Positions 1-64,000 of a DNA stretch of 64,000 nucleotides are shown here, in pieces. Under the pieces are notes generated by a model. It saw nothing but the letters and a program-made list of their open reading frames with translations. It did no database searches and had not been told where the DNA came from. The stretch spans positions 2,957,868-3,021,867 of the forward strand of contig NZ_CP076718.1 in assembly GCF_011682235.2 (NCBI RefSeq), given 5' to 3'. The position numbers were made by a program, and so were the translations under genes. Source of the DNA: Rhodocaloribacter litoris (GTDB lineage Bacteria; Bacteroidota; Rhodothermia; Rhodothermales; ISCAR-4553). The stretch's first letter is position 1. Every line of letters starts with the position of its first letter.

Positions 1-636
1 CGGCTGTGCGACCGGATGGGGGGGGTGTCGGTGTGGGAGGTGATCGAGGCGGCCTCGACGAAGCCGTTCGGGTTCATGCCGTTCTACCCGGGTCCGGGGC
101 TGGGGGGGCACTGCATTCCGATCGACCCGTACTATTTGTCGTGGCTGGCGCGGCGGTACGATTTCGAGACGAGTTTCATCACGTTGTCGGCGCGCGTGAA
201 CGAGGAGATGCCGTTTTACGTGGTGGAGAAGGTGGTCGAGGCGCTGGCGCGTCAGGGGGTTCGGCTCGCGGAGGCGCGCGTGCTCCTTCTGGGGGCGGCC
301 TTCAAGAAGAACGTGGACGACACCCGTCACAGTCCTTCGGAGAAGGTGCTGGCGCTGCTTTGCCGGAAGGGGGTCGGGGAGGTGGCCTACAGCGACCCGC
401 ACGTGCCGGTGTTCCGGGTGCCGCTGGCCGAGGGGGTGCGTACGTTTGAGGGGATCGCGCTGACGGCGGAGGCGGTCGCGTCCTTCGATGTGGTGGTGCT
501 GTTGACGGACCACGACGCGTTTCCGTATGATGAGATCGCCCGGCAGGCCCGCTACATCATCGACACCCGCAATGCGTTTGCCCGCGTCGCCAACCCGGCG
601 GCGACGATCAAGGTGCTCGGCGGCGGGGCGTTCTGA
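1..636 (+). CDS. UDP-sugar (UDP-N-acetylhexosamine type) 6-dehydrogenase, 3' part
   Basis: C-terminal part of a nucleotide-sugar dehydrogenase, which oxidises the C6 alcohol of a UDP-hexose or UDP-N-acetylhexosamine to a uronate with NAD+ for capsule or exopolysaccharide synthesis. The reading frame is open from base 1, so the gene begins outside the window; the ATG at 16 is internal. About 212 residues are present: the end of the central helical domain, the catalytic-cysteine motif GPGLGGHCIPIDP, and the C-terminal UDP-binding domain (GAAFKKNVDDTRHSPS, then LTDHDAF near the end). The GLGGHCIPIDPYY form resembles WbpA/WecC-type UDP-N-acetylhexosamine dehydrogenases more than plain UDP-glucose dehydrogenase, but the substrate cannot be fixed from this half. 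It converges on the Wzi-type capsule gene 36 nt away, which fits a surface polysaccharide role. Confidence 0.9.
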   Translation, partial: RLCDRMGGVSVWEVIEAASTKPFGFMPFYPGPGLGGHCIPIDPYYLSWLARRYDFETSFITLSARVNEEMPFYVVEKVVEALARQGVRLAEARVLLLGAAFKKNVDDTRHSPSEKVLALLCRKGVGEVAYSDPHVPVFRVPLAEGVRTFEGIALTAEAVASFDVVVLLTDHDAFPYDEIARQARYIIDTRNAFARVANPAATIKVLGGGAF

Positions 637-672
637 GCGTTGCGGGGTGTTGCGGCCCGGTCTTTTGCGGTC

Positions 673-2148
673 TTAACGCGCCTGCGGGGGCCCGGGGCGC
701 CACGAAAGACCGAGCAGGAGGCCGGCGCGTGTGGGGTAGACGTCCCCTGCATCGACGGCGACGGCCGCGAGCAGGTCGAGGGTCGGGGAGAGGGGCCCGC
801 GTAGCTCGAAGAGCCAGGAGACCTGGTCGCGGCGGGGCGTCAGCAGGGTGGGCTCGCCGAAGCAGCCGTCATCGCCGCAGTTGTCCCGGGCGCCGTAGTT
901 GCGGCTGTAGGTGAACAGGCTTCGGTAGGCAAAGCGCCGGGCGATCCGGCCTTCGAGGCCCAGGTGGTGGGCCACGACGATGTTGTTGACGACGCCGGGG
1001 CGTTCGCCGGCAGGATCGGGGAAGAACAGCGGCAGCCCGAGTGTGCGCCCGTAGTACGTCCACCCGCCCCGGTACAGAAAGTTGTTGTAGTAATTGTCGG
1101 CACCGTCGGGTTCGCCCGCATCGTACCGGGAGCCCTGGCGTTTGGAGCTGACGTGTTCCCACAGCAGCTTCCGTATGAGCCGGTCGCGTCCGGGCCATTG
1201 CAGGCTCAGGCCCCAGAGGCCGTCCCAGGGGTTCCGGAAGCGGGCGGCGGTGCTGGTGTCGATGAAGAACTGGCGGTAGGCCGTCAGGTGGAGGTGGGGC
1301 AGGCGCACGGTGAGGCCGAAGTCGTAGGAGGCGACGGTGTTGCCGAGGGCATTGACCACCTCGCCCCCCGGTGCCCGGCCGCGGTCGCCGGCACGGGCGA
1401 GCACGACGTCGACGAAGTCGCGGAAGCCGGAGGGCAGGCGGCCGAGGTCGGGATGCGTGCCGCCCCAGATGACGTAGTGGTTGATGCCGGCATAGGCGAG
1501 CACGGGGAAGTCCGCCGGGCCGAGGCCCCGCAGATAGAGGTACTTGCCGTGAAGGAACGCGCCGCGCACGAACCGGTCTCCTTCGAGCCAGCCGTGGCTG
1601 AAATAGCCTTTGGCGTGGATCAACTCGGTTTTGCCGGGCAGGACCAGGATGGGGATGTAGTCGAAGGCCAGGCTGACGGCGGGCACGGGGGTGGCGTTGG
1701 GCGAGAGGACCATCGAGCCGAGCGAGAGGGTGGAGTCCACGAGGCCGGCGGTGTGTGGGAGGCGCCCCGCCGTGAGCGTGAATGCGCCGTAACGGGCTTG
1801 CCCGTAGAGCCGGTGGAAGTGGAGCGTCTCGCCGGTGCCGCCGGCCCGGGCGGCGAGTTCGGCGCCGGCGGCGAACCGAAGGCGGGGTCCGGGAGCCGTG
1901 GCGTACCGTGCGTGAAGACGGGCCAGTCCCGAGGGCATCGTGCCGGTTCCCCGCCCGAGCAGACCCTGCCGGTTGGCGTGGAGCCAGAACGGCAGGCCGT
2001 CTTCGTAGGCCCCCACGCCCTCTACGATGAGGCCGTATTCGAGCGCCTGTGCCTGTCCCTGTTTCCCGCCCACCACCCATCCCGTGACGACGATCCAGGC
2101 GGCGAGGAAGGAACGTAGGCCTGGGACGAGCGGGGCTGTACCGTGCAT
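673..2148 (-). CDS. Capsule assembly Wzi family outer-membrane protein
   Basis: 491-residue exported protein resembling the Bacteroidota branch of the capsule assembly Wzi family, outer-membrane beta-barrels involved in surface capsule attachment. Residues 1-34 form a signal peptide with a hydrophobic core (SFLAAWIVVTGWVV) and a probable cleavage after GQAQA. The rest is barrel-like with alternating aromatic/polar strands and family-like segments such as YFSHGWLEGDR, LHGKYLYLR and HYVIWGG, then a closing strand LLLGLSWRP. I start at the ATG at 2148 because it places the signal peptide correctly; another ATG at 2202 would add 18 unlikely residues. The frame stays open far upstream, but that part is antisense-type shadow over the next gene. 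It is the last gene of a leftward group starting with gdhA, 89 nt after the Ig-like lipoprotein gene. Confidence 0.8.
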   Translation of the reverse strand: MHGTAPLVPGLRSFLAAWIVVTGWVVGGKQGQAQALEYGLIVEGVGAYEDGLPFWLHANRQGLLGRGTGTMPSGLARLHARYATAPGPRLRFAAGAELAARAGGTGETLHFHRLYGQARYGAFTLTAGRLPHTAGLVDSTLSLGSMVLSPNATPVPAVSLAFDYIPILVLPGKTELIHAKGYFSHGWLEGDRFVRGAFLHGKYLYLRGLGPADFPVLAYAGINHYVIWGGTHPDLGRLPSGFRDFVDVVLARAGDRGRAPGGEVVNALGNTVASYDFGLTVRLPHLHLTAYRQFFIDTSTAARFRNPWDGLWGLSLQWPGRDRLIRKLLWEHVSSKRQGSRYDAGEPDGADNYYNNFLYRGGWTYYGRTLGLPLFFPDPAGERPGVVNNIVVAHHLGLEGRIARRFAYRSLFTYSRNYGARDNCGDDGCFGEPTLLTPRRDQVSWLFELRGPLSPTLDLLAAVAVDAGDVYPTRAGLLLGLSWRPGPPQAR

Positions 2149-2237
2149 GGGTGCGCAGGGGGTGGGGCCTGATCGTGTATTTCGGGAGGCGTTTCCCGGC
2201 ATCGCAGCGAGGGGTTGTTCCCGGCGTTCGGGCGGGG

Positions 2238-3956
2238 TCATCGCACGCGGAGGGTGTCGCCGGCGACGGTTTCCCAGCGGGGGCGGACGGGGGGGAGAAC
2301 GTCGGACCAGGTTACGGGTTCGGCGGGAAGGTAGGGATGGATCCGGCCGCCGTCCCACCGGCCGTTGCCGTTCCGGTCGAGAAAGGCACGGAAGCGGTAG
2401 GTCCTGTCGCCGGGCAATTCGCGGAAGATGAAGTAGCCGGTTCGGTCGGGGCGGGTGGTGCCTGCGGGTTCGGTCTGGGTGCATGCGGAGGTGCCGCCGG
2501 CCTCGTGGAGTTCGACGACGAGCGGGGCGGTGGTATCGGGTGTGACGTGGCCGCTGAGCTCGCCGAGTTCGTCGGGTTGCAGGGGGCGGAAGCGCCGGGA
2601 GAAGACCGTATCGGCGCCGAGGGGGCGGACGTCGACACGCACCTCGGCGCCTTCGGGGGGCCAGGCGGCCGGGTGGAGGTGGTAGGTGACGCCATCGCGG
2701 GTGGTGCGGGTGAAGGCGAGCGGCCGGCCGGCGGTGTCCTCCAGGGTCACCAGGGTGTGGAAGCGCGCGCTGTCGACGGGCTGGTTGAACCGGATGGCGG
2801 GGCTGTGCCCTGGAGGGAACGGGACGGCACCGTCCGGATCGGCATCGGCCGTGTCCGGCACGAAGCCCCGGAAGCGGAGGGTGACCGTGTCCGGAGACGT
2901 AGAGGGGACGAAGCGCAGGGGGGATTTGCGGGCGGGGTTGCCGCTGGTGTCGACGACGGCGCCCGTGTACAGCGTGTGGGGGCCGGGAGCGAGCGGGTCT
3001 GTGAGCACGATCACCTGGAGCGGGTCCTCCGGCACCTGGTACACGGCCCGGACGGCGCGGCGGGCGGCGGCGACCGAGTCGCGGACGATCCATCCTGCCG
3101 TGTCTGGCTGTGTCACGCGGCCCGCGTGGGCCAGGCGGACGGGCTCGGAGAAGAGAACGGCCAGGCGCCGGTTCGAGCGGGGACGGATGAGGCGGGGGAC
3201 GGGGGGGATCGTGTCCAGCGTGGCGAGGCGCCACACCGCCGGCCCGGTACCGGCGTCGCTCGTATCCGGGATCAGGGCCGGCGCCGGCGGGACGGCAAAC
3301 GGTTCGGACGGGTCGGGGCGCCGGTTGCGGTTCCGGTCCGCCAGTGCCACGACGAAGAGGGGTTCGGTGCTCAGGTATTCGAAGCGGAAGCGGCCCTCGC
3401 TGTCGGTCTGGGTGCGGTAGGCCGGGCGGTCCGGCAGGGGGGCCGGGGCCACCCCGCCCGGTGCCGGGTAAGCGTAGACGTCGAGGCCCGGCACGCCTTC
3501 GTCCCGGCAGGCGGCCAGCACGCGGCCGGTGAGCTGTCCCCGGTTGATGCGGGGACCCGTCGAAAAGGCCAGGGTGATCGGTGCCCGGAGGGCCACCCCG
3601 CGCAGATCCCGCAGGCTGTTGTCGATCGTCAGGACGTAGGTTGTGTTGGCCCGCAGCGGTTCGGGGAAGCGGATCTCGACGCGGCGGCCGTGCCAGGCGA
3701 GGTCGGGCGGCCGGTCGAAGTCTGGAGTGAGGGAGAAAGCCCGGGCGAAGGAGGCCTCGTCGACGTGTTCGGAGAACGTGATCTCGATCCGGTCCGCCGT
3801 CACGTTCACGGCACCGGCGGGCGGGTTCGCCGCCACGACGGCGGGCGGGGTCTGGTCCGGTGGACCGCCGGAGGGCGGCACCGGGGTGGCACATCCGGCC
3901 GGGGCCAGCAGGAGGAGCAGGCAGGCAAGGCCGAGCAGACCGGTTTTCCCCACCAT
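2238..3956 (-). CDS. SbsA Ig-like domain lipoprotein
   Basis: 572-residue predicted lipoprotein. The start at 3956 gives a compact signal peptide ending in the lipobox LAPAGC at about residues 17-22; an in-frame ATG 48 nt upstream would give a poor n-region. After a Pro/Gly-rich linker (PPSGGPPDQTPP) comes a bacterial Ig-like (SbsA/Big_5) domain with the typical pattern of ITFSEHVD, LTPDF, RVEIRFPEPL and TYVLTID, then several beta-rich repeats including carboxypeptidase-regulatory-like segments (GRFRFEYLS, GNGRWDGG). Such proteins are common in Bacteroidota as large surface or periplasmic lipoproteins of unknown job. It lies between a short exported hypothetical gene and the Wzi gene on the same strand. 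Domain recognition is good; function is unknown. Confidence 0.75.
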   Translation of the reverse strand: MVGKTGLLGLACLLLLLAPAGCATPVPPSGGPPDQTPPAVVAANPPAGAVNVTADRIEITFSEHVDEASFARAFSLTPDFDRPPDLAWHGRRVEIRFPEPLRANTTYVLTIDNSLRDLRGVALRAPITLAFSTGPRINRGQLTGRVLAACRDEGVPGLDVYAYPAPGGVAPAPLPDRPAYRTQTDSEGRFRFEYLSTEPLFVVALADRNRNRRPDPSEPFAVPPAPALIPDTSDAGTGPAVWRLATLDTIPPVPRLIRPRSNRRLAVLFSEPVRLAHAGRVTQPDTAGWIVRDSVAAARRAVRAVYQVPEDPLQVIVLTDPLAPGPHTLYTGAVVDTSGNPARKSPLRFVPSTSPDTVTLRFRGFVPDTADADPDGAVPFPPGHSPAIRFNQPVDSARFHTLVTLEDTAGRPLAFTRTTRDGVTYHLHPAAWPPEGAEVRVDVRPLGADTVFSRRFRPLQPDELGELSGHVTPDTTAPLVVELHEAGGTSACTQTEPAGTTRPDRTGYFIFRELPGDRTYRFRAFLDRNGNGRWDGGRIHPYLPAEPVTWSDVLPPVRPRWETVAGDTLRVR

Positions 3957-4071
3957 GTTGGTTCCGTTTCGATGATTTCCGGCCGCGGGTTTTTCGTAGG
4001 ACACGTTCCTGGCCGCTTTGCTTCCCGTGTACCCTCTTTTCGTTGTGGCGCGGGCAGGGCGTGCCGGTGGC

Positions 4072-4779
4072 TCAGCCCCCGTCGTCGGCCCGTTCGCTGC
4101 GGAGCGTGAAGAAGAGGTAGATGCCCACGGCGGTAGCGGCGGTGATGACGACCGGCTCCAGGTAGCGGCGGAGCCATCCCGGGGCGGGCGGTTCGGCGCG
4201 GGTTTCGGGAAAAGCTTCCGTTTCCACGCGGGGCAGGGCCTCGCGCGGGATGACGTCGGTCCGGGTGTCCTGGCACCGGGCTTCGCGGAGGAGCCGGCCG
4301 TCGGCGCCGGAGAAGGTGTAGCGGAGCGCCAGCGTTACGGAGCGGGCCAGGCGGCCGCCGTTCGCTTTCTGGTACGCCACGCGGGCCGTTTCGACGGTGT
4401 ACCGGAGCCCGGGCAGCCCGCCGGCGCCCGGGGCTCCGGGCAGGAAGACGGTGCGCCCCTCCGCCTGCCAGCGGTTGACGAGCGCCGTGCGCAGGTAGGG
4501 CATCGTCTCCGGCGCCTCCAGCACGAAGGCGCGGGCCGTGTCCGGCACGGCGGCCAGGCATTGCAGGGCGACGGCCTCATACAGCGCCAGGTTGGTTTCC
4601 TGTGCGCGGGCCGATCCCCCCCATCCCAGCACGAGCGCCAGGCCCCATGCTATGCACAGTCGTCGACGGATGGGTTTCGCGGAAGCTGGAGAGGGAAACG
4701 GAGGAGCCGGACGCGGGCTGCGTCCGGGTGGATCCCTTTCGGGCCGGGTCAAAATCCGAATCCAGCGTCGAAAATCCAA
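4072..4779 (-). CDS. Exported/anchored protein of unknown function
   Basis: 235-residue protein I do not recognise. It has a basic n-region (PIRRR) and a hydrophobic stretch (LCIAWGLALVLGWGG) ending SARAQ, consistent with a signal peptide near residues 40-60, and a C-terminal hydrophobic segment (VVITAATAVGIYLFFTL) followed by a short charged tail, which looks like a tail anchor. The mature part (ETNLALYEAVALQCL...) is alpha/beta-like and contains two cysteines. The ATG at 4779 leaves an unusually long leader before the hydrophobic core, so a non-ATG start nearer 4660 is possible. It begins 3 nt after the gdhA stop and is probably cotranscribed with it, but nothing links it functionally to glutamate metabolism. 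Confidence 0.6.
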   Translation of the reverse strand: MDFRRWIRILTRPERDPPGRSPRPAPPFPSPASAKPIRRRLCIAWGLALVLGWGGSARAQETNLALYEAVALQCLAAVPDTARAFVLEAPETMPYLRTALVNRWQAEGRTVFLPGAPGAGGLPGLRYTVETARVAYQKANGGRLARSVTLALRYTFSGADGRLLREARCQDTRTDVIPREALPRVETEAFPETRAEPPAPGWLRRYLEPVVITAATAVGIYLFFTLRSERADDGG

Positions 4780-4782
4780 CCG

Positions 4783-6090
<1,308 letters not shown>

Positions 6091-6471
6091 GGGAGGAGAA
6101 AGACTGTGGGTTGGGTTGGAAGGGAAGCCGAAAGGTTTGCGGTGCGCGCTGAAGGTTAAACGTTGCGCGTTGCGTGTTGTCGTGTCGGGTGAAGGAGGGG
6201 CCGGCGCGACGGCGGGGGCGAGGCCGGAGGGGTGGCTTCGGGAGGGCCGGTGCTCCGGAGGTACGCCGTGCAGCCGGCCGGGTCTCGGGAAACGTTGCTG
6301 GCTCGTGAATGGGAATCGGAAGGGCTTCCGGTGGGTTTTTACGTCAATCTACGCACGGAAGCCGACAGGCGGATGCGAAAAGCATTCGAATCTTTGCGCG
6401 CGGCACGGCCCCCGGCCCGTCGCCCCGCCTATCTTTGTTTCGCACGAACGAACCCGACAGGATGGGAGACG
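6091..6471. other. Divergent intergenic region gdhA / RNA methyltransferase
   Basis: 381 nt between two divergent genes. No credible gene is seen; the methylase frame is open further upstream but without family-like sequence. It holds a TAnnTTTG element near the methylase gene and a CAACACGCAA-type short motif (around 6160-6184, minus strand) upstream of gdhA. Confidence 0.5.
6430..6437 (+). promoter_or_regulatory. Candidate -7 promoter element (TATCTTTG)
   Basis: TATCTTTG matches the Bacteroidota primary-sigma -7 consensus TAnnTTTG exactly and lies 34 nt before the ATG of the RNA methyltransferase gene. I see no matching TTTG at the -33 spacing, so this rests on the -7 element and position only. 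Confidence 0.45.
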
Positions 6472-7239
6472 ATGACGAACCGCCGCCGGAAGGAGATCGC
6501 GTCGCTGGTCCACCGGAAATACCGGGAGCGGCTGGGACAGTTTTGCGTGGAGGGGGTGCGCTCGGTGGAGGCGGCCGTGGCGGCGGGGGCGCCGCTCGTC
6601 GAGCTGGTCGTCGGGGAGGCGGCCCGGGCGGACGACCGCGTCCGGGCGCTCCTGGAGCAGGCCGGCGTGCCCGTGCACGTCCTGCCGGACCGCGAGGTGG
6701 CCCGCCTCTCCGACGTGCAGGCGAGCCAGGGGGTGCTGGCCGTGGCCCGCACGGTGCTCGTGCCCGAGACGACGCTCCACACGCACCGGACCGTCCTCGT
6801 GCTCGACGGCCTGCAGGATCCCGGCAACGTGGGGACGAACCTGCGCACGGCGGCCTGGTTCGGCGTCGAGGCCGTGCTCGCCGGGCCCGGCACCGCCGAC
6901 TTTTTCAACCCGAAGGCCGTCCGTGCCGCCATGGGCGGGTTGTGGGACGTGCGCCTGGCCCGCACCGCCGACCTGCCCGCCGCACTGGAGCGCCTCCGCC
7001 GGGCCGGCTTCGCTCTTTACGGCGCCGATCTCGACGGCATCGAGGTGCACGCCTGGACGCCCCCCTTCCCCTCGGCCCTCGTGCTCGGCAGCGAGGCGCA
7101 CGGCCTCACGCCCGGCGTGGCCGCCTGCCTGGACGCCCGCGTGACCGTCCCCGGCCACACGGCCCGCCGCGGCGCCGAGTCGCTCAACGTGGCCGTGGCC
7201 GCCGGGATCCTGATGGCGCAATGGTTTAAGTCCTCATAA
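6472..7239 (+). CDS. SpoU/TrmH-family RNA 2'-O-methyltransferase
   Basis: 255-residue SPOUT (SpoU/TrmH) RNA methyltransferase, which transfers a methyl from S-adenosylmethionine to a ribose 2'-OH of rRNA or tRNA. The start at 6472 gives MTNRRRKEIASLVHRKYR, the typical N-terminus of the L30e-like substrate-binding domain (residues 1-95). The catalytic domain carries motif 1 (DPGNVGTNLRTA, with the conserved Asn and Arg), motif 2 (ALVLGSEAHGL) and motif 3 (ESLNVAVAAGIL), which form the trefoil-knot cofactor site. The layout resembles RlmB/TsnR-like enzymes, but the target nucleoside cannot be assigned. The upstream in-frame extension to about 6232 has no family-like sequence and is rejected. 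Confidence 0.88.
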   Translation: MTNRRRKEIASLVHRKYRERLGQFCVEGVRSVEAAVAAGAPLVELVVGEAARADDRVRALLEQAGVPVHVLPDREVARLSDVQASQGVLAVARTVLVPETTLHTHRTVLVLDGLQDPGNVGTNLRTAAWFGVEAVLAGPGTADFFNPKAVRAAMGGLWDVRLARTADLPAALERLRRAGFALYGADLDGIEVHAWTPPFPSALVLGSEAHGLTPGVAACLDARVTVPGHTARRGAESLNVAVAAGILMAQWFKSS

Positions 7240-7288
7240 GAAATGACCCGATTCCATGGCAGGGCGCTGCCCATTGCCCGGAAAACCT

Positions 7289-7294
7289 TATATT
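7289..7294 (+). promoter_or_regulatory. Candidate -10 element (TATATT) for ald
   Basis: TATATT followed by CA, 40 nt before the ald ATG. The same hexamer recurs at comparable distances before other genes in this window (28100; minus strand at 24928 and 59932). No clear -35 is seen. Confidence 0.4.
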
Positions 7295-7333
7295 CACAGA
7301 ACTGCACCTGCCTTGCAATTCGAGTGGAGGCGT

Positions 7334-8554
7334 ATGGAGGTTCCAGCCCTGCAGAGTTTTGCCCTCGAAGGAGGGCTGCTGACCATGGAGAAGCCGCTGC
7401 GGGTGGGGGAGCGGCATACCTCGCTGCGCATCGGCATTCCCCGGGAGATCTCGAACGAGGAGCGACGCGTCTCCCTGGCGCCCAGTGGGGTCAGTACCCT
7501 CGTGGCGAACCGGCACGAGGTCTACGTGGAAAAGGGCGCGGGCGAGCAGGCCCACTTCAGCGACGAGCGCTATGCCGAAGCCGGTGCCGAGCTCGTTGAA
7601 AACTCCGCCGACCTGTACAGCAAGTGCGAGCTGATCGTGAAGGTGGGACCGCCGTGCGAGGAGGAGCTGAGCCTGCTGCAGGAGAAGCAGATCCTCATCT
7701 CGGCGCTGCACCTGGGCGACACCTCGCCGGCCTTCCTGCGCCGCCTGATGGAACTCAACATCACCGGCATCGGGTTCGAGTTCATCCGCGAGGCGGACGG
7801 CACGCTGCCCATCGTCCGGATGATGCACGAGATCATGGGCTCGATGGCGGTGCAGATCGCCGCGCACTACCTGGAAAGCGGGGGCGGCGGCAAGGGGGTC
7901 ATGCTCGGCGGCATCTCGGGCGTGCCGCCCTCGACGGTGGTCATCCTCGGTGCGGGCGTCGTGGGCGAGTGGGCCGCCCGCACGGCCCTGGGCTTCGGGG
8001 CCCACGTCATCGTGCTGGACAACGACCTGAGCGCCCTGCGCGTGATGGAGCATTACCTGGACCGCCGCATCACCACGGCCATGGCCACCGAGCAGTACAT
8101 CCGGCAGGCCGTCGCCCGTGCCGACGTGGTCATCGGCGCCATGATGGCCGTCGGGCAGCGGGCGCCGGTCGTCGTCACCGAGGACATGGTGGCCGCCATG
8201 CGCCCCGGCTCGGTCATCGTCGACGCCGTCATCGATCAGGGCGGGTGCATCGAGACGAGCCGACCGACGACCCACTCGGAGCCCGTCTTCGTCAAGCACG
8301 GGGTCATCCACTACTGCATCCCCAACATGCCGTCGAACGCCGCCCGCACGGCCACCTATGCGCTGACGAACGTGCTCGTCCCCTACCTCCTGAAGATCGG
8401 CGAGGCCGGCTCGATCAACGAGGCGCTCTGGCGCGACGTGGGCCTGCGCAACGGCACCTACGTCTACCGCCGCCACCTCACCAAGAAGAGCCTGGCCAAC
8501 ATGTTCGGCATGCCCCACCGGGACATCGAACTGCTCATCGCCTCAGGTATTTGA
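7334..8554 (+). CDS. ald: Alanine dehydrogenase
   Basis: 406-residue enzyme interconverting L-alanine and pyruvate plus ammonia with NAD(H), related to the N-terminal part of NAD(P) transhydrogenase. The N-terminal domain shows IGIPREISNEERRVSLAP (substrate Arg) and the region around LIVKVGPP; the NAD domain has the Rossmann motif VVILGAGVVGEWAARTA near residues 200-215, then GSVIVDAVIDQGGC and YCIPNMPSNAARTAT, which are family hallmarks. The ATG at 7334 is preceded by GTGGAGG, a reasonable ribosome binding site; an upstream ATG at 7256 is rejected for lack of both. The N-terminus is some 35 residues longer than compact homologues. A TATATT element lies 40 nt upstream. With gdhA close by, it suits amino-acid nitrogen assimilation or release. 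Confidence 0.93.
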   Translation: MEVPALQSFALEGGLLTMEKPLRVGERHTSLRIGIPREISNEERRVSLAPSGVSTLVANRHEVYVEKGAGEQAHFSDERYAEAGAELVENSADLYSKCELIVKVGPPCEEELSLLQEKQILISALHLGDTSPAFLRRLMELNITGIGFEFIREADGTLPIVRMMHEIMGSMAVQIAAHYLESGGGGKGVMLGGISGVPPSTVVILGAGVVGEWAARTALGFGAHVIVLDNDLSALRVMEHYLDRRITTAMATEQYIRQAVARADVVIGAMMAVGQRAPVVVTEDMVAAMRPGSVIVDAVIDQGGCIETSRPTTHSEPVFVKHGVIHYCIPNMPSNAARTATYALTNVLVPYLLKIGEAGSINEALWRDVGLRNGTYVYRRHLTKKSLANMFGMPHRDIELLIASGI

Positions 8555-8639
8555 GGCGCCTCGCTCCGGCCGGTGTCCCCGCCCGGGTGGCGCCGGCGGC
8601 CCGGAGCGGAACGGACCACCCGCGAACACAGCGAGACAC

Positions 8640-10010
8640 ATGGACCGACGAACGTTCCTCAAGGCCGGTGCCGTGGCCGGCGTCGGGGCTTCCGTGGGCG
8701 GGGCGCGGGCCTTCGGGCAGGAGGCCCCCGCCGTACTGCGCCGCCGGAGCGACCAGACGGTGCGGCTGGGCTTCATCGGCGTGGGGCTGCGCGGCCGCGA
8801 GCACCTGCGCCTGGCCCTGCACCGCGACGACGTGCACGTCGCCGCCCTGTGCGACATCGACCCGGACGCCCTCGCCCGGGCACAGGCCCTCGTCGCCGAA
8901 GCCGGCCGGCCCGCGCCACCCGTCTTCACCGGCGACGACTACGCCTTCCTCGACCTGCTGGCGATGGACGCCCTCGACGCCGTCATCATTGCCACCCCCT
9001 GGCTGTGGCACGTGCCGATGGCCGTGGCCGCCATGCGAGCCGGCAAATACGCCGGCCTGGAAGTCCCCGCCGCCGTCACCCTCGACGAATGCTGGGACCT
9101 GGTCGACACCTACGAGGCGACGGGCGTGCCGTGCATGATCCTCGAAAACGTCTGCTACCGCCGCGACGTGATGGCCGTGCTCAACATGGTGCGGCAGGGG
9201 CTCTTCGGCGAGCTGGTCCACCTCGAATGCGGCTACCAGCACGACCTGCGCCACGTCAAGTTCAACGACGGCCGGCAACCCTACGGCGGCGGCGTCGAGT
9301 TCGGCGAGAAGGGGTTCTCCGAGGCGAAGTGGCGCACGCTGCATTCGGTCCACCGCAACGGCGACCTCTATCCCACGCACGGCGTCGGCCCGGTGGCTAC
9401 GATGCTCGACATCAACCGGGGCAACCGCTTCGTCTCCCTCACCTCCACCGCCACCAAGAGCCGGGGATTGCACGACTACATCGTCAAACAGGCGGGCCCG
9501 GACCATCCCAATGCGAAGGTGCGCTTCAAACTCGGCGACGTCGTCACGACGGTCATCCGAACGCAAAACGAGGAGACGATCGTCGTCCGGCACGATACGA
9601 ACCTGCCCCGTCCCTACTCCCTCGGCTTCCGTGTCCAGGGGACCCGGGGGCTGTGGATGGACCTGAACCGGTCGATCTACCTGGAGGGCGAAAGCCCGGC
9701 GCATCAATGGGAGCCGGCGCAGCCCTACCTGGAGCGCTACGACCATCCGCTCTGGCAGCGATATGCCGCCCGGGCCGAAGGAGCCGGGCATGGCGGGATG
9801 GATTTCTTCGTGCTCCACGCCTTTGTCGAGGCCGTCAGGCAGGAGGCCCCGCCTCCCCTCGACGTTTACGACGCGGCGGCCTGGAGCGCCGTCAGCCCGC
9901 TCTCGGAGCAGTCGATCGCCGCCGGCGGTGCCCCCTGCTTCTTCCCCGACTTCACGCGCGGGCAGTGGATGAAACGCCGCCCTGCCTTCGCCCTCGACGG
10001 GATGGGCTGA
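8640..10010 (+). CDS. GH109-type glycosidase (Gfo/Idh/MocA family, Tat-exported)
   Basis: 456-residue protein that strongly resembles glycoside hydrolase family 109, the NAD+-using alpha-N-acetylgalactosaminidases built on the Gfo/Idh/MocA oxidoreductase fold. A twin-arginine signal (RRTFLKAGAVAG) occupies the first 26 residues, so it is probably exported folded with its cofactor. The Rossmann segment LGFIGVGLRGREHL and the dinucleotide-domain end VIIATPWLWH follow, then blocks shared with characterised GH109 enzymes as I remember them: LENVCYRRDVMA, GELVHLECGYQHDLRHV, EAKWRT, GDLYPTHGVGPV, LDINRGNR and GAGHGGMD. The substrate could be an alpha-GalNAc-containing glycan or another hexoside; family membership is solid, specificity is inference. 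It starts 85 nt after ald with no obvious link to it. Confidence 0.85.
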   Translation: MDRRTFLKAGAVAGVGASVGGARAFGQEAPAVLRRRSDQTVRLGFIGVGLRGREHLRLALHRDDVHVAALCDIDPDALARAQALVAEAGRPAPPVFTGDDYAFLDLLAMDALDAVIIATPWLWHVPMAVAAMRAGKYAGLEVPAAVTLDECWDLVDTYEATGVPCMILENVCYRRDVMAVLNMVRQGLFGELVHLECGYQHDLRHVKFNDGRQPYGGGVEFGEKGFSEAKWRTLHSVHRNGDLYPTHGVGPVATMLDINRGNRFVSLTSTATKSRGLHDYIVKQAGPDHPNAKVRFKLGDVVTTVIRTQNEETIVVRHDTNLPRPYSLGFRVQGTRGLWMDLNRSIYLEGESPAHQWEPAQPYLERYDHPLWQRYAARAEGAGHGGMDFFVLHAFVEAVRQEAPPPLDVYDAAAWSAVSPLSEQSIAAGGAPCFFPDFTRGQWMKRRPAFALDGMG

Positions 10011-10048
10011 GGCCGGTGCGGGGTACGCGCCCGGCCCGCCGTCGCACC

Positions 10049-10552
10049 TCATCCCGTCGCGTCGATGACCTGGGTGCCGGCCAGTTCGTCGCCCCAGCGA
10101 CGGCCGCCGGGGTCGGTGACGACCCGGTAGGCTTCGTAGACGAGCAGGGTGAGGCCGGCCACGCCCAGCACCCAGGCCAGCCCGGCGAACGAAATGGAGC
10201 CCAGATAGCCGAGCGTCCACATCCAGTTGCGCCGGACCGAGGTTTCCAGGTCCACCGGGGCGCCGTCGAGGCGGATCGGGCGGAGCTTCATGAGCCGCTT
10301 GCCGATCGAGCGCCGGTCCATCCAGTCGAGGGTGAGGCCGTCGCGGACGAGGAAGTAGAGGGCGCCGACCAGGCCGCCCAGGGATGCGGAGACGAGGCCG
10401 ACGAGGGCCACGCCCAGCCCGGCCAGCACGGCGTCGATGAGGTGAGCCAGAAAGCGCCGGCCCAGGTTTGCCTTCGGATAGGGCGTGGCCTCGCGTAACG
10501 GTCCGTCGTCGAAGACGGGCTCTTGCTCGGCGGAAAGGTCTCTGGGTTCCAT
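10049..10552 (-). CDS. RDD family membrane protein
   Basis: 167-residue integral membrane protein of the RDD family, small proteins of mostly unknown role, some implicated in Na+/H+ exchange or envelope stress. The N-terminal 25 residues are acidic and cytosolic-looking; the family motif is visible as RRFLAHLIDAVLAG (Arg and Asp of the first helix), followed by a second hydrophobic stretch (ALVGLVSASLGGLVGALYFLV), the RSIGKRLMKLRPI segment typical of the RDD loop, and a third membrane segment (ISFAGLAWVLGVAGLTLLVY). It converges with the GH109 gene 38 nt away and is otherwise isolated. Confidence 0.8.
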   Translation of the reverse strand: MEPRDLSAEQEPVFDDGPLREATPYPKANLGRRFLAHLIDAVLAGLGVALVGLVSASLGGLVGALYFLVRDGLTLDWMDRRSIGKRLMKLRPIRLDGAPVDLETSVRRNWMWTLGYLGSISFAGLAWVLGVAGLTLLVYEAYRVVTDPGGRRWGDELAGTQVIDATG

Positions 10553-10658
10553 CGGACAGGGGAGAATGAGGCAGGGTGTTCGGGTAGCCGGTACGAGGGC
10601 GCGAGACTTTCGTTGCGATTCCGTCCTGGCGCCCGGGACGATCGCCGTGCCCGCGGCC

Positions 10659-11606
10659 TCAATCGTTCCAGGAACGGAGGCCGAGCAAACGCTCGCCGAG
10701 TTCGCTCAGTCGTGCGGGTTCGTAGCGCGTCTTCTCCCATCCCCGTGGATCGCCCGGAAAGGCCACCCCTTTCGGTGGCTCACGCTCCCGCCATGAATGG
10801 ATCCGCCAGGCCCTTCTCTCCGCATTGCTTTCGTCGGCCGGATACATCGAGATGTACTGTGCCATGCGAACCCGGTTTTTGGAGGTGTTCGGCCTGATCC
10901 CGTGGGGCAGCAGCGAGTTGAAGATCAGCAGATCCCCCGCCTTCATCGGGATGAACTTCGTTTCGAAGCCGGTCGTGTCGGGTTTGTAGGGGTCCCGGCC
11001 CGGGGGCTGGGCGGCGAGCCACGTCTCCAGCGTGCGGAACAGTTCCGGCACACACTGAAAGCCGCCGACCTCGGGATCGGTGTCGACGAGGGAGAGCACG
11101 CCCTGGACGTTGACGGGAAGGGGATCGGCGGAGGTGTCGACGTCCCAGTGGATGAACCCCTCGAAGGGCCGATGGCTGTGGTTGGGGGGGTTGAGGTTGG
11201 CCCGGTCGATGGTGACCCAGAGGTCTTCCCGGTCCCAGATGTCGACGAAGGCGTCGTAGACGCGCGGGTATTGCCGGTTGTCCCAGAGGTACTGGTGATG
11301 GTAGATCTCCACCATCCCGCTGTTGTTGAGCTCCTGCATCCGGTGGGCTCTCCGATCCGTTCGGTCCCACGTCGACGGATCTCCGGGGTCCATCTCCTGG
11401 AACGCCCACAGGAGGTTCTTGAGTCGCTCCACGTGATCGGGGGGGACGGCGTCGGGGATCACCACGTAGCCCCACGTCGTCCAGGTTTCCCAGTCCGATT
11501 CGGACAGCACGCGCCGCGGCAGTTTCTTGCGGATGTCTTTGAGGGGCACGTCGAGCACCTGCGACGGATTCCCCTCGTGACCGATGGCAGGGAGCGGTTT
11601 TTTCAT
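10659..11606 (-). CDS. Phytanoyl-CoA dioxygenase (PhyH) family protein
   Basis: 315-residue non-haem Fe(II)/2-oxoglutarate-dependent dioxygenase-like protein. The start at 11606 (MKKPLPAIGHEG) is chosen because upstream sequence in the same frame is low-complexity and unlike the family. A PhyH N-terminus is seen (ESDWETWTTWGYVVIPDAV). The iron facial triad is represented by H153-x-D155 in FIHWDVD and by the distal histidine in LIFNSLLPHGIRPN, with a downstream arginine (SKNRVRMAQY) suited to 2-oxoglutarate. All ligands appear present, so it is probably active; substrates of bacterial members are diverse and cannot be predicted. A possible -10 (TATTAT on the minus strand, 11684-11689) lies about 80 nt upstream. 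Confidence 0.8.
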   Translation of the reverse strand: MKKPLPAIGHEGNPSQVLDVPLKDIRKKLPRRVLSESDWETWTTWGYVVIPDAVPPDHVERLKNLLWAFQEMDPGDPSTWDRTDRRAHRMQELNNSGMVEIYHHQYLWDNRQYPRVYDAFVDIWDREDLWVTIDRANLNPPNHSHRPFEGFIHWDVDTSADPLPVNVQGVLSLVDTDPEVGGFQCVPELFRTLETWLAAQPPGRDPYKPDTTGFETKFIPMKAGDLLIFNSLLPHGIRPNTSKNRVRMAQYISMYPADESNAERRAWRIHSWREREPPKGVAFPGDPRGWEKTRYEPARLSELGERLLGLRSWND

Positions 11607-11683
11607 GGCAGGCCGGGGGAGTATGGATGCACCGTCTTGGCCTGCGCGTGACGTATGGCACCGTCGAAAGCGCAGGTGTTTGG

Positions 11684-11689
11684 ATAATA
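11684..11689 (-). promoter_or_regulatory. Candidate -10 element (TATTAT) for the PhyH gene
   Basis: AT-rich island in an otherwise GC-rich 176-nt gap between the PhyH gene and the AraC regulator gene. TATTAT reads on the minus strand toward the PhyH gene. The call rests on composition and position only. Confidence 0.25.
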
Positions 11690-11782
11690 AGCATTTCTTT
11701 CGAAGATGTCTGCCATGCCCGGTGGGATTCACGGGGCGTGTGCATCGGCGGGAGGGCCGGTGCGACCCGGCCATGCTCGTCC

Positions 11783-12715
11783 TCACCGTGAGGCGGTCGC
11801 AAGGCGCCGGCGCATCCGCTCGACGTCGCGCATGGGCGGGGCGCTGAAGAGCCGCTTGTAGTCCCGGCTGAAGTGGGCGGCGTCGTTATAGCCGACGCGG
11901 TAGCCGGCCGTCGTGGCGTCGAGGCCCTCCATGAGCATCAGCCGCCGGGCCTCCTGCAGCCGCAGCTGTTTCTGGAACTGGAGCGGGCTCATGCCGGTGG
12001 CGGCTTTGAAATGCTGGTAGAGGGCCGAGGTGCTCATGCCCAGCTCGTCGGCCAGCTCCGGGATCTCCAGCGGCCGGTCGAAGCGCGTGCGGATCAGGTC
12101 GATGGCGCGGGCCATGCGGTGGTACTGGCCGTTGAGCATCACCAGGTGGCGGAGCCGCACGCCCTGCGCCCCCTGGAGCAGGCGGAAGATGATCTCGCGC
12201 GTGATGAGCGGCATCAGCACGGGCGCGTCCTCCGGTGCCTCCACCAGCCGCACCAGCCGGAGGACGGCCTCCAGCAGCGGCAGCCCGAGCGGGCTCACGT
12301 CGAACGCCGACGCCCCGGCGCCCTCCTGCGCCGGCAGGTAGCCGGCCTCGACCATGACCGCGCTGATCGTGCGGGGGTCGAGCGGCAAGCGCAGGCTCAG
12401 GTACGGCGCCTCGGCCGTGGCCTCGACGACGTGGCTGGCCACGGGCAGTTCCAGCGTGGCGATCAGGTAATGGTGGGGATCGTAGCGGTAGCGGCGGCTG
12501 CCGACGAGCACCTCCTTGGCGCCCTGCGCGATGACGCAGAACGCCGGCTCGAACAGGCTGTGATACAGCTCGGTGGGGGCCGATATCCGGAAGAGGCCCA
12601 GCCCCGGGACCGGCTCGCGTCGCCCGTCTTCCGGGACGGCCCGCAGGAGCCGCTCCACGATTTCCTGCCGGTAGGCCTCCGCCAGCTCCTCGGCCCGTGT
12701 GTCGTTCGATGGCAT
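11783..12715 (-). CDS. AraC-family transcriptional regulator (AraC_N type)
   Basis: 310-residue transcription factor. The N-terminal cupin-like AraC_N domain is seen in PGLGLFRISAPTELYHSLFEPAFCVIAQGAKEVLVGSRRYRYDP, read here in pieces over residues 35-80. The C-terminal domain has two helix-turn-helix motifs (IPELADELGMSTSALYQHFK and AGYRVGYNDAAHFSRDYKRLF). The start at 12715 is preferred over an ATG 54 nt upstream because MPSNDTRAEELAEAY leads straight into the domain. It is divergent from a zinc-type alcohol dehydrogenase gene with about 250 nt between. In E. coli the AraC_N regulator YqhC activates an adjacent aldehyde/alcohol reductase gene; a similar local regulator-target relation is plausible here but inferred. 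Confidence 0.88.
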   Translation of the reverse strand: MPSNDTRAEELAEAYRQEIVERLLRAVPEDGRREPVPGLGLFRISAPTELYHSLFEPAFCVIAQGAKEVLVGSRRYRYDPHHYLIATLELPVASHVVEATAEAPYLSLRLPLDPRTISAVMVEAGYLPAQEGAGASAFDVSPLGLPLLEAVLRLVRLVEAPEDAPVLMPLITREIIFRLLQGAQGVRLRHLVMLNGQYHRMARAIDLIRTRFDRPLEIPELADELGMSTSALYQHFKAATGMSPLQFQKQLRLQEARRLMLMEGLDATTAGYRVGYNDAAHFSRDYKRLFSAPPMRDVERMRRRLATASR

Positions 12716-12746
12716 GATAGGGTTCGGGTTGAATGGATCGTTGCGG

Positions 12747-12754
12747 CAAGGATA
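12747..12754 (-). promoter_or_regulatory. Candidate -7 element (TATCCTTG) for the AraC regulator
   Basis: TATCCTTG on the minus strand, one base from TAnnTTTG, 32 nt before the regulator start. No supporting -33 element is seen. Confidence 0.3.
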
Positions 12755-12883
12755 ACGATGCCCGCCCACAAAGGCACGTCGTTTGGAGGATCATACAATA
12801 ATCAGCGAGAATCGTTCTACCGGGCACGCCTCCGTGCGGGTTATACTGAAACACCTTGAGAGGGCCGCTGAGCGGAGGGGTTT

Positions 12884-12936
12884 TTCCGCTGTGCCCGCTA
12901 CGGGCGGGCCGGAAGACCCGGGCTGAAGCCTGCGGC
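12884..12936. repeat. Degenerate REP-like hairpin remnant
   Basis: GC-rich stretch upstream of the alcohol dehydrogenase gene containing ACCCGGGCTGAAGCCTGCGG, which aligns with the REP type-2 core AGCCCGGGCTAAAGCCCGCGG found twice near 14.9-15.1 kb but with several substitutions and without the flanking CTAC. It looks like an eroded member of the same family. Confidence 0.4.
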
Positions 12937-12965
12937 CGCACGTGTTTCGGAAAAAAACGACGACG

Positions 12966-14006
12966 ATGCGCGCGACGATTCTGCACGGAGCGAAGGACGT
13001 TCAACTGGAACGGCTCCCCGACCCGAAGATCCAGGAGCCCACGGATGCGATCATCCGGGTGCTTGTCTCCTGCATCTGCGGCTCGGACCTCTGGCCCTAC
13101 CGGGGCTACGACCCCGTCCCCGACGAGGGCCGGCCGATGGGCCACGAGGCCGTGGGTGTGGTGGAAGACTTGGGCAGGGACGTGCGCACGGTGAAGCCGG
13201 GCGACGTGGTCCTCATGCCGTTCGCCTTCTCCGACGGCTCCTGCCCCTTCTGCCACGAAGGACTGACCACGGCCTGCATCCACGCGGGCTTCTTTGGCTA
13301 CTCGCCGGAGGTGGGCGGGGCGCAGGCCGAGGCGGTGCGCATCCCGCTGGCGGACGGCACGCTCTACCCGGTGCCCGTCTCCGAGGGCGACCGCGCGCTG
13401 CTGCCGCACCTGCTCACGCTCACCGACGTCCTGGGTACCGGCCACCACGCCGCCGTGACGGCGCGGGTCGGCCCGGGCAAGACCGCCGCGGTGATCGGCG
13501 ACGGCGCCGTGGGGCTCTGCGGCGTGCTGGCGGCGAAGCGCCTGGGCGCCGAGCGCATCCTCCTGCTCGGCCACCACGACGACCGCATCGCGCTGGGGCG
13601 GGCCTTCGGCGCCACGGACGTGGTGACCGAGCGCGGCGAGGCGGCCGTCGAGCGGGTGCGGGAACTCACCGGCGGGTTCGGAGCGCACGCGGTGCTGGAG
13701 TGCGTGGGCACGGAGGAAGCGGTGGAGACGGCGGTGCAGATCGCGCGGCCGGGTGGGGCCGTCGGACGCGTCGGCGTGCCGCACCACGCGGGCATCCCGG
13801 CCGGCGTCACCTTTTTCAAGAACGTGACTGTGGCCGGCGGCCCGGCCCCCACACGCGCCTACATGCCGGACCTGCTGCCCGACGTGCTCGAGGGCCGCAT
13901 CGACCCCGGCCGGGTCTTCGACGTGACGCTGCCGCTGGACCAGGTGGCCGAGGGCTACCGGGCCATGGACGAGCGCCGCGCCCTCAAGGTGATGCTGACG
14001 CCCTGA
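12966..14006 (+). CDS. Zinc-dependent alcohol dehydrogenase (MDR superfamily)
   Basis: 346-residue medium-chain dehydrogenase/reductase. The start at 12966 gives MRATILHGAKDVQLERLPDP, a typical N-terminus; upstream in-frame codons are not family-like. The catalytic zinc site is indicated by CICGSDLWPYRG (Cys, with Asp-Leu) and the GHEAVGVVEDLG motif (His-Glu). A second group of cysteines (SCPFCHEGLTTAC) sits where the structural zinc lobe is usually found but has fewer cysteines than the four-Cys type. The nucleotide domain contains AAVIGDGAVGLCGVLAAKRLGA and GRVGVPH. The enzyme is expected to interconvert alcohols and aldehydes/ketones with NAD(P); substrate unknown. The divergent AraC-type regulator is the likely controller. 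Confidence 0.88.
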   Translation: MRATILHGAKDVQLERLPDPKIQEPTDAIIRVLVSCICGSDLWPYRGYDPVPDEGRPMGHEAVGVVEDLGRDVRTVKPGDVVLMPFAFSDGSCPFCHEGLTTACIHAGFFGYSPEVGGAQAEAVRIPLADGTLYPVPVSEGDRALLPHLLTLTDVLGTGHHAAVTARVGPGKTAAVIGDGAVGLCGVLAAKRLGAERILLLGHHDDRIALGRAFGATDVVTERGEAAVERVRELTGGFGAHAVLECVGTEEAVETAVQIARPGGAVGRVGVPHHAGIPAGVTFFKNVTVAGGPAPTRAYMPDLLPDVLEGRIDPGRVFDVTLPLDQVAEGYRAMDERRALKVMLTP

Positions 14007-14021
14007 ACCAGGAACCGAATC

Positions 14022-14777
14022 ATGGCCACACGACGCCGACTTGTCGGAATGCTGGCGATGTGCGTGCTCGCCGGCCCGGTGCTCCGTGCGGGGGCGCAGG
14101 AGGCCCCGGCCGGGCTACCGGTGCACGGGGCCGTGAGCGTCACCAACAAGGGCATTTCGTTCGTCCCGGCGTTCTCGCTGGGACGTCCGGCGGTCGTCTT
14201 CAACGGGTCGGCCGGGCGCCGGCTGCGGTTCGAGCCGGAGCTGCGGTTTGCCCTGGAGGACGGGACGCCGTGGTCCTTCCTTTTCTGGTGGCGGTACGAC
14301 CTGCACCGGGCCGGGCGGTGGCAGGTCCGCCTGGGCATGCATCCGGCGCTGTCCTTCACGAACCGGACGGTGGAGACGGGGAGCGGCACCGAGGAGATGA
14401 TCGTGGCCCGGCGGTTTCTGGCGGGCGAGCTGGCGACCCGGTACGCGATCGGCCCGCACCTCACGGCCGGGGTGTACTACCTGTATGCCTACGGATTCGA
14501 ACCGACGGTGCCCACCCACAACCATTTTCTGTCGTTTCAGCCCGGCCTGAACGGGGCGTTGTTCGGCGGCCGGCTGCGCGCCGGGGTGAACCCGCAGGTG
14601 TACTACCTGCGGCTGGACGATGAGGACGGCGTCTACGTGGCCTCGACCCTCTCGCTGGGCACCCCCGCCCTGCCGGTCTCGCTGGGCGTGCTGGTCAACA
14701 AGATCATCGACACCCGCATCGCCGGGAGCGAGGACTGGCTCTGGAACGTCAGTCTGGTGTATGCCTGGCGGTTCTGA
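14022..14777 (+). CDS. Exported outer-membrane beta-barrel-like protein, unknown function
   Basis: 251-residue exported protein with a signal peptide (MATRRRLVGMLAMCVLAGPVLRAGAQ, cleavage near residue 26). The mature protein consists of alternating amphipathic strands rich in Tyr, Phe and Trp, many ending in aromatic residues (SLVYAWRF at the C-terminus), which is the look of a small outer-membrane beta-barrel. I recognise no named family. It begins 15 nt after the alcohol dehydrogenase stop and may be cotranscribed with it, although no functional connection is obvious. A REP-like cluster starts about 8 nt after its stop codon. Confidence 0.65.
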   Translation: MATRRRLVGMLAMCVLAGPVLRAGAQEAPAGLPVHGAVSVTNKGISFVPAFSLGRPAVVFNGSAGRRLRFEPELRFALEDGTPWSFLFWWRYDLHRAGRWQVRLGMHPALSFTNRTVETGSGTEEMIVARRFLAGELATRYAIGPHLTAGVYYLYAYGFEPTVPTHNHFLSFQPGLNGALFGGRLRAGVNPQVYYLRLDDEDGVYVASTLSLGTPALPVSLGVLVNKIIDTRIAGSEDWLWNVSLVYAWRF

Positions 14778-14784
14778 AGGAGGG

Positions 14785-15063
14785 TATATAGCGTTGGTCC
14801 ATGTTATTGAGGGCGTCATGGCGCAGCGCGCTGTAGCCGCACCCTTCACGGGTGCGCCCCCTGGCCCACAGGAGAGCCCGGGCCGACGGGGCACGCAACG
14901 CGTCCAGACATGCGGGCAGCCCGGGCTAAAGCCCGCGGCTACGTGTGGGCAGCCCGGGTTAACGCCTCCGGCTACAAGCAACAGCGCTGTAGCCGCACCC
15001 TTCACGGGTGCGCCCCCTGGTCCACAGGAGAGCCCGGGCTAAAGCCCGCGGCTACGTGTGGGC
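14785..15063 (+). repeat. REP/BIME-like cluster (five GTAG-headed hairpins)
   Basis: Non-coding cluster right after the barrel gene. Type-1 units (14833-14856 and 14989-15012) read GTAG followed by a perfect 7-bp hairpin CGCACCC-TTCAC-GGGTGCG. Type-2 units on the opposite strand (14918-14942 and 15031-15055, plus a diverged one at 14951-14975) end in CTAC, i.e. GTAG on the minus strand, with a hairpin built from CGGGC-TAAA-GCCCG extended by AGCC/CGGCT. The 55-nt blocks 14828-14882 and 14984-15038 are identical except one base; the 33-nt blocks 14918-14950 and 15031-15063 are identical. GTAG plus a hairpin in inverted arrangement is the signature of REP/BIME elements linked to RAYT (TnpA-REP) transposases. 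No transposase is in this window. Confidence 0.7.
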
Positions 15064-15133
15064 CGTTCGCTCGGGGCAGCCATGCCCTGCATGCCCCTGA
15101 CCTCTGCTAGACCATCGAGACAACGGGCGAGCG

Positions 15134-17152
15134 CTATCCTTCCCGCATCGCCACGGCCTCGGCGACGGCTTCCCACTTCGCGTAGAGCGCCTCCAGTTCG
15201 GCGGTGACGGCGTGGAGCGCCTCGGTGGTGAGCCGGGCGCGGTCGGCGTCGGTGTAGAGGGCCGGGTCGGCCAGCGTGGCTTCCAGTTCAGCCTTGCGTT
15301 CCTCTTTCTCCAGGATGGCGGCCTCGGTCTCCTCGTAGGCCCGGCGGAGCTGGTAGTCGTTCAGCAGCGTGTAGTCCACCTGCCCGTTGCGCGGCCTCGC
15401 CTCGGCACGGCGGCGGCGTTCCTCGGCCTCGCGGCGTTTCTGCTCCTTCGTCTTCGGCCCCGAGCCGCCCGGCGTGGACGCGGCCTTGCCGGCGGAGGGG
15501 GCCGGCTCCCGCTCGAACCGGCTCGCCGTGCCGTGGGTGACCTGCCACTGGTATTCCGAATAGTTGCCGAGGTAGGCGCGCACGGTCCCGTCTTCCACCC
15601 GCCACACCTTGTTGATCACCTGGTCGAGAAAGTGGCGGTCGTGGCTGACGACGACGAACGTGCCGGTGTACTGGCGCAGGGCCTCGATGAGCACGTTGAT
15701 CGACTGGATGTCGAGGTGGTTCGTCGGCTCGTCGAGGATGAGGAAGTTGGCGGGGGTGAGGAGGGTGCGGGCCAGGGCCACGCGGCTCTTCTCGCCGCCC
15801 GAGAGGACGCCCACGGGCTTGAAGACGTCGTCGCCGTGGAAGAGGAAGGCGCCCAGGAGGGTGCGCAGTTCCGTCTCGCTCTGCCCCCGGGCGTGCTCGC
15901 GGAGGGCGTCGAGCACGGTGTGGTTCGGGTTGAGCGTCTCGGCCTGGTGCTGCGCGAAGAATGTGAGGGTGACGTTGTGGCCGAGCGTGCGCGTGCCCGC
16001 GAACGGCTCGGTGCCGTTGAGGATGCGGGCCAGCGTCGACTTGCCCGCGCCGTTGCGGCCGATGAGGGCGATCTTGTCGCCCCGCTCGATGGTCAGCGGG
16101 CCGGCGTCGTCGAAGACGCGGAGGGGGCCGTCGGGCGTCGCGTACGTCTTCGAGAAGCGGGAGAGTTCGAGCACCACCCGCCCCGAGCGCGGCGGCTCGG
16201 GGAAGCGCAGGTGCATGGCAGCCTCGTCGCTCGGCGGCGGGGGCACGCGCTCCAGCTTCTCCAGCATTTTGATGCGGCTCTGCACCTGCCGGGCCTTCGT
16301 GGCCTTGTACCGGAACCGCTCGATGAACCGCTCCGTCTCGGCGATCATCTTCTGCTGGTTCTCGTAGGCGGCCCGCTGGCGCTCGCGCTCCTGCTCGCGC
16401 TCCCGGAGGTAGAACGTATAGTTGCCCGCATACTCGGTGATGCGCCCCCGCGAGAGCTCGGCGATGGTGGTCACCATGCGGTCGAGGAAGTAGCGGTCGT
16501 GCGAGACGATGACGACCGTGCCGGGGTAGCTCTTGAGGTAGCCTTCGAGCCAGTCGATGCTGTCGATGTCGAGGTGGTTCGTTGGCTCGTCGAGCAGGAG
16601 GACGTCGGGGCGGCGGAGCAGGAGGCGGGCCAGGGCCACGCGCATGCGCCAGCCGCCGGAGAAGGTAGCCAGGGGGCGGTCGAGGTCGTCCGGGGCGAAG
16701 CCGAGACCGGCCAGGACGGCTTCGGTGCGGGGGACGATCAGGTGGGCCTCCCGGGCCGTGAGCTCGGCGTGGACGCGGTCGAAGGCGTGGAGCAGCCGGG
16801 TGTAGGCCTCGCTCGTGTGGTCCGCCTCGGCCTCCATGGCCCGCATCAGCCGCTCCTCCTCGGCCTGCAGGGCCAGTACCTCGTCGAAGGCCGTCAGGGC
16901 TTCCTCGCGCACACTGCGCCCGCTGCCGCCCTCCTCGGCGTCCTGGGCCAGGTAGCCGATCGTCGTACCGCCGGTCACGACCGTGCCCTCGTCCGGTGCC
17001 TGCACCCCGGCGATGACGCGCAGCAGGGTGGACTTGCCCGCGCCGTTGGGCCCGATGAGGCCGATGCGCCGGTCGAGGCGGATCGTCCACGTCAGCCCGT
17101 CGAGCACGCGCTGCCCGCCGAAGGAGAGGGAGACGTTGTGGAGCTGGATCAT
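15134..17152 (-). CDS. ABC-F family ATPase (ribosome-associated type)
   Basis: 672-residue soluble protein with two tandem ABC ATPase domains and no membrane segment, the ABC-F architecture of translation factors such as EttA/Uup/YkpA. Domain 1 has Walker A GPNGAGKST (around residue 36), signature FSGGWRMRVALAR and Walker B VLLLDEPTNHLD. An Arg/Lys-rich linker between domains (EREQERERQRAAYENQQKM) is the P-site tRNA interaction motif region. Domain 2 has GRNGAGKST, LSGGEKSRVALAR and FLILDEPTNHLD. The C-terminal ~90 residues are charged and coiled-coil-like (EEERRRRAEARPR...), as in Uup-type members. Paralogue identity cannot be decided. Its start overlaps the stop of the upstream SGNH hydrolase gene by 4 nt, implying translational coupling. 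Confidence 0.9.
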   Translation of the reverse strand: MIQLHNVSLSFGGQRVLDGLTWTIRLDRRIGLIGPNGAGKSTLLRVIAGVQAPDEGTVVTGGTTIGYLAQDAEEGGSGRSVREEALTAFDEVLALQAEEERLMRAMEAEADHTSEAYTRLLHAFDRVHAELTAREAHLIVPRTEAVLAGLGFAPDDLDRPLATFSGGWRMRVALARLLLRRPDVLLLDEPTNHLDIDSIDWLEGYLKSYPGTVVIVSHDRYFLDRMVTTIAELSRGRITEYAGNYTFYLREREQERERQRAAYENQQKMIAETERFIERFRYKATKARQVQSRIKMLEKLERVPPPPSDEAAMHLRFPEPPRSGRVVLELSRFSKTYATPDGPLRVFDDAGPLTIERGDKIALIGRNGAGKSTLARILNGTEPFAGTRTLGHNVTLTFFAQHQAETLNPNHTVLDALREHARGQSETELRTLLGAFLFHGDDVFKPVGVLSGGEKSRVALARTLLTPANFLILDEPTNHLDIQSINVLIEALRQYTGTFVVVSHDRHFLDQVINKVWRVEDGTVRAYLGNYSEYQWQVTHGTASRFEREPAPSAGKAASTPGGSGPKTKEQKRREAEERRRRAEARPRNGQVDYTLLNDYQLRRAYEETEAAILEKEERKAELEATLADPALYTDADRARLTTEALHAVTAELEALYAKWEAVAEAVAMREG

Positions 17153-18096
17153 GGTATCGTTTCGAGGAAACGGGCCAGGAGGGCGTGGCCGCGTTCGGAA
17201 AAATGGATGCCGTCGCCGTAGAGGTAGAGGGTTTCCGGCTTCCGGGTGTGTGCCAGGAGGAAGGGCGCGGCGTCGTACACCGGGATGTCGCGGAGATGTT
17301 TCTTCAAGACGTCCTGCGGGTGGAAGAGGCCGGGCTCGCCGGCGCGGCGAAGCTGGTATTCGTAGGGGAGCAGGACGATCTCGAGGCGGAGACCCCGGGT
17401 ATCAGCGAGCCGGTGCAGGGTGTCCAGGCCGGCCAGGGCGGCTTCGAGGGCGGGGCCGTCGTAGAGGCGGCGGTCGTGTTCGAAGTAGGTACGGGGGCGG
17501 TCGGCGAGGTGGGCCTTGAGCCAGGCATAGGTGCGGACGTGACGCCGGAGGAAGGTGAGGACGGGCCCGGCCAGCCGGCGCACTCCGGCGTTCGGGTCGG
17601 TGGTGGCGGGGGCATAGGCATCGTTCAGGCACCAGAAGACCGTCACCCGGTGGAGGTTCAGGTCGTCGCGGGCGAGGAGGGTGCGGAGCACGGCCCCGTA
17701 GTCGTGCACGTCGTACCCGATGAGGGAGGGGTTGAGGACGTTCAGCGTGTCGAGGCGGGCGGCCAGGCGGCCGGCGAAGGTGCTGTCCGGATCGACGCCG
17801 GGCCCCATCGTCACCGAGTCGCCCAGCAGCAGCCAGCCGGGGCGGCCCGGCGCGATGCCGGCGGTGTAGTGCCAGAACCCCTGCCCGTTCACGCGGAAGC
17901 GGGCCCCGTTGCTCGTGCCCTCGGCATGGGGACGCAGGCCGGGCGTTGCGCCGTAGACGCTGTCGGCCAGCAGGCGCCGGTCCGTGCCGTTCGGGCGCAC
18001 CTCCGGCACGGCGAGGCGGACGGCTCCCTCCACGGCCGCCAGCAACAGCAGCAGCACGGCCAGGTTGATCGTGAGAATCCGAAGCGTCCGTGCCAT
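17149..18096 (-). CDS. SGNH/GDSL-type hydrolase, membrane-anchored
   Basis: 315-residue protein with an N-terminal hydrophobic segment (ILTINLAVLLLLLAAVEGAV) that is either an uncleaved signal anchor or a signal peptide, followed by an SGNH hydrolase domain. Block I is LLLGDSVTMGPGV with the nucleophile Ser in GDSV; the catalytic Asp-x-x-His pair is in YLYGDGIHFSERGH near the C-terminus; the oxyanion-hole Asn may be in FWCLNDAY. The fold covers esterases, lipases and polysaccharide O-acetyl esterases or transferases; substrate unknown. Its last 4 nt overlap the ABC-F gene, so both are probably one transcription unit even though their functions look unrelated. Confidence 0.8.
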   Translation of the reverse strand: MARTLRILTINLAVLLLLLAAVEGAVRLAVPEVRPNGTDRRLLADSVYGATPGLRPHAEGTSNGARFRVNGQGFWHYTAGIAPGRPGWLLLGDSVTMGPGVDPDSTFAGRLAARLDTLNVLNPSLIGYDVHDYGAVLRTLLARDDLNLHRVTVFWCLNDAYAPATTDPNAGVRRLAGPVLTFLRRHVRTYAWLKAHLADRPRTYFEHDRRLYDGPALEAALAGLDTLHRLADTRGLRLEIVLLPYEYQLRRAGEPGLFHPQDVLKKHLRDIPVYDAAPFLLAHTRKPETLYLYGDGIHFSERGHALLARFLETIP

Positions 18097-18184
18097 CCGG
18101 TAACCGAGACGAGGGGTCGATGCGGGGGCGCCTACGCCGGGTGCCGGAGCGGGGATCCGGGAAGAAAACGGGAAACGGGGTGTC

Positions 18185-18190
18185 TATAAG
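18185..18190 (+). promoter_or_regulatory. Candidate -10 element (TATAAG)
   Basis: TATAAG about 40 nt before the META-type lipoprotein ATG at 18229; the same hexamer stands 40 nt before the gene at 21400. No -35 is identified. Confidence 0.35.
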
Positions 18191-18228
18191 GGGAAGGCCT
18201 TCCTCGCTCGAATCCGCTTTCCCGTGCC

Positions 18229-18693
18229 ATGCACCGGCCATGCGCTCGCCTGCTTCTGATGTTGCTCCTTCTGACGGCCACGCTCCTGCCCGCCTGTGAC
18301 AACCTCGAGCCGAGGGTGCGCGGTGCGTCGAAAGACCTCGAAGGCACCACGTGGCGACTCGTCGTGTTCCAGGACCCCGCGGGCTCGAAGCGTGCCTTCC
18401 GGGACGGCGAAGTCTATACGCTCTTCTTCGACGCCGGCGCACGGTTCGGCGGCCGGGCCGACTGCAACAGCTACGGCGGAACGTACGAGGCCGGAGACGG
18501 CACGCTGAAGATCCGCGAGCTCTGGACGACGAAAGTGCTCTGTCCACCCGGCTCCCACGGGGAGGATTATTACGCGGCCCTGAGGAATGTGCAGGCCTGT
18601 GAGGTGAGGGGCGGGCGGCTGCGCCTGGGCTTCGGGGGCTTCGGCGTGCTGGTCTTCGAACCACAGCCGGTTCGCTTCGAGGGCGAGGATTGA
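18229..18693 (+). CDS. META-domain-like lipoprotein
   Basis: 154-residue lipoprotein with a leucine-rich signal peptide and lipobox LLPAC (cysteine near residue 23). The mature part contains LEGTTWRLVVFQ, which is the characteristic opening of META/HslJ-like domains, followed by YTLFFDAGARFGGRADCNSYGGTYE, here split as FDAGARFGGRADCNSYGG with the conserved CN(S/K)YGG-type turn, and a closing strand. Two further cysteines could form a disulfide. META proteins are small envelope proteins, some linked to heat-inducible novobiocin resistance (HslJ), otherwise functionally vague. It converges with the sugar transferase gene and is separated from it by a perfect 22-bp palindrome. Confidence 0.75.
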   Translation: MHRPCARLLLMLLLLTATLLPACDNLEPRVRGASKDLEGTTWRLVVFQDPAGSKRAFRDGEVYTLFFDAGARFGGRADCNSYGGTYEAGDGTLKIRELWTTKVLCPPGSHGEDYYAALRNVQACEVRGGRLRLGFGGFGVLVFEPQPVRFEGED

Positions 18694-18739
18694 AGGGTTC
18701 CGCTCGGAAGGGCTTCGCGCGGCGCGTTATGGCCGTATG

Positions 18740-18761
18740 GCGTCGACCGGCCGGTCGACGC
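18740..18761. terminator. Perfect 22-bp palindrome between convergent genes
   Basis: GCGTCGACCGG followed directly by its exact reverse complement CCGGTCGACGC, located between the convergent genes ending at 18693 and 18790. It can form a strong hairpin in either transcript, so a bidirectional terminator is likely, but no T-run follows on either strand. A protein-binding palindrome is the alternative. Confidence 0.45.
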
Positions 18762-18789
18762 GAACCCCGCCCGGAACCCGAACCGTCCG

Positions 18790-20196
18790 TCAGTACGCGT
18801 TCTCGTTGACGAAGCCTTTCCAGAGCGTCATCAGCATGATCTTGAAGTCGAACTTGAGCGACCAGTGCTGGATGTAGTAGAGGTCGTACTCGATGCGCTT
18901 TTCGAGGGAGGTGTCGCCGCGCCAGCCGTTGACCTGGGCCCACCCGGTGATGCCGGCCTTCACCTTGTGGCGGAGCATGTAGCCGGGCACGCGCTCGCGA
19001 AACTGCTCGATGAAGACGGGCCGCTCCGGGCGGGGGCCGACGACCGACATGTCGCCCTTGAGCACGTTGATGAACTGGGGAAGTTCGTCGAGCGAGGTGC
19101 GGCGGAGGAACTTGCCCACGGGGGTGGCGCGGTCTTCACCGGGCCGGGCCCAGACGGCCCCCGTCTTCGCCTCGGCGTCGACCGGCATCGAGCGGAACTT
19201 GAGCATCTGGAAGGTGTGGCCGTTGAGGCCCATCCGCTCCTGCCTGTAAAAGACCGGTCCGGGTGAGGAGAGCTTCACCGCCACGGCGATCACGAGCATC
19301 AGCGGGGCCGCGAGCACGAGCACGGTCGCCGAGAAGACCACGTCCACGACGCGCTTGAGGAAGCGGCGGAACTCCATCGGGGCCTCGTCGATGAGGTGGA
19401 TCACCGGCAGGCCGTCCACGTCCGTGACGCGGCTGTTGAGGATGTTGAACTGGAACAGGTCGGGGACGAGGCAGACGTGGGCCAGGCGCGTCGAGAGGGC
19501 GTTCGTGAGGTGTTCGATGCGGGCGGCGGCCGTCAGGGGCAGGGCCAGGTAGACGTAGTGGATGGGCGTCCCCGCCGCCTCGTACCGGTCGACGAGGGCG
19601 GCGGCCTCCCCGGTGGTGCCGAGGATGTCGGGGCCGGTCTTGTGATCGTCCAGAAAGCCGACGACCTCGAAGCCCATCCAGGGATACTGGCGGAAGGCCT
19701 GTTCCAGGCGGCGCCCCACCTTGCCCGCCCCGACGATGAGCACGCGCCGCCGGTACTTGCCCCGTTGCCGGGCCCGTCGCAGCGCCGCGTAGAGGGCGAT
19801 GCGAAGCGCCACCATCAGCGACGGCGTGATCATCCCGAACAGGATCATGTGGAGCCGGGAGAAATACAGGTCCCGGTAGAACGAGAGCGTGGCCGCCAGC
19901 ACCAGCAGGCCCAGGCCGACCGCCTTGGCGACGCTGTAGATGAGCCGCGTCAGCCGCTGGGCGCGGTCCGGTGCGTAGAGGCCCGAGGCCCAGAAGACGA
20001 ACGATGAGACCAGAAGCACCCACGGCAGAAAGCCCAGGTAACGCGAGAACGGGGGTACCTCCGGCGGGGGAAGCACCCCCAGCACGCGCAGCAGGTCGAA
20101 GCGGATGAAGAAGGCGGCGATCCAGCCGACCGCGACGAGGACGAAATCCGCGAAGAAAAGCAGGCGCTGAAACAGCCGGCTCTGCTCTTGCAGCAT
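18790..20196 (-). CDS. Undecaprenyl-phosphate sugar phosphotransferase (exopolysaccharide initiation)
   Basis: 468-residue integral membrane polyprenyl-phosphate hexose-1-phosphate transferase of the WbaP/WcaJ/CpsE type, which loads the first sugar of a capsule or exopolysaccharide repeat onto undecaprenyl phosphate. The N-terminal half has about four hydrophobic segments, then a Rossmann-like CoA-binding domain (VLIVGAGKVGRRLEQAF). A further membrane helix (VVFSATVLVLAAPLMLVIAVAV) precedes the catalytic domain with SPGPVFYRQERMGLNGHTFQ, FRSMPVDAEAKTG, RRTSLDELPQFINVLKGDMS and VGPRPERP, all diagnostic, and AGITGWAQVNGWRGDTS. Length is normal. The sugar (glucose, galactose or other) is not predictable. 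No other glycosyltransferases flank it, so the rest of the polysaccharide locus lies elsewhere. Confidence 0.92.
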   Translation of the reverse strand: MLQEQSRLFQRLLFFADFVLVAVGWIAAFFIRFDLLRVLGVLPPPEVPPFSRYLGFLPWVLLVSSFVFWASGLYAPDRAQRLTRLIYSVAKAVGLGLLVLAATLSFYRDLYFSRLHMILFGMITPSLMVALRIALYAALRRARQRGKYRRRVLIVGAGKVGRRLEQAFRQYPWMGFEVVGFLDDHKTGPDILGTTGEAAALVDRYEAAGTPIHYVYLALPLTAAARIEHLTNALSTRLAHVCLVPDLFQFNILNSRVTDVDGLPVIHLIDEAPMEFRRFLKRVVDVVFSATVLVLAAPLMLVIAVAVKLSSPGPVFYRQERMGLNGHTFQMLKFRSMPVDAEAKTGAVWARPGEDRATPVGKFLRRTSLDELPQFINVLKGDMSVVGPRPERPVFIEQFRERVPGYMLRHKVKAGITGWAQVNGWRGDTSLEKRIEYDLYYIQHWSLKFDFKIMLMTLWKGFVNENAY

Positions 20197-20347
20197 GGCG
20201 CTGTATCCACAGGTGAAACACGACTCGGACGCGTGTGCGTCCCGGACAGGGGTCGTAGCCTACTTCATACGCGCCGGAAAGCCGTTTTGCCTCTGAAGGA
20301 TGTGCGAAAACCGGGGACCGGTCTTTCGGAAGATAAGACATTTTTCG

Positions 20348-21250
20348 TCACGCCGCCTCCCGTGCCAGCGCCAGGGCGCCCAGCACACCGGCCCGGTCTC
20401 CCAGGGCCGGGGGGACGATGTAGGCGTCGATTCCGTCGGCGAGGGCGTCGTGGGCGACGTAGCCGTTCAGGATCTGCCGTACCCGGTGCCGGATCATCGG
20501 GAAAAGCTGCCGCTGGTGCATGACGCCGCCTCCCAGGATGATCCGCTGCGGGGAGAGGGTGACGATGAAGTTGACCAGGCCGTAGGCAAGGTAGTGGGCC
20601 TCGATCTCCCAGGCCGGGTGGTCGGGGGGCAGCTCCGCACCGGCACGTCCCCAGCGGGCCTGAAGCGCCGGGCCGCTGGCCATCCCTTCGAGGCAGGTCC
20701 CGTGGAAGGGACAGTGCCCCGCGAAGTCGTCGCCCGGGGCGCGGGGGACGAACACGTGCCCCATCTCTGGATGGACCAGCCCGTGCAGGCGCTGCCCGCC
20801 CACGAGCCCGCCCCCGCCGATGCCGGTGCCGACGGTAAGGTAGATGAAGGTGTCGAGGCCGCGGGCGGCACCCCACCGGTGCTCTCCCAGCCCCGCGGCG
20901 TTCACGTCGGTGTCGAAGACGACGGGCACGCCGAGGGCACGGCGGAGCACGCCGGCCACGTCGGTGCCCGACCAGTTCGGCTTCGGCGTGCGCGTGATGA
21001 AGCCGTAGGACGGGGAGGCCGGATCGGGATCGACCGGGCCGAAAGACCCCACCCCCACGGCAACGGGCCGTTCCGGCTGTTCCTGAAAGAAGGCGACGGT
21101 GCGGGCCAGGGTTTCCTCCGGGGTCGTCGTGGGAAAGCGGGTCAGGGCGCGTACGTCGTCCGGGCCGGTGCCGATGGCGCAGACGAACTTGGTGCCCCCT
21201 GCCTCGACTGCACCGTAGACCGGGGAGGAAGGGGATGCCGTGTCGGTCAT
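20348..21250 (-). CDS. ROK-family sugar kinase (fructokinase-like)
   Basis: 300-residue ROK-family kinase. The N-terminal phosphate-binding motif is [16 protein letters not shown], the form seen in Bacillus YdhR/ScrK-type fructokinases. The ROK signature follows ([22 protein letters not shown], split here as [16 protein letters not shown]), then [16 protein letters not shown] with the catalytic-region Asp in DTDVNAA, and the zinc site HPEMGHVF...[17 protein letters not shown], where one His and three Cys bind zinc. Expected reaction: ATP-dependent phosphorylation of fructose (or a related hexose) at C6. It stands alone, separated from the downstream sugar transferase gene by 151 nt. Confidence 0.87.
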
Positions 21251-21354
21251 CGGATCGGTTTACGTTGCCGTGTGGGTGTCGTATGTTCCGGTAAAGGGCG
21301 GTACGGGGAAAACGGGCATCTTGCCGCCGTGACCGCGCCGCGTCGGCCCCTGAA

Positions 21355-21360
21355 TATAAG
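21355..21360 (+). promoter_or_regulatory. Candidate -10 element (TATAAG)
   Basis: TATAAG 40 nt before the cNMP-binding protein gene. Same motif and spacing as at 18185. Confidence 0.35.
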
Positions 21361-21399
21361 GACCAGCATCCGGAAAGGATGTAACGGGCAGCCTTCGTG

Positions 21400-21957
21400 A
21401 TGAACAGTATCTGGGACAATTTCTTCCGGCGCGGGCCGGGCAGGCCGTCCATGCACGACCTGCTCCGGGGCATTCCCCTTTTTGCCGATCTCAACCGGAA
21501 AGAGCTGGATGCCGTCGAACGGATCCTGTATCGCCGGGAGTATGCACCGGGCGAGGTGGTCTTCCGGCAGGGAGAGCCCGGGGTGGGCATGTATATCATC
21601 GAGCAGGGGCGCGTGTGCATCATCCGGGAACCGTCGGGGCACGTGCTCGCCACGCTCGGCGCGGGCGACTTCTTCGGCGAGATCGCGCTCCTGAACGAGA
21701 CGCCGCGTTCGGCCACGGCGCGGGCCGAGACGGCCGCCACGCTCTGGGGGTTCTTTCAGCCGGAGCTACTCGACCTGCTCGAACGCAACCCCCGGCTCGG
21801 GGTGAAGGTGCTCCTGCCGCTGGCTCGCATCACCGGGCAACGGCTCGTGCGGGCAGACGAGGAGCTGGCCGCGCTGGAGGATCGGCGGTTCATGCCGGAG
21901 GGGGGCGAGGTGCCGGCCGCGGCGCCGGAAGGAGGACCGCATGCATCCGTGGGTTAA
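21400..21957 (+). CDS. Cyclic nucleotide-binding domain protein
   Basis: 185-residue cytosolic protein consisting mainly of a CRP-like cyclic-nucleotide-binding beta-roll: LFADLNRKELDAVERILYRREYAPGEVVFRQGEPG (read in parts, residues 28-65), GMYIIEQGRVCII, ATLGAGDFFGEIALLNETPRSATARA (phosphate-binding cassette, with GEIALL and PRSATA). No helix-turn-helix follows, only a short helical tail and a Gly/Ala/Pro-rich end, so it is a stand-alone sensor, not a CRP transcription factor. GTG ATG codons occur together at 21397 and 21400; I use the ATG. The last 17 nt overlap the start of the AI-2E-type permease gene, so the two are coupled and the sensor may modulate the permease (inference). Confidence 0.85.
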   Translation: MNSIWDNFFRRGPGRPSMHDLLRGIPLFADLNRKELDAVERILYRREYAPGEVVFRQGEPGVGMYIIEQGRVCIIREPSGHVLATLGAGDFFGEIALLNETPRSATARAETAATLWGFFQPELLDLLERNPRLGVKVLLPLARITGQRLVRADEELAALEDRRFMPEGGEVPAAAPEGGPHASVG

Positions 21958-22966
21958 GGGCGGGCTCGCCCTGCTGGCCGCTGCGACGGTGGTCTTCGTG
22001 CTGGTCGCCGCCGGCGAGGTCATCGAGCTGGTGGTGATCGCGTCGCTGCTGGCCTACCTGCTCAACCCGCTGGTGCGCCGGCTGGAGGCCGCCGGGCTGG
22101 GCCGCACCCCGGCGACCTCGCTCGTGTTTGCCGGCGTGCTGGGCGTGGCGGGGCTGCTGCTCGCCGGGGTATGGCCGGCCGTGCTGGCGCAGGTGCAGGC
22201 CGTCCGGGGCATGCTCACCCCCGAGCGGGTGGCGGCGCTCGTCGGCGAAGCGGAGCGGTTTCTGGAGGCCCGGCTGGCTTTTGCCGGCATCGGCAAGGGC
22301 AGCCTGACAGGCCCGCTCCGGGAAGCCGTCGTCGACTATGCCCGCAGCGCGGTGACCTACGTCCCGGGCCTGCTCGGCCTGCTGGCCGACCTGGTGATCA
22401 TCCCGTTCCTCCTCTTTTTCCTGCTCAAAGACGGGCGGACCCTGCGCAAAAGCCTCATCGCCTCGGTACCGAACCGGTATTTCGAGTTCGCCCTGAACCT
22501 GCTTCACCGGATGGACCGGCAGCTCGGCAACTACCTTCGCGGCAAGCTGGTGGCCTCGCTGGTGGTGGCCGTGCTCTCGACGGTGGCGCTGTGGGGGCTC
22601 GGCGTCGAGGCCTACCTGATCCTGGGCCCCCTCAACGGGCTGGCGAACCTGATCCCGTACGTCGGCCCGCTGGCGGCGGCGGCGCTCACGGTGGTCGTGG
22701 CCCTGCTCGGCGGTGCCACGCCGGGGACCGTCGCCGGCATCGTGGTGGCCCTGACCCTCGTCCAGGTCGTCGACAACGTGCTGCTGAACCCGCTGGTGGT
22801 GGCGCGGAACGTGGCGCTGCACCCGGTGACGGTGCTCCTGGCCGTCATCGTCGGTGGCCAGTTCTTCGGGGTGCTGGGCCTGCTGCTGGCGGTTCCGGCG
22901 GCCGCCGTCGTCAAGGTGACGCTGCAGGAGGTGGTGCGGAACGCACGGCGCTACGGCTTCTGGTGA
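21941..22966 (+). CDS. AI-2E family (PerM-type) permease
   Basis: 341-residue polytopic membrane protein of the AI-2E transporter/PerM family. Hydrophobic segments lie at residues about 5-60, 135-165, 200-260 and 290-330, with the family-type sequences LVIIPFLLFFLLKDG, NLLHRMDRQLGNYLRGKL and LNGLANLIPYVGPL. Members have been proposed to export autoinducer-2 or act as Na+(Li+)/H+ antiporters; the label does not prove AI-2 transport. GGAGGACC sits just before the ATG, a strong ribosome binding site lying inside the preceding cNMP-binding gene. It ends 3 nt from the convergent methyltransferase gene. Confidence 0.88.
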   Translation: MHPWVKGGLALLAAATVVFVLVAAGEVIELVVIASLLAYLLNPLVRRLEAAGLGRTPATSLVFAGVLGVAGLLLAGVWPAVLAQVQAVRGMLTPERVAALVGEAERFLEARLAFAGIGKGSLTGPLREAVVDYARSAVTYVPGLLGLLADLVIIPFLLFFLLKDGRTLRKSLIASVPNRYFEFALNLLHRMDRQLGNYLRGKLVASLVVAVLSTVALWGLGVEAYLILGPLNGLANLIPYVGPLAAAALTVVVALLGGATPGTVAGIVVALTLVQVVDNVLLNPLVVARNVALHPVTVLLAVIVGGQFFGVLGLLLAVPAAAVVKVTLQEVVRNARRYGFW

Positions 22967-22969
22967 GGC

Positions 22970-23632
22970 TCAGCGCTTGCGGGCCAGCGTCACGCCGTCG
23001 GCCAGGGGAAGCAGGCTCAGGTCGATCCGCTCGTCGTGGTGCAGCTTGTCGTTGAAGGCCCGCATCCGCTCCGTGACCGGGTCGGTGACGGAGGGGTCGG
23101 CGACGCGCCCGTCGCGCAGCGTGTTGTCGATGACGGCCAGGCCGCCGGGTCGCAGCAGCCGGAGCGTGCGCTCGTAGTAGGCGTCGTAGCTTTCTTTGTC
23201 GGCATCGATGAAGGCGAAGTCGAACGTGCCGGCCTGCCCGTCGTCGAGCAGGGCGTCGAGCGTCTGCAGGGCCGGCGCCAGGCGCAGGTCGATCTTGTGC
23301 GCGACGCCGGCGGCCTCCCAGTACTTCCGGGCGATGGCGGTATAGGTTTCGCTGATGTCGCACGCGAGCAGGGTACCGTCTTCGGGCAGGGCCCGTGCCA
23401 CGGCGAGTGCGCTGTAGCCGGTGAAGGTGCCGATCTCGAGTGCCCGCCGCGCACCCATCAGGCGGACGAGGAGGGCCATGAACTGTCCCTGCTCCGGCGC
23501 AATCTGCATCTCGGCTTCGGGCAGCCGGGCCGTCTCGGCCCGCAGCCGCCGCATCACCTCGGGCTCCCGGAGCGAGTGGTCGAGCAGGTAGTCGTACAGG
23601 GTGTCGGTGAGGGGCAGGGTGCGGTTGGACAT
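22970..23632 (-). CDS. O-methyltransferase (class I SAM, family 3)
   Basis: 220-residue S-adenosylmethionine-dependent O-methyltransferase of the catechol/caffeoyl-CoA type. The start at 23632 (MSNRTLPLTDTLYDYLLDHS) opens the standard helical lid; the SAM motif is RALEIGTFTGYSALAVARALP, cited as LEIGTFTGYSALA; then TLLACDIS and the metal/substrate segment FDFAFIDADKESYDAYYE (Asp-Ala-Asp-Lys) and GGLAVIDNTL (metal ligands DN). All active residues are intact. Likely substrates are catechol-like phenols or a small-molecule intermediate. The upstream extension to 23692 is Pro-rich and rejected. Confidence 0.9.
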   Translation of the reverse strand: MSNRTLPLTDTLYDYLLDHSLREPEVMRRLRAETARLPEAEMQIAPEQGQFMALLVRLMGARRALEIGTFTGYSALAVARALPEDGTLLACDISETYTAIARKYWEAAGVAHKIDLRLAPALQTLDALLDDGQAGTFDFAFIDADKESYDAYYERTLRLLRPGGLAVIDNTLRDGRVADPSVTDPVTERMRAFNDKLHHDERIDLSLLPLADGVTLARKR

Positions 23633-23725
23633 GACCGGTGGGGTTTCGGGTGGCGGGTTGCGGGGGAGGCTCGGGAAAGTGGTGGCGTGCAAACGTTCGA
23701 GGAGCGAAGTGGAACGCTCCCCGTT

Positions 23726-24898
23726 TCAACCGAAGGCGTCCCGGAGGCGGCGGCAGGCTTCTTCGAGGACGGGCAGCTCTTTGGCGAAGCAGAAGCGCAG
23801 GTAGTAGCGCCCGTCTTCGGGGTTGGCGAAGAAGGCCCGGCCGGGCACGGTGCCGATGCCGGCTTCCCGGATGAGCGTCTCGTACGCCTGCAGGTCGTCG
23901 GCGAAGCCGGGGCGGGTGCGTGCCAGCGGGGCAAAGCCGGCGAGCACGTAGTAGGCGCCCTGCGGCCACGGCACGTCGAAGCCGATGGCTTCCAGCGTCT
24001 CACACAGGAGCCGGCGCCGGGTTTCGTAGGCGGCCTGCATCTCCGCGAAATACGTTGCCCGCATCGAAAACGCCTCGGCCACGCCGTGTTGCAGCGGCGT
24101 CGGGGCACAGATGTAGAGCAGATCGCCCAGCAGCCCCATCCGGGCTGCAAGAGGAGCCGGGGCCACGGCGTAGCCCAGCCGCCAGCCCGTCATGTTGTAC
24201 GTTTTCGAGAAGCCCGAGAGGGTGATCGTCCGCTCGTAGGCCCCCGGCAGGGCCGCCAGCGACACGTGCTCGCGCCCGTCATAGAGCATGTATTCGTAGA
24301 TCTCGTCCGTGATGGCGAAGAGGTCGTATTGCCGGAGCACGGCGAGCAGGCGTTCGAGCTCCTGCTGCGTCCACACCTTGCCGCTCGGGTTGGCCGGGGT
24401 GTTGACGACGACGGCCTTCGTGCGGGGTGTGATGGCCCGTTCGAGCGCGTCGAAGTCGAGCGTCCAGTCCGGTGCATGCATGGTGACATAGACCGGCACG
24501 GCGTCGATCAGGCGGAGCAGCCCCCGGTGGTAGCCGTAGAACGGCTCGATCAGGATCACCTCGTCGCCGGGGTTGAGCAGGGCCAGGATCGCCGTCATGT
24601 AGGCCCCCGTCGAGCCGACACTGACGACGACCTCGTCCACGGAGGTGGCGGGCAGGCGGTTGTAGGAACGTACCTTCTCCAGGATGGCCGCGCGCAACGG
24701 CTCGATACCGGCAAAATGCGAATAGGTGGAGGCGCCGGCCTCGATGGCCTCGCGGGCGCCGCGCCGGATCGGCTCGGGTGTGGGCAGGTCGCAGATGCCC
24801 TGGCCCAGGTTGATGCCGCCCGTGGCCTCGATCATCTTCGAGACGGCGCGGATGAAGCTCTGTTCGAGGTTCTCGGTGCGTGCGGCAAGGGGCTTCAT
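23726..24898 (-). CDS. PLP-dependent aminotransferase, class I/II
   Basis: 390-residue fold-type I aminotransferase. Visible landmarks are INLGQGICDLPTPEPI at the N-terminus, YSHFAGIEPLRAAI, GSTGAYMTAILALLNPGDEV, NTPANPSGKV (substrate-binding Asn), ITDEIYEYMLYDG (cofactor Asp) and the Schiff-base lysine in LSGFSKTYNMTGWRLGY, followed by the C-terminal RFCFAKELPVLEEA (arginine that binds the alpha-carboxylate). This pattern is typical of broad aspartate/aromatic/methionine aminotransferases (AspC/PatA-like subgroup I-gamma); the amino donor cannot be specified. A TATATTGG element on the same strand lies 30 nt upstream. It stands 93 nt upstream of the O-methyltransferase gene and could be in one unit with it. 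Confidence 0.9.
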   Translation of the reverse strand: MKPLAARTENLEQSFIRAVSKMIEATGGINLGQGICDLPTPEPIRRGAREAIEAGASTYSHFAGIEPLRAAILEKVRSYNRLPATSVDEVVVSVGSTGAYMTAILALLNPGDEVILIEPFYGYHRGLLRLIDAVPVYVTMHAPDWTLDFDALERAITPRTKAVVVNTPANPSGKVWTQQELERLLAVLRQYDLFAITDEIYEYMLYDGREHVSLAALPGAYERTITLSGFSKTYNMTGWRLGYAVAPAPLAARMGLLGDLLYICAPTPLQHGVAEAFSMRATYFAEMQAAYETRRRLLCETLEAIGFDVPWPQGAYYVLAGFAPLARTRPGFADDLQAYETLIREAGIGTVPGRAFFANPEDGRYYLRFCFAKELPVLEEACRRLRDAFG

Positions 24899-24927
24899 GC
24901 AGGGAGGGAGGCGGCTGGTTCGGTGGA

Positions 24928-24935
24928 GGATCCAA
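24928..24935 (-). promoter_or_regulatory. Candidate promoter element (TATATTGG) for the aminotransferase
   Basis: TATATTGG on the minus strand, about 30 nt upstream of the ATG; related to the TATATT elements before ald and the P1 peptidase. Confidence 0.35.
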
Positions 24936-25135
24936 TATACGCCAGGATCGGGAGGAGCGCGTTAACGATGAGGAGCCGCTCGGTGCGGGGCGCACGCCGG
25001 CCGGAAAGAACCGGAGCGCCCGGCGTACAAACGTTCCCTGAAACCTGAACGGGCTTGCACGTTGAAGGAAGGCACGCCGTTACACGGAGCCGCGGGACGC
25101 GGCCTGACGCAACACGCAACACGCTACGAGGCAAG

Positions 25136-25603
25136 ATGAACGAGGCTTTCATGCGCGAGGCCATCGCGATGGCCGTGGAGAACGTCCGGACGGGGCGAGG
25201 CGGGCCGTTCGCCGCGCTCGTGGTGCGCGACGGCGAGGTCGTCGGGCGCGGGACGAACCGGGTCACCACCACGCACGATCCCACGGCGCACGCCGAGATC
25301 GTCGCCCTCCGGGAGGCCTGCCGCCGGCTCGGCGTCTTTCATCTGACCGGCTGCGAGCTGTACACCTCGTGCGAGCCGTGCCCGATGTGCCTGGGGGCGG
25401 CCTACTGGGCTCGCCTCGAACGCATCTACTATGCCGCCACACGCCGGGAGGCCGAAGCCGTGGGGTTCATCGATGCGCAGCTGTACGAGGAGCTCTGCCG
25501 TGCGCCCGGCGAGCGCCGCCTGCCGATGGTGCCGCTCCTGGCGGAGGAAGGCCGCCGCCCCTTCGAGGCCTGGCAGGCCTGTGAAAACCGGGTGGATTAT
25601 TGA
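25136..25603 (+). CDS. guaD: Guanine deaminase (CDA-fold nucleoside deaminase family)
   Basis: 155-residue zinc deaminase closely resembling the small Bacillus subtilis guanine deaminase (156 residues), which converts guanine to xanthine plus ammonia. Zinc and catalytic residues are in TAHAEIVALR (His52, Glu54) and TSCEPCPMCLGA (Cys79, Cys82). Further shared segments are GRGGPFAALVVRDGEVVGRG, cited as GGPFAALVVRDG, VTTTHDPTAHAE, YWARLERIYYAA and the C-terminal PFEAWQ, which in the Bacillus enzyme belongs to the domain-swapped tail. The ATG at 25136 is preceded by GAGGCAAG; the longer frame from 25055 is rejected. A tRNA or cytosine deaminase role is less likely given the tail. Confidence 0.85.
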   Translation: MNEAFMREAIAMAVENVRTGRGGPFAALVVRDGEVVGRGTNRVTTTHDPTAHAEIVALREACRRLGVFHLTGCELYTSCEPCPMCLGAAYWARLERIYYAATRREAEAVGFIDAQLYEELCRAPGERRLPMVPLLAEEGRRPFEAWQACENRVDY

Positions 25604-25617
25604 CGGCCCGCCAGGGC

Positions 25618-26289
25618 CTATTCGGCCGGCACGGCAAAGACCTGCCCGGCGACTTCGTGCCCGATGATCTCTTGCCGTCCTTCCACGCGCACCGTGATCG
25701 GCCCGTTGAAAGGGGCCTTTTCGACGATCTCGACCCGGGCGTGCGGCAGGAGTCCCAGCGTTTCGAGATAGGTGAGCAGCTCCGGGTCGCCGTCGGCCAC
25801 GCGGCGGACGACGACGGTGCGGCCCGCCTCGAACCCGGCCAGCGGGTGGCCCGGCGGCTCGGCGATCCGGCCGTCCCGTGTGGGGATCGGGTCTCCGTGC
25901 GGGTCGTGCGTGGGGTAGCCGAGCATCTCCTCGATACGGCTTTCGAACTCCTCGGAGATGTGGTGTTCGAGGTGCTCGGCTTCCTCGTGCATCTTGTCCC
26001 ACGAATAGCCCAGGATCTCTTTAAGATAGGTTTCCAGCAGGCGGTGGTGCCGGATGATCTCGAGCGCGATCTTTTCGCCCGCTCGCGTCAGCGTGACGCC
26101 TTTGTACGACTGGTATTCGGCCAGCCCCATCTGGGCCAGTCGCTTGATCATGTTCGTGACCGAGGCCGAGGAGACCTCCAGCGCGCGGGCGATGTCGGTG
26201 GTGCTGGCGGCCCCGTCGCCCTGGAGTTTGTAGATCGTCTTCAGGTAGTCTTCGACGGCCTGGCTGAGCAGCGGCGGACGATCGGGCAT
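25618..26289 (-). CDS. DtxR/MntR-family metal-dependent transcriptional regulator
   Basis: 223-residue metalloregulator. The winged helix-turn-helix (residues 5-65) reads QAVEDYLKTIYKLQ, then STTDIARALEVSSASVTNMI and GLAEYQSYKGVTLT. The metal-binding/dimerisation domain has IIRHHRLLETYLKEILGY, MHEEAEHLEHHISEE and HDPHGDPIP, containing the usual His/Glu ligands. A C-terminal SH3-like FeoA domain follows (VVVRRVADGDPELLTYLETLG, shown in part). It should repress iron or manganese uptake genes when loaded with Fe(II) or Mn(II); metal identity is unclear. It converges with guaD, 14 nt apart, and no metal transporter lies in the window, so its targets are elsewhere. Confidence 0.9.
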   Translation of the reverse strand: MPDRPPLLSQAVEDYLKTIYKLQGDGAASTTDIARALEVSSASVTNMIKRLAQMGLAEYQSYKGVTLTRAGEKIALEIIRHHRLLETYLKEILGYSWDKMHEEAEHLEHHISEEFESRIEEMLGYPTHDPHGDPIPTRDGRIAEPPGHPLAGFEAGRTVVVRRVADGDPELLTYLETLGLLPHARVEIVEKAPFNGPITVRVEGRQEIIGHEVAGQVFAVPAE

Positions 26290-26446
26290 GATGGCGGCGT
26301 GTGGGCTGGCTTCTGAGCGGGCCGGTGTGCGGATAGGCCTCCGGCCTCGACAAAAAACCCCCGGTTCCTGCATTTGATCCGGTGTTCGTGGGGTGTGTAC
26401 GCGCGGGCGTTGCCTTCGTGCCGGGGCGGTGGGGGCCTTGCCGGTC

Positions 26447-27229
26447 TCAGGCGAAGACGGCCACGACCGGTGCGTGGTCGGAAGGTTTGGGCCCCTTGCG
26501 GGCGTCGCGGTCGATGGAGGCACCGGTGCAGCGTGCGGCCAGCGGGTCGGTGGCGAAGAGGTGGTCGATGCGCAGGCCGTCGTTCTTCGGAAAGGCGAGG
26601 TTGCGGTAGTCCCACCAGGAGAACGGTCCGGGTCCGTCGTGGTGGAGACGCACGAGGTCGACGAGGCCCCAGGCGGTCAGGTCGGCGAGGGCGGCGCGGG
26701 CTTCCGGGTGAAAGAGCACGCTGTCGCGCCACCGGTCCGGCCGGGCCACGTCCCGCTCCTCGGGAGCCACGTTGAAGTCGCCGGCCAGGAGCAGGGGCCG
26801 GCGGGGGGTGGCGTGTCGTTCGAGGAAGGTGCGGAGCCGGCGGAGCCAGGCGAGCTTGTGCGCCCACTGGTCGCTGCCGACGACGGCGCCATTGGGCACG
26901 TAGACGTTGAGGACGTGCAGGTCGCCGAAGCGGGCGGCGAGGAAGCGGGCTTCCCGGTGGGTGCGCGCCGAGGCGTCGTCCTCGTCGTCGAGGTGGTCGA
27001 TCACCGCGTCGGCCGGGGTGCGGCTCAGGATGGCGACGCCGTTGTAGGTCTTCTGCCCGCGCACCGCCGCCGCATAGCCGGCCGCTTCGACGGCTTCGTA
27101 CGGGAAGGCGTCGGTCGGCGTCTTGATTTCCTGGAGGCAGACGATGTCCGGTTCGTGGTCGCGCAGCCAGGCCAGCACCCGGTCCAGCCGGGCCCGGATG
27201 GAGTTGACGTTCCAGGTGGCGATCTTCAC
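26447..27229 (-). CDS. xth: Exodeoxyribonuclease III (AP endonuclease)
   Basis: 260-residue member of the exonuclease III/APE1 family, which cleaves abasic sites and 3' blocks in base excision repair. The N-terminus MKIATWNVNSIRARLDRVL carries the Asn metal/active-site residue, then VCLQEIKTP (metal Glu), GVAILSRTP, VLNVYVPNGAVVGSDQW, LLAGDFNVAPEERDV (Asp-Phe-Asn), RIDHLFAT and the terminal catalytic SDHAPVVAVF (Asp-His). All hallmarks are complete and length is normal. Its start overlaps the stop of the Asp/Glu racemase gene by 4 nt, so the pair is translationally coupled despite unrelated roles. Confidence 0.95.
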   Translation of the reverse strand: MKIATWNVNSIRARLDRVLAWLRDHEPDIVCLQEIKTPTDAFPYEAVEAAGYAAAVRGQKTYNGVAILSRTPADAVIDHLDDEDDASARTHREARFLAARFGDLHVLNVYVPNGAVVGSDQWAHKLAWLRRLRTFLERHATPRRPLLLAGDFNVAPEERDVARPDRWRDSVLFHPEARAALADLTAWGLVDLVRLHHDGPGPFSWWDYRNLAFPKNDGLRIDHLFATDPLAARCTGASIDRDARKGPKPSDHAPVVAVFA

Positions 27230-27993
27230 AGGGGTTTCAGTTTTTCGGGGTAGGTTTCTCGGATGAGGGCGCGGGCCAGCGCCAGCGTCGGGTCGATCAG
27301 CGGCGTGCCGTCGAGCTCGGGTTCGGGAAGCGCCAGCGGCAGTTCGGTGCAGGCCAGCAGGACCGCCTCGGCGCCCTGTTCCCGCAGGTGCTCGACGGCG
27401 CTGACGAGGCTCTGCCGTGCGATCATCGAGACGGGGTTCATGTGGGCCTTCAACCCGTAGGACGGGTCATAGATGGTCCGGTGTACGATGGTTTCCTGCA
27501 CGTTTTCGTCGGGCAGGATGGCTTCCAGGCCGGCGGCTTCGAGGGCGTCGGCGTGGAGGCGGGTGCGGTAGGCGCCGAGCGTGGCCAGGACGCCGATGCG
27601 GGTGCAGTTGCCGTGCTCTTCGCGCAGGAACCGGATCGTCTCGTCGATCATGTTCAGCAAGCGGAGCCGGGGGGCTTCCTCGCGGAGCCGGGCCAGCACG
27701 GCGTCGAAGATGCGAGGGGCATGGGCGGTGTTGCAGGGCATCCCGGCGACGACGGCCCCCAGCCGGTCGAGTGCCACGGCCATGGCGGCGATGGCCTCGG
27801 CCGGGTTCTCGTCGGAGCGGCCGAGCAGGAACGCGGTGCGGTCCGGGACGCGGGCCGGATACGAGAGCAGGGCTACGGGAAGGTGGTCGGCGTCGGCACC
27901 GGCCTCGGTATGGTCGAAGATCTTTCGGACGAGGTCGAGGCCGGCGTACGGTCCCATGCCGCCGACGACCCCGATGATCTTTTCATTTTCCAT
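27226..27993 (-). CDS. Aspartate/glutamate racemase family protein
   Basis: 255-residue cofactor-independent amino-acid racemase-like protein. GVVGGMGPYAGLDLVRKI is the classic N-terminus of aspartate racemases; the two catalytic cysteines are in AGMPCNTAHAP (Cys87) and LLACTELPLAL. The start at 27993 (MENEKIIGVV) is the only one that opens the domain properly. It could be aspartate racemase making D-Asp or a broad-spectrum racemase; it lacks the glutamate racemase (MurI) style of N-terminus. First gene of a coupled pair with xth. Confidence 0.85.
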   Translation of the reverse strand: MENEKIIGVVGGMGPYAGLDLVRKIFDHTEAGADADHLPVALLSYPARVPDRTAFLLGRSDENPAEAIAAMAVALDRLGAVVAGMPCNTAHAPRIFDAVLARLREEAPRLRLLNMIDETIRFLREEHGNCTRIGVLATLGAYRTRLHADALEAAGLEAILPDENVQETIVHRTIYDPSYGLKAHMNPVSMIARQSLVSAVEHLREQGAEAVLLACTELPLALPEPELDGTPLIDPTLALARALIRETYPEKLKPL

Positions 27994-28099
27994 GGTCACG
28001 GGTGGGGAAACGGGCGCCGCCCCCGGAAAGGAAGGCCGCCCTTCCGGCGAGGCCCGGGGTGGAGGCACGGCGGCCCGTGTGGAAAGAAAGCCCGTTAAG

Positions 28100-28107
28100 T
28101 ATATTGA
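28100..28107 (+). promoter_or_regulatory. Candidate promoter element (TATATTGA) for the P1 peptidase
   Basis: TATATTGA, 72 nt before the start codon, in the divergent gap with the racemase gene. Similar elements stand before ald and the aminotransferase gene. Confidence 0.35.
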
Positions 28108-28171
28108 AGTCCCGTTCCCGCGTCAAATTGGAGGGCGGGTCCCGGAACATCGTTCGACGTTGCCTGTGAAG

Positions 28172-29368
28172 ATGCGTTTGCTTTTCCTTCTGCTGTGTCT
28201 GATTGTCTGGGGATGCGTGCAGCCGCCGGCCGTGCGGGCCCAGGTGTCCGTTTCCTGGAACAACGTGCAAGGCGGCACGCATACGCCGCTTCATGACATG
28301 GAGCCTGTAGACCGACCCCGTGCCCGCGAGGTGGGCGTGGCGCCCGGCATCCTGCCTCCCGGCCCGTTGAATGCCATCACCGACGTGGCCGGGGTGCGGG
28401 TGGGCCACGTGACGCTCGTCGAGGGCGCGGACGTCCGGACCGGGGCCACGGTCGTTCTGCCGCACGGGGGGAACCTGTACCAGGACAAGGTGCCGGCCGG
28501 GGTGGCCGTCGGCAACGGCTTCGGCAAGCTCATGGGGGTGACGCAGATCATGGAGCTGGGAGAGATCGAGACGCCGATCGTGCTGACGAACACCCTGTCG
28601 GTGCCCCAGGGGGCCGAGGCGGTGCTCGACTACACGCTGGCCCGGCCGGGCAACGAGGCCGTGCGTTCGGTGAATGCCGTCGTGGGGGAGACGAACGACG
28701 GCTTCCTGAACAACATCCGGCGGCGGGCACTCCGGGCCGAGCACATCCGGCAGGCCCTCGCACGGGCCGACACGGGCGCGGTGGCCGAAGGCAGCGTCGG
28801 CGCGGGCACGGGGACCGTCGCCTTCGGGTGGAAGGGCGGCATCGGCACCAGCTCCCGTCGCCTGCCCGAATCCCTCGGGGGCTATACCGTCGGCGTGCTC
28901 GTGCAGGCGAACTACGGCGGGGTGCTGAAGATCCTGGGCGTCGAGGTGGGGCGGGCCCTCGGCCGGTATTTCCTCCAGGACGCACTCGAACGGGGCGACG
29001 CCGACGGGTCGATCATGATCGTCGTGGCCACCGACGCGCCGCTTTCGGACCGCAACCTGACGCGGCTGGCCCGGCGGGCGCTGCTGGCCGTGGCCCGCAC
29101 CGGCTCGCCCATGACCAACGGCTCGGGGGACTATGCCCTCGCCTTCTCGACGGCGCCTTCGGTCCGTCGCACGCCGGAACGGCGGGCCGGGGTGGCCACG
29201 TACGCCGAGCTGCCGAACGACCGGATGTCGCCGCTGTTTCAGGCCGTCGTCGAAGCCACGGAGGAAGCCATCTACAACGCCCTTTTCAAGGCCACCACCG
29301 TCACCGGGTACCGGGGAACCGTGGAGGCGCTGCCGCTGGAACGGGTGTTGCCGCTGCTGGAGAAGTGA
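28172..29368 (+). CDS. P1/DmpA-family serine aminopeptidase, exported
   Basis: 398-residue exported member of the P1 (DmpA/BapA) family of self-processing N-terminal-nucleophile peptidases, which release N-terminal D- or beta-amino acids. A signal peptide (MRLLFLLLCLIVWGCVQPPAVRAQ) is followed by family landmarks NAITDVAGVRVGHVTL, GATVVLPHGGNLY, VGNGFGKLMGVTQ, VLTNTLSVPQG, GSVGAGTGTVAFGWKGGIGTSSR (read in two parts) and MTNGSGDYALAFS. The autocleavage Gly-Ser and nucleophile are presumably within the Gly-Ser motifs, most likely TNGSGDYAL, by analogy with DmpA. WGC could alternatively be a lipobox. The same frame is open about 590 nt upstream over the racemase gene but that is shadow; the ATG at 28172 gives the signal peptide. 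Confidence 0.87.
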   Translation: MRLLFLLLCLIVWGCVQPPAVRAQVSVSWNNVQGGTHTPLHDMEPVDRPRAREVGVAPGILPPGPLNAITDVAGVRVGHVTLVEGADVRTGATVVLPHGGNLYQDKVPAGVAVGNGFGKLMGVTQIMELGEIETPIVLTNTLSVPQGAEAVLDYTLARPGNEAVRSVNAVVGETNDGFLNNIRRRALRAEHIRQALARADTGAVAEGSVGAGTGTVAFGWKGGIGTSSRRLPESLGGYTVGVLVQANYGGVLKILGVEVGRALGRYFLQDALERGDADGSIMIVVATDAPLSDRNLTRLARRALLAVARTGSPMTNGSGDYALAFSTAPSVRRTPERRAGVATYAELPNDRMSPLFQAVVEATEEAIYNALFKATTVTGYRGTVEALPLERVLPLLEK

Positions 29369-29456
29369 CGGGTACCGCCGCACCCCTGTGGGTTTAAAGT
29401 CTCTGCGAAACCGTGCCCCCGGCGCCCGCGGGGGACCCGATCGGCCGGTGCCGGGT

Positions 29457-29485
29457 TTGACAGCCGTGCGACGAAATATTTATCT
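29457..29485 (+). promoter_or_regulatory. Promoter of tRNA-Gln / prs cluster (TTGACA-17-TTATCT)
   Basis: TTGACA at 29457-29462, a 17-nt spacer and TTATCT at 29480-29485, ending 22 nt before the tRNA 5' end. This is the best sigma-70-like promoter in the window. Confidence 0.65.
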
Positions 29486-29507
29486 TGAAAGACTTGACGG
29501 CAGACAT

Positions 29508-29581
29508 TGCCCGGTCGTCTAATGGCAGGACAGCGGCCTTTGGAGCCGTATGTGGAGGTTCGAATCCTCCCCGGGCAACCA
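29508..29581 (+). tRNA. tRNA-Gln (anticodon TTG)
   Basis: 74 nt with encoded CCA. Acceptor stem TGCCCGG (29508-29514) pairs with CCGGGCA (29571-29577), discriminator A, then CCA. The D-arm is GTCT...GGAC; the anticodon stem GCGGC/GCCGT encloses CTTTGGA with anticodon TTG reading CAA (and CAG by wobble); the T-arm is GGAGG-TTCGAAT-CCTCC. The unusual T1-A72 first pair supports Gln identity. It lies about 130 nt upstream of prs, probably in the same transcription unit. Confidence 0.95.
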
Positions 29582-29714
29582 GCGCAGCACGGGATGCGCC
29601 GGGCGGTTCGTCACCGTGCGGGTCGGCCTGGCTTCAGGGCGTCGTGCCGTCCCGCTTTCATGGCAGCCCGGGGCCGGCCGGCGGGCCGGCTACCCGCTCT
29701 TTTCCCACAGTGAC

Positions 29715-30662
29715 ATGTTCTCCACCGATCGAAAGCAGCCCATCGCGATCTTCGCCGGCCGCTCGAATCCAGCCCTCGCGACCCGCATCGCGGCAGCCTA
29801 CGGGTGCGAGCTGGGGAAGATAGAGATCAAGGACTTCGCCGACGGCGAGATCTACGTTCACTACGAGGAGTCGATCCGGGGATCGGACCTGTTCATCATC
29901 CAGAGCACCCATCCGCCGGCCGACCACTGGATGGAGCTCTTGCTGATGATCGACGCCGCGCGCCGGGCCTCCGCTGCACGGATCACCGCCGTCATCCCCT
30001 ACTTCGGCTATGCGCGCCAGGAGCGCAAAGACCAGCCCCGGGTCTCGATTGCCGCCAAGCTCGTGGCCAACATGCTCGAGACCGCCGGCATCGACCGGGT
30101 GCTGACGATGGACCTGCACGCCTCCCAAATTCAGGGTTTCTTCGACGTGCCGGTGGATCATTTGTACGGGTCGGCGGTCTTCATCGACTACTTCCAGCGG
30201 TTCGATCTGTCGAACCTGGTGGTGGTGGCCCCCGACGTGGGCGGCATCAAGATGGCGCGGGCCTACTCGCGCCGGCTGGGCGCCGAACTGGCCCTGATCG
30301 ACAAGCGCCGGCCCCGCCAGAACGTCGCCGAGGTGATGAACATCATCGGGGAGGTCAAAGGCAAGAACGTCCTCCTGATCGACGACATCATCGACACGGC
30401 GGGAACGCTCACGAGCGCCGCCGCCGCCCTGCGCCGGGCGGGTGCCCTGGAGATCATGGCGGCGTGTACCCACGCGCTGCTCTCGGGGCCGGCCTACGAA
30501 CGTATTGAAAACTCGGAAATCAGCACCTTGATCGTGACCGATACCATCCCGCTGCGGCGCCCGTCGGATAGGATCAAGGTCGTCAGCGTGGCCGAGCATT
30601 TTGCCGACGCCATCAACCGGATCTACACCGACGACTCGGTCTCGACGCTGTTTATTCCGTGA
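29715..30662 (+). CDS. prs: Ribose-phosphate pyrophosphokinase (PRPP synthetase)
   Basis: 315-residue cytosolic enzyme making phosphoribosyl pyrophosphate from ribose 5-phosphate and ATP, the branch point to purines, pyrimidines, His and Trp. Landmarks are IAIFAGRSNPALATRIA, FADGEIYVHYEESIRG, STHPPADHWMELLLMIDAARRA (in parts), IPYFGYARQERKD (ATP-binding flexible loop with Arg/Lys), MDLHASQIQGFFDVPVDHL, VVVAPDVGG and the PRPP loop VLLIDDIIDTAGTL. It lacks unusual insertions and matches class I length. The ATG at 29715 is selected; the longer frame would run back into the tRNA. It sits in the order tRNA-Gln, prs, rplY, pth; the prs-ctc-pth order recurs in distant bacteria such as Bacillus. Confidence 0.97.
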   Translation: MFSTDRKQPIAIFAGRSNPALATRIAAAYGCELGKIEIKDFADGEIYVHYEESIRGSDLFIIQSTHPPADHWMELLLMIDAARRASAARITAVIPYFGYARQERKDQPRVSIAAKLVANMLETAGIDRVLTMDLHASQIQGFFDVPVDHLYGSAVFIDYFQRFDLSNLVVVAPDVGGIKMARAYSRRLGAELALIDKRRPRQNVAEVMNIIGEVKGKNVLLIDDIIDTAGTLTSAAAALRRAGALEIMAACTHALLSGPAYERIENSEISTLIVTDTIPLRRPSDRIKVVSVAEHFADAINRIYTDDSVSTLFIP

Positions 30663-30704
30663 GGGACCGCCGCGTCCCTCCGCATCCAACCACGCGTGAT
30701 ACCC

Positions 30705-31349
30705 ATGGACGTTATTACCCTTGAAGCCAAGCCGCGCCCGGTGGGCGCCCGGACGGCCCGTACCCTCCGCCGCAACGGCCAGGTGCCGTGTATCCTCTAC
30801 GGGCACAACGTCGAACCCGTCGCCTTCGCGGTGCCGGAGCTGGCCCTGCGCCCGCTCGTCCACACGGACGAGTTCCACCAGGTGGAGGTCCGGCTCGACG
30901 GCAAGACGTGGCGGTGCATCATGAAAGCCATCGACTTTCACCCGGTCACCGACCGGCCGGTGCACGCCGACTTTCAGGTGTTGCAGGCCGGGGAGAAGGT
31001 CACCGTCACCGTGCCGATCCAGTTTCACGGTACGCCCAAGGGGCAGAAGGACGGAGGCGTCCCGCGGGCGATCCTCCATGAGGTCGAGATCGTCTGTCTC
31101 CCGGAGGACATCCCCTCGCACATCGACGTGGACGTCTCCGGCCTGGGCATCGGCGACGTGTTGCACATCGGCGACCTGGATATGCCCGGGATCGAGTTTC
31201 ACACGGCGCCCGAACAGACGATCTACCTGGTGACGGCGCCGCGCGTCGTCGCGGAAGGCGCGGCGGAAGAGGAGGTGCTCGGCGTTCCGGGCGAGGAGGC
31301 CGCCGAAGACGAGACGCCGGAGGCGGCCCCGGACGAGGAGGAAGAATAA
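30705..31349 (+). CDS. rplY: 50S ribosomal protein L25 (general stress protein Ctc type)
   Basis: 214-residue long-form L25 (TL5/Ctc), a 5S-rRNA-binding protein of the large subunit. The N-terminal RNA-binding domain begins MDVITLEAKPRPVGARTARTLRR, with the RxxGxxPCILYGHN-like loop (RRNGQVPCILYGHN). The C-terminal TL5 domain follows (residues 95-185, VTVPIQFHGTPKGQKDGG and SHIDVDVSGLGIGDVLHIGDL in parts). The last 25 residues are strongly acidic (EEAAEDETPEAAPDEEEE), common in long L25 proteins. I start at MDVITL; MIP at 30696 would add three residues. 42 nt after prs. Confidence 0.95.
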   Translation: MDVITLEAKPRPVGARTARTLRRNGQVPCILYGHNVEPVAFAVPELALRPLVHTDEFHQVEVRLDGKTWRCIMKAIDFHPVTDRPVHADFQVLQAGEKVTVTVPIQFHGTPKGQKDGGVPRAILHEVEIVCLPEDIPSHIDVDVSGLGIGDVLHIGDLDMPGIEFHTAPEQTIYLVTAPRVVAEGAAEEEVLGVPGEEAAEDETPEAAPDEEEE

Positions 31350-31464
31350 CCTGCCGCCTGCGCGTGCGGCCGGAGGTTTTTCCGGAAGCGTGAGGAGCCG
31401 TGCCTGTGCAGGCCGGGTTCCTTGCGCTTTCGCATGAAAGGGAGTGCTGCCCCGGGAGAAGGCC

Positions 31465-32040
31465 ATGCCCCGTACCAGACGCTTGATCATCGGGCTGGGA
31501 AATCCGGGGGAGGCCTATGCCGGGACGCGGCACAACGTCGGCTTCATGGTGGCCGACGCCGTGGCCGAGAAGACCGGCCTCCGCCTCGAGCCGGCACGCG
31601 GGAACGTGCTCCTCGGGTGGGGGAGCTGGCGCGGCTGCCCCTTCGGGGTGGCCAAGCCGATGACCTACATGAACCTCAGCGGCCAGGCCGTGCAGGCCCT
31701 CGTGCGCCGCTTCGGCCTCGATCCCGGCGACCTCCTCGTCGTCTATGACGACCTGAACCTGCCCCCGGGCAAACTGCGCCTGCGCCCGGGCGGCAGCGCC
31801 GGCGGGCACAACGGCGTGCAGGACATCATCGACCGCCTCGGTACCGACGCCTTTCCCCGCCTGCGCCTCGGCATCGGCCATGACTTTCCGCGGGGCGGGC
31901 AGGTCGACTACGTGCTCGCCCCCTTCGATCCGGAACAGCAGCGCCTCATCGAGGAAGTGCTTCCCGTCGCCTGCGACGCCGCCCTCACCTTCGTCACCGA
32001 CGGGCTCACCACGGCCATGAACCGCTTCAACCGGCGGTGA
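31465..32040 (+). CDS. pth: Peptidyl-tRNA hydrolase
   Basis: 191-residue monomeric esterase that recycles tRNA from peptidyl-tRNA that drops off ribosomes. Motifs: LIIGLGNPGEAYAGTRHNVGFM (in parts), with the catalytic His in TRHNVGF near residue 25; FGVAKPMTYMNLSGQAV; VVYDDLNLPPGKLRLRPGGSAGGHNG with the conserved Asp and second Asn. ATG at 31465 is preceded by a GGGAGAAGG ribosome binding site. Last gene of the tRNA-Gln/prs/rplY/pth group. Confidence 0.96.
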   Translation: MPRTRRLIIGLGNPGEAYAGTRHNVGFMVADAVAEKTGLRLEPARGNVLLGWGSWRGCPFGVAKPMTYMNLSGQAVQALVRRFGLDPGDLLVVYDDLNLPPGKLRLRPGGSAGGHNGVQDIIDRLGTDAFPRLRLGIGHDFPRGGQVDYVLAPFDPEQQRLIEEVLPVACDAALTFVTDGLTTAMNRFNRR

Positions 32041-32077
32041 GCCGCTCCTTCACCCTTCACATGCCGGCCGGCGGTTG

Positions 32078-32118
32078 AATAATGCGTTAAGGCTGTCAAT
32101 AATGCGTTAAGTATTAAC
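32078..32118. promoter_or_regulatory. Operator-like direct repeats and palindrome upstream of hppA
   Basis: Identical 14-nt direct repeats AATAATGCGTTAAG at 32078-32091 and 32098-32111, 20 nt apart (about two helical turns), the second running into a palindrome GTTAA-GTA-TTAAC (32106-32118). A possible -10 (TATTTT, 32139-32144) lies about 20 nt further on, so the palindrome would cover the -35 region. This is AT-rich against a GC-rich background and looks like a regulator binding site; the regulator is unknown. Confidence 0.45.
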
Positions 32119-32327
32119 CATAGCGGCGTTGCGTGCAATATTTTTAGCGGCTCCTCCGTGACTCCGGCGAGGGTGGCTGTACATCCGATGCCTGTGGCGA
32201 GCGGGGGCGTGTAGCAGCTTCTGGAGGGGGAACGACGGTGACCGGCCGGCTCCCTCTTTGTGTTTTCGGCCCTGCCGGCCGAACCTCCGGGAATCCATCA
32301 TCAACGCACTGAGACGGATCCATTTCC

Positions 32328-34436
32328 ATGAATACAGACCTGATCACCTATCTGGTGCCCGTTGCCGGGTTGATTGCGCTGGGGTATGCCTTTCTCCGGA
32401 CCCGCTGGATCAACCGGCAGGAACCGGGTACCGACACCATGCAGGAGATCGCCGCGGCCATCGCCGAAGGGGCCAGGGCTTTTCTGCGGCGCGAGTACCG
32501 GGTGCTGGCCGTGTTCGTCCTGGTCGTGGCCGCGCTGCTGGTTTTCGCCAACCTGGGCAACCCGGAGTCCTCGCCGCTGGTGGCGGTCTCCTTCGTGGCC
32601 GGTGCGCTCTGCTCGGCAACGGCCGGCTTCATCGGCATGAGCGTGGCGACCCGGGCCAACGTCCGCACGACGAACGCCGCCCGGACGGGGCTGGGGCCGG
32701 CGCTCAACGTTGCCTTCTCCGGCGGGCTGGTGATGGGCCTGTGCGTCGTCGGCCTCGGCGTGCTCGGCCTCGGCGTGCTCTTTGTCGTCTACAACAGCCT
32801 CTACGGCGACCTCTGGGACTTCAGCCGCGTCATCAACGTCATCTCGGGCTTCTCGCTGGGAGCCTCCTCCATTGCCCTCTTCGCCCGCGTCGGCGGCGGC
32901 ATCTACACGAAGGCCGCCGACGTGGGGGCCGACCTGGCCGGCAAGGTGTATGAAGGCATCCCGGAAGACGACCCCCGCAACCCGGCCACCATCGCCGACA
33001 ACGTGGGCGACAACGTGGGCGACGTGGCCGGCATGGGCGCCGACCTCTTCGAGAGCTACGTCGGCTCGATCATCGGAACGATGGTGCTCGGCGCGGCCTT
33101 CCTCTCGGTCCCGGCCATGGAAAGCGAGGGCGTCGGGCCGCTCTCGGCCGTGCTGCTGCCGCTGGTGCTGGCCGGCATTGGTATCCTCGTCTCCATCGGC
33201 GGCTCCTTCTTCGTGAAGGTGAAGGAAGGGGGCAACCCGCAGAAAGGGCTCAACACGGGTGAGTTCGGCGCGGCGGGCCTCATGGCCGTCCTCTCCTACT
33301 TCATCATCGACTGGATGCTGCCCGCCGAGTGGACGCATAGCAGCCCCATCAGCCCGTTCTCGGAGTACTCGTCGATGGGGGTCTTCTGGGCCGTGCTCAT
33401 CGGGCTGGCCGCCGGCACGCTCATCGGGCTCGTCACGGAATACTATACCTCCACACACACGAAGCCCACGCTCGATATTGCCCGGCAGAGCGTCACCGGG
33501 GCGGCGACGAACATCATCGCCGGCCTGGGCGTCGGGATGTTCTCGACCGGCATCCCCGCGGTGATCCTGGCCCTGGGCATCATCGGAGCCTACGCCTTCG
33601 CCGGGCTCTACGGCATCGCCATCGCGGCCGTCGGGATGCTCTCCGTGACGGGCATCCAGCTGGCCGTCGACGCCTACGGGCCGATCTCGGACAACGCCGG
33701 CGGCATCGCCGAGATGTCGCACCTGCCGCCCGAGGTCCGCGAGCGGACCGACAAGCTCGACGCCGTCGGTAACACGACCGCCGCCATCGGCAAGGGGTTC
33801 GCCATCGGCTCGGCCGCGCTGACGGCCCTTGGCCTCTTTGCGGCCTTCATGCAGCAGGCCCGCATCGAGCGGATCGACGTCTCGCAGCCGACGATCCTGG
33901 CCGGACTGCTCATCGGGGCCATGCTGCCTTACGTCTTCAGCGCCATGGCGATGGCTGCCGTGGGCCGCGCCGCCGCCGACATGATCAAGGAGGTGGGCCG
34001 CCAGTTCAGCGAGATCGTCGGCCTGCGTGAAGGGAAAGCCAAGGCCGAGTATGCCCGGTGCGTGGACATCTCGACGAAGGCCGCCATCCGGGAGATGGTC
34101 GCCCCCGGCCTGCTGGCCCTCGTGGTGCCGGTCACCATCGGTTTCATCTCGAAGGACATGCTCGGCGGCCTGCTGGCAGGCGTGACCGTCTCGGGCGTGC
34201 TCATGGCCCTCTTTCAGGCCAACGCCGGCGGTGCCTGGGACAACGCCAAGAAGCGCATCGAGGCCGGCCTCACCCTCGACGGGCAGACCTACGGCAAGGG
34301 CAGCGACGCCCACAAGGCGGCCGTGGTCGGTGATACCGTGGGCGACCCGCTCAAGGACACCAGCGGCCCGAGCCTCAACATCCTGCTGAAGCTCATCGCC
34401 GTCGTGGCTCTCGTCATTGCCCCGCTGATTGCCTGA
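32328..34436 (+). CDS. hppA: K+-stimulated membrane-bound pyrophosphatase (H+ or Na+ pump)
   Basis: 702-residue integral membrane pyrophosphatase, which couples pyrophosphate hydrolysis to H+ or Na+ export. About 16 hydrophobic segments are seen. The catalytic signature is [20 protein letters not shown] and [20 protein letters not shown], with a second acidic cluster [15 protein letters not shown] near the C-terminus. In [18 protein letters not shown] the residue after NTTA is Ala and Gly stands three further on, the pattern of K+-dependent enzymes (K+-independent ones have Lys there). Whether H+ or Na+ is pumped needs the position of the gate glutamate, which I cannot assign by eye. It has a leader of roughly 180 nt and possible operators upstream. 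Confidence 0.95.
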
Positions 34437-34460
34437 GGGCCCGGGCACGACACGTTTCGG

Positions 34461-34500
34461 ACGAGGCGCCGTCCCGCGGGGGCGGCGCCTCGTTTGTTCT
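34461..34500 (+). terminator. Rho-independent terminator after hppA
   Basis: ACGAGGCGCCG (34461-34471) pairs perfectly with CGGCGCCTCGT (34483-34493) across an 11-nt loop, followed by TTGTTCT. It lies 25 nt after the hppA stop. Confidence 0.75.
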
Positions 34501-34690
34501 GCGGCCAGGCGGTGCCCCCACGCCGGGTACATACGGGCCGGGCCTGCACCGCACGTGATGGCCTGCCGCCGGCCGTTCATAAAACGCGGCGTGCCGTTCG
34601 TGGCGGCACCGTCCCCTTTACCTTGCCTGCAGGATTAGGGCTTCTTACCTTCGAAGGTTCACGATCCGTCTTCTCGATTCAGGAGTTTTC

Positions 34691-36163
34691 ATGATCGCTT
34701 CTCATTGCCTGGTCACCCGCTCGAACGCAGGGCGGCTGCTTGCGGTGCTGGTACCCGCCCTGCTCCTCGGCGTGGTGCCGGTGCGGGCCCAGGAGGCGGG
34801 TGACGACCTGCCGCGGGTCACCCGCACCCATGCCATCACGAACGCCCGCATCGTGCAGGCGCCGGGCCGCGTCATCGAGCGGGGCACCGTGGTCATCCAC
34901 GATGGGCTCATCGTGGCCGTCGGTACCGACGTCGAGATCCCCTTCGACGCCGAGCGCCTCCCGGGCGACTCGCTCGTCGTCTATGCCGGCTTCCTCGACG
35001 GCCTCTCGCATGTGGGCATCCCGAAGCCCAAAGCAGATCAGAACCGCGAACGCCCGGACGACCCGGGCAACCCGCCCGACGATTACGCCGGCATCCAGCC
35101 CCAGCAGGATGCCCGTACGATGCTCGAGCCCGGCGACAAGTCGGTCAAGGACCTGCGGGCGGCGGGCTTCGGGGCCGCCCTTACCGTGCCCCACGGCCGG
35201 ATGCTCCCCGGCTCGGGCGCGCTCGTCCTGCTTCACGGCGACGACCCCGATGCAATGGTCCTGCGCGGCGATGTGGCCCTCTTCGCCCAGTTCCAGGGTG
35301 CTCTCGGCGTCTACCCCGCCACGCCCATGGGCGTCATGGCGAAGATGCGCCAGCTCTACCGCGAGGCCGAACGTCGCCGCCTGATCCAGCAGCGCTACGA
35401 CACCGACCCCGCCGGCCTCGAACGGCCCCCCTACGACGACGTCCACTACGCCTTCTTCCCCGTCATCGAAGGCAAGAAGCCGGTCCTTTTCTACACGGAT
35501 GAAGCCCTGGAAACGTACCGGGCGCTGCGCCTCCAGCGCGACCTCGGCTTCCCCCTGATGCTGGCCGGCCTCAAGCAGAGCTTCGACCAGATCGACGCCC
35601 TGAAGGAGGCCGGCGTGCCCCTTTTTCTCACGCTGGACCTGCCGAAAGAGCCGAAGAAGGAAGCGAAGGCCAAACAGGACTCGGTCGAGGCCGAGATGGC
35701 GGCGCAGTACGACCCCACGCTCCGCACGGCCACCTACCGCGACCTGGAGGCCGAGCGCCGTAACCTGGAGGCCCGCCAGCGGGAAAGCCGCGAACGCTAC
35801 CTCAAGAACGCGGCAATGCTCCACGAGGCCGGCCTCCGCTTCGGCTTCTCGACGATGGACGTCAAGCCCGCCGACATCCACAAGAACCTGCGCCTGATGA
35901 TCGAACACGGGCTGCCCGAGGACGCCGCCCTGGCCGCCCTCACCACCGATGCCGCCGCCCTGCTCGGCGTCTCGGCCATGCTCGGCACCGTCGAGCCCGG
36001 CAAGATCGCCAACCTGGTCGTCACCACGAAGCCCTATTTCGACAAGGACGCGAAGATCCGGTACGTCTTCGTCGACGGCGTCAAGTACGAATACGATACG
36101 AAGGAGAAAAAGGAAGCCTCCGGCAAAGAGCACCCAACCGAGCCCTCCAGCCCGGAACGCTAA
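34691..36163 (+). CDS. Exported amidohydrolase-fold protein with incomplete metal site (first of three)
   Basis: 490-residue exported protein of the amidohydrolase superfamily by its ends: after a signal peptide (LLAVLVPALLLGVVPVRAQ), the N-terminal beta-sandwich reads HAITNARIVQAPGRVIERGTVVIHDGLIVAVG, and the C-terminal lobe reads LAALTTDAAALLGVSAMLGTVEPGKIANLVV with YVFVDGVKYEYDTK. The usual metal motif PGxIDxHxH is replaced by YAGFLDGLSHVGIP, with only one His, and I find no typical later His/Asp ligands, so mononuclear or no metal binding is likely. The middle has a charged Lys/Glu-rich insertion (PKEPKKEAKAKQD). AGGAG precedes the ATG. It heads a run of three related genes, 80 and 32 nt apart, probably an operon. 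Confidence 0.8.
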   Translation: MIASHCLVTRSNAGRLLAVLVPALLLGVVPVRAQEAGDDLPRVTRTHAITNARIVQAPGRVIERGTVVIHDGLIVAVGTDVEIPFDAERLPGDSLVVYAGFLDGLSHVGIPKPKADQNRERPDDPGNPPDDYAGIQPQQDARTMLEPGDKSVKDLRAAGFGAALTVPHGRMLPGSGALVLLHGDDPDAMVLRGDVALFAQFQGALGVYPATPMGVMAKMRQLYREAERRRLIQQRYDTDPAGLERPPYDDVHYAFFPVIEGKKPVLFYTDEALETYRALRLQRDLGFPLMLAGLKQSFDQIDALKEAGVPLFLTLDLPKEPKKEAKAKQDSVEAEMAAQYDPTLRTATYRDLEAERRNLEARQRESRERYLKNAAMLHEAGLRFGFSTMDVKPADIHKNLRLMIEHGLPEDAALAALTTDAAALLGVSAMLGTVEPGKIANLVVTTKPYFDKDAKIRYVFVDGVKYEYDTKEKKEASGKEHPTEPSSPER

Positions 36164-36243
36164 CGCTTCGCTGTGTCAAACGCTCAACCTTTTCAGACCG
36201 CGTTACGCGGCCCCAGAGCGCTCCTAGCCAGACGTCAGGTCTC

Positions 36244-37614
36244 ATGAAAAAGCCAGCCTTCTTTCTCGGGTTCGCCCTGCTGATGGCGACGGCCGTCACG
36301 GCCCAGCCCCAAACCGGCAGCGTGCTGATCAAGAACGCCACCGTCCTCACCGTGACAAACGGCACCCTGGAGAACACCGACGTGCTCGTGCGCGACGGCA
36401 AGATTGCCCGTATCGGCCAGGGGCTCTCGGCACCGGGCGGCGTGGAAGTGGTCGATGCCACCGGCAAGTACGTCATGCCCGGCATCATCGACGCCCACGC
36501 GCACATCGCCCTGAGTGCCGTCAACGAGGCCACCGACCCCGTCACGGCCATGGTGACGATGGAAGACGTGGTCAACCCCTACCACATCGGCATCTACCGG
36601 GCGCTGGCCGGCGGCGTGACCACCTCGCACCTGATGCACGGCTCGGCCAACGTCATCGGGGGGCAAAACGAGACGATCAAGCACCGCTGGGGCTACACGA
36701 ACCCGGACGACCTGCGGTTCGAGGGGGCACCCCGCACCATCAAGTTCGCCCTCGGCGAGAACCCCACGCGCGTACACGGCAACCGGGGCGGCGGCTCCGG
36801 CAAAGCCAAGGTGCCCGCCACCCGCATGGGCGTCGAGGCCGTCCTCCGCGACGCCTTTGAGCAGGGACTGCGCTACAAGGAGGCCTGGGAGCGGTATGAG
36901 GCCGAGCGCCGCCGCAACCCCCGCGCCGTCCCGCCCCCCTACGACCTGCGCCTCGAAACCCTCGCCGACATCCTGCGAGGCGACATCCTCGTCCACTGCC
37001 ACAGCTACCGTGCCGACGAGATCCTGATGCTCCTGCGTGTGCTGAAGGACTACGGCATCGAGAAGGTCACCTTCCAGCACGCCAATGAGGCCTTCAAGGT
37101 GGCGCCCGAGCTGGCCGCCTTCGGCGCCTACGCCTCCGTCTTCTCCGACTGGTGGTCGTACAAGTTCGAGGTCTACTACTCGACGGCCTACAACGCCGCC
37201 ATCCTGACGCGCAACGGCGTCGTCACGTCCGTCAACTCGGACTCGGGCGAGCTCAACCGGCATCTCTACCACGAGGCCGCCAAGAGCCAGCGCTACGGCG
37301 GCCTGACCGACGACGAAGCCCTGGCGCTCATCACCATCAACCCGGCCCGCCAGCTCGGCATCGACGACCGCGTCGGCTCCATCGAAGTCGGCAAGGACGC
37401 CGACCTGGTCGTCTTCGACGGGCACCCGCTCTCGGTCTATGCCATCCCCGTGATGACCTTCGTCGACGGCGTCCGCTACTTCGACCGCGAGCGCGACCCG
37501 GACGACATACGTCTCCACGTCGATCCCGAGGCCGCGGTCGACGCCAGCCGGTTCGTCACCGACGAGGACTGGCACGCGCTCGAAGCCACCGCCGGCTGGC
37601 TCTTCCAGTTCTGA
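36244..37614 (+). CDS. Exported amidohydrolase with complete metal site (second of three)
   Basis: 456-residue exported metal-dependent hydrolase. The signal peptide is MKKPAFFLGFALLMATAVTAQ. The metal motif is intact: VMPGIIDAHAHIAL (His85, His87), followed by VHCHSYRADEI and FQHANEAF (later His ligands) and VNSDSGELNRHLYHE (catalytic Asp). The C-terminal segment LITINPARQLGIDDRVGSIEVGKDADLVVFDGHPLS, cited here in pieces, is typical of imidazolonepropionase/isoaspartyl dipeptidase-like subgroups. The substrate is unknown; exported members often act on dipeptides or cyclic amides. It is the only one of the three neighbours with the full ligand set, which suggests the flanking ones are partners or diverged paralogues. 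Confidence 0.88.
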   Translation: MKKPAFFLGFALLMATAVTAQPQTGSVLIKNATVLTVTNGTLENTDVLVRDGKIARIGQGLSAPGGVEVVDATGKYVMPGIIDAHAHIALSAVNEATDPVTAMVTMEDVVNPYHIGIYRALAGGVTTSHLMHGSANVIGGQNETIKHRWGYTNPDDLRFEGAPRTIKFALGENPTRVHGNRGGGSGKAKVPATRMGVEAVLRDAFEQGLRYKEAWERYEAERRRNPRAVPPPYDLRLETLADILRGDILVHCHSYRADEILMLLRVLKDYGIEKVTFQHANEAFKVAPELAAFGAYASVFSDWWSYKFEVYYSTAYNAAILTRNGVVTSVNSDSGELNRHLYHEAAKSQRYGGLTDDEALALITINPARQLGIDDRVGSIEVGKDADLVVFDGHPLSVYAIPVMTFVDGVRYFDRERDPDDIRLHVDPEAAVDASRFVTDEDWHALEATAGWLFQF

Positions 37615-37646
37615 CCCGCCTCCGACCACGCGAACCCTTCCCTGCC

Positions 37647-38981
37647 ATGAATCTGCTGCTCACGCTTGCGGTCGGGCTCCTGCTCCAGCTCCAGCCGACC
37701 GACGACGTGCCCAAGGGGTACCAGGGCACCTTTGCCATCACCAACGCCCGCATCGAAACCGTCGCCAACGGCACCATCGAACGGGGCACGGTCGTCATCC
37801 GGGGCGACCGGATCGAGGCCGTCGGCCCGGATGTGGCCGTCCCGGCCGGCGCCGAGGTCATCGACGGCACGGGTATGACCGTCTACCCGGGGATGATCGA
37901 CAGCGGCACGCACCTGGGCCTGGCCGAGATCGGCGCCGTGGACGAGACGAACGACTATCGCGAGGTGGGCGACCTGAACCCGCAGATGGAGGCGCTCACG
38001 GCCGTCAACCCGAACTCGGTGCTGATCCCCGTCACCCGCGTCAGCGGCGTCACCACGGTCATCGCCGAGCCCTCGGGCGGGCTCTTCCCGGGCGTGGCGG
38101 CCCTCATCAACCTGGTCGGCTACACCCCGGAGCAGATGCACGCGGGCGGCGTGCGCCTGATGGTGCTCGAGTTTCCCACTACCGGCCGGCGCGGCTTCTT
38201 CGACCGCCGCTCGGACGAGGAGATCGAGAAGGCCGCCGAGAAAGCCCTGAAGAAGCTCAACGACATCTGGGACCGCGCCGTCCTCTATGCGAAGATCGAC
38301 TCGGCCTATCATGCAGCAAAGAACCCGCCGCGTAAGCCCGAGCATGTGCCCGAGATGGAGGCCCTGCTGCCGGTCGTGCGCGGCGAGATGCCGTTGATGA
38401 TCAAGGTGAACCGGGAGAAGGACATCCTCAACGCGATCGAATGGGTGAAGGAGCGGGGCCTCAAGAACGTCGTCTTCAGCGAGGTGGCCGAGGGATGGCG
38501 CGTGGCGGACAAGCTCGCCGAGGCGGGCATCCCCTGCCTGGTGGGGCCGGTGCTCTCCATCCCCACGCGGGATTCCGACCGCTACGACAAGGCCTACGCC
38601 AACGCCGGGCTGATGCAGCAGGCAGGCGTGAAGGTGGCCCTGCGCACGGGGGAGGCGGAGAACGTGCGTAACCTGCCCTTCAACGCGGGCTTCGCCGCCG
38701 CGTACGGGATGGGCCGTGAAGAAGCCCTGCGCGCCGTGACCCTCAACGCCGCCGAAATCTTCGGCATCGCGGGCGATTACGGCTCCATTGAGCCGGGCAA
38801 GAAAGCCAACCTGTTCGTGGCCGACGGCGACCCCTTCGAGCCGAAGACGCAGGTTCATCACGTCTTCATCGACGGCTTCCGCATCCCGATGACGAACCGG
38901 CAGATCGAGCTCTACAGGGAGTTCCTCCACCGCGACGAAGGCCGGCTCCAGCCCGTGGAGGTCCGCCCGGCGAGCAACTGA
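37647..38981 (+). CDS. Exported amidohydrolase-fold protein, first metal His missing (third of three)
   Basis: 444-residue protein with a short hydrophobic leader (MNLLLTLAVGLLLQLQ) and an amidohydrolase layout: FAITNARIETVANGTIERGTVVIRGDRIEAVGPD, then VYPGMIDSGTHLGLAEIG where HxH has become GTH (one His). The C-terminal lobe AVTLNAAEIFGIAGDYGSIEPGKKANLFVADGDPF is standard. A long charged helix (DEEIEKAAEKALKKLNDIWD) sits mid-protein. The start is the ATG at 37647; the frame is open further upstream over the second gene but lacks any family-like sequence. Proteins with PGMIDSGTHLGL occur next to complete amidohydrolases in Bacteroidota (from memory), so this may be a conserved arrangement and not simple decay. 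Confidence 0.82.
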   Translation: MNLLLTLAVGLLLQLQPTDDVPKGYQGTFAITNARIETVANGTIERGTVVIRGDRIEAVGPDVAVPAGAEVIDGTGMTVYPGMIDSGTHLGLAEIGAVDETNDYREVGDLNPQMEALTAVNPNSVLIPVTRVSGVTTVIAEPSGGLFPGVAALINLVGYTPEQMHAGGVRLMVLEFPTTGRRGFFDRRSDEEIEKAAEKALKKLNDIWDRAVLYAKIDSAYHAAKNPPRKPEHVPEMEALLPVVRGEMPLMIKVNREKDILNAIEWVKERGLKNVVFSEVAEGWRVADKLAEAGIPCLVGPVLSIPTRDSDRYDKAYANAGLMQQAGVKVALRTGEAENVRNLPFNAGFAAAYGMGREEALRAVTLNAAEIFGIAGDYGSIEPGKKANLFVADGDPFEPKTQVHHVFIDGFRIPMTNRQIELYREFLHRDEGRLQPVEVRPASN

Positions 38982-38988
38982 CCGGGCT

Positions 38989-40380
38989 TCACACACGGCG
39001 CGACATGGCCGGGACGCTTCGCAGGCGGTGTTCGACGGCGGCCGTGCTCAGGTAGGCCAGGAGGGCGGCCGCCAGGGAGGTGACGTAGGGGTAGGGCGCG
39101 TCCACCACATACGCCCCGCCGATCCATACGGCCACGCCGGTCACGAGGGCCGCCAGGGCGCTCCAGGCGCCGCCGATGCGCGTGAACAGCCCGGTGACGA
39201 TCACCACGAAGAGGCCCGCGCTCCCGAAGGCGGACGCCTCCTCGACCAGCGCATAGACGCCGTCGGCGTAGAGCGCCATCACATAGGCCACCAGGCCGAA
39301 GACGACCACGCCGCCCCGGGCCAGCAGCACCTTGCCGCGTTCCGAGAACGCCGGCCGTAGCGGCACGATGAGGTTGTGCGAGACGAGGGAAGAGGCCACC
39401 AGCAGCGCGCTGTCCACCGTCGAAAGGATGGCCGAGACGAGCGCGCCGGCGAAGAGGGTGTAGAGGGCCACCGGCAGGTAGCGCCCGGCCAGCAGCGGCA
39501 GGAGCTGATCGGGGTGTTCGAGGCCGGGCAAGAGCGTGGTGCCGAGCAGCCCCATCGTCACGGGGATGAGGCCGACGGCCAGGTAGAGCCCGCCCGCGAC
39601 GAAGGCCGAGCGCCGGGCCACCCGCGGCGAGCGGGCGGCGATGACGCGGGCGACCAGTTCCGCCGCCAGCACCGAGCCGCACACCGGGATCGCCCAGCCT
39701 TCGACGACGGCCAGCCAGGGCGTCTCCGGCCCGCCGAAGAGCCGCAGCCGCGCCGGGTCGACGGCGGCCAGCGCCTCGAAGCCGGTATCCCGCCACACCA
39801 TGACGAAGAGCACGACGAGGCCCGTCATCAGGGCGATTCCCTGCACGAGGTCGGTCCACGCATCGGCCAGCAGCCCGCCGAAGACGGTGTAGGCGACGAC
39901 CACCAGGGCCGCCAGCGTGATCGTGAAGGTGATCTCCAGCCCGGAAGCCGCGGCGAGCACCTGTCCGAAGGCCCGGACCTGGGCGGCCGCCCACAGCAGG
40001 GAGGTCGGCACCATGAGCACGACGGCCAGGCGCTCCACGCCCGCCGTGTACCGCTGCCGGAAGAAGTCGGCCAGCGTGGTGAGCTTGCGCCGCCAGAGGG
40101 GGACGGCGAAGACGGCCCCCATCAACAGGATGCACAGGCCATAGCCGAACGGGTCGGCCGTGCCGCCGGCGAGCCCGTCCACGTAGATCGAACCTGCCGC
40201 GCCGATGCACGTCTCGGCCCCGAACCACGTGGCAAAGATGGTGAAGATGGACAGGCCGTACCCCAGGCTGCGCCCGGCCACCAGGTAGTCGGCTTCGGTG
40301 CGGATCCGCCGCGCCACGTACGCGCCGATGCCGAGCTGGGCCAGCACGTAGAGACCGATGCCGAACAGGACGGGGTTCAA
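38989..40380 (-). CDS. Sodium/solute symporter (SSS family)
   Basis: 463-residue polytopic transporter of the SSS family (PutP/vSGLT fold) with about 13 hydrophobic segments. Typical features are DYLVAGRSLGYGLSIFTIFATWFGAETCIG (in parts, helix 1 with the unwound region), LTTLADFFRQRY, VVAYTVFGGLLADAWTDLVQG (core helix with the GG..A..TD..Q pattern) and ALVSAILSTVDSALLVASSLVSHNL, where AILSTVDS carries the Na2-site Ser/Thr. Substrate unknown. Its start overlaps the stop of the T9SS-plug lipoprotein gene by 4 nt, so it is the last gene of a coupled leftward trio. Confidence 0.9.
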   Translation of the reverse strand: MNPVLFGIGLYVLAQLGIGAYVARRIRTEADYLVAGRSLGYGLSIFTIFATWFGAETCIGAAGSIYVDGLAGGTADPFGYGLCILLMGAVFAVPLWRRKLTTLADFFRQRYTAGVERLAVVLMVPTSLLWAAAQVRAFGQVLAAASGLEITFTITLAALVVVAYTVFGGLLADAWTDLVQGIALMTGLVVLFVMVWRDTGFEALAAVDPARLRLFGGPETPWLAVVEGWAIPVCGSVLAAELVARVIAARSPRVARRSAFVAGGLYLAVGLIPVTMGLLGTTLLPGLEHPDQLLPLLAGRYLPVALYTLFAGALVSAILSTVDSALLVASSLVSHNLIVPLRPAFSERGKVLLARGGVVVFGLVAYVMALYADGVYALVEEASAFGSAGLFVVIVTGLFTRIGGAWSALAALVTGVAVWIGGAYVVDAPYPYVTSLAAALLAYLSTAAVEHRLRSVPAMSRRV

Positions 40381-41711
40381 CGCACCAGGATGTGGCTTAC
40401 GGCGATGAGCCGGTCGGTGTGCAGAGAGAGGTCGGAAAAGTATACGAACACGCTGTAGAGATTTTCCAGCCGGGGCGTGGCACCGGTTTGCGCCCGGCGG
40501 ATGCGGCCGTCCGAGACCACGTAGCGGTATTCATACCGTCCCTGTTTCAGCAGCACGCGGCCTTCGTAACGCCGTCGTTCCGGGACCCATTCGAGGCGGT
40601 GTTGCGGGTCTACGGCAAAGCCGTTGAAGCTGCCCGAGAGGATCACGTCGCCTGCGACCGGCAGTTCGTCCGGCGGGACGTAGGCGAAGCGTGCCTCGAC
40701 GTACTCGGCCTGCAGGCCCGGTTCGGCCAGCCCGCGCACGGCGGCATCGACTACGATCTGGCCGTTGAGCAGCGGATCGAGCCCGGAGCCGGCGAAGCGG
40801 GCATAGTCCGGCTCGATGAAGACCTTGAACGGGATCGAAGTCAGGTCCGTCCGTTCGATGCGGCCGCCGACGCGGAGGTCGCCGAGGTCCACGAAGTAAT
40901 CGGCCACGGCGGGTTCGAAGGCCGTCCCGGGCGGCAGGAAGAACTGGAGGGCCGGTTGATCGGCCAGCATGGGCCGGTCGGAGCAGCGGGCCGCGTCGAG
41001 CTGTCCGTTCCGGACGAAGCAGGTCGTATAGTTGAAGGCGTTGCTCTGCAGGGCGGGCGGAGGGGTGAAGCGGGCCACCGGTTGCACGGCCGGATAGGCG
41101 AAGCCGGAGAGCATCACGTTGTCGAGCTCGACGTCGACGGGGGTGGCCTGTTCGGAGACGAAGAAGACCCGTTCGAAGAGCACCTCGTCTTCCATTCCCT
41201 GCTCGGTGACCCGGAGGATATAGTTGCCGCTGATTTTGAACTCGATGCTCCGGTTGGGGAAACGATAGCGGTAGTGGGTGTAGGGAATGCCAGTGTTCTG
41301 TGAAGGCTGGTAGTCGAGGAGGTCGTCCCGCTGGAAGGAATCCAGGTATTCGGTGGGGGAGAGGTCGCGACGCCAGGTGCGGTTGGCGTGGTAGAAATAG
41401 ACGGAGAGGGGGCGTCCGCGTGTCTCCAGCAGGTCGAAGGCGACGGTGATGGTCTGGTTCGATCCCAGGGTGATGATGGGCAGGGCCTGTTCGTCGCCGG
41501 TGCGATATACCTGGATGGTGCGCACGGTTTCGGCGGCCGGTGCCAGGTTGCCGTGCGGGCTCGGGGTCAGGTCGTCCCGGGTGTGCGCCTCCTCCGGGGG
41601 TTCCCGTCGGGCCTCGTTTTCCTGCCGGCGGTCGCCGGTTTTCTCGCTGCCGGCACACCCGATCATCAGTACCGCCAGGATCAGGCTGTACCGGCACAGG
41701 CGATGGTTCAT
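40377..41711 (-). CDS. Type IX secretion system plug-like (DUF5103) lipoprotein
   Basis: 444-residue lipoprotein (signal MNHRLCRYSLILAVLMIGC, lipobox LMIGC) that matches DUF5103, the N-terminal domain known as the T9SS 'plug' protein family, as I recall its conserved text: VRTIQVYRTGDEQALPIITLGSNQTI, YFYHANRTWRRDLSPTEYLDSFQRDD, YTHYRYRFPNRSIEFKISGNYILRV, and near the end FNGFAVDPQHRLEW, GRVLLKQGRYEYRYV and DRLIAVSHIL (each cited in part). The family is thought to be envelope-located and linked to type IX secretion or a related outer-membrane process in Bacteroidota. It overlaps both neighbours by 4 nt, which places it in a tight operon with a symporter and a membrane HExxH protein. Confidence 0.82.
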   Translation of the reverse strand: MNHRLCRYSLILAVLMIGCAGSEKTGDRRQENEARREPPEEAHTRDDLTPSPHGNLAPAAETVRTIQVYRTGDEQALPIITLGSNQTITVAFDLLETRGRPLSVYFYHANRTWRRDLSPTEYLDSFQRDDLLDYQPSQNTGIPYTHYRYRFPNRSIEFKISGNYILRVTEQGMEDEVLFERVFFVSEQATPVDVELDNVMLSGFAYPAVQPVARFTPPPALQSNAFNYTTCFVRNGQLDAARCSDRPMLADQPALQFFLPPGTAFEPAVADYFVDLGDLRVGGRIERTDLTSIPFKVFIEPDYARFAGSGLDPLLNGQIVVDAAVRGLAEPGLQAEYVEARFAYVPPDELPVAGDVILSGSFNGFAVDPQHRLEWVPERRRYEGRVLLKQGRYEYRYVVSDGRIRRAQTGATPRLENLYSVFVYFSDLSLHTDRLIAVSHILVR

Positions 41712-44020
41712 GGTTTTTTCGGGATCGTTTCGGGGAAAGGGCCCCGGGTCGGCGCGAAAACCCGTCCCGGCTGTGTTGCCCGCCATTGCACCCGGTCGGC
41801 GAAGTCGGCCAGTCGTGCGGCGGCATTCAGGTCGCCGGCGGCGCGGAAGGCCCGGGCGGCCTGCCGGGCTGTTTCGGCGGCGGCCTGCAGGTGGCCGGCG
41901 CGGTGCGCGAGGTGGGCCAGCCAGACCTGGTGCTGCCGCCGGAGGAGCGCGCAGCGGGCCGGCGTCGAGGCGGGGATGCGGTCGGGAGGCGTTGTACGCA
42001 GCAGGGCGGCCGCCTGTTCGTACCGGCCGCTTTCTGCCCAGCGAAGCGCCGCCAGGATCCCTGCTGCCGGAATTGCTCCGCGATATTCCTCCAGCCGCGC
42101 CGCCTGCGTGGCGGCTGAATCCGGCGAGGTTAAGATTCGGACAAGGGCAGGGTGCGGGGCAAGGGATTTCCGAATGACCACCAGCGCGGCCGCTTCGTGG
42201 GCGTAGGACGGCAAGGCCTGCAGGGCTGTCTCATAACGGGCCTTCGCCCGGGCCGTGTCGCCCAGCAGGGTGTGGGCGTCGCCGAGGTGGCGTGCCAGCG
42301 CGGGCAGACGGGGCAGGGCGGCGAGCGTGTCCAGCCGGGCGACGACGGTGCCGGCGGCGCGCCGTGCCAGCTGGAGGGTGGCCCAGGCGTCGAGGGCCGG
42401 GGGGTAGGCCGGCTGCCGGGCCAGCGCCGCCTCCAGCCGGGCGAGCGCCTGCGCCGTGTCCCCCCGTGCCAGGGCCTGTATCCCTTCACGGGTGTGCCGC
42501 ACGTGGAACGGCACGTGGTGGGGACACACCTTCTCAAAAAGCGACGGCACGGCGAAACGCCGCTCGGCCAGCGGGGCCGCCGCCCGGGACACCACCGGCA
42601 TGGCCAGCAGGTATGCCTGCCACTCTTGGGCCAGCACCCGCGCCGGCTTTCCGTAGACCGCCTCGAAGTTTGCCCGGGCGTAGACCTGCCGAAAAGCCGC
42701 TGCCCCGTAGGTATCGATCAGGTAGCGCACGAACGAGCCCATGGTGGTGTAGGAGACGGCGCTGCGGCCTGTCCAGAAACCCAGCGGGGAAAGGCGGGGG
42801 GCCAGGGTTTCCGCCAGCGCGAGCGCACCGGGGTTGCCGCCCGTGCGCCGGAGTGCCGCCGAGAGGACCTGTTCGTGGGGGGTGGGCAGGCCGTCCGGCG
42901 GCTCCATGGCCACGGCAAAGCCCTCCACCAGTCCCACCGACAGCGAGGCCCGCAGCCCGGGCAACCCGAACGACCGGGAGAAGACATGCGCCAGCTCATG
43001 CGGAAAGGCCGTTTCGAACTCGTCCAGGAGCACATGGGTCTGCGGACGTGCCAGCCACACCGGCGCCACGTTCGTGCGGCGGGCACCCGTCAGGCGCGCC
43101 TTCGTCTCCGGGTCGGGATAGAGGTAGCTCGCGATGCGCTCCGGCACCTCCACCCCCAGGCGTTCGGCGAGCCGGGCATACCGGTATTCGTGCACCTCCG
43201 CCAGCCGGGCCAGTTCGTCTTCCGTCAGAGAGGCAGGGTCATAATAGAGATCGAAGTGCGTCGTGCGGTATACCCCGCCCAGGGCGCGTTGCAGCACCTG
43301 CCCGGTCGTGTTGATCCCCAGGGGGCCGGCGAACAGGTAGCCCAGCCCGAGGAGCAGGGCGAGCCCCCCGGCGACGACCCCGTGCGGGAAGCCGTCGTCC
43401 GGCAGCCGGCCCCGCCGCACCCGCAGCGCCCGGCCCGTCACCAGCAGCAGCCCGGCCCAGCAGAGCGACAGTGCGCGGAAGGCAAAGAGGCCGGAGCGGA
43501 TCGCCAGTTCCTCATCGTAGAGGGGACCCAGGATGCCTCCGAAGACATGGTTGTACACGTAGAACTGCGGGTGCAGTCCCAGGTCGTAAAGCGGCGTCAG
43601 CACGGCCACCCCCAGCCCGGCGAGCACGAATACCAGCCGCTTCCGGCGCAGGTGCGTGCTGCTTACCGTGTAGGCGAGCGCTACCGCCAGCACCACGCTC
43701 ACGACCGGAAACAGCACAAAAAACAGCAATCCCGTCGCATAATCGCAGTTAGGCACCCACAGAAGCGTCAGCGTCAGCAGGGCCCAGGGGACGGCGAGTG
43801 CCGCCAAGTGCCCGCCCAGCACCCGCCGCACCGGCGCCCCTTCCTCGAACCAGCCGACCGCCGACAGCCCGGCGACGAAGAAGCCTGCCAGCGCCACCAC
43901 CGCCGCCGACTCGACGTGCAGCAGGTTGAACAGCGGGATCGGCCATAGCGCCACCCCCAGGCCCCCATAAATCCCCAGTACCGGCCTCAGCCGGCGCTGC
44001 ACGTCGTCCGGTACGCGCAT
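41708..44020 (-). CDS. Multi-pass membrane protein with HExxH metallopeptidase-like and TPR-like parts
   Basis: 770-residue protein with three parts. Residues 1-265 hold about seven hydrophobic segments (e.g. GIYGGLGVALWPIPLFNLL, LLFFVLFPVVSVVLAVALAY, VVAGGLALLLGLGYLFAG). Residues 270-510 look like a gluzincin-type domain: YRTTHFDLYYDPASLTEDELARL then FPHELAHVFSRSFG with HExxH (HELAH), LVEGFAVAME (an EGxA segment typical of the third ligand), and YTTMGSFVRYLIDTYG. Residues 515-770 are Ala/Leu/Arg-rich helical repeats resembling TPRs (GDTAQALARLEAALARQPAYPPALDA). I recognise no named family for the whole. A membrane-tethered peptidase with a TPR scaffold is inferred. First gene of the coupled trio. 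Confidence 0.7.
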   Translation of the reverse strand: MRVPDDVQRRLRPVLGIYGGLGVALWPIPLFNLLHVESAAVVALAGFFVAGLSAVGWFEEGAPVRRVLGGHLAALAVPWALLTLTLLWVPNCDYATGLLFFVLFPVVSVVLAVALAYTVSSTHLRRKRLVFVLAGLGVAVLTPLYDLGLHPQFYVYNHVFGGILGPLYDEELAIRSGLFAFRALSLCWAGLLLVTGRALRVRRGRLPDDGFPHGVVAGGLALLLGLGYLFAGPLGINTTGQVLQRALGGVYRTTHFDLYYDPASLTEDELARLAEVHEYRYARLAERLGVEVPERIASYLYPDPETKARLTGARRTNVAPVWLARPQTHVLLDEFETAFPHELAHVFSRSFGLPGLRASLSVGLVEGFAVAMEPPDGLPTPHEQVLSAALRRTGGNPGALALAETLAPRLSPLGFWTGRSAVSYTTMGSFVRYLIDTYGAAAFRQVYARANFEAVYGKPARVLAQEWQAYLLAMPVVSRAAAPLAERRFAVPSLFEKVCPHHVPFHVRHTREGIQALARGDTAQALARLEAALARQPAYPPALDAWATLQLARRAAGTVVARLDTLAALPRLPALARHLGDAHTLLGDTARAKARYETALQALPSYAHEAAALVVIRKSLAPHPALVRILTSPDSAATQAARLEEYRGAIPAAGILAALRWAESGRYEQAAALLRTTPPDRIPASTPARCALLRRQHQVWLAHLAHRAGHLQAAAETARQAARAFRAAGDLNAAARLADFADRVQWRATQPGRVFAPTRGPFPETIPKKP

Positions 44021-44123
44021 CGCTTTCCCGCATGCAGAGGTGGACTGCCTGTGGCGTCGGGCGTGGCGAACGACAGCCCTGCCATAGGCAACACGCAATA
44101 CGCGCTACCTTCCGGCAAGGTGC

Positions 44124-45020
44124 TCAGAGCAGGGCATACGAGATCCCGACCGCCAGCACCTCTTTCAACTGGAACCGGTCGCTCAGGTCCTTGTCCAGCA
44201 GGGCCACGAACTCGAAGTTCACCTGAAGCCAGGCATTCACCTTCATGTTGACCAGGTTTTCCCAGAGAAAGTCCGGCGTTTCCGGCTTGTTGAAGGAGGC
44301 AAAAAGCCCGAGGGTCGATTTGTAGCGCACGTTTTTGAACACCTCCCGGTTCAGTTCCGAGACCGCCTCCATGCCCAGTTCGAACCGCACGGCGTCGGCC
44401 GGGTCGACGCCATAGAGCACCCGCAGCCGCTCGATCAGCACGATGGTCTCTTTGGCCGCCACGCCGATGCGCTGCGTGAACCAGTGGTTGGGGTCGTAGG
44501 TCAACCCGATCGACTGCTGCAGGATGGCCGGGCTGAAGAAGTCCGAAACCTTGACGGGTGGTTTGCGCGGCGCTCCCACCGGGTTTTTTTCAAAGATCGG
44601 GTCTTTGTCGAAGTTGAACCCCTCTGCAAACTGCGTGCGGATGGAAGCCGCCACCGTGGGACTGAAGAGGCTGAAGAAGCCTTCCCCCTGGTAGGAGAGG
44701 TTGGAAGCCAGCCGGATGACATCCTCGGCTTTGCGGAAGTCGAGCGTGTCCTGCTTGACGACGCCGATCGTCAGCCGGAGGGTGTGTTTCTGGGCCCACC
44801 GCCCGTTCGTCCGCCGGGCCTCTCCGTTGAGCCCCGTACTGAGCGCCAGCGAGTTGACCCCGCCCCCCTGCCAGTTGTTGAAGCCTGCCTGGGTGGCCGA
44901 AAGGGTGGCGATCAGGTCGGTTTTCCAGCTCCGGGACGTGTCGGGCTTTTGCGCCGGTTGCCCGCGTGCCGGCAACAGCGTCATACCCAGTATCAACATC
45001 CAGAGTGTTCGTTGCACCAT
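44124..45020 (-). CDS. DUF3078-like exported protein
   Basis: 298-residue exported protein. The signal peptide (MVQRTLWMLILGMTLLPARGQ) is followed by SWKTDLIATLSATQAGFNNWQGGGVNSLALSTGLNGEA, read in parts; the Q..F.NW..GG.N......G pattern is characteristic of DUF3078, a family of Bacteroidota outer-membrane barrels. The rest is strand-rich with a C-terminal VLAVGISYALL. The start at 45020 is set by the signal peptide; the in-frame ORF runs upstream across a terminator and is not credible. Function unknown. It lies upstream of, and on the same strand as, the membrane-peptidase gene with a 103-nt gap. Confidence 0.78.
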   Translation of the reverse strand: MVQRTLWMLILGMTLLPARGQPAQKPDTSRSWKTDLIATLSATQAGFNNWQGGGVNSLALSTGLNGEARRTNGRWAQKHTLRLTIGVVKQDTLDFRKAEDVIRLASNLSYQGEGFFSLFSPTVAASIRTQFAEGFNFDKDPIFEKNPVGAPRKPPVKVSDFFSPAILQQSIGLTYDPNHWFTQRIGVAAKETIVLIERLRVLYGVDPADAVRFELGMEAVSELNREVFKNVRYKSTLGLFASFNKPETPDFLWENLVNMKVNAWLQVNFEFVALLDKDLSDRFQLKEVLAVGISYALL

Positions 45021-45146
45021 GAACCTTTTCTGATGTGTACTCCTGTTTCGACGGAAAGCCGTGCGTGGCACAGGGGTGCGTTCGCCAGGCGGACCGGAGG
45101 GGGCGGGAGGCTGCTCCGATCGGATGGAGCCGAAAGGTAACACCAC

Positions 45147-45183
45147 AAAAAAGGCCGTGCGGTACTCCGGCACGGCCTTTTTT
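45147..45183. terminator. Bidirectional rho-independent terminator
   Basis: AAAAAA-GGCCGTGC (45147-45160), 9-nt loop, GCACGGCC-TTTTTT (45170-45183). The 8-bp GC stem flanked by A6/T6 terminates either strand; here it ends the leftward transcript of the H1-like gene, whose stop is 24 nt away. Confidence 0.85.
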
Positions 45184-45206
45184 GTCAAAAAACCGGGAAG
45201 GTTGCT

Positions 45207-45386
45207 TCAGGCGTCCTGGTTTTTGCGCTCCTGGATGTCGACACGGATGTCCTGCGCCATCTGCTTCAGTTCCTGCATGGCTTTGCGCACGCGTGTTCCG
45301 GCCGCCTTGTTGCCCTTCTCATAGAACTTGTGGAAGTCGGCTTCCAGGCTTGCCACGAAGTCGCGCAGTTGCTCGAATTTACCCAT
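45207..45386 (-). CDS. Histone H1-like small protein
   Basis: 59-residue basic/helical protein resembling the short Bacteroidota 'histone H1-like' (Hc1/HCT-type) proteins: MGKFEQLRDFVASLEADFHKFYEKGNKAAGTRVRKAMQELKQ, cited in segments MGKFEQLRDFVASLEADF and GNKAAGTRVRKAMQELK. It lacks the long Lys/Ala/Pro tail of chlamydial Hc1, so it corresponds only to the conserved N-terminal module. Probable role is nucleoid binding, inferred from the family label. The ATG at 45386 is preceded by AGGAGGACATACAC, an excellent ribosome binding site that decides this start over an ATG 39 nt upstream. It is followed by a strong terminator and is likely monocistronic and well expressed. Confidence 0.8.
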   Translation of the reverse strand: MGKFEQLRDFVASLEADFHKFYEKGNKAAGTRVRKAMQELKQMAQDIRVDIQERKNQDA

Positions 45387-45441
45387 GTGTATGTCCTCCT
45401 GAGGTTTTGGGTGATAGCTGGCCAAGACGATGTGAGGGATT

Positions 45442-45479
45442 CAAAGCCGGTGGCTTTGCTCAAAAGCGGGAAAAACATA
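45442..45479 (-). promoter_or_regulatory. Promoter element and leader hairpin of the H1-like gene
   Basis: On the minus strand TATGTTTT (45472-45479) fits TAnnTTT(G) and is followed about 14 nt later by a perfect hairpin CAAAGCC-ACC-GGCTTTG (45458-45442), which would lie in the 5' leader some 56-72 nt before the start codon. It could be a leader structure, an operator, or the terminator of the upstream kinase-like gene (no T-run). Confidence 0.4.
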
Positions 45480-45537
45480 CTGCACAGAAACGCGGCTGTC
45501 AAGCAAATTGCCCGCATTTCGGCCTGAAATCCCATTT

Positions 45538-46236
45538 TTATCGGGCGGTGTGGCGCACGCGGGTGCCCTGCAGCCCTTCGCGGTGCACGAAACCGACGGG
45601 GCTGGTGAGCCAGACCTCGGCGGCGGTTTCGACGAGGGTGCGTACCGGTGCGGGGTCGGCGACCACGCCGGTGGCTTCGAGTTCGGCGGCCGGCAGCACA
45701 TCGCGGAGGCGTCCCTGCTCGACGACGCCGGGGCGGTTGGTTCGGGTGAAAAACACGATTCGGAGCGGTTCGTCGGCCAGTTGCCGGGTCAGGGCTTCGA
45801 CGGCGAGGAGGAGCGGCACCTCGCCACCGGCCGCCTGTGCCGCGATTACGGGCACGGCCCGGCGGCGGGCCAGGTCGCGCACCCAGCGGGCACCCGGGGC
45901 CGTGACGCTTCCGTCGGCATCGCGCCGCAGCAGGCCCCGGTCCGATCCCTGCAGGCCGACAGCCGGCACCCCGGCGTCGGTCAGGAGCCCGACGATGCGG
46001 TGCGTTTCCATGCGGAGGAGGCGTTCGACGAGGTCCGGCGGAGGCGGTTCGTCGTCCGCAAAGCGCCCTTCGGCTTCAAGCCAGCTCTGGAGCCGGTTCC
46101 CGCTGCCGTGGACGAGGAGGGTGTGAGGCATGCGGGGGCCGGCGCCGGCGAGTGCCCGGCCCAGCCCCTGCCAGAACAGCGGGTTGGCCTGGTGTTCCGG
46201 GTCGATGTAGAGTACGTGGAGGGGCAGCCTCGTCAC
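45538..46236 (-). CDS. Amino-acid-kinase-fold protein, acetylglutamate-kinase-like but degenerate
   Basis: About 232 residues. The segment TLLVHGSGNRLQSWLEAEG, followed by ERLLRMETHRIVGLLTDAGVPAVGLQGSDRGLLRR, follows the order of N-acetylglutamate kinase (VHGGG.., helix, AVGLSGxDGxLL). The canonical N-terminal Lys-containing KxGG motif is absent, and the second half (LLLAVEALTRQLADEPLRIVFFTRTNRPGVVEQG) retains only the outline of the nucleotide lobe (VFLTD.PGV). It may be an inactive or specialised paralogue of ArgB/LysZ-type kinases. Start uncertain: GTG at 46236 is favoured because it opens directly into the fold; an ATG at 46311 exists. It lies about 100 nt downstream of the large hybrid kinase gene. 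Confidence 0.5.
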   Translation of the reverse strand: MTRLPLHVLYIDPEHQANPLFWQGLGRALAGAGPRMPHTLLVHGSGNRLQSWLEAEGRFADDEPPPPDLVERLLRMETHRIVGLLTDAGVPAVGLQGSDRGLLRRDADGSVTAPGARWVRDLARRRAVPVIAAQAAGGEVPLLLAVEALTRQLADEPLRIVFFTRTNRPGVVEQGRLRDVLPAAELEATGVVADPAPVRTLVETAAEVWLTSPVGFVHREGLQGTRVRHTAR

Positions 46237-46335
46237 AAGCAATCCCGGAGAGGTGGAGGAGCAAACGTTTCGGCTCAGGTCATGAACGCTACCTGCCCTG
46301 CCGGGTTGCAAGCCGGGGGTGTTCGGTTGCCGTCG

Positions 46336-51141
<4,806 letters not shown>

Positions 51142-51461
51142 GATCTCCTTCCTGGCGACTGGGTAGGTAAGGGGGGACCGGAGGCTACCCGCTCACGGAA
51201 AAAAGCACGCCGCAGGGGAAAACTTGACCGCCTTTTCCCGCTTTTCCCGTTGCTTCCGGTCGTCACCGGGGGCAAACAACAATCACGCCCGGTTCGTTCT
51301 GAGCCGGCCGTGAAGACCGTGCACAAGATATCCACACCGGTGGACTTGTCGCTCCGTGTTTTGGATTTTTGACTTCCGCTGTCAGGTTCCGGGCTTCACG
51401 TTTGGAATAGGCGGAACCTGCCACCCGCAATGCCACCCGCCATTCGAATTTCTCTGTCCGC
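51142..51461. other. Divergent intergenic region hybrid kinase / dnaE
   Basis: 320 nt with no credible gene. It contains runs of TTTTCCC near 51230-51250 and one ATATCCACA (51327-51335), which differs from a DnaA box by one base; a single imperfect box is not evidence of an origin. No clear promoter was found for dnaE. Confidence 0.4.
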
Positions 51462-54400
51462 ATGCGCGAATTCAGCCATCTCCACTGTCACACGCAGTAC
51501 TCGTTGCTCGACGGGGCGGCGCGCATCAGCACGTTGCTGGAAAAGGCCGCCGCGCTGGAGATGCCGGCCGTCGCCATCACGGACCATGGCAACCTGTTCG
51601 GCGTGCCCGAATTCTACACGGCGGCCAGAAAGCTCGGGGTACAACCCATCATCGGGTGCGAGTTCTACATCACCCCCGCGGGCATGGCCGACAAGAGCGA
51701 CCGCACCCGCTACCACCAGGTGCTGCTCGCCAAGAACCTGGAGGGCTACCGCAACCTGATCCGCCTCTCCTCGCTTTCCTACACCGAGGGCTACTACTAC
51801 AAGCCCCGCATCGACAAGGCGACGCTGCGGCGGCACAGCGAAGGGCTCATCGCCACCACGTGTTGCCTTCAGGGCGAGGTGCTGCAGACCATCCTGCACC
51901 GGGGCGAGGAGGAAGCCCGCCGCGTCTTCGAGGAATACCTGGACATTTTCGGCGAGGACTATTACATCGAGATCCAGGATCACAACATCGCCGATCAGAA
52001 GAAGTGCAACGCCGTGCTATTGCGCTGGGCCCGGGAGTACGGCGTCAAGGTCGTCGCCACGAACGACGTGCACTACGTGGAGGAGGAAGACGCCGCCGCG
52101 CAGGACGTGCTGCTGTGCCTGCAGACGGGCAAGGACCTCTACGACCCGAACCGGATGCGCTTCGAAGGCACCCAGTTCTACTTCAAGACGGCCGCCGAGA
52201 TGGAGGCCGCGCTGGCCGACCTGGAGCCGGCGGTGCGCACCGAGGCCCTCGTCACCACGAACGAGATCGCCGACAAGTGCAGGCTGGAGCTGCCGATGGG
52301 CCAGCTCCTGATGCCGCACTACCCCATCCCGCCCGCCTTCGGCGACGACATGAACGCCTACCTGCGGCACCTCGTCTTCGAGGGGGCCCGGCGGCGCTAC
52401 CCCGAGATGCCGCAAACGGTCGTCGAGCGGCTCAACCACGAGCTGGCGATCATCGAAAAGATGGGCTTCGCCGGCTACTTCCTCATCGTGCAGGACTTCA
52501 CCACGGCCGCCCGGAAGCTGGGCGTCTCGGTGGGGCCGGGGCGCGGCTCGGCCGCCGGCAGCGCCGTGGCCTACTGCCTGGGCATCACCAACATCGACCC
52601 GCTCAAATACGACCTCCTCTTCGAGCGCTTCCTCAACCCCGAGCGCGTCTCGATGCCCGACATCGACATCGACTTCGACGACCGCGGCCGCGGCCGGGTC
52701 ATCGACTACGTGGTGCAGAAGTACGGGCGCGAGAACGTCTGCCAGATCATCACCTTCGGCACGATGGGCGCCCGCTCGGTCATCCGCGACGTGGCCCGGG
52801 TGCTGGGCATCCCCCTCGCCGAGGCCGACCGCATCGCCAAGCTCATCCCCGAGGGGCCCAAGGTGACGCTCGAGACGGCCCTGAACGAGGTGCCCGAGTT
52901 CCGCAACCTGCAGAACGACCCCAACCCGCAGATCCGCAAGCTGCTCCACTACGCGCGCGTGCTCGAAGGCTCGGCCCGCCACACGGGCGTGCACGCCGCC
53001 GGCGTCATCATCGCCCCCGGTAAGGTGAGCGAGTACGTGCCCGTGGCCGTGGCCAAAGGCAAGTCCGGAAACGACGACGTCATGACCACCCAGTACGACG
53101 GCAAGTGGGTGGAGTCGTTCGGGCTGCTGAAGATGGACTTCCTCGGCCTCAAGACGCTCACCGTCCTGAACGACGCCCTGGCGCTGATCAGGGAAAACCA
53201 CGGCGTCGAGATCGACCTGGATCGGATCCCGCTCGACGACCCCGAGACGTTCGCGCTCTTTCAGCGGGGCGACACGGTCGCCATCTTCCAGTTCGAATCC
53301 TCGGGCATGCGCGAGTGGCTGCGCAAGCTGCGGCCGACGAACATCGACGACCTGATCGCGATGAACGCTCTCTACCGGCCCGGCCCGATGGACCTGATCC
53401 CCAACTACATCGACCGCAAGCACGGCCGCGAGAAGGTGGAGTACCCCCACCCGATGCTCGAAGAGATCCTCAAGCCCACCTTCGGCATCCCGGTCTACCA
53501 GGAGCAGGTGATGCAGATGGCCCAGGTGATGGGCGGCTACACGCTGGGACAAGCCGACATTCTGCGGCGCTGCGTCACAGGCGACACCCTGGTCGTCGAT
53601 GCCGACACCGGCGAGCGCGTCCGCGTCGATGCCGTCCGTCCCGGCATGCGGCTGCTTTCGCTGGATGACACTTACCGGCTCGTTCCCGTACCCGTGGCCA
53701 AGCGGTTCGACAACGGGGTGCAACCGGTCCTGCGGGTTCGCACCCGCAGCGGCCGCTGCCTGCACCTGACCGCCGAGCACCCGCTCCTGACGGTTCGCGG
53801 CTGGCGGCACCTCGCCGATCTCGCTGTCGGAGACGCCATTGCCGTCCCCGCTCGTCTTCCGGTCTCCGGCACGCTCGCCCCGTCTCCCGAGCGCATCAAG
53901 GTGCTGGCCTATCTCATCGGAGACGGATGCACCCGCCAGTCCAACGGCCTTCCACAGGCCTACTTTTACAATTCGGACCCCGAACTCCTCAACGACTTCT
54001 CGGAGGCCGTGCATGCGCTCGGCAGTAGCACGAAGCGCTACGTGCACACCACCACCGGCGTCGTAACGATTTGTTGCAAAGGCAAGAAAGGTTACAACCC
54101 CGTGGTGGACCTTGTCCGTGCCACCGGGCTGGCCCACCGGGCCGAGCACAAGCGCATCCCGGAGGAAGTCTTCGGCTATACGAACGACGCGCTACGGCTC
54201 TTCCTGGGCTGTCTGTGGAGCACGGACGGCTCCGTCGAAAGGAAGCGGCTGTCTTACAGCTCGTCCAGCCTCGCGCTGATCGACGATCTGGCGCACCTCC
54301 TGCTCCGGCTGGGCATCGTCACGATGCGCCGCAGCCGAACGACGTCCCACCGGCCCAACCATGAGTTGCTCATCACGGATCAGCGGGATGTACGGCGGTT

Positions 54401-56228
54401 CGCCGAGATGCTGGGGCCGTTCCTGTGCACGTCGAAGCGCCGGCGTCTCGAAGGGCTCCTGGCACGGGTGCATACCCGCTCCCGCAACCAGTCGATCTAC
54501 AACGTCCCGGCCGAGGTGGGCTTTCTCGTCAGGACCGCCAAGCAAGCCAGCGGCTTGAGCTGGCGCGAGGCGGGCGAGGCCGTCGGCGTCGAGGGCCATG
54601 ACCTGTCGGGCGGCCTCAACCTCCGCACCCCTCGGCGGGCCCTGAGCCGCCACCGCGTACGAACGCTCGGGGAAGCGTTCGAATCCCCCGCCCTGCGCCA
54701 TCTGGCCGACAACGACGTGCTGTGGGACCCCATCGTCGAGATCACCCCGGTGGGTGAACGACGGGTCTACGACCTGGCCGTCCCGCCCTTCGCCAACTTC
54801 GTGGCCGCCGACGTGGTGATCCACAACTCGATGGGCAAGAAGAAGAAGGAGGAGATGGACAAGCAGCGCGTCATCTTCGTCAACGGCGCAAAGGAGCGGG
54901 GGGTGGACGAGCAGACGGCGAACGAGGTCTTCGACATGATGGCCAAGTTCGCGGGTTATGGTTTCAACCGCTCACATGCGGCCGCCTATTCCATCGTCGC
55001 CTACCAGACGGCCTATCTGAAGGCGCACTACCCGGCCGAGTTCATGGCGGCGGCGATGACGAACGAGATGGGGGACACGAAGAAGCTGGCGGTGGTGCTG
55101 GAGGAGGCCCGGCACCTGGGGCTGGAGATGCTGCCCCCCTCGATCAACCACAGCGAAGCCCACTTCACGGTCGAGCAGGGCAAGATCCGCTTCGGGCTGG
55201 GGGCCATCAAAGGCGTGGGGCTGGGCGCCATCGAAGCCATCCTGAAGGTCCGCCGGAAATACGGTCCCTTCACGACGATCTTCGGCCTGGTCAAGCACCT
55301 GGACCTGCGGGCCGTGAACAAGAAGGCGCTCGAGAGCCTGGCCCGCGCCGGCGCGCTGGACGACCTCGAAGGGCACCGCGCCCAGCTCGTCGAAGCGGTG
55401 GATGCGGCCGTGCAGTATGCGCAGAAGGTGCAGGCGGACCGGGCCGCCGGGCAGAGCTCCCTCTTCGGCGCCACCACCGGGGACGGCCTGGCGCTCGAAC
55501 CCAACCTGCCCGTCGTCGAGCCCTGGCCCCGGGCGCGCCTGCTGAAGGAAGAGCGCGAGCTCATCGGCTTCTACGTCTCGGGCCACCCGCTCGAAGCCTA
55601 CGCCGCCGAGGCCCGTGCCTTCGCCACCGCCGAGATCGGTCGTCTGGAGACCCCCGCCGAGGGTGACGCCGAATCCGAGCCGGCCGGGACACCCGGCCGC
55701 AACGGCTATGACGCACGCCCCCGCCACAGCTTCTGCGGCATCATCACCGACGTGCAGCAGCGCACCACCAAAAACGGCAAACCCATCGTCTTCGCCCAGT
55801 TCGAGGACTTCACCGGGCAGGCCGAGCTGCTCTGCTTCGCGTCCCAGTTCGACCGCCTCCGGCACTACCTGAAGGTCGACGAGGTGGTGCTCGTGCGTGG
55901 CAGCGTCGAGACCCGCGGCGGCAGCGTCAAGATCATCCTCGACGACGTCTGGCCCATGTGGAAGGTGCGCGAGCAGCTCGTCAGGGCCATCGTCCTGCGC
56001 GTGCACCTGGACCGAACCGCCCCCGCCACCATGCAGCAACTGCAGGCGCTCTGCGAAACGTACCGTGGCGGTACCTGCAAGCTCTACTTCGAAGTCGAGG
56101 CCGACGACCTGCCCCGGCCCCAGCGCATCCACAGCCGCAAGTACGTCCTGGATCCGGCTCCCGAGCTCATGCAGGGCATCAACCGCCTCTTCGGCGCCCA
56201 GAACATCGTCCTCGAGGGCGAAACGTGA
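51462..56228 (+). CDS. dnaE: DNA polymerase III alpha subunit, interrupted by an intein
   Basis: 1,588 codons: replicative polymerase alpha subunit (exteins total 1,169 residues, the usual DnaE size) plus a 419-residue in-frame intein (residues 704-1122). The N-extein has the PHP domain (EFSHLHCHTQYSLLDGAA, AITDHGNLFGV), the polymerase core with VGPGRGSAAGSAVAYCLGI and the catalytic aspartates in MPDIDIDFDDRGR (about 400-404), and TQYDGKWVE, RPGPMDLIP. The C-extein begins SMGKKKKEEMDKQR, then FNRSHAAAYSIVAYQTAYLK, helix-hairpin-helix, and an OB fold (CGIITDVQQRTTKNGKP). Removing the intein joins LRR to SMGKKK, matching the usual LRR(A/S)MGKKK of DnaE. No lesion is seen, so the gene is probably functional after splicing. 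Confidence 0.96.
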   Translation: MREFSHLHCHTQYSLLDGAARISTLLEKAAALEMPAVAITDHGNLFGVPEFYTAARKLGVQPIIGCEFYITPAGMADKSDRTRYHQVLLAKNLEGYRNLIRLSSLSYTEGYYYKPRIDKATLRRHSEGLIATTCCLQGEVLQTILHRGEEEARRVFEEYLDIFGEDYYIEIQDHNIADQKKCNAVLLRWAREYGVKVVATNDVHYVEEEDAAAQDVLLCLQTGKDLYDPNRMRFEGTQFYFKTAAEMEAALADLEPAVRTEALVTTNEIADKCRLELPMGQLLMPHYPIPPAFGDDMNAYLRHLVFEGARRRYPEMPQTVVERLNHELAIIEKMGFAGYFLIVQDFTTAARKLGVSVGPGRGSAAGSAVAYCLGITNIDPLKYDLLFERFLNPERVSMPDIDIDFDDRGRGRVIDYVVQKYGRENVCQIITFGTMGARSVIRDVARVLGIPLAEADRIAKLIPEGPKVTLETALNEVPEFRNLQNDPNPQIRKLLHYARVLEGSARHTGVHAAGVIIAPGKVSEYVPVAVAKGKSGNDDVMTTQYDGKWVESFGLLKMDFLGLKTLTVLNDALALIRENHGVEIDLDRIPLDDPETFALFQRGDTVAIFQFESSGMREWLRKLRPTNIDDLIAMNALYRPGPMDLIPNYIDRKHGREKVEYPHPMLEEILKPTFGIPVYQEQVMQMAQVMGGYTLGQADILRRCVTGDTLVVDADTGERVRVDAVRPGMRLLSLDDTYRLVPVPVAKRFDNGVQPVLRVRTRSGRCLHLTAEHPLLTVRGWRHLADLAVGDAIAVPARLPVSGTLAPSPERIKVLAYLIGDGCTRQSNGLPQAYFYNSDPELLNDFSEAVHALGSSTKRYVHTTTGVVTICCKGKKGYNPVVDLVRATGLAHRAEHKRIPEEVFGYTNDALRLFLGCLWSTDGSVERKRLSYSSSSLALIDDLAHLLLRLGIVTMRRSRTTSHRPNHELLITDQRDVRRFAEMLGPFLCTSKRRRLEGLLARVHTRSRNQSIYNVPAEVGFLVRTAKQASGLSWREAGEAVGVEGHDLSGGLNLRTPRRALSRHRVRTLGEAFESPALRHLADNDVLWDPIVEITPVGERRVYDLAVPPFANFVAADVVIHNSMGKKKKEEMDKQRVIFVNGAKERGVDEQTANEVFDMMAKFAGYGFNRSHAAAYSIVAYQTAYLKAHYPAEFMAAAMTNEMGDTKKLAVVLEEARHLGLEMLPPSINHSEAHFTVEQGKIRFGLGAIKGVGLGAIEAILKVRRKYGPFTTIFGLVKHLDLRAVNKKALESLARAGALDDLEGHRAQLVEAVDAAVQYAQKVQADRAAGQSSLFGATTGDGLALEPNLPVVEPWPRARLLKEERELIGFYVSGHPLEAYAAEARAFATAEIGRLETPAEGDAESEPAGTPGRNGYDARPRHSFCGIITDVQQRTTKNGKPIVFAQFEDFTGQAELLCFASQFDRLRHYLKVDEVVLVRGSVETRGGSVKIILDDVWPMWKVREQLVRAIVLRVHLDRTAPATMQQLQALCETYRGGTCKLYFEVEADDLPRPQRIHSRKYVLDPAPELMQGINRLFGAQNIVLEGET
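53571..54827 (+). mobile_element. Intein in DnaE with LAGLIDADG homing endonuclease
   Basis: 419-residue intein. Block A starts with Cys1 (CVTGDTLVVDADTGERV); block B has the TxxH motif (LTAEHPLLTVRGWRHLADL); the central endonuclease shows two dodecapeptide-like motifs, LAYLIGDGCT and LFLGCLWSTDGSV, with both acidic residues; block F is RRVYDLAVPPFANFVAADV and block G ends VIHN with Asn1122, followed by extein Ser1123 as +1 nucleophile. All splicing residues (Cys1, block B Thr/His, penultimate His, terminal Asn, +1 Ser) are present, so splicing is expected. Both LAGLIDADG motifs look intact, so homing activity may be retained. It sits in the highly conserved LRR/(A/S)MGKKK motif of the polymerase domain. 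Confidence 0.95.
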
Positions 56229-56256
56229 CCCGCTTTCACCAGCCCCCGCCATCCCC

Positions 56257-56778
56257 ATGGCCGTTCGCGAAATCCTACGCCTGGGCAACCCGCGCCTGTA
56301 CGAGCCCTGCGCCCCTGTGACCTCCGGCGAGCGTGAAGCGCTGCGCGCCGTGGTGGCCGACCTGCACGACACCCTGATGGACTTCCGCGCCCGGTACGGC
56401 GCCGGGCGGGCCATCGCCGCTCCGCAGATCGGCGTCATGAAACGCCTCGTCTATATGCACATCGACGCACCGGTGGTCTTCGTCAACCCCGTCCTGGACC
56501 GGCTCAGCGACGAGACCTTCGAGCTGTGGGACGACTGCATGAGCTTCCCCGAGTTGCTCGTGCGGGTGCGCCGCCACCGCCGCTGCCGCGTCACCTTCCT
56601 CGACCTGGAAGGGCGCGAGCACGCCTGGGACCTCGAAGACGATCTCGCCGAACTCCTCCAGCACGAGTGTGACCACCTCGACGGCGTCCTGGCCGTGGCG
56701 CGGGCCGTCGACGCGCAGGCGTTCGCCCTGCGAACCGAGTGGCGCTTTCTCACGCTTCCCGAACGGCTCCGTCCCTGA
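56257..56778 (+). CDS. def: Peptide deformylase family protein
   Basis: 173-residue metallohydrolase that removes the formyl group from nascent N-terminal methionine. Motif 1 is GRAIAAPQIGV, motif 2 is DDCMSFPE with metal-ligand Cys94, motif 3 is LLQHECDHLDGVL with His136, Glu137 and His140. Motif 2 normally reads EGCLS; here the residues before the Cys are Asp-Asp and it continues MSFPELLVRVRRH, placing this in a divergent deformylase subgroup while all ligands and the catalytic Glu are kept. The start at 56257 is 28 nt after dnaE, so they may be cotranscribed. A fmt gene is not in the window. Confidence 0.85.
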   Translation: MAVREILRLGNPRLYEPCAPVTSGEREALRAVVADLHDTLMDFRARYGAGRAIAAPQIGVMKRLVYMHIDAPVVFVNPVLDRLSDETFELWDDCMSFPELLVRVRRHRRCRVTFLDLEGREHAWDLEDDLAELLQHECDHLDGVLAVARAVDAQAFALRTEWRFLTLPERLRP

Positions 56779-56792
56779 GAGGGCCCCTCAGG

Positions 56793-57746
56793 CTACCCCT
56801 CGATCTCCCGCAGTTCGTCCGGGTCGCGGGTCAGCAGGCCCTGCTTTTTGAAATAGATCATGGTCGTTTCCAGGGTGCCGTGGCGCATGCGGCGGCGCAC
56901 CTCTTCGAGGCTCATACCGTCGTTGAGCCAGATGAGGGCAGCCGTGTGGGTGAGGCTGTGCGGTGTGACGCCGCGCCGCTTGACGCCCGCCGTCTTCAGG
57001 TAGCCGTTGATGCGGCTGCGGACGGAGCGGGTGTTCAGGCGCTGTCCCTCGGACCGGCGCCCGTGTGAGACGAAGAGCGGGTCCTCGGGCCGGATGCGCC
57101 CCCGTGCATCCAGGTAGAGCCGGATGGCGTCCATCACCGGCGGATCGATGGGTACCTGCTGGTCCTTGATGGTGTGTCCCTTGCCCTGCACCCGGAGAAA
57201 CCATCCCAGTAGCGTTTGCTCCAGGTCCTGTACGTCCGCCCGCACGATCTCGATCTCGCTCAGCCCGGCGAAGAGCATCATGTAGATGATGGCCCGGTCG
57301 CGTTTGCCGAGCCGGGTCGTCGTGTCGACGGCTTCGAGCAGGGCGTCGATCTCCGTCTTCGTCAGCACGGAGCGGGAATGGGTCGTCGGGCGCCGGTTGC
57401 CTTTGACGGAACGTGCCGGGTTCTCGGCCAGCAGGCCAATGTCCACCAGGTACTGGCAGAACCGCCGGAGAGCCGTCAGGTACGTCGAGACCGACACCTG
57501 ATGCAGGCCCCGGGTCTGCATCAGATACTTCTTGTAAGCTTTCACCCCGTCGACGGTGAAGCGAAAGCCCCCGTGCCGCTTCTGCAGGGCAAACCACCGC
57601 TCGAACTCGTGCAACGAACGGCGGTAGGTGCCCACCGTCTCGGGACTCTTGTTCTTCAGGTATTCGCGCAGGAAATCCTGGATGCGGCGCTGCAACTCGG
57701 TGAGGCTCAGCTCCAGGAGCGGCTGGTCGGAGGGGGGAGGCGGCAT
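56793..57746 (-). CDS. Tyrosine recombinase-like protein lacking both catalytic arginines
   Basis: 317-residue protein with the full XerC/XerD-like layout: SAM-like core-binding domain (residues 15-110; YLKNKSPETVGTYRRSLHEFERW in parts) and a catalytic domain (residues 125-310). The positions of the active site are changed. Arg I of the normal GLRxSE motif is Ser163 (FAGLSEIEIVRAD), and Arg II of HxLRH is Thr266 (TPHSLTHTAALIW). His263, the later His289 (MRHGTLETT) and the nucleophile Tyr298 (TTMIYFK) are kept, and a Lys in QGKGHTIKD is available. It is full length with no frameshift. It probably cannot recombine DNA in the usual way and may bind DNA as an architectural or regulatory protein (inference). 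Confidence 0.8.
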   Translation of the reverse strand: MPPPPSDQPLLELSLTELQRRIQDFLREYLKNKSPETVGTYRRSLHEFERWFALQKRHGGFRFTVDGVKAYKKYLMQTRGLHQVSVSTYLTALRRFCQYLVDIGLLAENPARSVKGNRRPTTHSRSVLTKTEIDALLEAVDTTTRLGKRDRAIIYMMLFAGLSEIEIVRADVQDLEQTLLGWFLRVQGKGHTIKDQQVPIDPPVMDAIRLYLDARGRIRPEDPLFVSHGRRSEGQRLNTRSVRSRINGYLKTAGVKRRGVTPHSLTHTAALIWLNDGMSLEEVRRRMRHGTLETTMIYFKKQGLLTRDPDELREIEG

Positions 57747-58071
57747 GGGGCCGGGCGGCAGGTTCGTGCTGACGGCAAAGGGACGACGCGGTCGGGGCGC
57801 CGTGTGCCTTTAATCAAGGGCCTGGGCCGGACTTTGTCAATAACGGCCTTCAAAAGCCCGGCCGGTGCCGGCCGGTGTAGCGGAGGTCCTGTTATTGAGG
57901 TCATGACAGCCCTTAGCGAACCGGACCCACCGCGTAGCCGCGGATCTGGACGCGTTGCGCGTCCCGCCGGCCCGGACTCTCCGGTGGGCCAGGGGGCGCA
58001 CCCGTGAAGGGTGCGGCTACATCGCGCTGCACAAGGACGCCTTCAATAGCATGGACCAACGCTATATGCCG
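57747..58071. other. Intergenic region between the recombinase-like gene and the E2 gene
   Basis: 325 nt. The right part (57933-58066) is a second REP/BIME-like copy; the left part has CCGGCCGG-rich inverted sequences (around 57859-57880) and a TTATTGAGGTCATGAC stretch near 57893 that resembles the TATTGAGG flank of the 14.8-kb copy. No gene is seen. Confidence 0.5.
57933..58066 (-). repeat. Second REP/BIME-like copy (homologue of the 14.8-kb cluster)
   Basis: Read on the minus strand this copy matches the beginning of the 14785-14935 region: TATAGCGTTGGTCCATG, TATTGA, GGCGTC, then the type-1 REP with GTAG and the perfect hairpin CGCACCC/GGGTGCG (57997-58020), then a shared tail through CGCAACGCGTCCAGA and a truncated type-2 unit (GTAGCCGCGG at 57933-57942). 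As at the first site, the copy begins within a few nucleotides after a stop codon (the E2 gene) and has the same orientation relative to that gene. Confidence 0.7.
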
Positions 58072-59793
58072 TCAGAGCTCCATGTTCGGGTCGAACGATT
58101 CGAGGACCGAGACGACCTTTTGCAGGAAGGAAGCCCCCATCGCGCCGTCGATGATGCGGTGGTCGTAGGAGAGCGACAGGTACATCATGTGACGCACGGC
58201 GATGATGTCCCCCAGGTCCGGGTCTTCGATGACGACCGGGCGCTTCTTGATGGCGCCCGTCGCCAGGATGGCCACCTGCGGCTGGTTGATGATGGGCGTG
58301 CCCATGATGGAGCCGAGCGAGCCGATGTTGGTGACGGTGAACGTTCCACCCTGCAGCTCGTCCGGCTGGAGCTGCTTGTTCCGGGCGCGCTCGGCCAGGT
58401 CGGCGGCGGCGCGGGCCAGCCCGGCGATATTCAGGTGGCCGGCGTTGCGGATGACCGGCGCCAGCAACCCGGTCTTGCCGATGGCCACGGCGATGCCGAT
58501 GTGGTAGTCGTACTTGACGAGGATGCGTTTCTCCTCGACCGAGGCGTTGAGCAGCGGGTGCTCGCGCAGGGCTTCCACGGCGGCCTTCACGAAGAAAGGG
58601 GTGAAGGTGAGCTTGACGCCCTCACGCCGCTCGAAAGCCTCTTTCTGCCGCTCGCGCAGCCGGACCAGGTTGGTCACGTCGGCCTCGGCGAAGGAGGTGA
58701 CGTGGGCCGAGGTCGCCTTCGAGCGGACCATGTGCTCGGCGATGATCTGCCGCATGCGGTCCATCTCGATGATCTCGACCCGTCCCGATGCCTCGCCCGC
58801 GGCGACGGGAGCCGGGCGCTTCGGGGGTGCAGGCGGGCGTTCCGGGGCCTCGGCCGGGCGTTCCGGGGCCTCGGCCGGGCGCTGTTTCCGCTGCTCCAGG
58901 TAGGCCAGCACGTCTTGCTTCGTCACCCGTCCCTCGCGGCCGGAGCCGGGGATGGAGGCCAGTTCCTGCATCGTGAGGCCTTCCTTCTCGGCGATGGAGC
59001 GCACGAGCGGCGAGAAGAAGCGTCCGCCGGCCTCGCGCGGGATCGGCTTGCCGGCTTCCACGGGAGCCTGTGCGGCGCCGTCGCCCGAGGCCGCGACGTC
59101 GTGCGCCGGGGCCGGCTCGGACGGTGCGGCCTTCGAGGTTGCCTCCGGGGCCGGCGGCCGCCCGGGGGACGGTGCGGTGGCCGCCTCCGTGGCGATGACG
59201 GCCAGCTTCGTGCCCACCTCCACCGTTTCACCCTCGCCGACGAGGATTTCTTTGAGCACGCCCGAGGCGGGGCTGGGGACCTCGGTGTCCACCTTGTCGG
59301 TGCCGATCTCGAGCAGGGGTTCGTCGGCTTCCACCCGGTCTCCGGGCCGTTTGTGCCATTCGAGCACCGTTCCCTCGGTGATGCTCTCGCCCATCTTGGG
59401 CATGACCACCTCCACCTCGTCGCCGCCCGGCGGGGCGGGGGCTGCGGCCCGTTCCGGTGGGGCGGCTGCCGCCTCCGCCTCCGGCTCCGGTTCCGGTGCT
59501 GCCTCGGGCTCCGGCGCCGTGGGCGCGGCTTCCTCCTCACCGCCGGCCTCCACGTCGGTCTCGAGGAGGGCGATGACCGTGCCCACCTCCACCGTTTCGC
59601 CCTCGCCGACGAGGATTTCTTTGAGCACGCCCGAGGCGGGGCTGGGGACCTCGGTGTCCACCTTGTCGGTGCCGATCTCGAGCAGGGGTTCGTCGGCTTC
59701 CACCCGGTCTCCGGGCCGTTTGTGCCATTCGAGCACCGTTCCCTCGGTGATGCTCTCGCCCATCTTGGGCATCGTGACCTCGACCTTCGCCAT
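58072..59793 (-). CDS. sucB: 2-oxoglutarate (2-oxoacid) dehydrogenase E2, dihydrolipoyl acyltransferase
   Basis: 573-residue E2 core of a 2-oxoacid dehydrogenase complex, transferring the acyl group from lipoate to CoA. Two tandem lipoyl domains carry LEIGTDKVDTEVPSPASG with lipoyl-lysines Lys44 and Lys167, joined by Ala/Pro/Glu-rich hinges. A peripheral subunit-binding domain follows (FSPLVRSIAEKEGL...GREGRVTKQDVLAYL), a second hinge with repeated PAEAPER units, and the catalytic domain with TSAHVTSFAEADVTN and the active-site His in SLSYDHRIIDGAMG. The tandem lipoyl domains and catalytic motif fit 2-oxoglutarate or branched-chain/pyruvate E2; the substrate is not certain. I start at MAKVEV; an ATG 12 nt upstream is possible. 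The DNA of the two lipoyl domains is almost identical. Confidence 0.85.
   Translation of the reverse strand: MAKVEVTMPKMGESITEGTVLEWHKRPGDRVEADEPLLEIGTDKVDTEVPSPASGVLKEILVGEGETVEVGTVIALLETDVEAGGEEEAAPTAPEPEAAPEPEPEAEAAAAPPERAAAPAPPGGDEVEVVMPKMGESITEGTVLEWHKRPGDRVEADEPLLEIGTDKVDTEVPSPASGVLKEILVGEGETVEVGTKLAVIATEAATAPSPGRPPAPEATSKAAPSEPAPAHDVAASGDGAAQAPVEAGKPIPREAGGRFFSPLVRSIAEKEGLTMQELASIPGSGREGRVTKQDVLAYLEQRKQRPAEAPERPAEAPERPPAPPKRPAPVAAGEASGRVEIIEMDRMRQIIAEHMVRSKATSAHVTSFAEADVTNLVRLRERQKEAFERREGVKLTFTPFFVKAAVEALREHPLLNASVEEKRILVKYDYHIGIAVAIGKTGLLAPVIRNAGHLNIAGLARAAADLAERARNKQLQPDELQGGTFTVTNIGSLGSIMGTPIINQPQVAILATGAIKKRPVVIEDPDLGDIIAVRHMMYLSLSYDHRIIDGAMGASFLQKVVSVLESFDPNMEL
59209..59403 (-). 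repeat. Lipoyl-domain repeat, downstream copy
   Basis: 195 nt identical to 59578-59772 except for one base (A versus G at the 59230/59599 position), offset exactly 369 nt (123 codons). It encodes most of the second lipoyl domain of the E2 protein. Confidence 0.95.
59578..59772 (-). repeat. Lipoyl-domain repeat, upstream copy
   Basis: Partner of 59209-59403; encodes most of the first lipoyl domain. Near-perfect identity including third codon positions points to recent duplication or gene conversion. Confidence 0.95.
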
Positions 59794-59931
59794 GCTATGC
59801 TTCACGGTAAATCGTTTGCGCAGTTCGGGTCCCGGCCGCAGACGGTTTCGTTCGGGGAGCGCCGCCGTTTCGAGGTCTCGCCCGGCCCGGTGAGGCGCCG
59901 GTGTCCGCGAAACCGGTCAGGCACGGGGCTT

Positions 59932-59939
59932 CAAATATA
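59932..59939 (-). promoter_or_regulatory. Promoter element (TATATTTG) of the E2 gene
   Basis: TATATTTG on the minus strand is an exact TAnnTTTG match, 139 nt upstream of the E2 start, in a 300-nt gap otherwise without genes. A small palindrome TCAAC-AAAA-GTTGA lies upstream at 60010-60023 and could be an operator. No -33 motif is evident. Confidence 0.5.
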
Positions 59940-60093
59940 CGGAAACGGCCGGCCATCATGCAGCGGGCCCGAAGCGCTTCCGGCGGATTCTCCGGCGCCA
60001 CGGCGCAATTCAACAAAAGTTGAGACGGACCGCCGGGCCGGAGGGTGAGGCCGCGCCGGGGCGCAACGTTCGGCGACCGCCCCGGACGGGCGC

Positions 60094-62559
60094 TCAGGCG
60101 GCCAGCACCTGGAGGATGGTTTCTTCCAGGACGCGCTTGTTGAAGGGTTTGCTCAGGTAGCCGTCGAAGCCGGAGCGGAGGAAGTGTTCGCGGTCGCCGG
60201 GGAGGGCATAGGCCGTCACGGCGATGACGGGCACGTCGGTGTAGCCCGGCACCCGGCGCAACTCCTGCAGCACCTCGACGCCCGTGCGGGCACGCCCCAG
60301 GTTGATGTCCATCAGCACGATGTCGAAGACGCGCTCGCGGGCGCGGGCCAGCGCGCGCTCCTCGTCTTCGGCGGTGACCACGTCATACTGCGGCCCCAGG
60401 AAGCGCCGGATGAGCACGTGCATGTCCGGGTTGTCTTCGATGGCGAGCACGCTCGCCTGCCGGTCCGGGGCCGGTTCGGGCGGGACGGCCTCGCCGGGCT
60501 GCGGGGCAGGGGTGGCGGTCGGGAACGAGACGACGAAGGTGCTGCCCTTGCCTTTGGTGCTTTCCACGCGGATTTCGCCCTGCAGCAGGGTCACCAGTTT
60601 CTGGGTGATGGCCAGGCCCAGGCCCGTACCCTCGAAAGGCCGGTCGATACCCATGTTTTCCTGTTTGAAGGCTTCGAAGAGATGGGGGATGAAGGAGGGA
60701 TGGATGCCGATGCCGGTGTCCTGGATGCGGATCTCCAGCCGGCCCTCGCGGGCGTCGAGGCCGACGATCACTTCGCCCTGCTCGGTGAATTTGACGGCGT
60801 TGTCGATCAGGTTGTTCAGGATGCGACCGAGGCAGGCCCGGTCGAGTTCGGCGATGAGTTCGCCGGTATCGGCCTGGAGGGTGAGGCGGAGACCTTTGCG
60901 GCGGGCGGCGGGTTCGTGGGCCGTGAGGACCTCCGCCACCTCTTCGATCACGTTGAGGGGGCGCAGGTCGAGCTTGAGGGTGCCCGATTCCAGCATGGCC
61001 AGGTCGAGCACGGCGTTGAGCGTGTGGAGCAGACGCTGGCCGCTCTGTTCGATCAGGTGCACGAACTCCTGGTGGGCCTCGTCCACTTCGGCGGCCAGGA
61101 TGGAGGAGAAGCCGATGATGGCGGTGAGCGGCGTCCGGATCTCATGGCTCATGTTGGTCAGGAAGGCCGTCTTGAGCCGGTTCATCTCCTCGGCTTTCTC
61201 CTTGGCGGCAATCAGTTCCGCCTCGAACCGTTTCCGGTCGCTGACGTCGCGGGCGATGCCGAAAGAGCCCACGAGGCGACCGTTCTGCAGGTCGGGCTGG
61301 GTGGTCAGTTCGGCCACCAGATAGCTGCCGGATCGCGTTCGGATGCGCAGTTCGTACGGGGCCGGTCGTTCGCCGTGCAGGATGCGTTCGAAGGCCTCAC
61401 GGGCCAGGGGGAGGTCGTCGGGGTGGACGAGCTCGAAGAACAGCCGGTCGATCCAGGCTTCGACCGGGAAGCCGGTGTAGGTTTCGAAGGCCGGGTTGAG
61501 GGAGGTGATGCGGCCCTCCTTCGAGACGGTGTAGATGACGTCGCGGGCGCTTTCGACCAGGGTGCGGTAGCGCTCCTCGCTCGTGCGGAGGCGTTCCTCG
61601 GCCCGTTTCCGGTCGATGGCCGTCGTCAGCACGTTGGCGACGGCCTGGAGGAAGTGGAGGTCGTCCCGGCTGAAGGAACCCGGTTCCCGGCTGTAGACGC
61701 CCAGGATGCCATACGGCTCGGTTGCGGCCGGGATCAGCACGTTCATGCCGCTGACGACGTCGTGCTGTCGAAGCAGGGGCGGGATGCCGGAAGCGGGTAG
61801 GGAAGGCAGGTGCTCGATGAAGACCGGCTCGGTCGAAGCCAGGGGGAAGCAGGCCTCGGCCCCGGCCGAGAGGCGCACGGTCGTATGCCCGACCAGCCCG
61901 GGCGCCCAGCCCACCCCGGCCCGCAGGAACAGAGCCTTGCCGCCGTGCCGGAATTCGAGGACGTGGCACAGCTCGAGGCCGAGGGTCTGAGCCACCAGCA
62001 CCGTGGTTTCCTGCAGCAGGGTATCCAGGGCGGTGCCGGCCAGGGCCCGCTGCCCGAGCTCGACGACGACGGCCTGCTGCCGGATGCGCGCTTTCAGCCG
62101 GGCTTCGGCCTGTTCGCGCTCGCGGTGCAGCCTTTGCCGCTCCATGATCGCCCGGATGGTGTACGGGAGCCGCTGCAGGTGCTGCGGTGTCTTGAGCACG
62201 TAGTCGGTCCCTCCGCGTTTCATCGCCTCGGCGGCTATGTCTTCGGAATCCGCCTCCGTCACGAGCACGACCGGCAGCTCGGGATCGCAGGACCGCACCG
62301 CGTCCAGCACCTGCAACCCCGCGCGCTTCAGGAGGTTGAGGTCCGTGAGGACCAGGTCGTAGGCCTGCTCCTTCAGGCGCTGCTCGAGTTCCGCCACGGC
62401 CGTCGCCTCGGTGACGCGGAACCCGCCGTGTTCGACTTCCAGAAGGTGGCGAATCCGCTCCCGGTCGCACTTCGAGTCGGCGACGTAGAGGACGTGCCGG
62501 AGGCCGGCTGTCGGTACGGCGGAGGGGGAGGGAACGCTATGCGATTCGACGGAGGGCAT
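60094..62559 (-). CDS. Hybrid histidine kinase: receiver-GAF-PAS-HisKA-HATPase-receiver
   Basis: 821-residue soluble (no membrane segment) signalling kinase. An N-terminal receiver-like domain (VLYVADSKCDRERIRHLL, Asp73 in LVLTDLNLLK, Lys123 in YVLKTPQ) is followed by a GAF domain (residues about 165-330; FLRAGVGWAPGLVGH), PAS with PAC (YRTLVESARDVIYTVSKEG, GSFGIARDVSDRKRFE), HisKA with phospho-His472 ([16 protein letters not shown]), HATPase ([38 protein letters not shown]) and a C-terminal receiver with Asp751 (IVLMDINLG) and Lys in YLSKPFN. The N-terminal receiver lacks the usual second acidic residue (VAD in place of VDD), so it may be pseudo-receiver-like. Partner regulators are not encoded nearby. 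Confidence 0.92.
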   Translation of the reverse strand: MPSVESHSVPSPSAVPTAGLRHVLYVADSKCDRERIRHLLEVEHGGFRVTEATAVAELEQRLKEQAYDLVLTDLNLLKRAGLQVLDAVRSCDPELPVVLVTEADSEDIAAEAMKRGGTDYVLKTPQHLQRLPYTIRAIMERQRLHREREQAEARLKARIRQQAVVVELGQRALAGTALDTLLQETTVLVAQTLGLELCHVLEFRHGGKALFLRAGVGWAPGLVGHTTVRLSAGAEACFPLASTEPVFIEHLPSLPASGIPPLLRQHDVVSGMNVLIPAATEPYGILGVYSREPGSFSRDDLHFLQAVANVLTTAIDRKRAEERLRTSEERYRTLVESARDVIYTVSKEGRITSLNPAFETYTGFPVEAWIDRLFFELVHPDDLPLAREAFERILHGERPAPYELRIRTRSGSYLVAELTTQPDLQNGRLVGSFGIARDVSDRKRFEAELIAAKEKAEEMNRLKTAFLTNMSHEIRTPLTAIIGFSSILAAEVDEAHQEFVHLIEQSGQRLLHTLNAVLDLAMLESGTLKLDLRPLNVIEEVAEVLTAHEPAARRKGLRLTLQADTGELIAELDRACLGRILNNLIDNAVKFTEQGEVIVGLDAREGRLEIRIQDTGIGIHPSFIPHLFEAFKQENMGIDRPFEGTGLGLAITQKLVTLLQGEIRVESTKGKGSTFVVSFPTATPAPQPGEAVPPEPAPDRQASVLAIEDNPDMHVLIRRFLGPQYDVVTAEDEERALARARERVFDIVLMDINLGRARTGVEVLQELRRVPGYTDVPVIAVTAYALPGDREHFLRSGFDGYLSKPFNKRVLEETILQVLAA

Positions 62560-62592
62560 ACTGCGCGTCAGGGACGGGCCGGAATATTCTGT

Positions 62593-62600
62593 GAAAGGTA
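62593..62600 (-). promoter_or_regulatory. Candidate -7 element (TACCTTTC) of the hybrid kinase gene
   Basis: TACCTTTC on the minus strand, close to TAnnTTTG, 34 nt before the start codon, the same distance as the TATCTTTG before the SpoU gene. Confidence 0.4.
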
Positions 62601-62754
62601 TCTCGAAACGAGAAACCCCGGACGGGGAAAACTTCCCCTTTTTCCGTGGGATTTTTTCCCATTCAGACGGGCGGCCTCCCGGGCTTTGCGGGGGCTGAAG
62701 CCAACAAAGGCGTGGGGGTGCGTGCAGGGGGGTGCACCTTCGGAGACAGCTTGC

Positions 62755-62762
62755 TATCTTTC
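62755..62762 (+). promoter_or_regulatory. Candidate -7 element (TATCTTTC) of the phosphodiesterase gene
   Basis: TATCTTTC, one base from TAnnTTTG, 61 nt before the ATG at 62823. Confidence 0.4.
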
Positions 62763-62822
62763 GGGAACAGGCTCCACGGATGCCTTTGCTATCGTCTGTT
62801 CTCGAGTGTGTTTAAGCCACCG

Positions 62823-63773
62823 ATGTTCGATTTCCCCGGCGGTGCTCGCCCTGTTGCCGGTTTCGTGGTGCTGCTGAGCCTGCTGCCGCCTTTCTGCCTT
62901 CCGTCGCTCATGTCCTTGATCTCGCCGGTTGCGTCGCCTGCCTTCGATGTACAGGGGCACCGGGGGGCGCGTGGGTTGATGCCGGAGAATACGATCCCGG
63001 CCTTTCTCAAGGCCCTCGAGCTGGGCGTGACGACGCTGGAGATGGATGTGGTCATCTCGGCGGATTCGCAGGTGGTCGTCTCGCACGAGCCCTGGTTTTC
63101 CGGCCTCATCTGCTCGCTGCCCTCGGGCGAGCCGGTGCCGCTGTCCGGGGAACGCTCCTACCGCATCTATGCGATGCCGTATGCGGAGGTCGCCCGCTTC
63201 GATTGCGGCAGCCGCGGCCACCCGAACTTTCCGGAGCAACGGCGGATGAAGGCGGCCAAGCCGTTGCTGCGGGAGGTGATCGCCGCGGCCGAAGCCTACA
63301 CGCAGGCACATGGTCTGCCGCCGGTACAGTACAACATCGAGACGAAGTCGACGCCGGAGGGCGACGGCCACTTCCATCCGCCGCCGGACGTCTTCACCCG
63401 TTTGCTGTACGAGGTGGTGAAGGAGGCCGGCATCGCGGACCGCACCATCCTGCAATCGTTCGACGTGCGGACGCTCCAGTATGCCCGGGCGGCGGGTTTG
63501 CCGCTGCGCCTGGCTCTGCTCGTGGAAGCCCGGGGTGATCCGGGGCTGGCGGCCAACCTGGCACGCCTCGGCTTCACACCGGACATTTACAGCCCCGACT
63601 TCCGCCTGGTCGACGAGGCCCTGGTCGAGGCCGTCCATGCCCGCGGCATGCAACTCATCCCGTGGACGGTCAACGACGTCGAGGCCATGCGCCGCCTCAA
63701 AGCCCTCGGCGTCGACGGCCTCATCACCGACTACCCGGACCGCGCCCGCTTCCTGCTCGAGGCAGACCGGTAG
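62823..63773 (+). CDS. Glycerophosphodiester phosphodiesterase family protein, exported
   Basis: 316-residue GDPD-family TIM barrel that hydrolyses glycerophosphodiesters to glycerol 3-phosphate and an alcohol. The N-terminal hydrophobic stretch (VAGFVVLLSLLPPFCLPSL) is a signal peptide or anchor. The catalytic motif FDVQGHRGARGLMPENTIPAF contains the active His-Arg and Glu, followed by LEMDVVISADSQVVVSHEP (metal Glu, Asp and second His). Later segments QYNIETKS (metal Glu), ILQSFDVRTL and IPWTVNDVEAMRRLKALGVDGLITDYPD are standard. All catalytic residues are present. The ATG at 62823 is chosen; the upstream frame to 62646 is not family-like. Confidence 0.9.
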   Translation: MFDFPGGARPVAGFVVLLSLLPPFCLPSLMSLISPVASPAFDVQGHRGARGLMPENTIPAFLKALELGVTTLEMDVVISADSQVVVSHEPWFSGLICSLPSGEPVPLSGERSYRIYAMPYAEVARFDCGSRGHPNFPEQRRMKAAKPLLREVIAAAEAYTQAHGLPPVQYNIETKSTPEGDGHFHPPPDVFTRLLYEVVKEAGIADRTILQSFDVRTLQYARAAGLPLRLALLVEARGDPGLAANLARLGFTPDIYSPDFRLVDEALVEAVHARGMQLIPWTVNDVEAMRRLKALGVDGLITDYPDRARFLLEADR

Positions 63774-63915
63774 CCGCCCGTGTTACTTTGCGCCGGGTGA
63801 AGGCGTCTGTTAAGCCGGACGGTTTTGCCGGGGCAAGGCGCCGTCCCCGTGCAACCTGGTACGCGGAGGTGCGTGTCAGGCAGGCAGGTTTCGAAGGCGG
63901 GTTATCGGGAGCACC

Positions 63916-64000
63916 ATGTACACGAGGATCGGGGGCTTGCTCTGTTTGTTGCTCTGCGGCGTGACGGCACGGGCGCAGGAGGCTTCCCTGAACGGTTTCG
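63916..64000 (+). CDS. 5' end of an exported protein
   Basis: The ATG at 63916 follows GGGAG and opens a clear signal peptide (MYTRIGGLLCLLLCGVTARA, cleavage probably after ARA) followed by QEASLNGF at the window edge. The ASLNGF sequence is how many Bacteroidota TonB-dependent receptors or carboxypeptidase-regulatory-like domains begin after the signal, but 28 residues are too few for a family call. Confidence 0.5.
   Translation, partial: MYTRIGGLLCLLLCGVTARAQEASLNGF

Follow-up and report, generated by a model that had tools for sequence, protein, structure and literature searches.

The genome of Rhodocaloribacter litoris appears to carry a composite in which two kinds of mobile repeat, both non-autonomous, are combined, and we put the probability of this reading at roughly 0.7. 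Head-to-head REP dimers, presumably acquired horizontally and by now orphaned, would have been captured by a MITE of IS630 type. The hairpins in question are REPs by their architecture, and most of their copies, including the cluster found in the window (the whole 64,000-nt stretch of DNA analyzed here), lie within this MITE. One parasite thus seems to be spread by another, the REPs being the cargo of the MITE.

The hairpins and their copies in the genome

The window cluster is built from hairpins of two types on opposite strands, each headed by GTAG, as the original prediction had described them. Type 1, GTAGCCGCACCCTTCACGGGTGCG, occupies the + strand at 14833-14856 and 14989-15012, and type 2, GTAGCCGCGGGCTTTAGCCCGGGCT, the - strand at 14918-14942 and 15031-15055; the first copy of each was recognized from sequence, repeat comparison, genome scan and fold, and the second from repeat comparison and genome scan. 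Relative to shuffled sequence the two hairpins fold with z-scores of -3.4 and -2.5. The 67-nt pair at 14989-15055, a head-to-head dimer of type 1 (+) followed by type 2 (-) with GTAG at both outer ends, folds more strongly than the single hairpins (z -4.4 against shuffles). Predicted pairing between the two arms of the dimer gave a mixed outcome, and we therefore do not claim it as one long hairpin.

Direct copies of 55 and 33 nt with no or one mismatch had been described within the cluster. They were recovered, the pair at 14828/14984 with a length of 56 nt and one mismatch, the pair at 14918/15031 identical over 33 nt. Two further proposals held in part. A diverged type-2 copy at 14951-14975 (- strand) is present as a sequence relic, identified by repeat comparison, but its fold does not differ significantly from shuffled sequence (z 0.09) and it does not stand as a hairpin; similarly, the proposed interval, 14785-15063, contains the repeats but is too short, the complete element extending from 14789 to 15109. 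This element is placed between convergent stop codons, at distances of 11 and about 21 nt.

The genome is a single contig of 4.50 Mb. It contains 72 type-1 sites, of which 43 are exact, and 47-52 type-2 sites depending on the pattern (up to three mismatches), so that neither unit is confined to a few copies. Patterns read backward as controls had no match in the genome, which excludes chance as the source of the repeats. Close pairs of type 1 and type 2 number 31 and measure 65-70 nt, with a length of exactly 67 nt in 23 of them and a spacer of variable sequence. These dimers carry GTAG at both outer ends and some are arranged in tandem, the largest arrays comprising five dimers inside one MITE at genome 2318096-2318621. 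According to gene calls made by a simple home-made script, in which gene starts are uncertain, 8 of the 61 clusters reach into a called gene, 4 of them over more than 30 bp (the coding share of the window is 83%). About 19 REP loci lack a MITE flank above the shuffled 99% threshold, and REP dimers therefore also exist alone. Two seemingly standalone loci, 1367048 and 3555217, are MITE remnants.

The hairpins are thus GTAG-headed palindromes of 20-40 nt in many copies, they form regularly spaced inverted pairs as well as tandem arrays, and they are extragenic and, where standalone, avoid divergent promoters. The suggestion of a REP/BIME-like cluster is borne out by the GTAG heads, the 67-nt head-to-head heterodimers, the tandem arrays and the intergenic placement, at more than 100 sites. 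GTAG REPs, as defined by Di Nocera (2013; PMC3733652), and the related BIMEs and REPINs (PMC3733652; Bertels & Rainey 2011, PMC3116915) share with the present repeats the GTAG head, the short stem-loop, head-to-head heterodimers with variable spacers of similar length, tandem groups, and sites between unidirectional or convergent genes. Unlike in those systems, there is no intact RAYT here and most copies reside inside an element with terminal inverted repeats.

A MITE around the hairpins

Alignment of the flanks showed most clusters to be bordered by TATAGCGTTGGTCCATGCTATTGAAGGC at one end and by GCCCTCAATAACCATGACCTCCGCTATA at the opposite one, two sequences that form an imperfect inverted repeat. 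The MITE so delimited has imperfect inverted ends of about 26 bp, TAGCGTTGGTCCATG.../...CATGACCTCCGCTA, and a canonical length of about 189 bp, and the pattern for both ends matched 56 times in the genome at up to three mismatches, with no match for the control. At least 25 two-ended copies were obtained by script, of 171-526 bp and many of them of 189 bp. TA stands on both sides of 20 of the 25, as a putative target duplication, and two copies have matching flanks other than TA (GA/GA and AA/AA).

The element thus combines terminal inverted repeats with short length, non-coding sequence and multiple copies, as does an IS630-type MITE. RUP, Correia/NEMIS and Nezha are IS630-derived MITEs with TA duplication; like them, the present element is short and non-coding, with terminal inverted repeats of about 26 bp, TA flanks and IS630 in the same genome, while its core, a REP dimer, and its inner terminal repeat, which matches no IS630 of the genome, set it apart. 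Ten canonical copies have a mean identity of 88%. The family is therefore not very young, and, given a divergence of about 12% between copies, the MITE may be inactive today. A search of plasmids with the MITE consensus returned no match.

The window cluster lies in a whole copy of 321 bp on the + strand (14789-15109; TAGCG...TGCTA), established by a match to the terminal repeat pattern and by comparison with the 25 copies, and found in the genome scan at genome position 2972656. Its left terminal inverted repeat, TAGCGTTGGTCCATGTTATTGAGGGC (14789-14814, +), agrees exactly with the IUPAC pattern. The right one, GCCCTGCATGCCCCTGACCTCTGCTA (15084-15109, -), was recognized by comparison with other right ends, and is so decayed that it escaped the three-mismatch scan. 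The flanks are TA at 14787-14788 and, on the right, GA rather than TA at 15110-15111.

A second MITE in the window, of 187 bp, occupies the - strand at 57878-58064, flanked by TA on the left and CA on the right. It contains a type-1 REP (57997-58020, -; genome scan and element comparison) and a type-3 hairpin (57934-57964, +; element comparison and pair analysis). Type 3 differs from type 2 by an additional stem-loop, CGGGACGCGCAACGCGTCC, and in MITEs it usually stands in place of type 2, the pair then measuring 87 nt. Several copies (genome 677288, 1710508 and 4330846) have this stem-loop tandemly duplicated, with a pair length of 106. The left arm and its distance to the first type-1 unit are the same in almost every MITE copy, and this constant junction argues for a single capture rather than for repeated insertions.

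An element of 94 bp at genome 1826240-1826333 bears both MITE ends, lacks the hairpins and is an internal-deletion derivative. We considered an autonomous composite at 1824503-1826333, where ends lie 1.8 kb apart, and rejected it: the left part is a truncated MITE, the right part is the 94-bp element just described, a separate unit, and inspection by eye of the ORFs between these ends revealed no transposase. Other MITE copies (genome 944787, 2328964, 3834978, 4091929 and 4305270) lie inside a different inverted-repeat element, whose ends are TTGACARGGGTAGGT... and which itself apparently sits within further repeats; such nested small elements are common to two families of the order.

Transposase genes and relatives in other genomes

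REP elements are assumed to need a RAYT, and the original prediction had envisaged mobilization by RAYT and a RAYT gene flanked by the same GTAG hairpins. Neither finds support in this genome. A profile search with Pfam Y1_Tnp (PF01797) found nothing, and the NCBIfam RAYT model NF047646 detected, below its cut-off, one frame-split gene at genome 1691612-1692230 on the - strand, the fragments in its two frames having E-values of 4e-8 and 1e-10. By these two profile models there is no intact RAYT in the genome, and the genome-wide hairpin scans placed no type 1 or type 2 near the one RAYT-family gene. The REPs that are left without an intact RAYT are therefore probably orphans that persist as passengers.

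The frame of this gene breaks at a perfect 40-nt tandem duplication. Since this is the sole lesion detected, the gene may have been active recently and may have been an agent acting on these REPs. Beside the break, and within the gene, lies a perfect, GTAG-headed palindrome of 28 nt, GTAGGGGCGGTTCGCGAACCGCCCCTAC, which encodes GGSRTAPT. An origin of the dispersed repeats from this palindrome was rejected, as it occupies a single genome site and differs from them in sequence.

IS630 elements fall into three groups in this genome, one of which consists of five copies, at least 99.9% identical, with ends TATAGCGCTAC.../...GTAGCGCTATA and TA flanks. One of these near-identical copies sits exactly at the TA bordering the MITE that ends at genome 1710659. 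With the five-copy group the MITE has only TATAGCG in common, and its inner ends match none of the IS630 elements of the genome. The mobilizer of the MITE is likely to be of IS630 type.

None of 98 order-level relatives has type 2, and among 394 members of the phylum it is abundant in none and gave only single near-matches, in three genomes. Y1_Tnp genes are present in 29 of the 98 relatives, from which the repeats are absent. One genome from another family of the order has a single MITE copy, hairpins included, nested in another repeat. Type 1 recurs exactly in Planctomycetota, Nitrospirae, Deltaproteobacteria, Ignavibacteriae, Chloroflexi, Armatimonadetes and Bacteroidetes, in MAGs for which binning errors are possible; a type-2-like arm that ends in GGCTAC often comes next. 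Of eight type-1-bearing foreign genomes tested, six have Y1_Tnp genes. The Ignavibacteriae MAG encodes a RAYT that passes the curated cut-off and has GTAGCCGCAACCCTCAGGTTGCG and CGCAGGCTAAAGACCTGCGGCTAC in its flanks, repeats of the same two-arm design. Its flanking GTAGCCGC hairpins give this RAYT the likeness of a REPtron, unlike the RAYT-family gene of the present genome, which is broken and unflanked. REPtrons have been lost in some species (Di Nocera 2013, PMC3733652). The occurrence of a 24-nt REP in about seven phyla suggests either broad horizontal spread or a strong constraint on the hairpin. We infer that the REPs entered this lineage by a horizontal route, and the genome would in turn support such entry for a REP class that recurs in several phyla.

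Proposed origin of the composite

In the course of events that we propose, GTAG-tagged head-to-head REP dimers, with relatives beside RAYT genes in other phyla, would have entered the lineage and multiplied. A MITE of IS630 (Tc1/mariner) type, flanked by TA, would have taken up one dimer as its core, and from that point the dimer would have been spread by an IS630-type transposase that acted at the ends of the MITE. Tandem duplication would have grown arrays within individual MITEs, the window copy included. We infer that the REPs came first and capture by the MITE later, because type 1 is the more widely distributed and because its junction with the MITE left arm is constant. That residence in an IS630-type MITE has allowed a DDE transposase to keep RAYT-less REP dimers mobile is a more tentative proposition, to which we would give somewhat less than an even chance.

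The repeats could instead be an ordinary REP/BIME system: the RAYT-family gene, prior to its break, would have moved the dimers, and their insertion into MITEs would have been incidental. The REP architecture and the standalone dimers outside MITEs would be expected under such a history, and a RAYT-family gene does exist, damaged as far as detected by one perfect duplication. However, type 1 and type 2 do not flank that gene, its own palindrome is different and not dispersed, and the constant junction in the MITEs points to one capture; we regard this history as unlikely. We find it hardly credible that the hairpins are native to the MITE, their GTAG heads coincidental and the standalone copies MITE debris. 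The majority of copies do lie in MITEs, and two apparent exceptions proved to be remnants, but the loci without a MITE flank, the exact type-1 matches in other phyla, often adjoining type-2-like arms, the shared design of RAYT-flanking repeats elsewhere, and the 94-bp derivative with ends and no hairpins all speak against it.

The repeats might also be kept for a host function, as bidirectional terminators, in protection of mRNA 3' ends or as intergenic gyrase sites. Consistent with this are the position of the window element, close to two convergent stop codons, and the distribution over divergent gaps, where 0 of 14 standalone REPs are found as against 11 of 33 MITEs (Fisher p 0.02). Purifying selection against promoter insertions accounts for the same bias, however, divergent gaps do hold MITE copies, and there is no demonstrated conservation at orthologous sites, so that we consider retention for host function very improbable. 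The contrast itself fits two separate histories of insertion or selection for standalone dimers and MITEs.

Capture of REP dimers by a MITE, the reading we prefer, has its nearest precedent in the dimers of Anabaena variabilis, and the present case varies a known arrangement. According to PMC3733652, GTAG-15 dimers of that species lie inside TATAGGAnT...AnTCCTATA palindromes; where the paper deals with this family, the palindrome is described as a target, unlinked palindromes were not found, and the term MITE is not applied. In both genomes REP dimers are enclosed in a longer inverted repeat that starts with TATAG and ends with CTATA, whereas other ends, TA flanks, free dimers and a hairpin-less end-only copy distinguish the elements reported here from those described in that account. 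By analogy, the Anabaena dimers may represent the same phenomenon, unrecognized. If this is true, the carriage of orphan REPs by TATAG-ended MITEs would be a solution that has recurred independently, and such MITEs would perhaps move the REPs between lineages. The genome would constitute a natural test of RAYT loss, in which a REP persists and appears to spread on another transposon.

Elsewhere in the window, a direct repeat of 237 bp (59181-59417 and 59550-59786), 92% identical between its copies, lies within a predicted gene.
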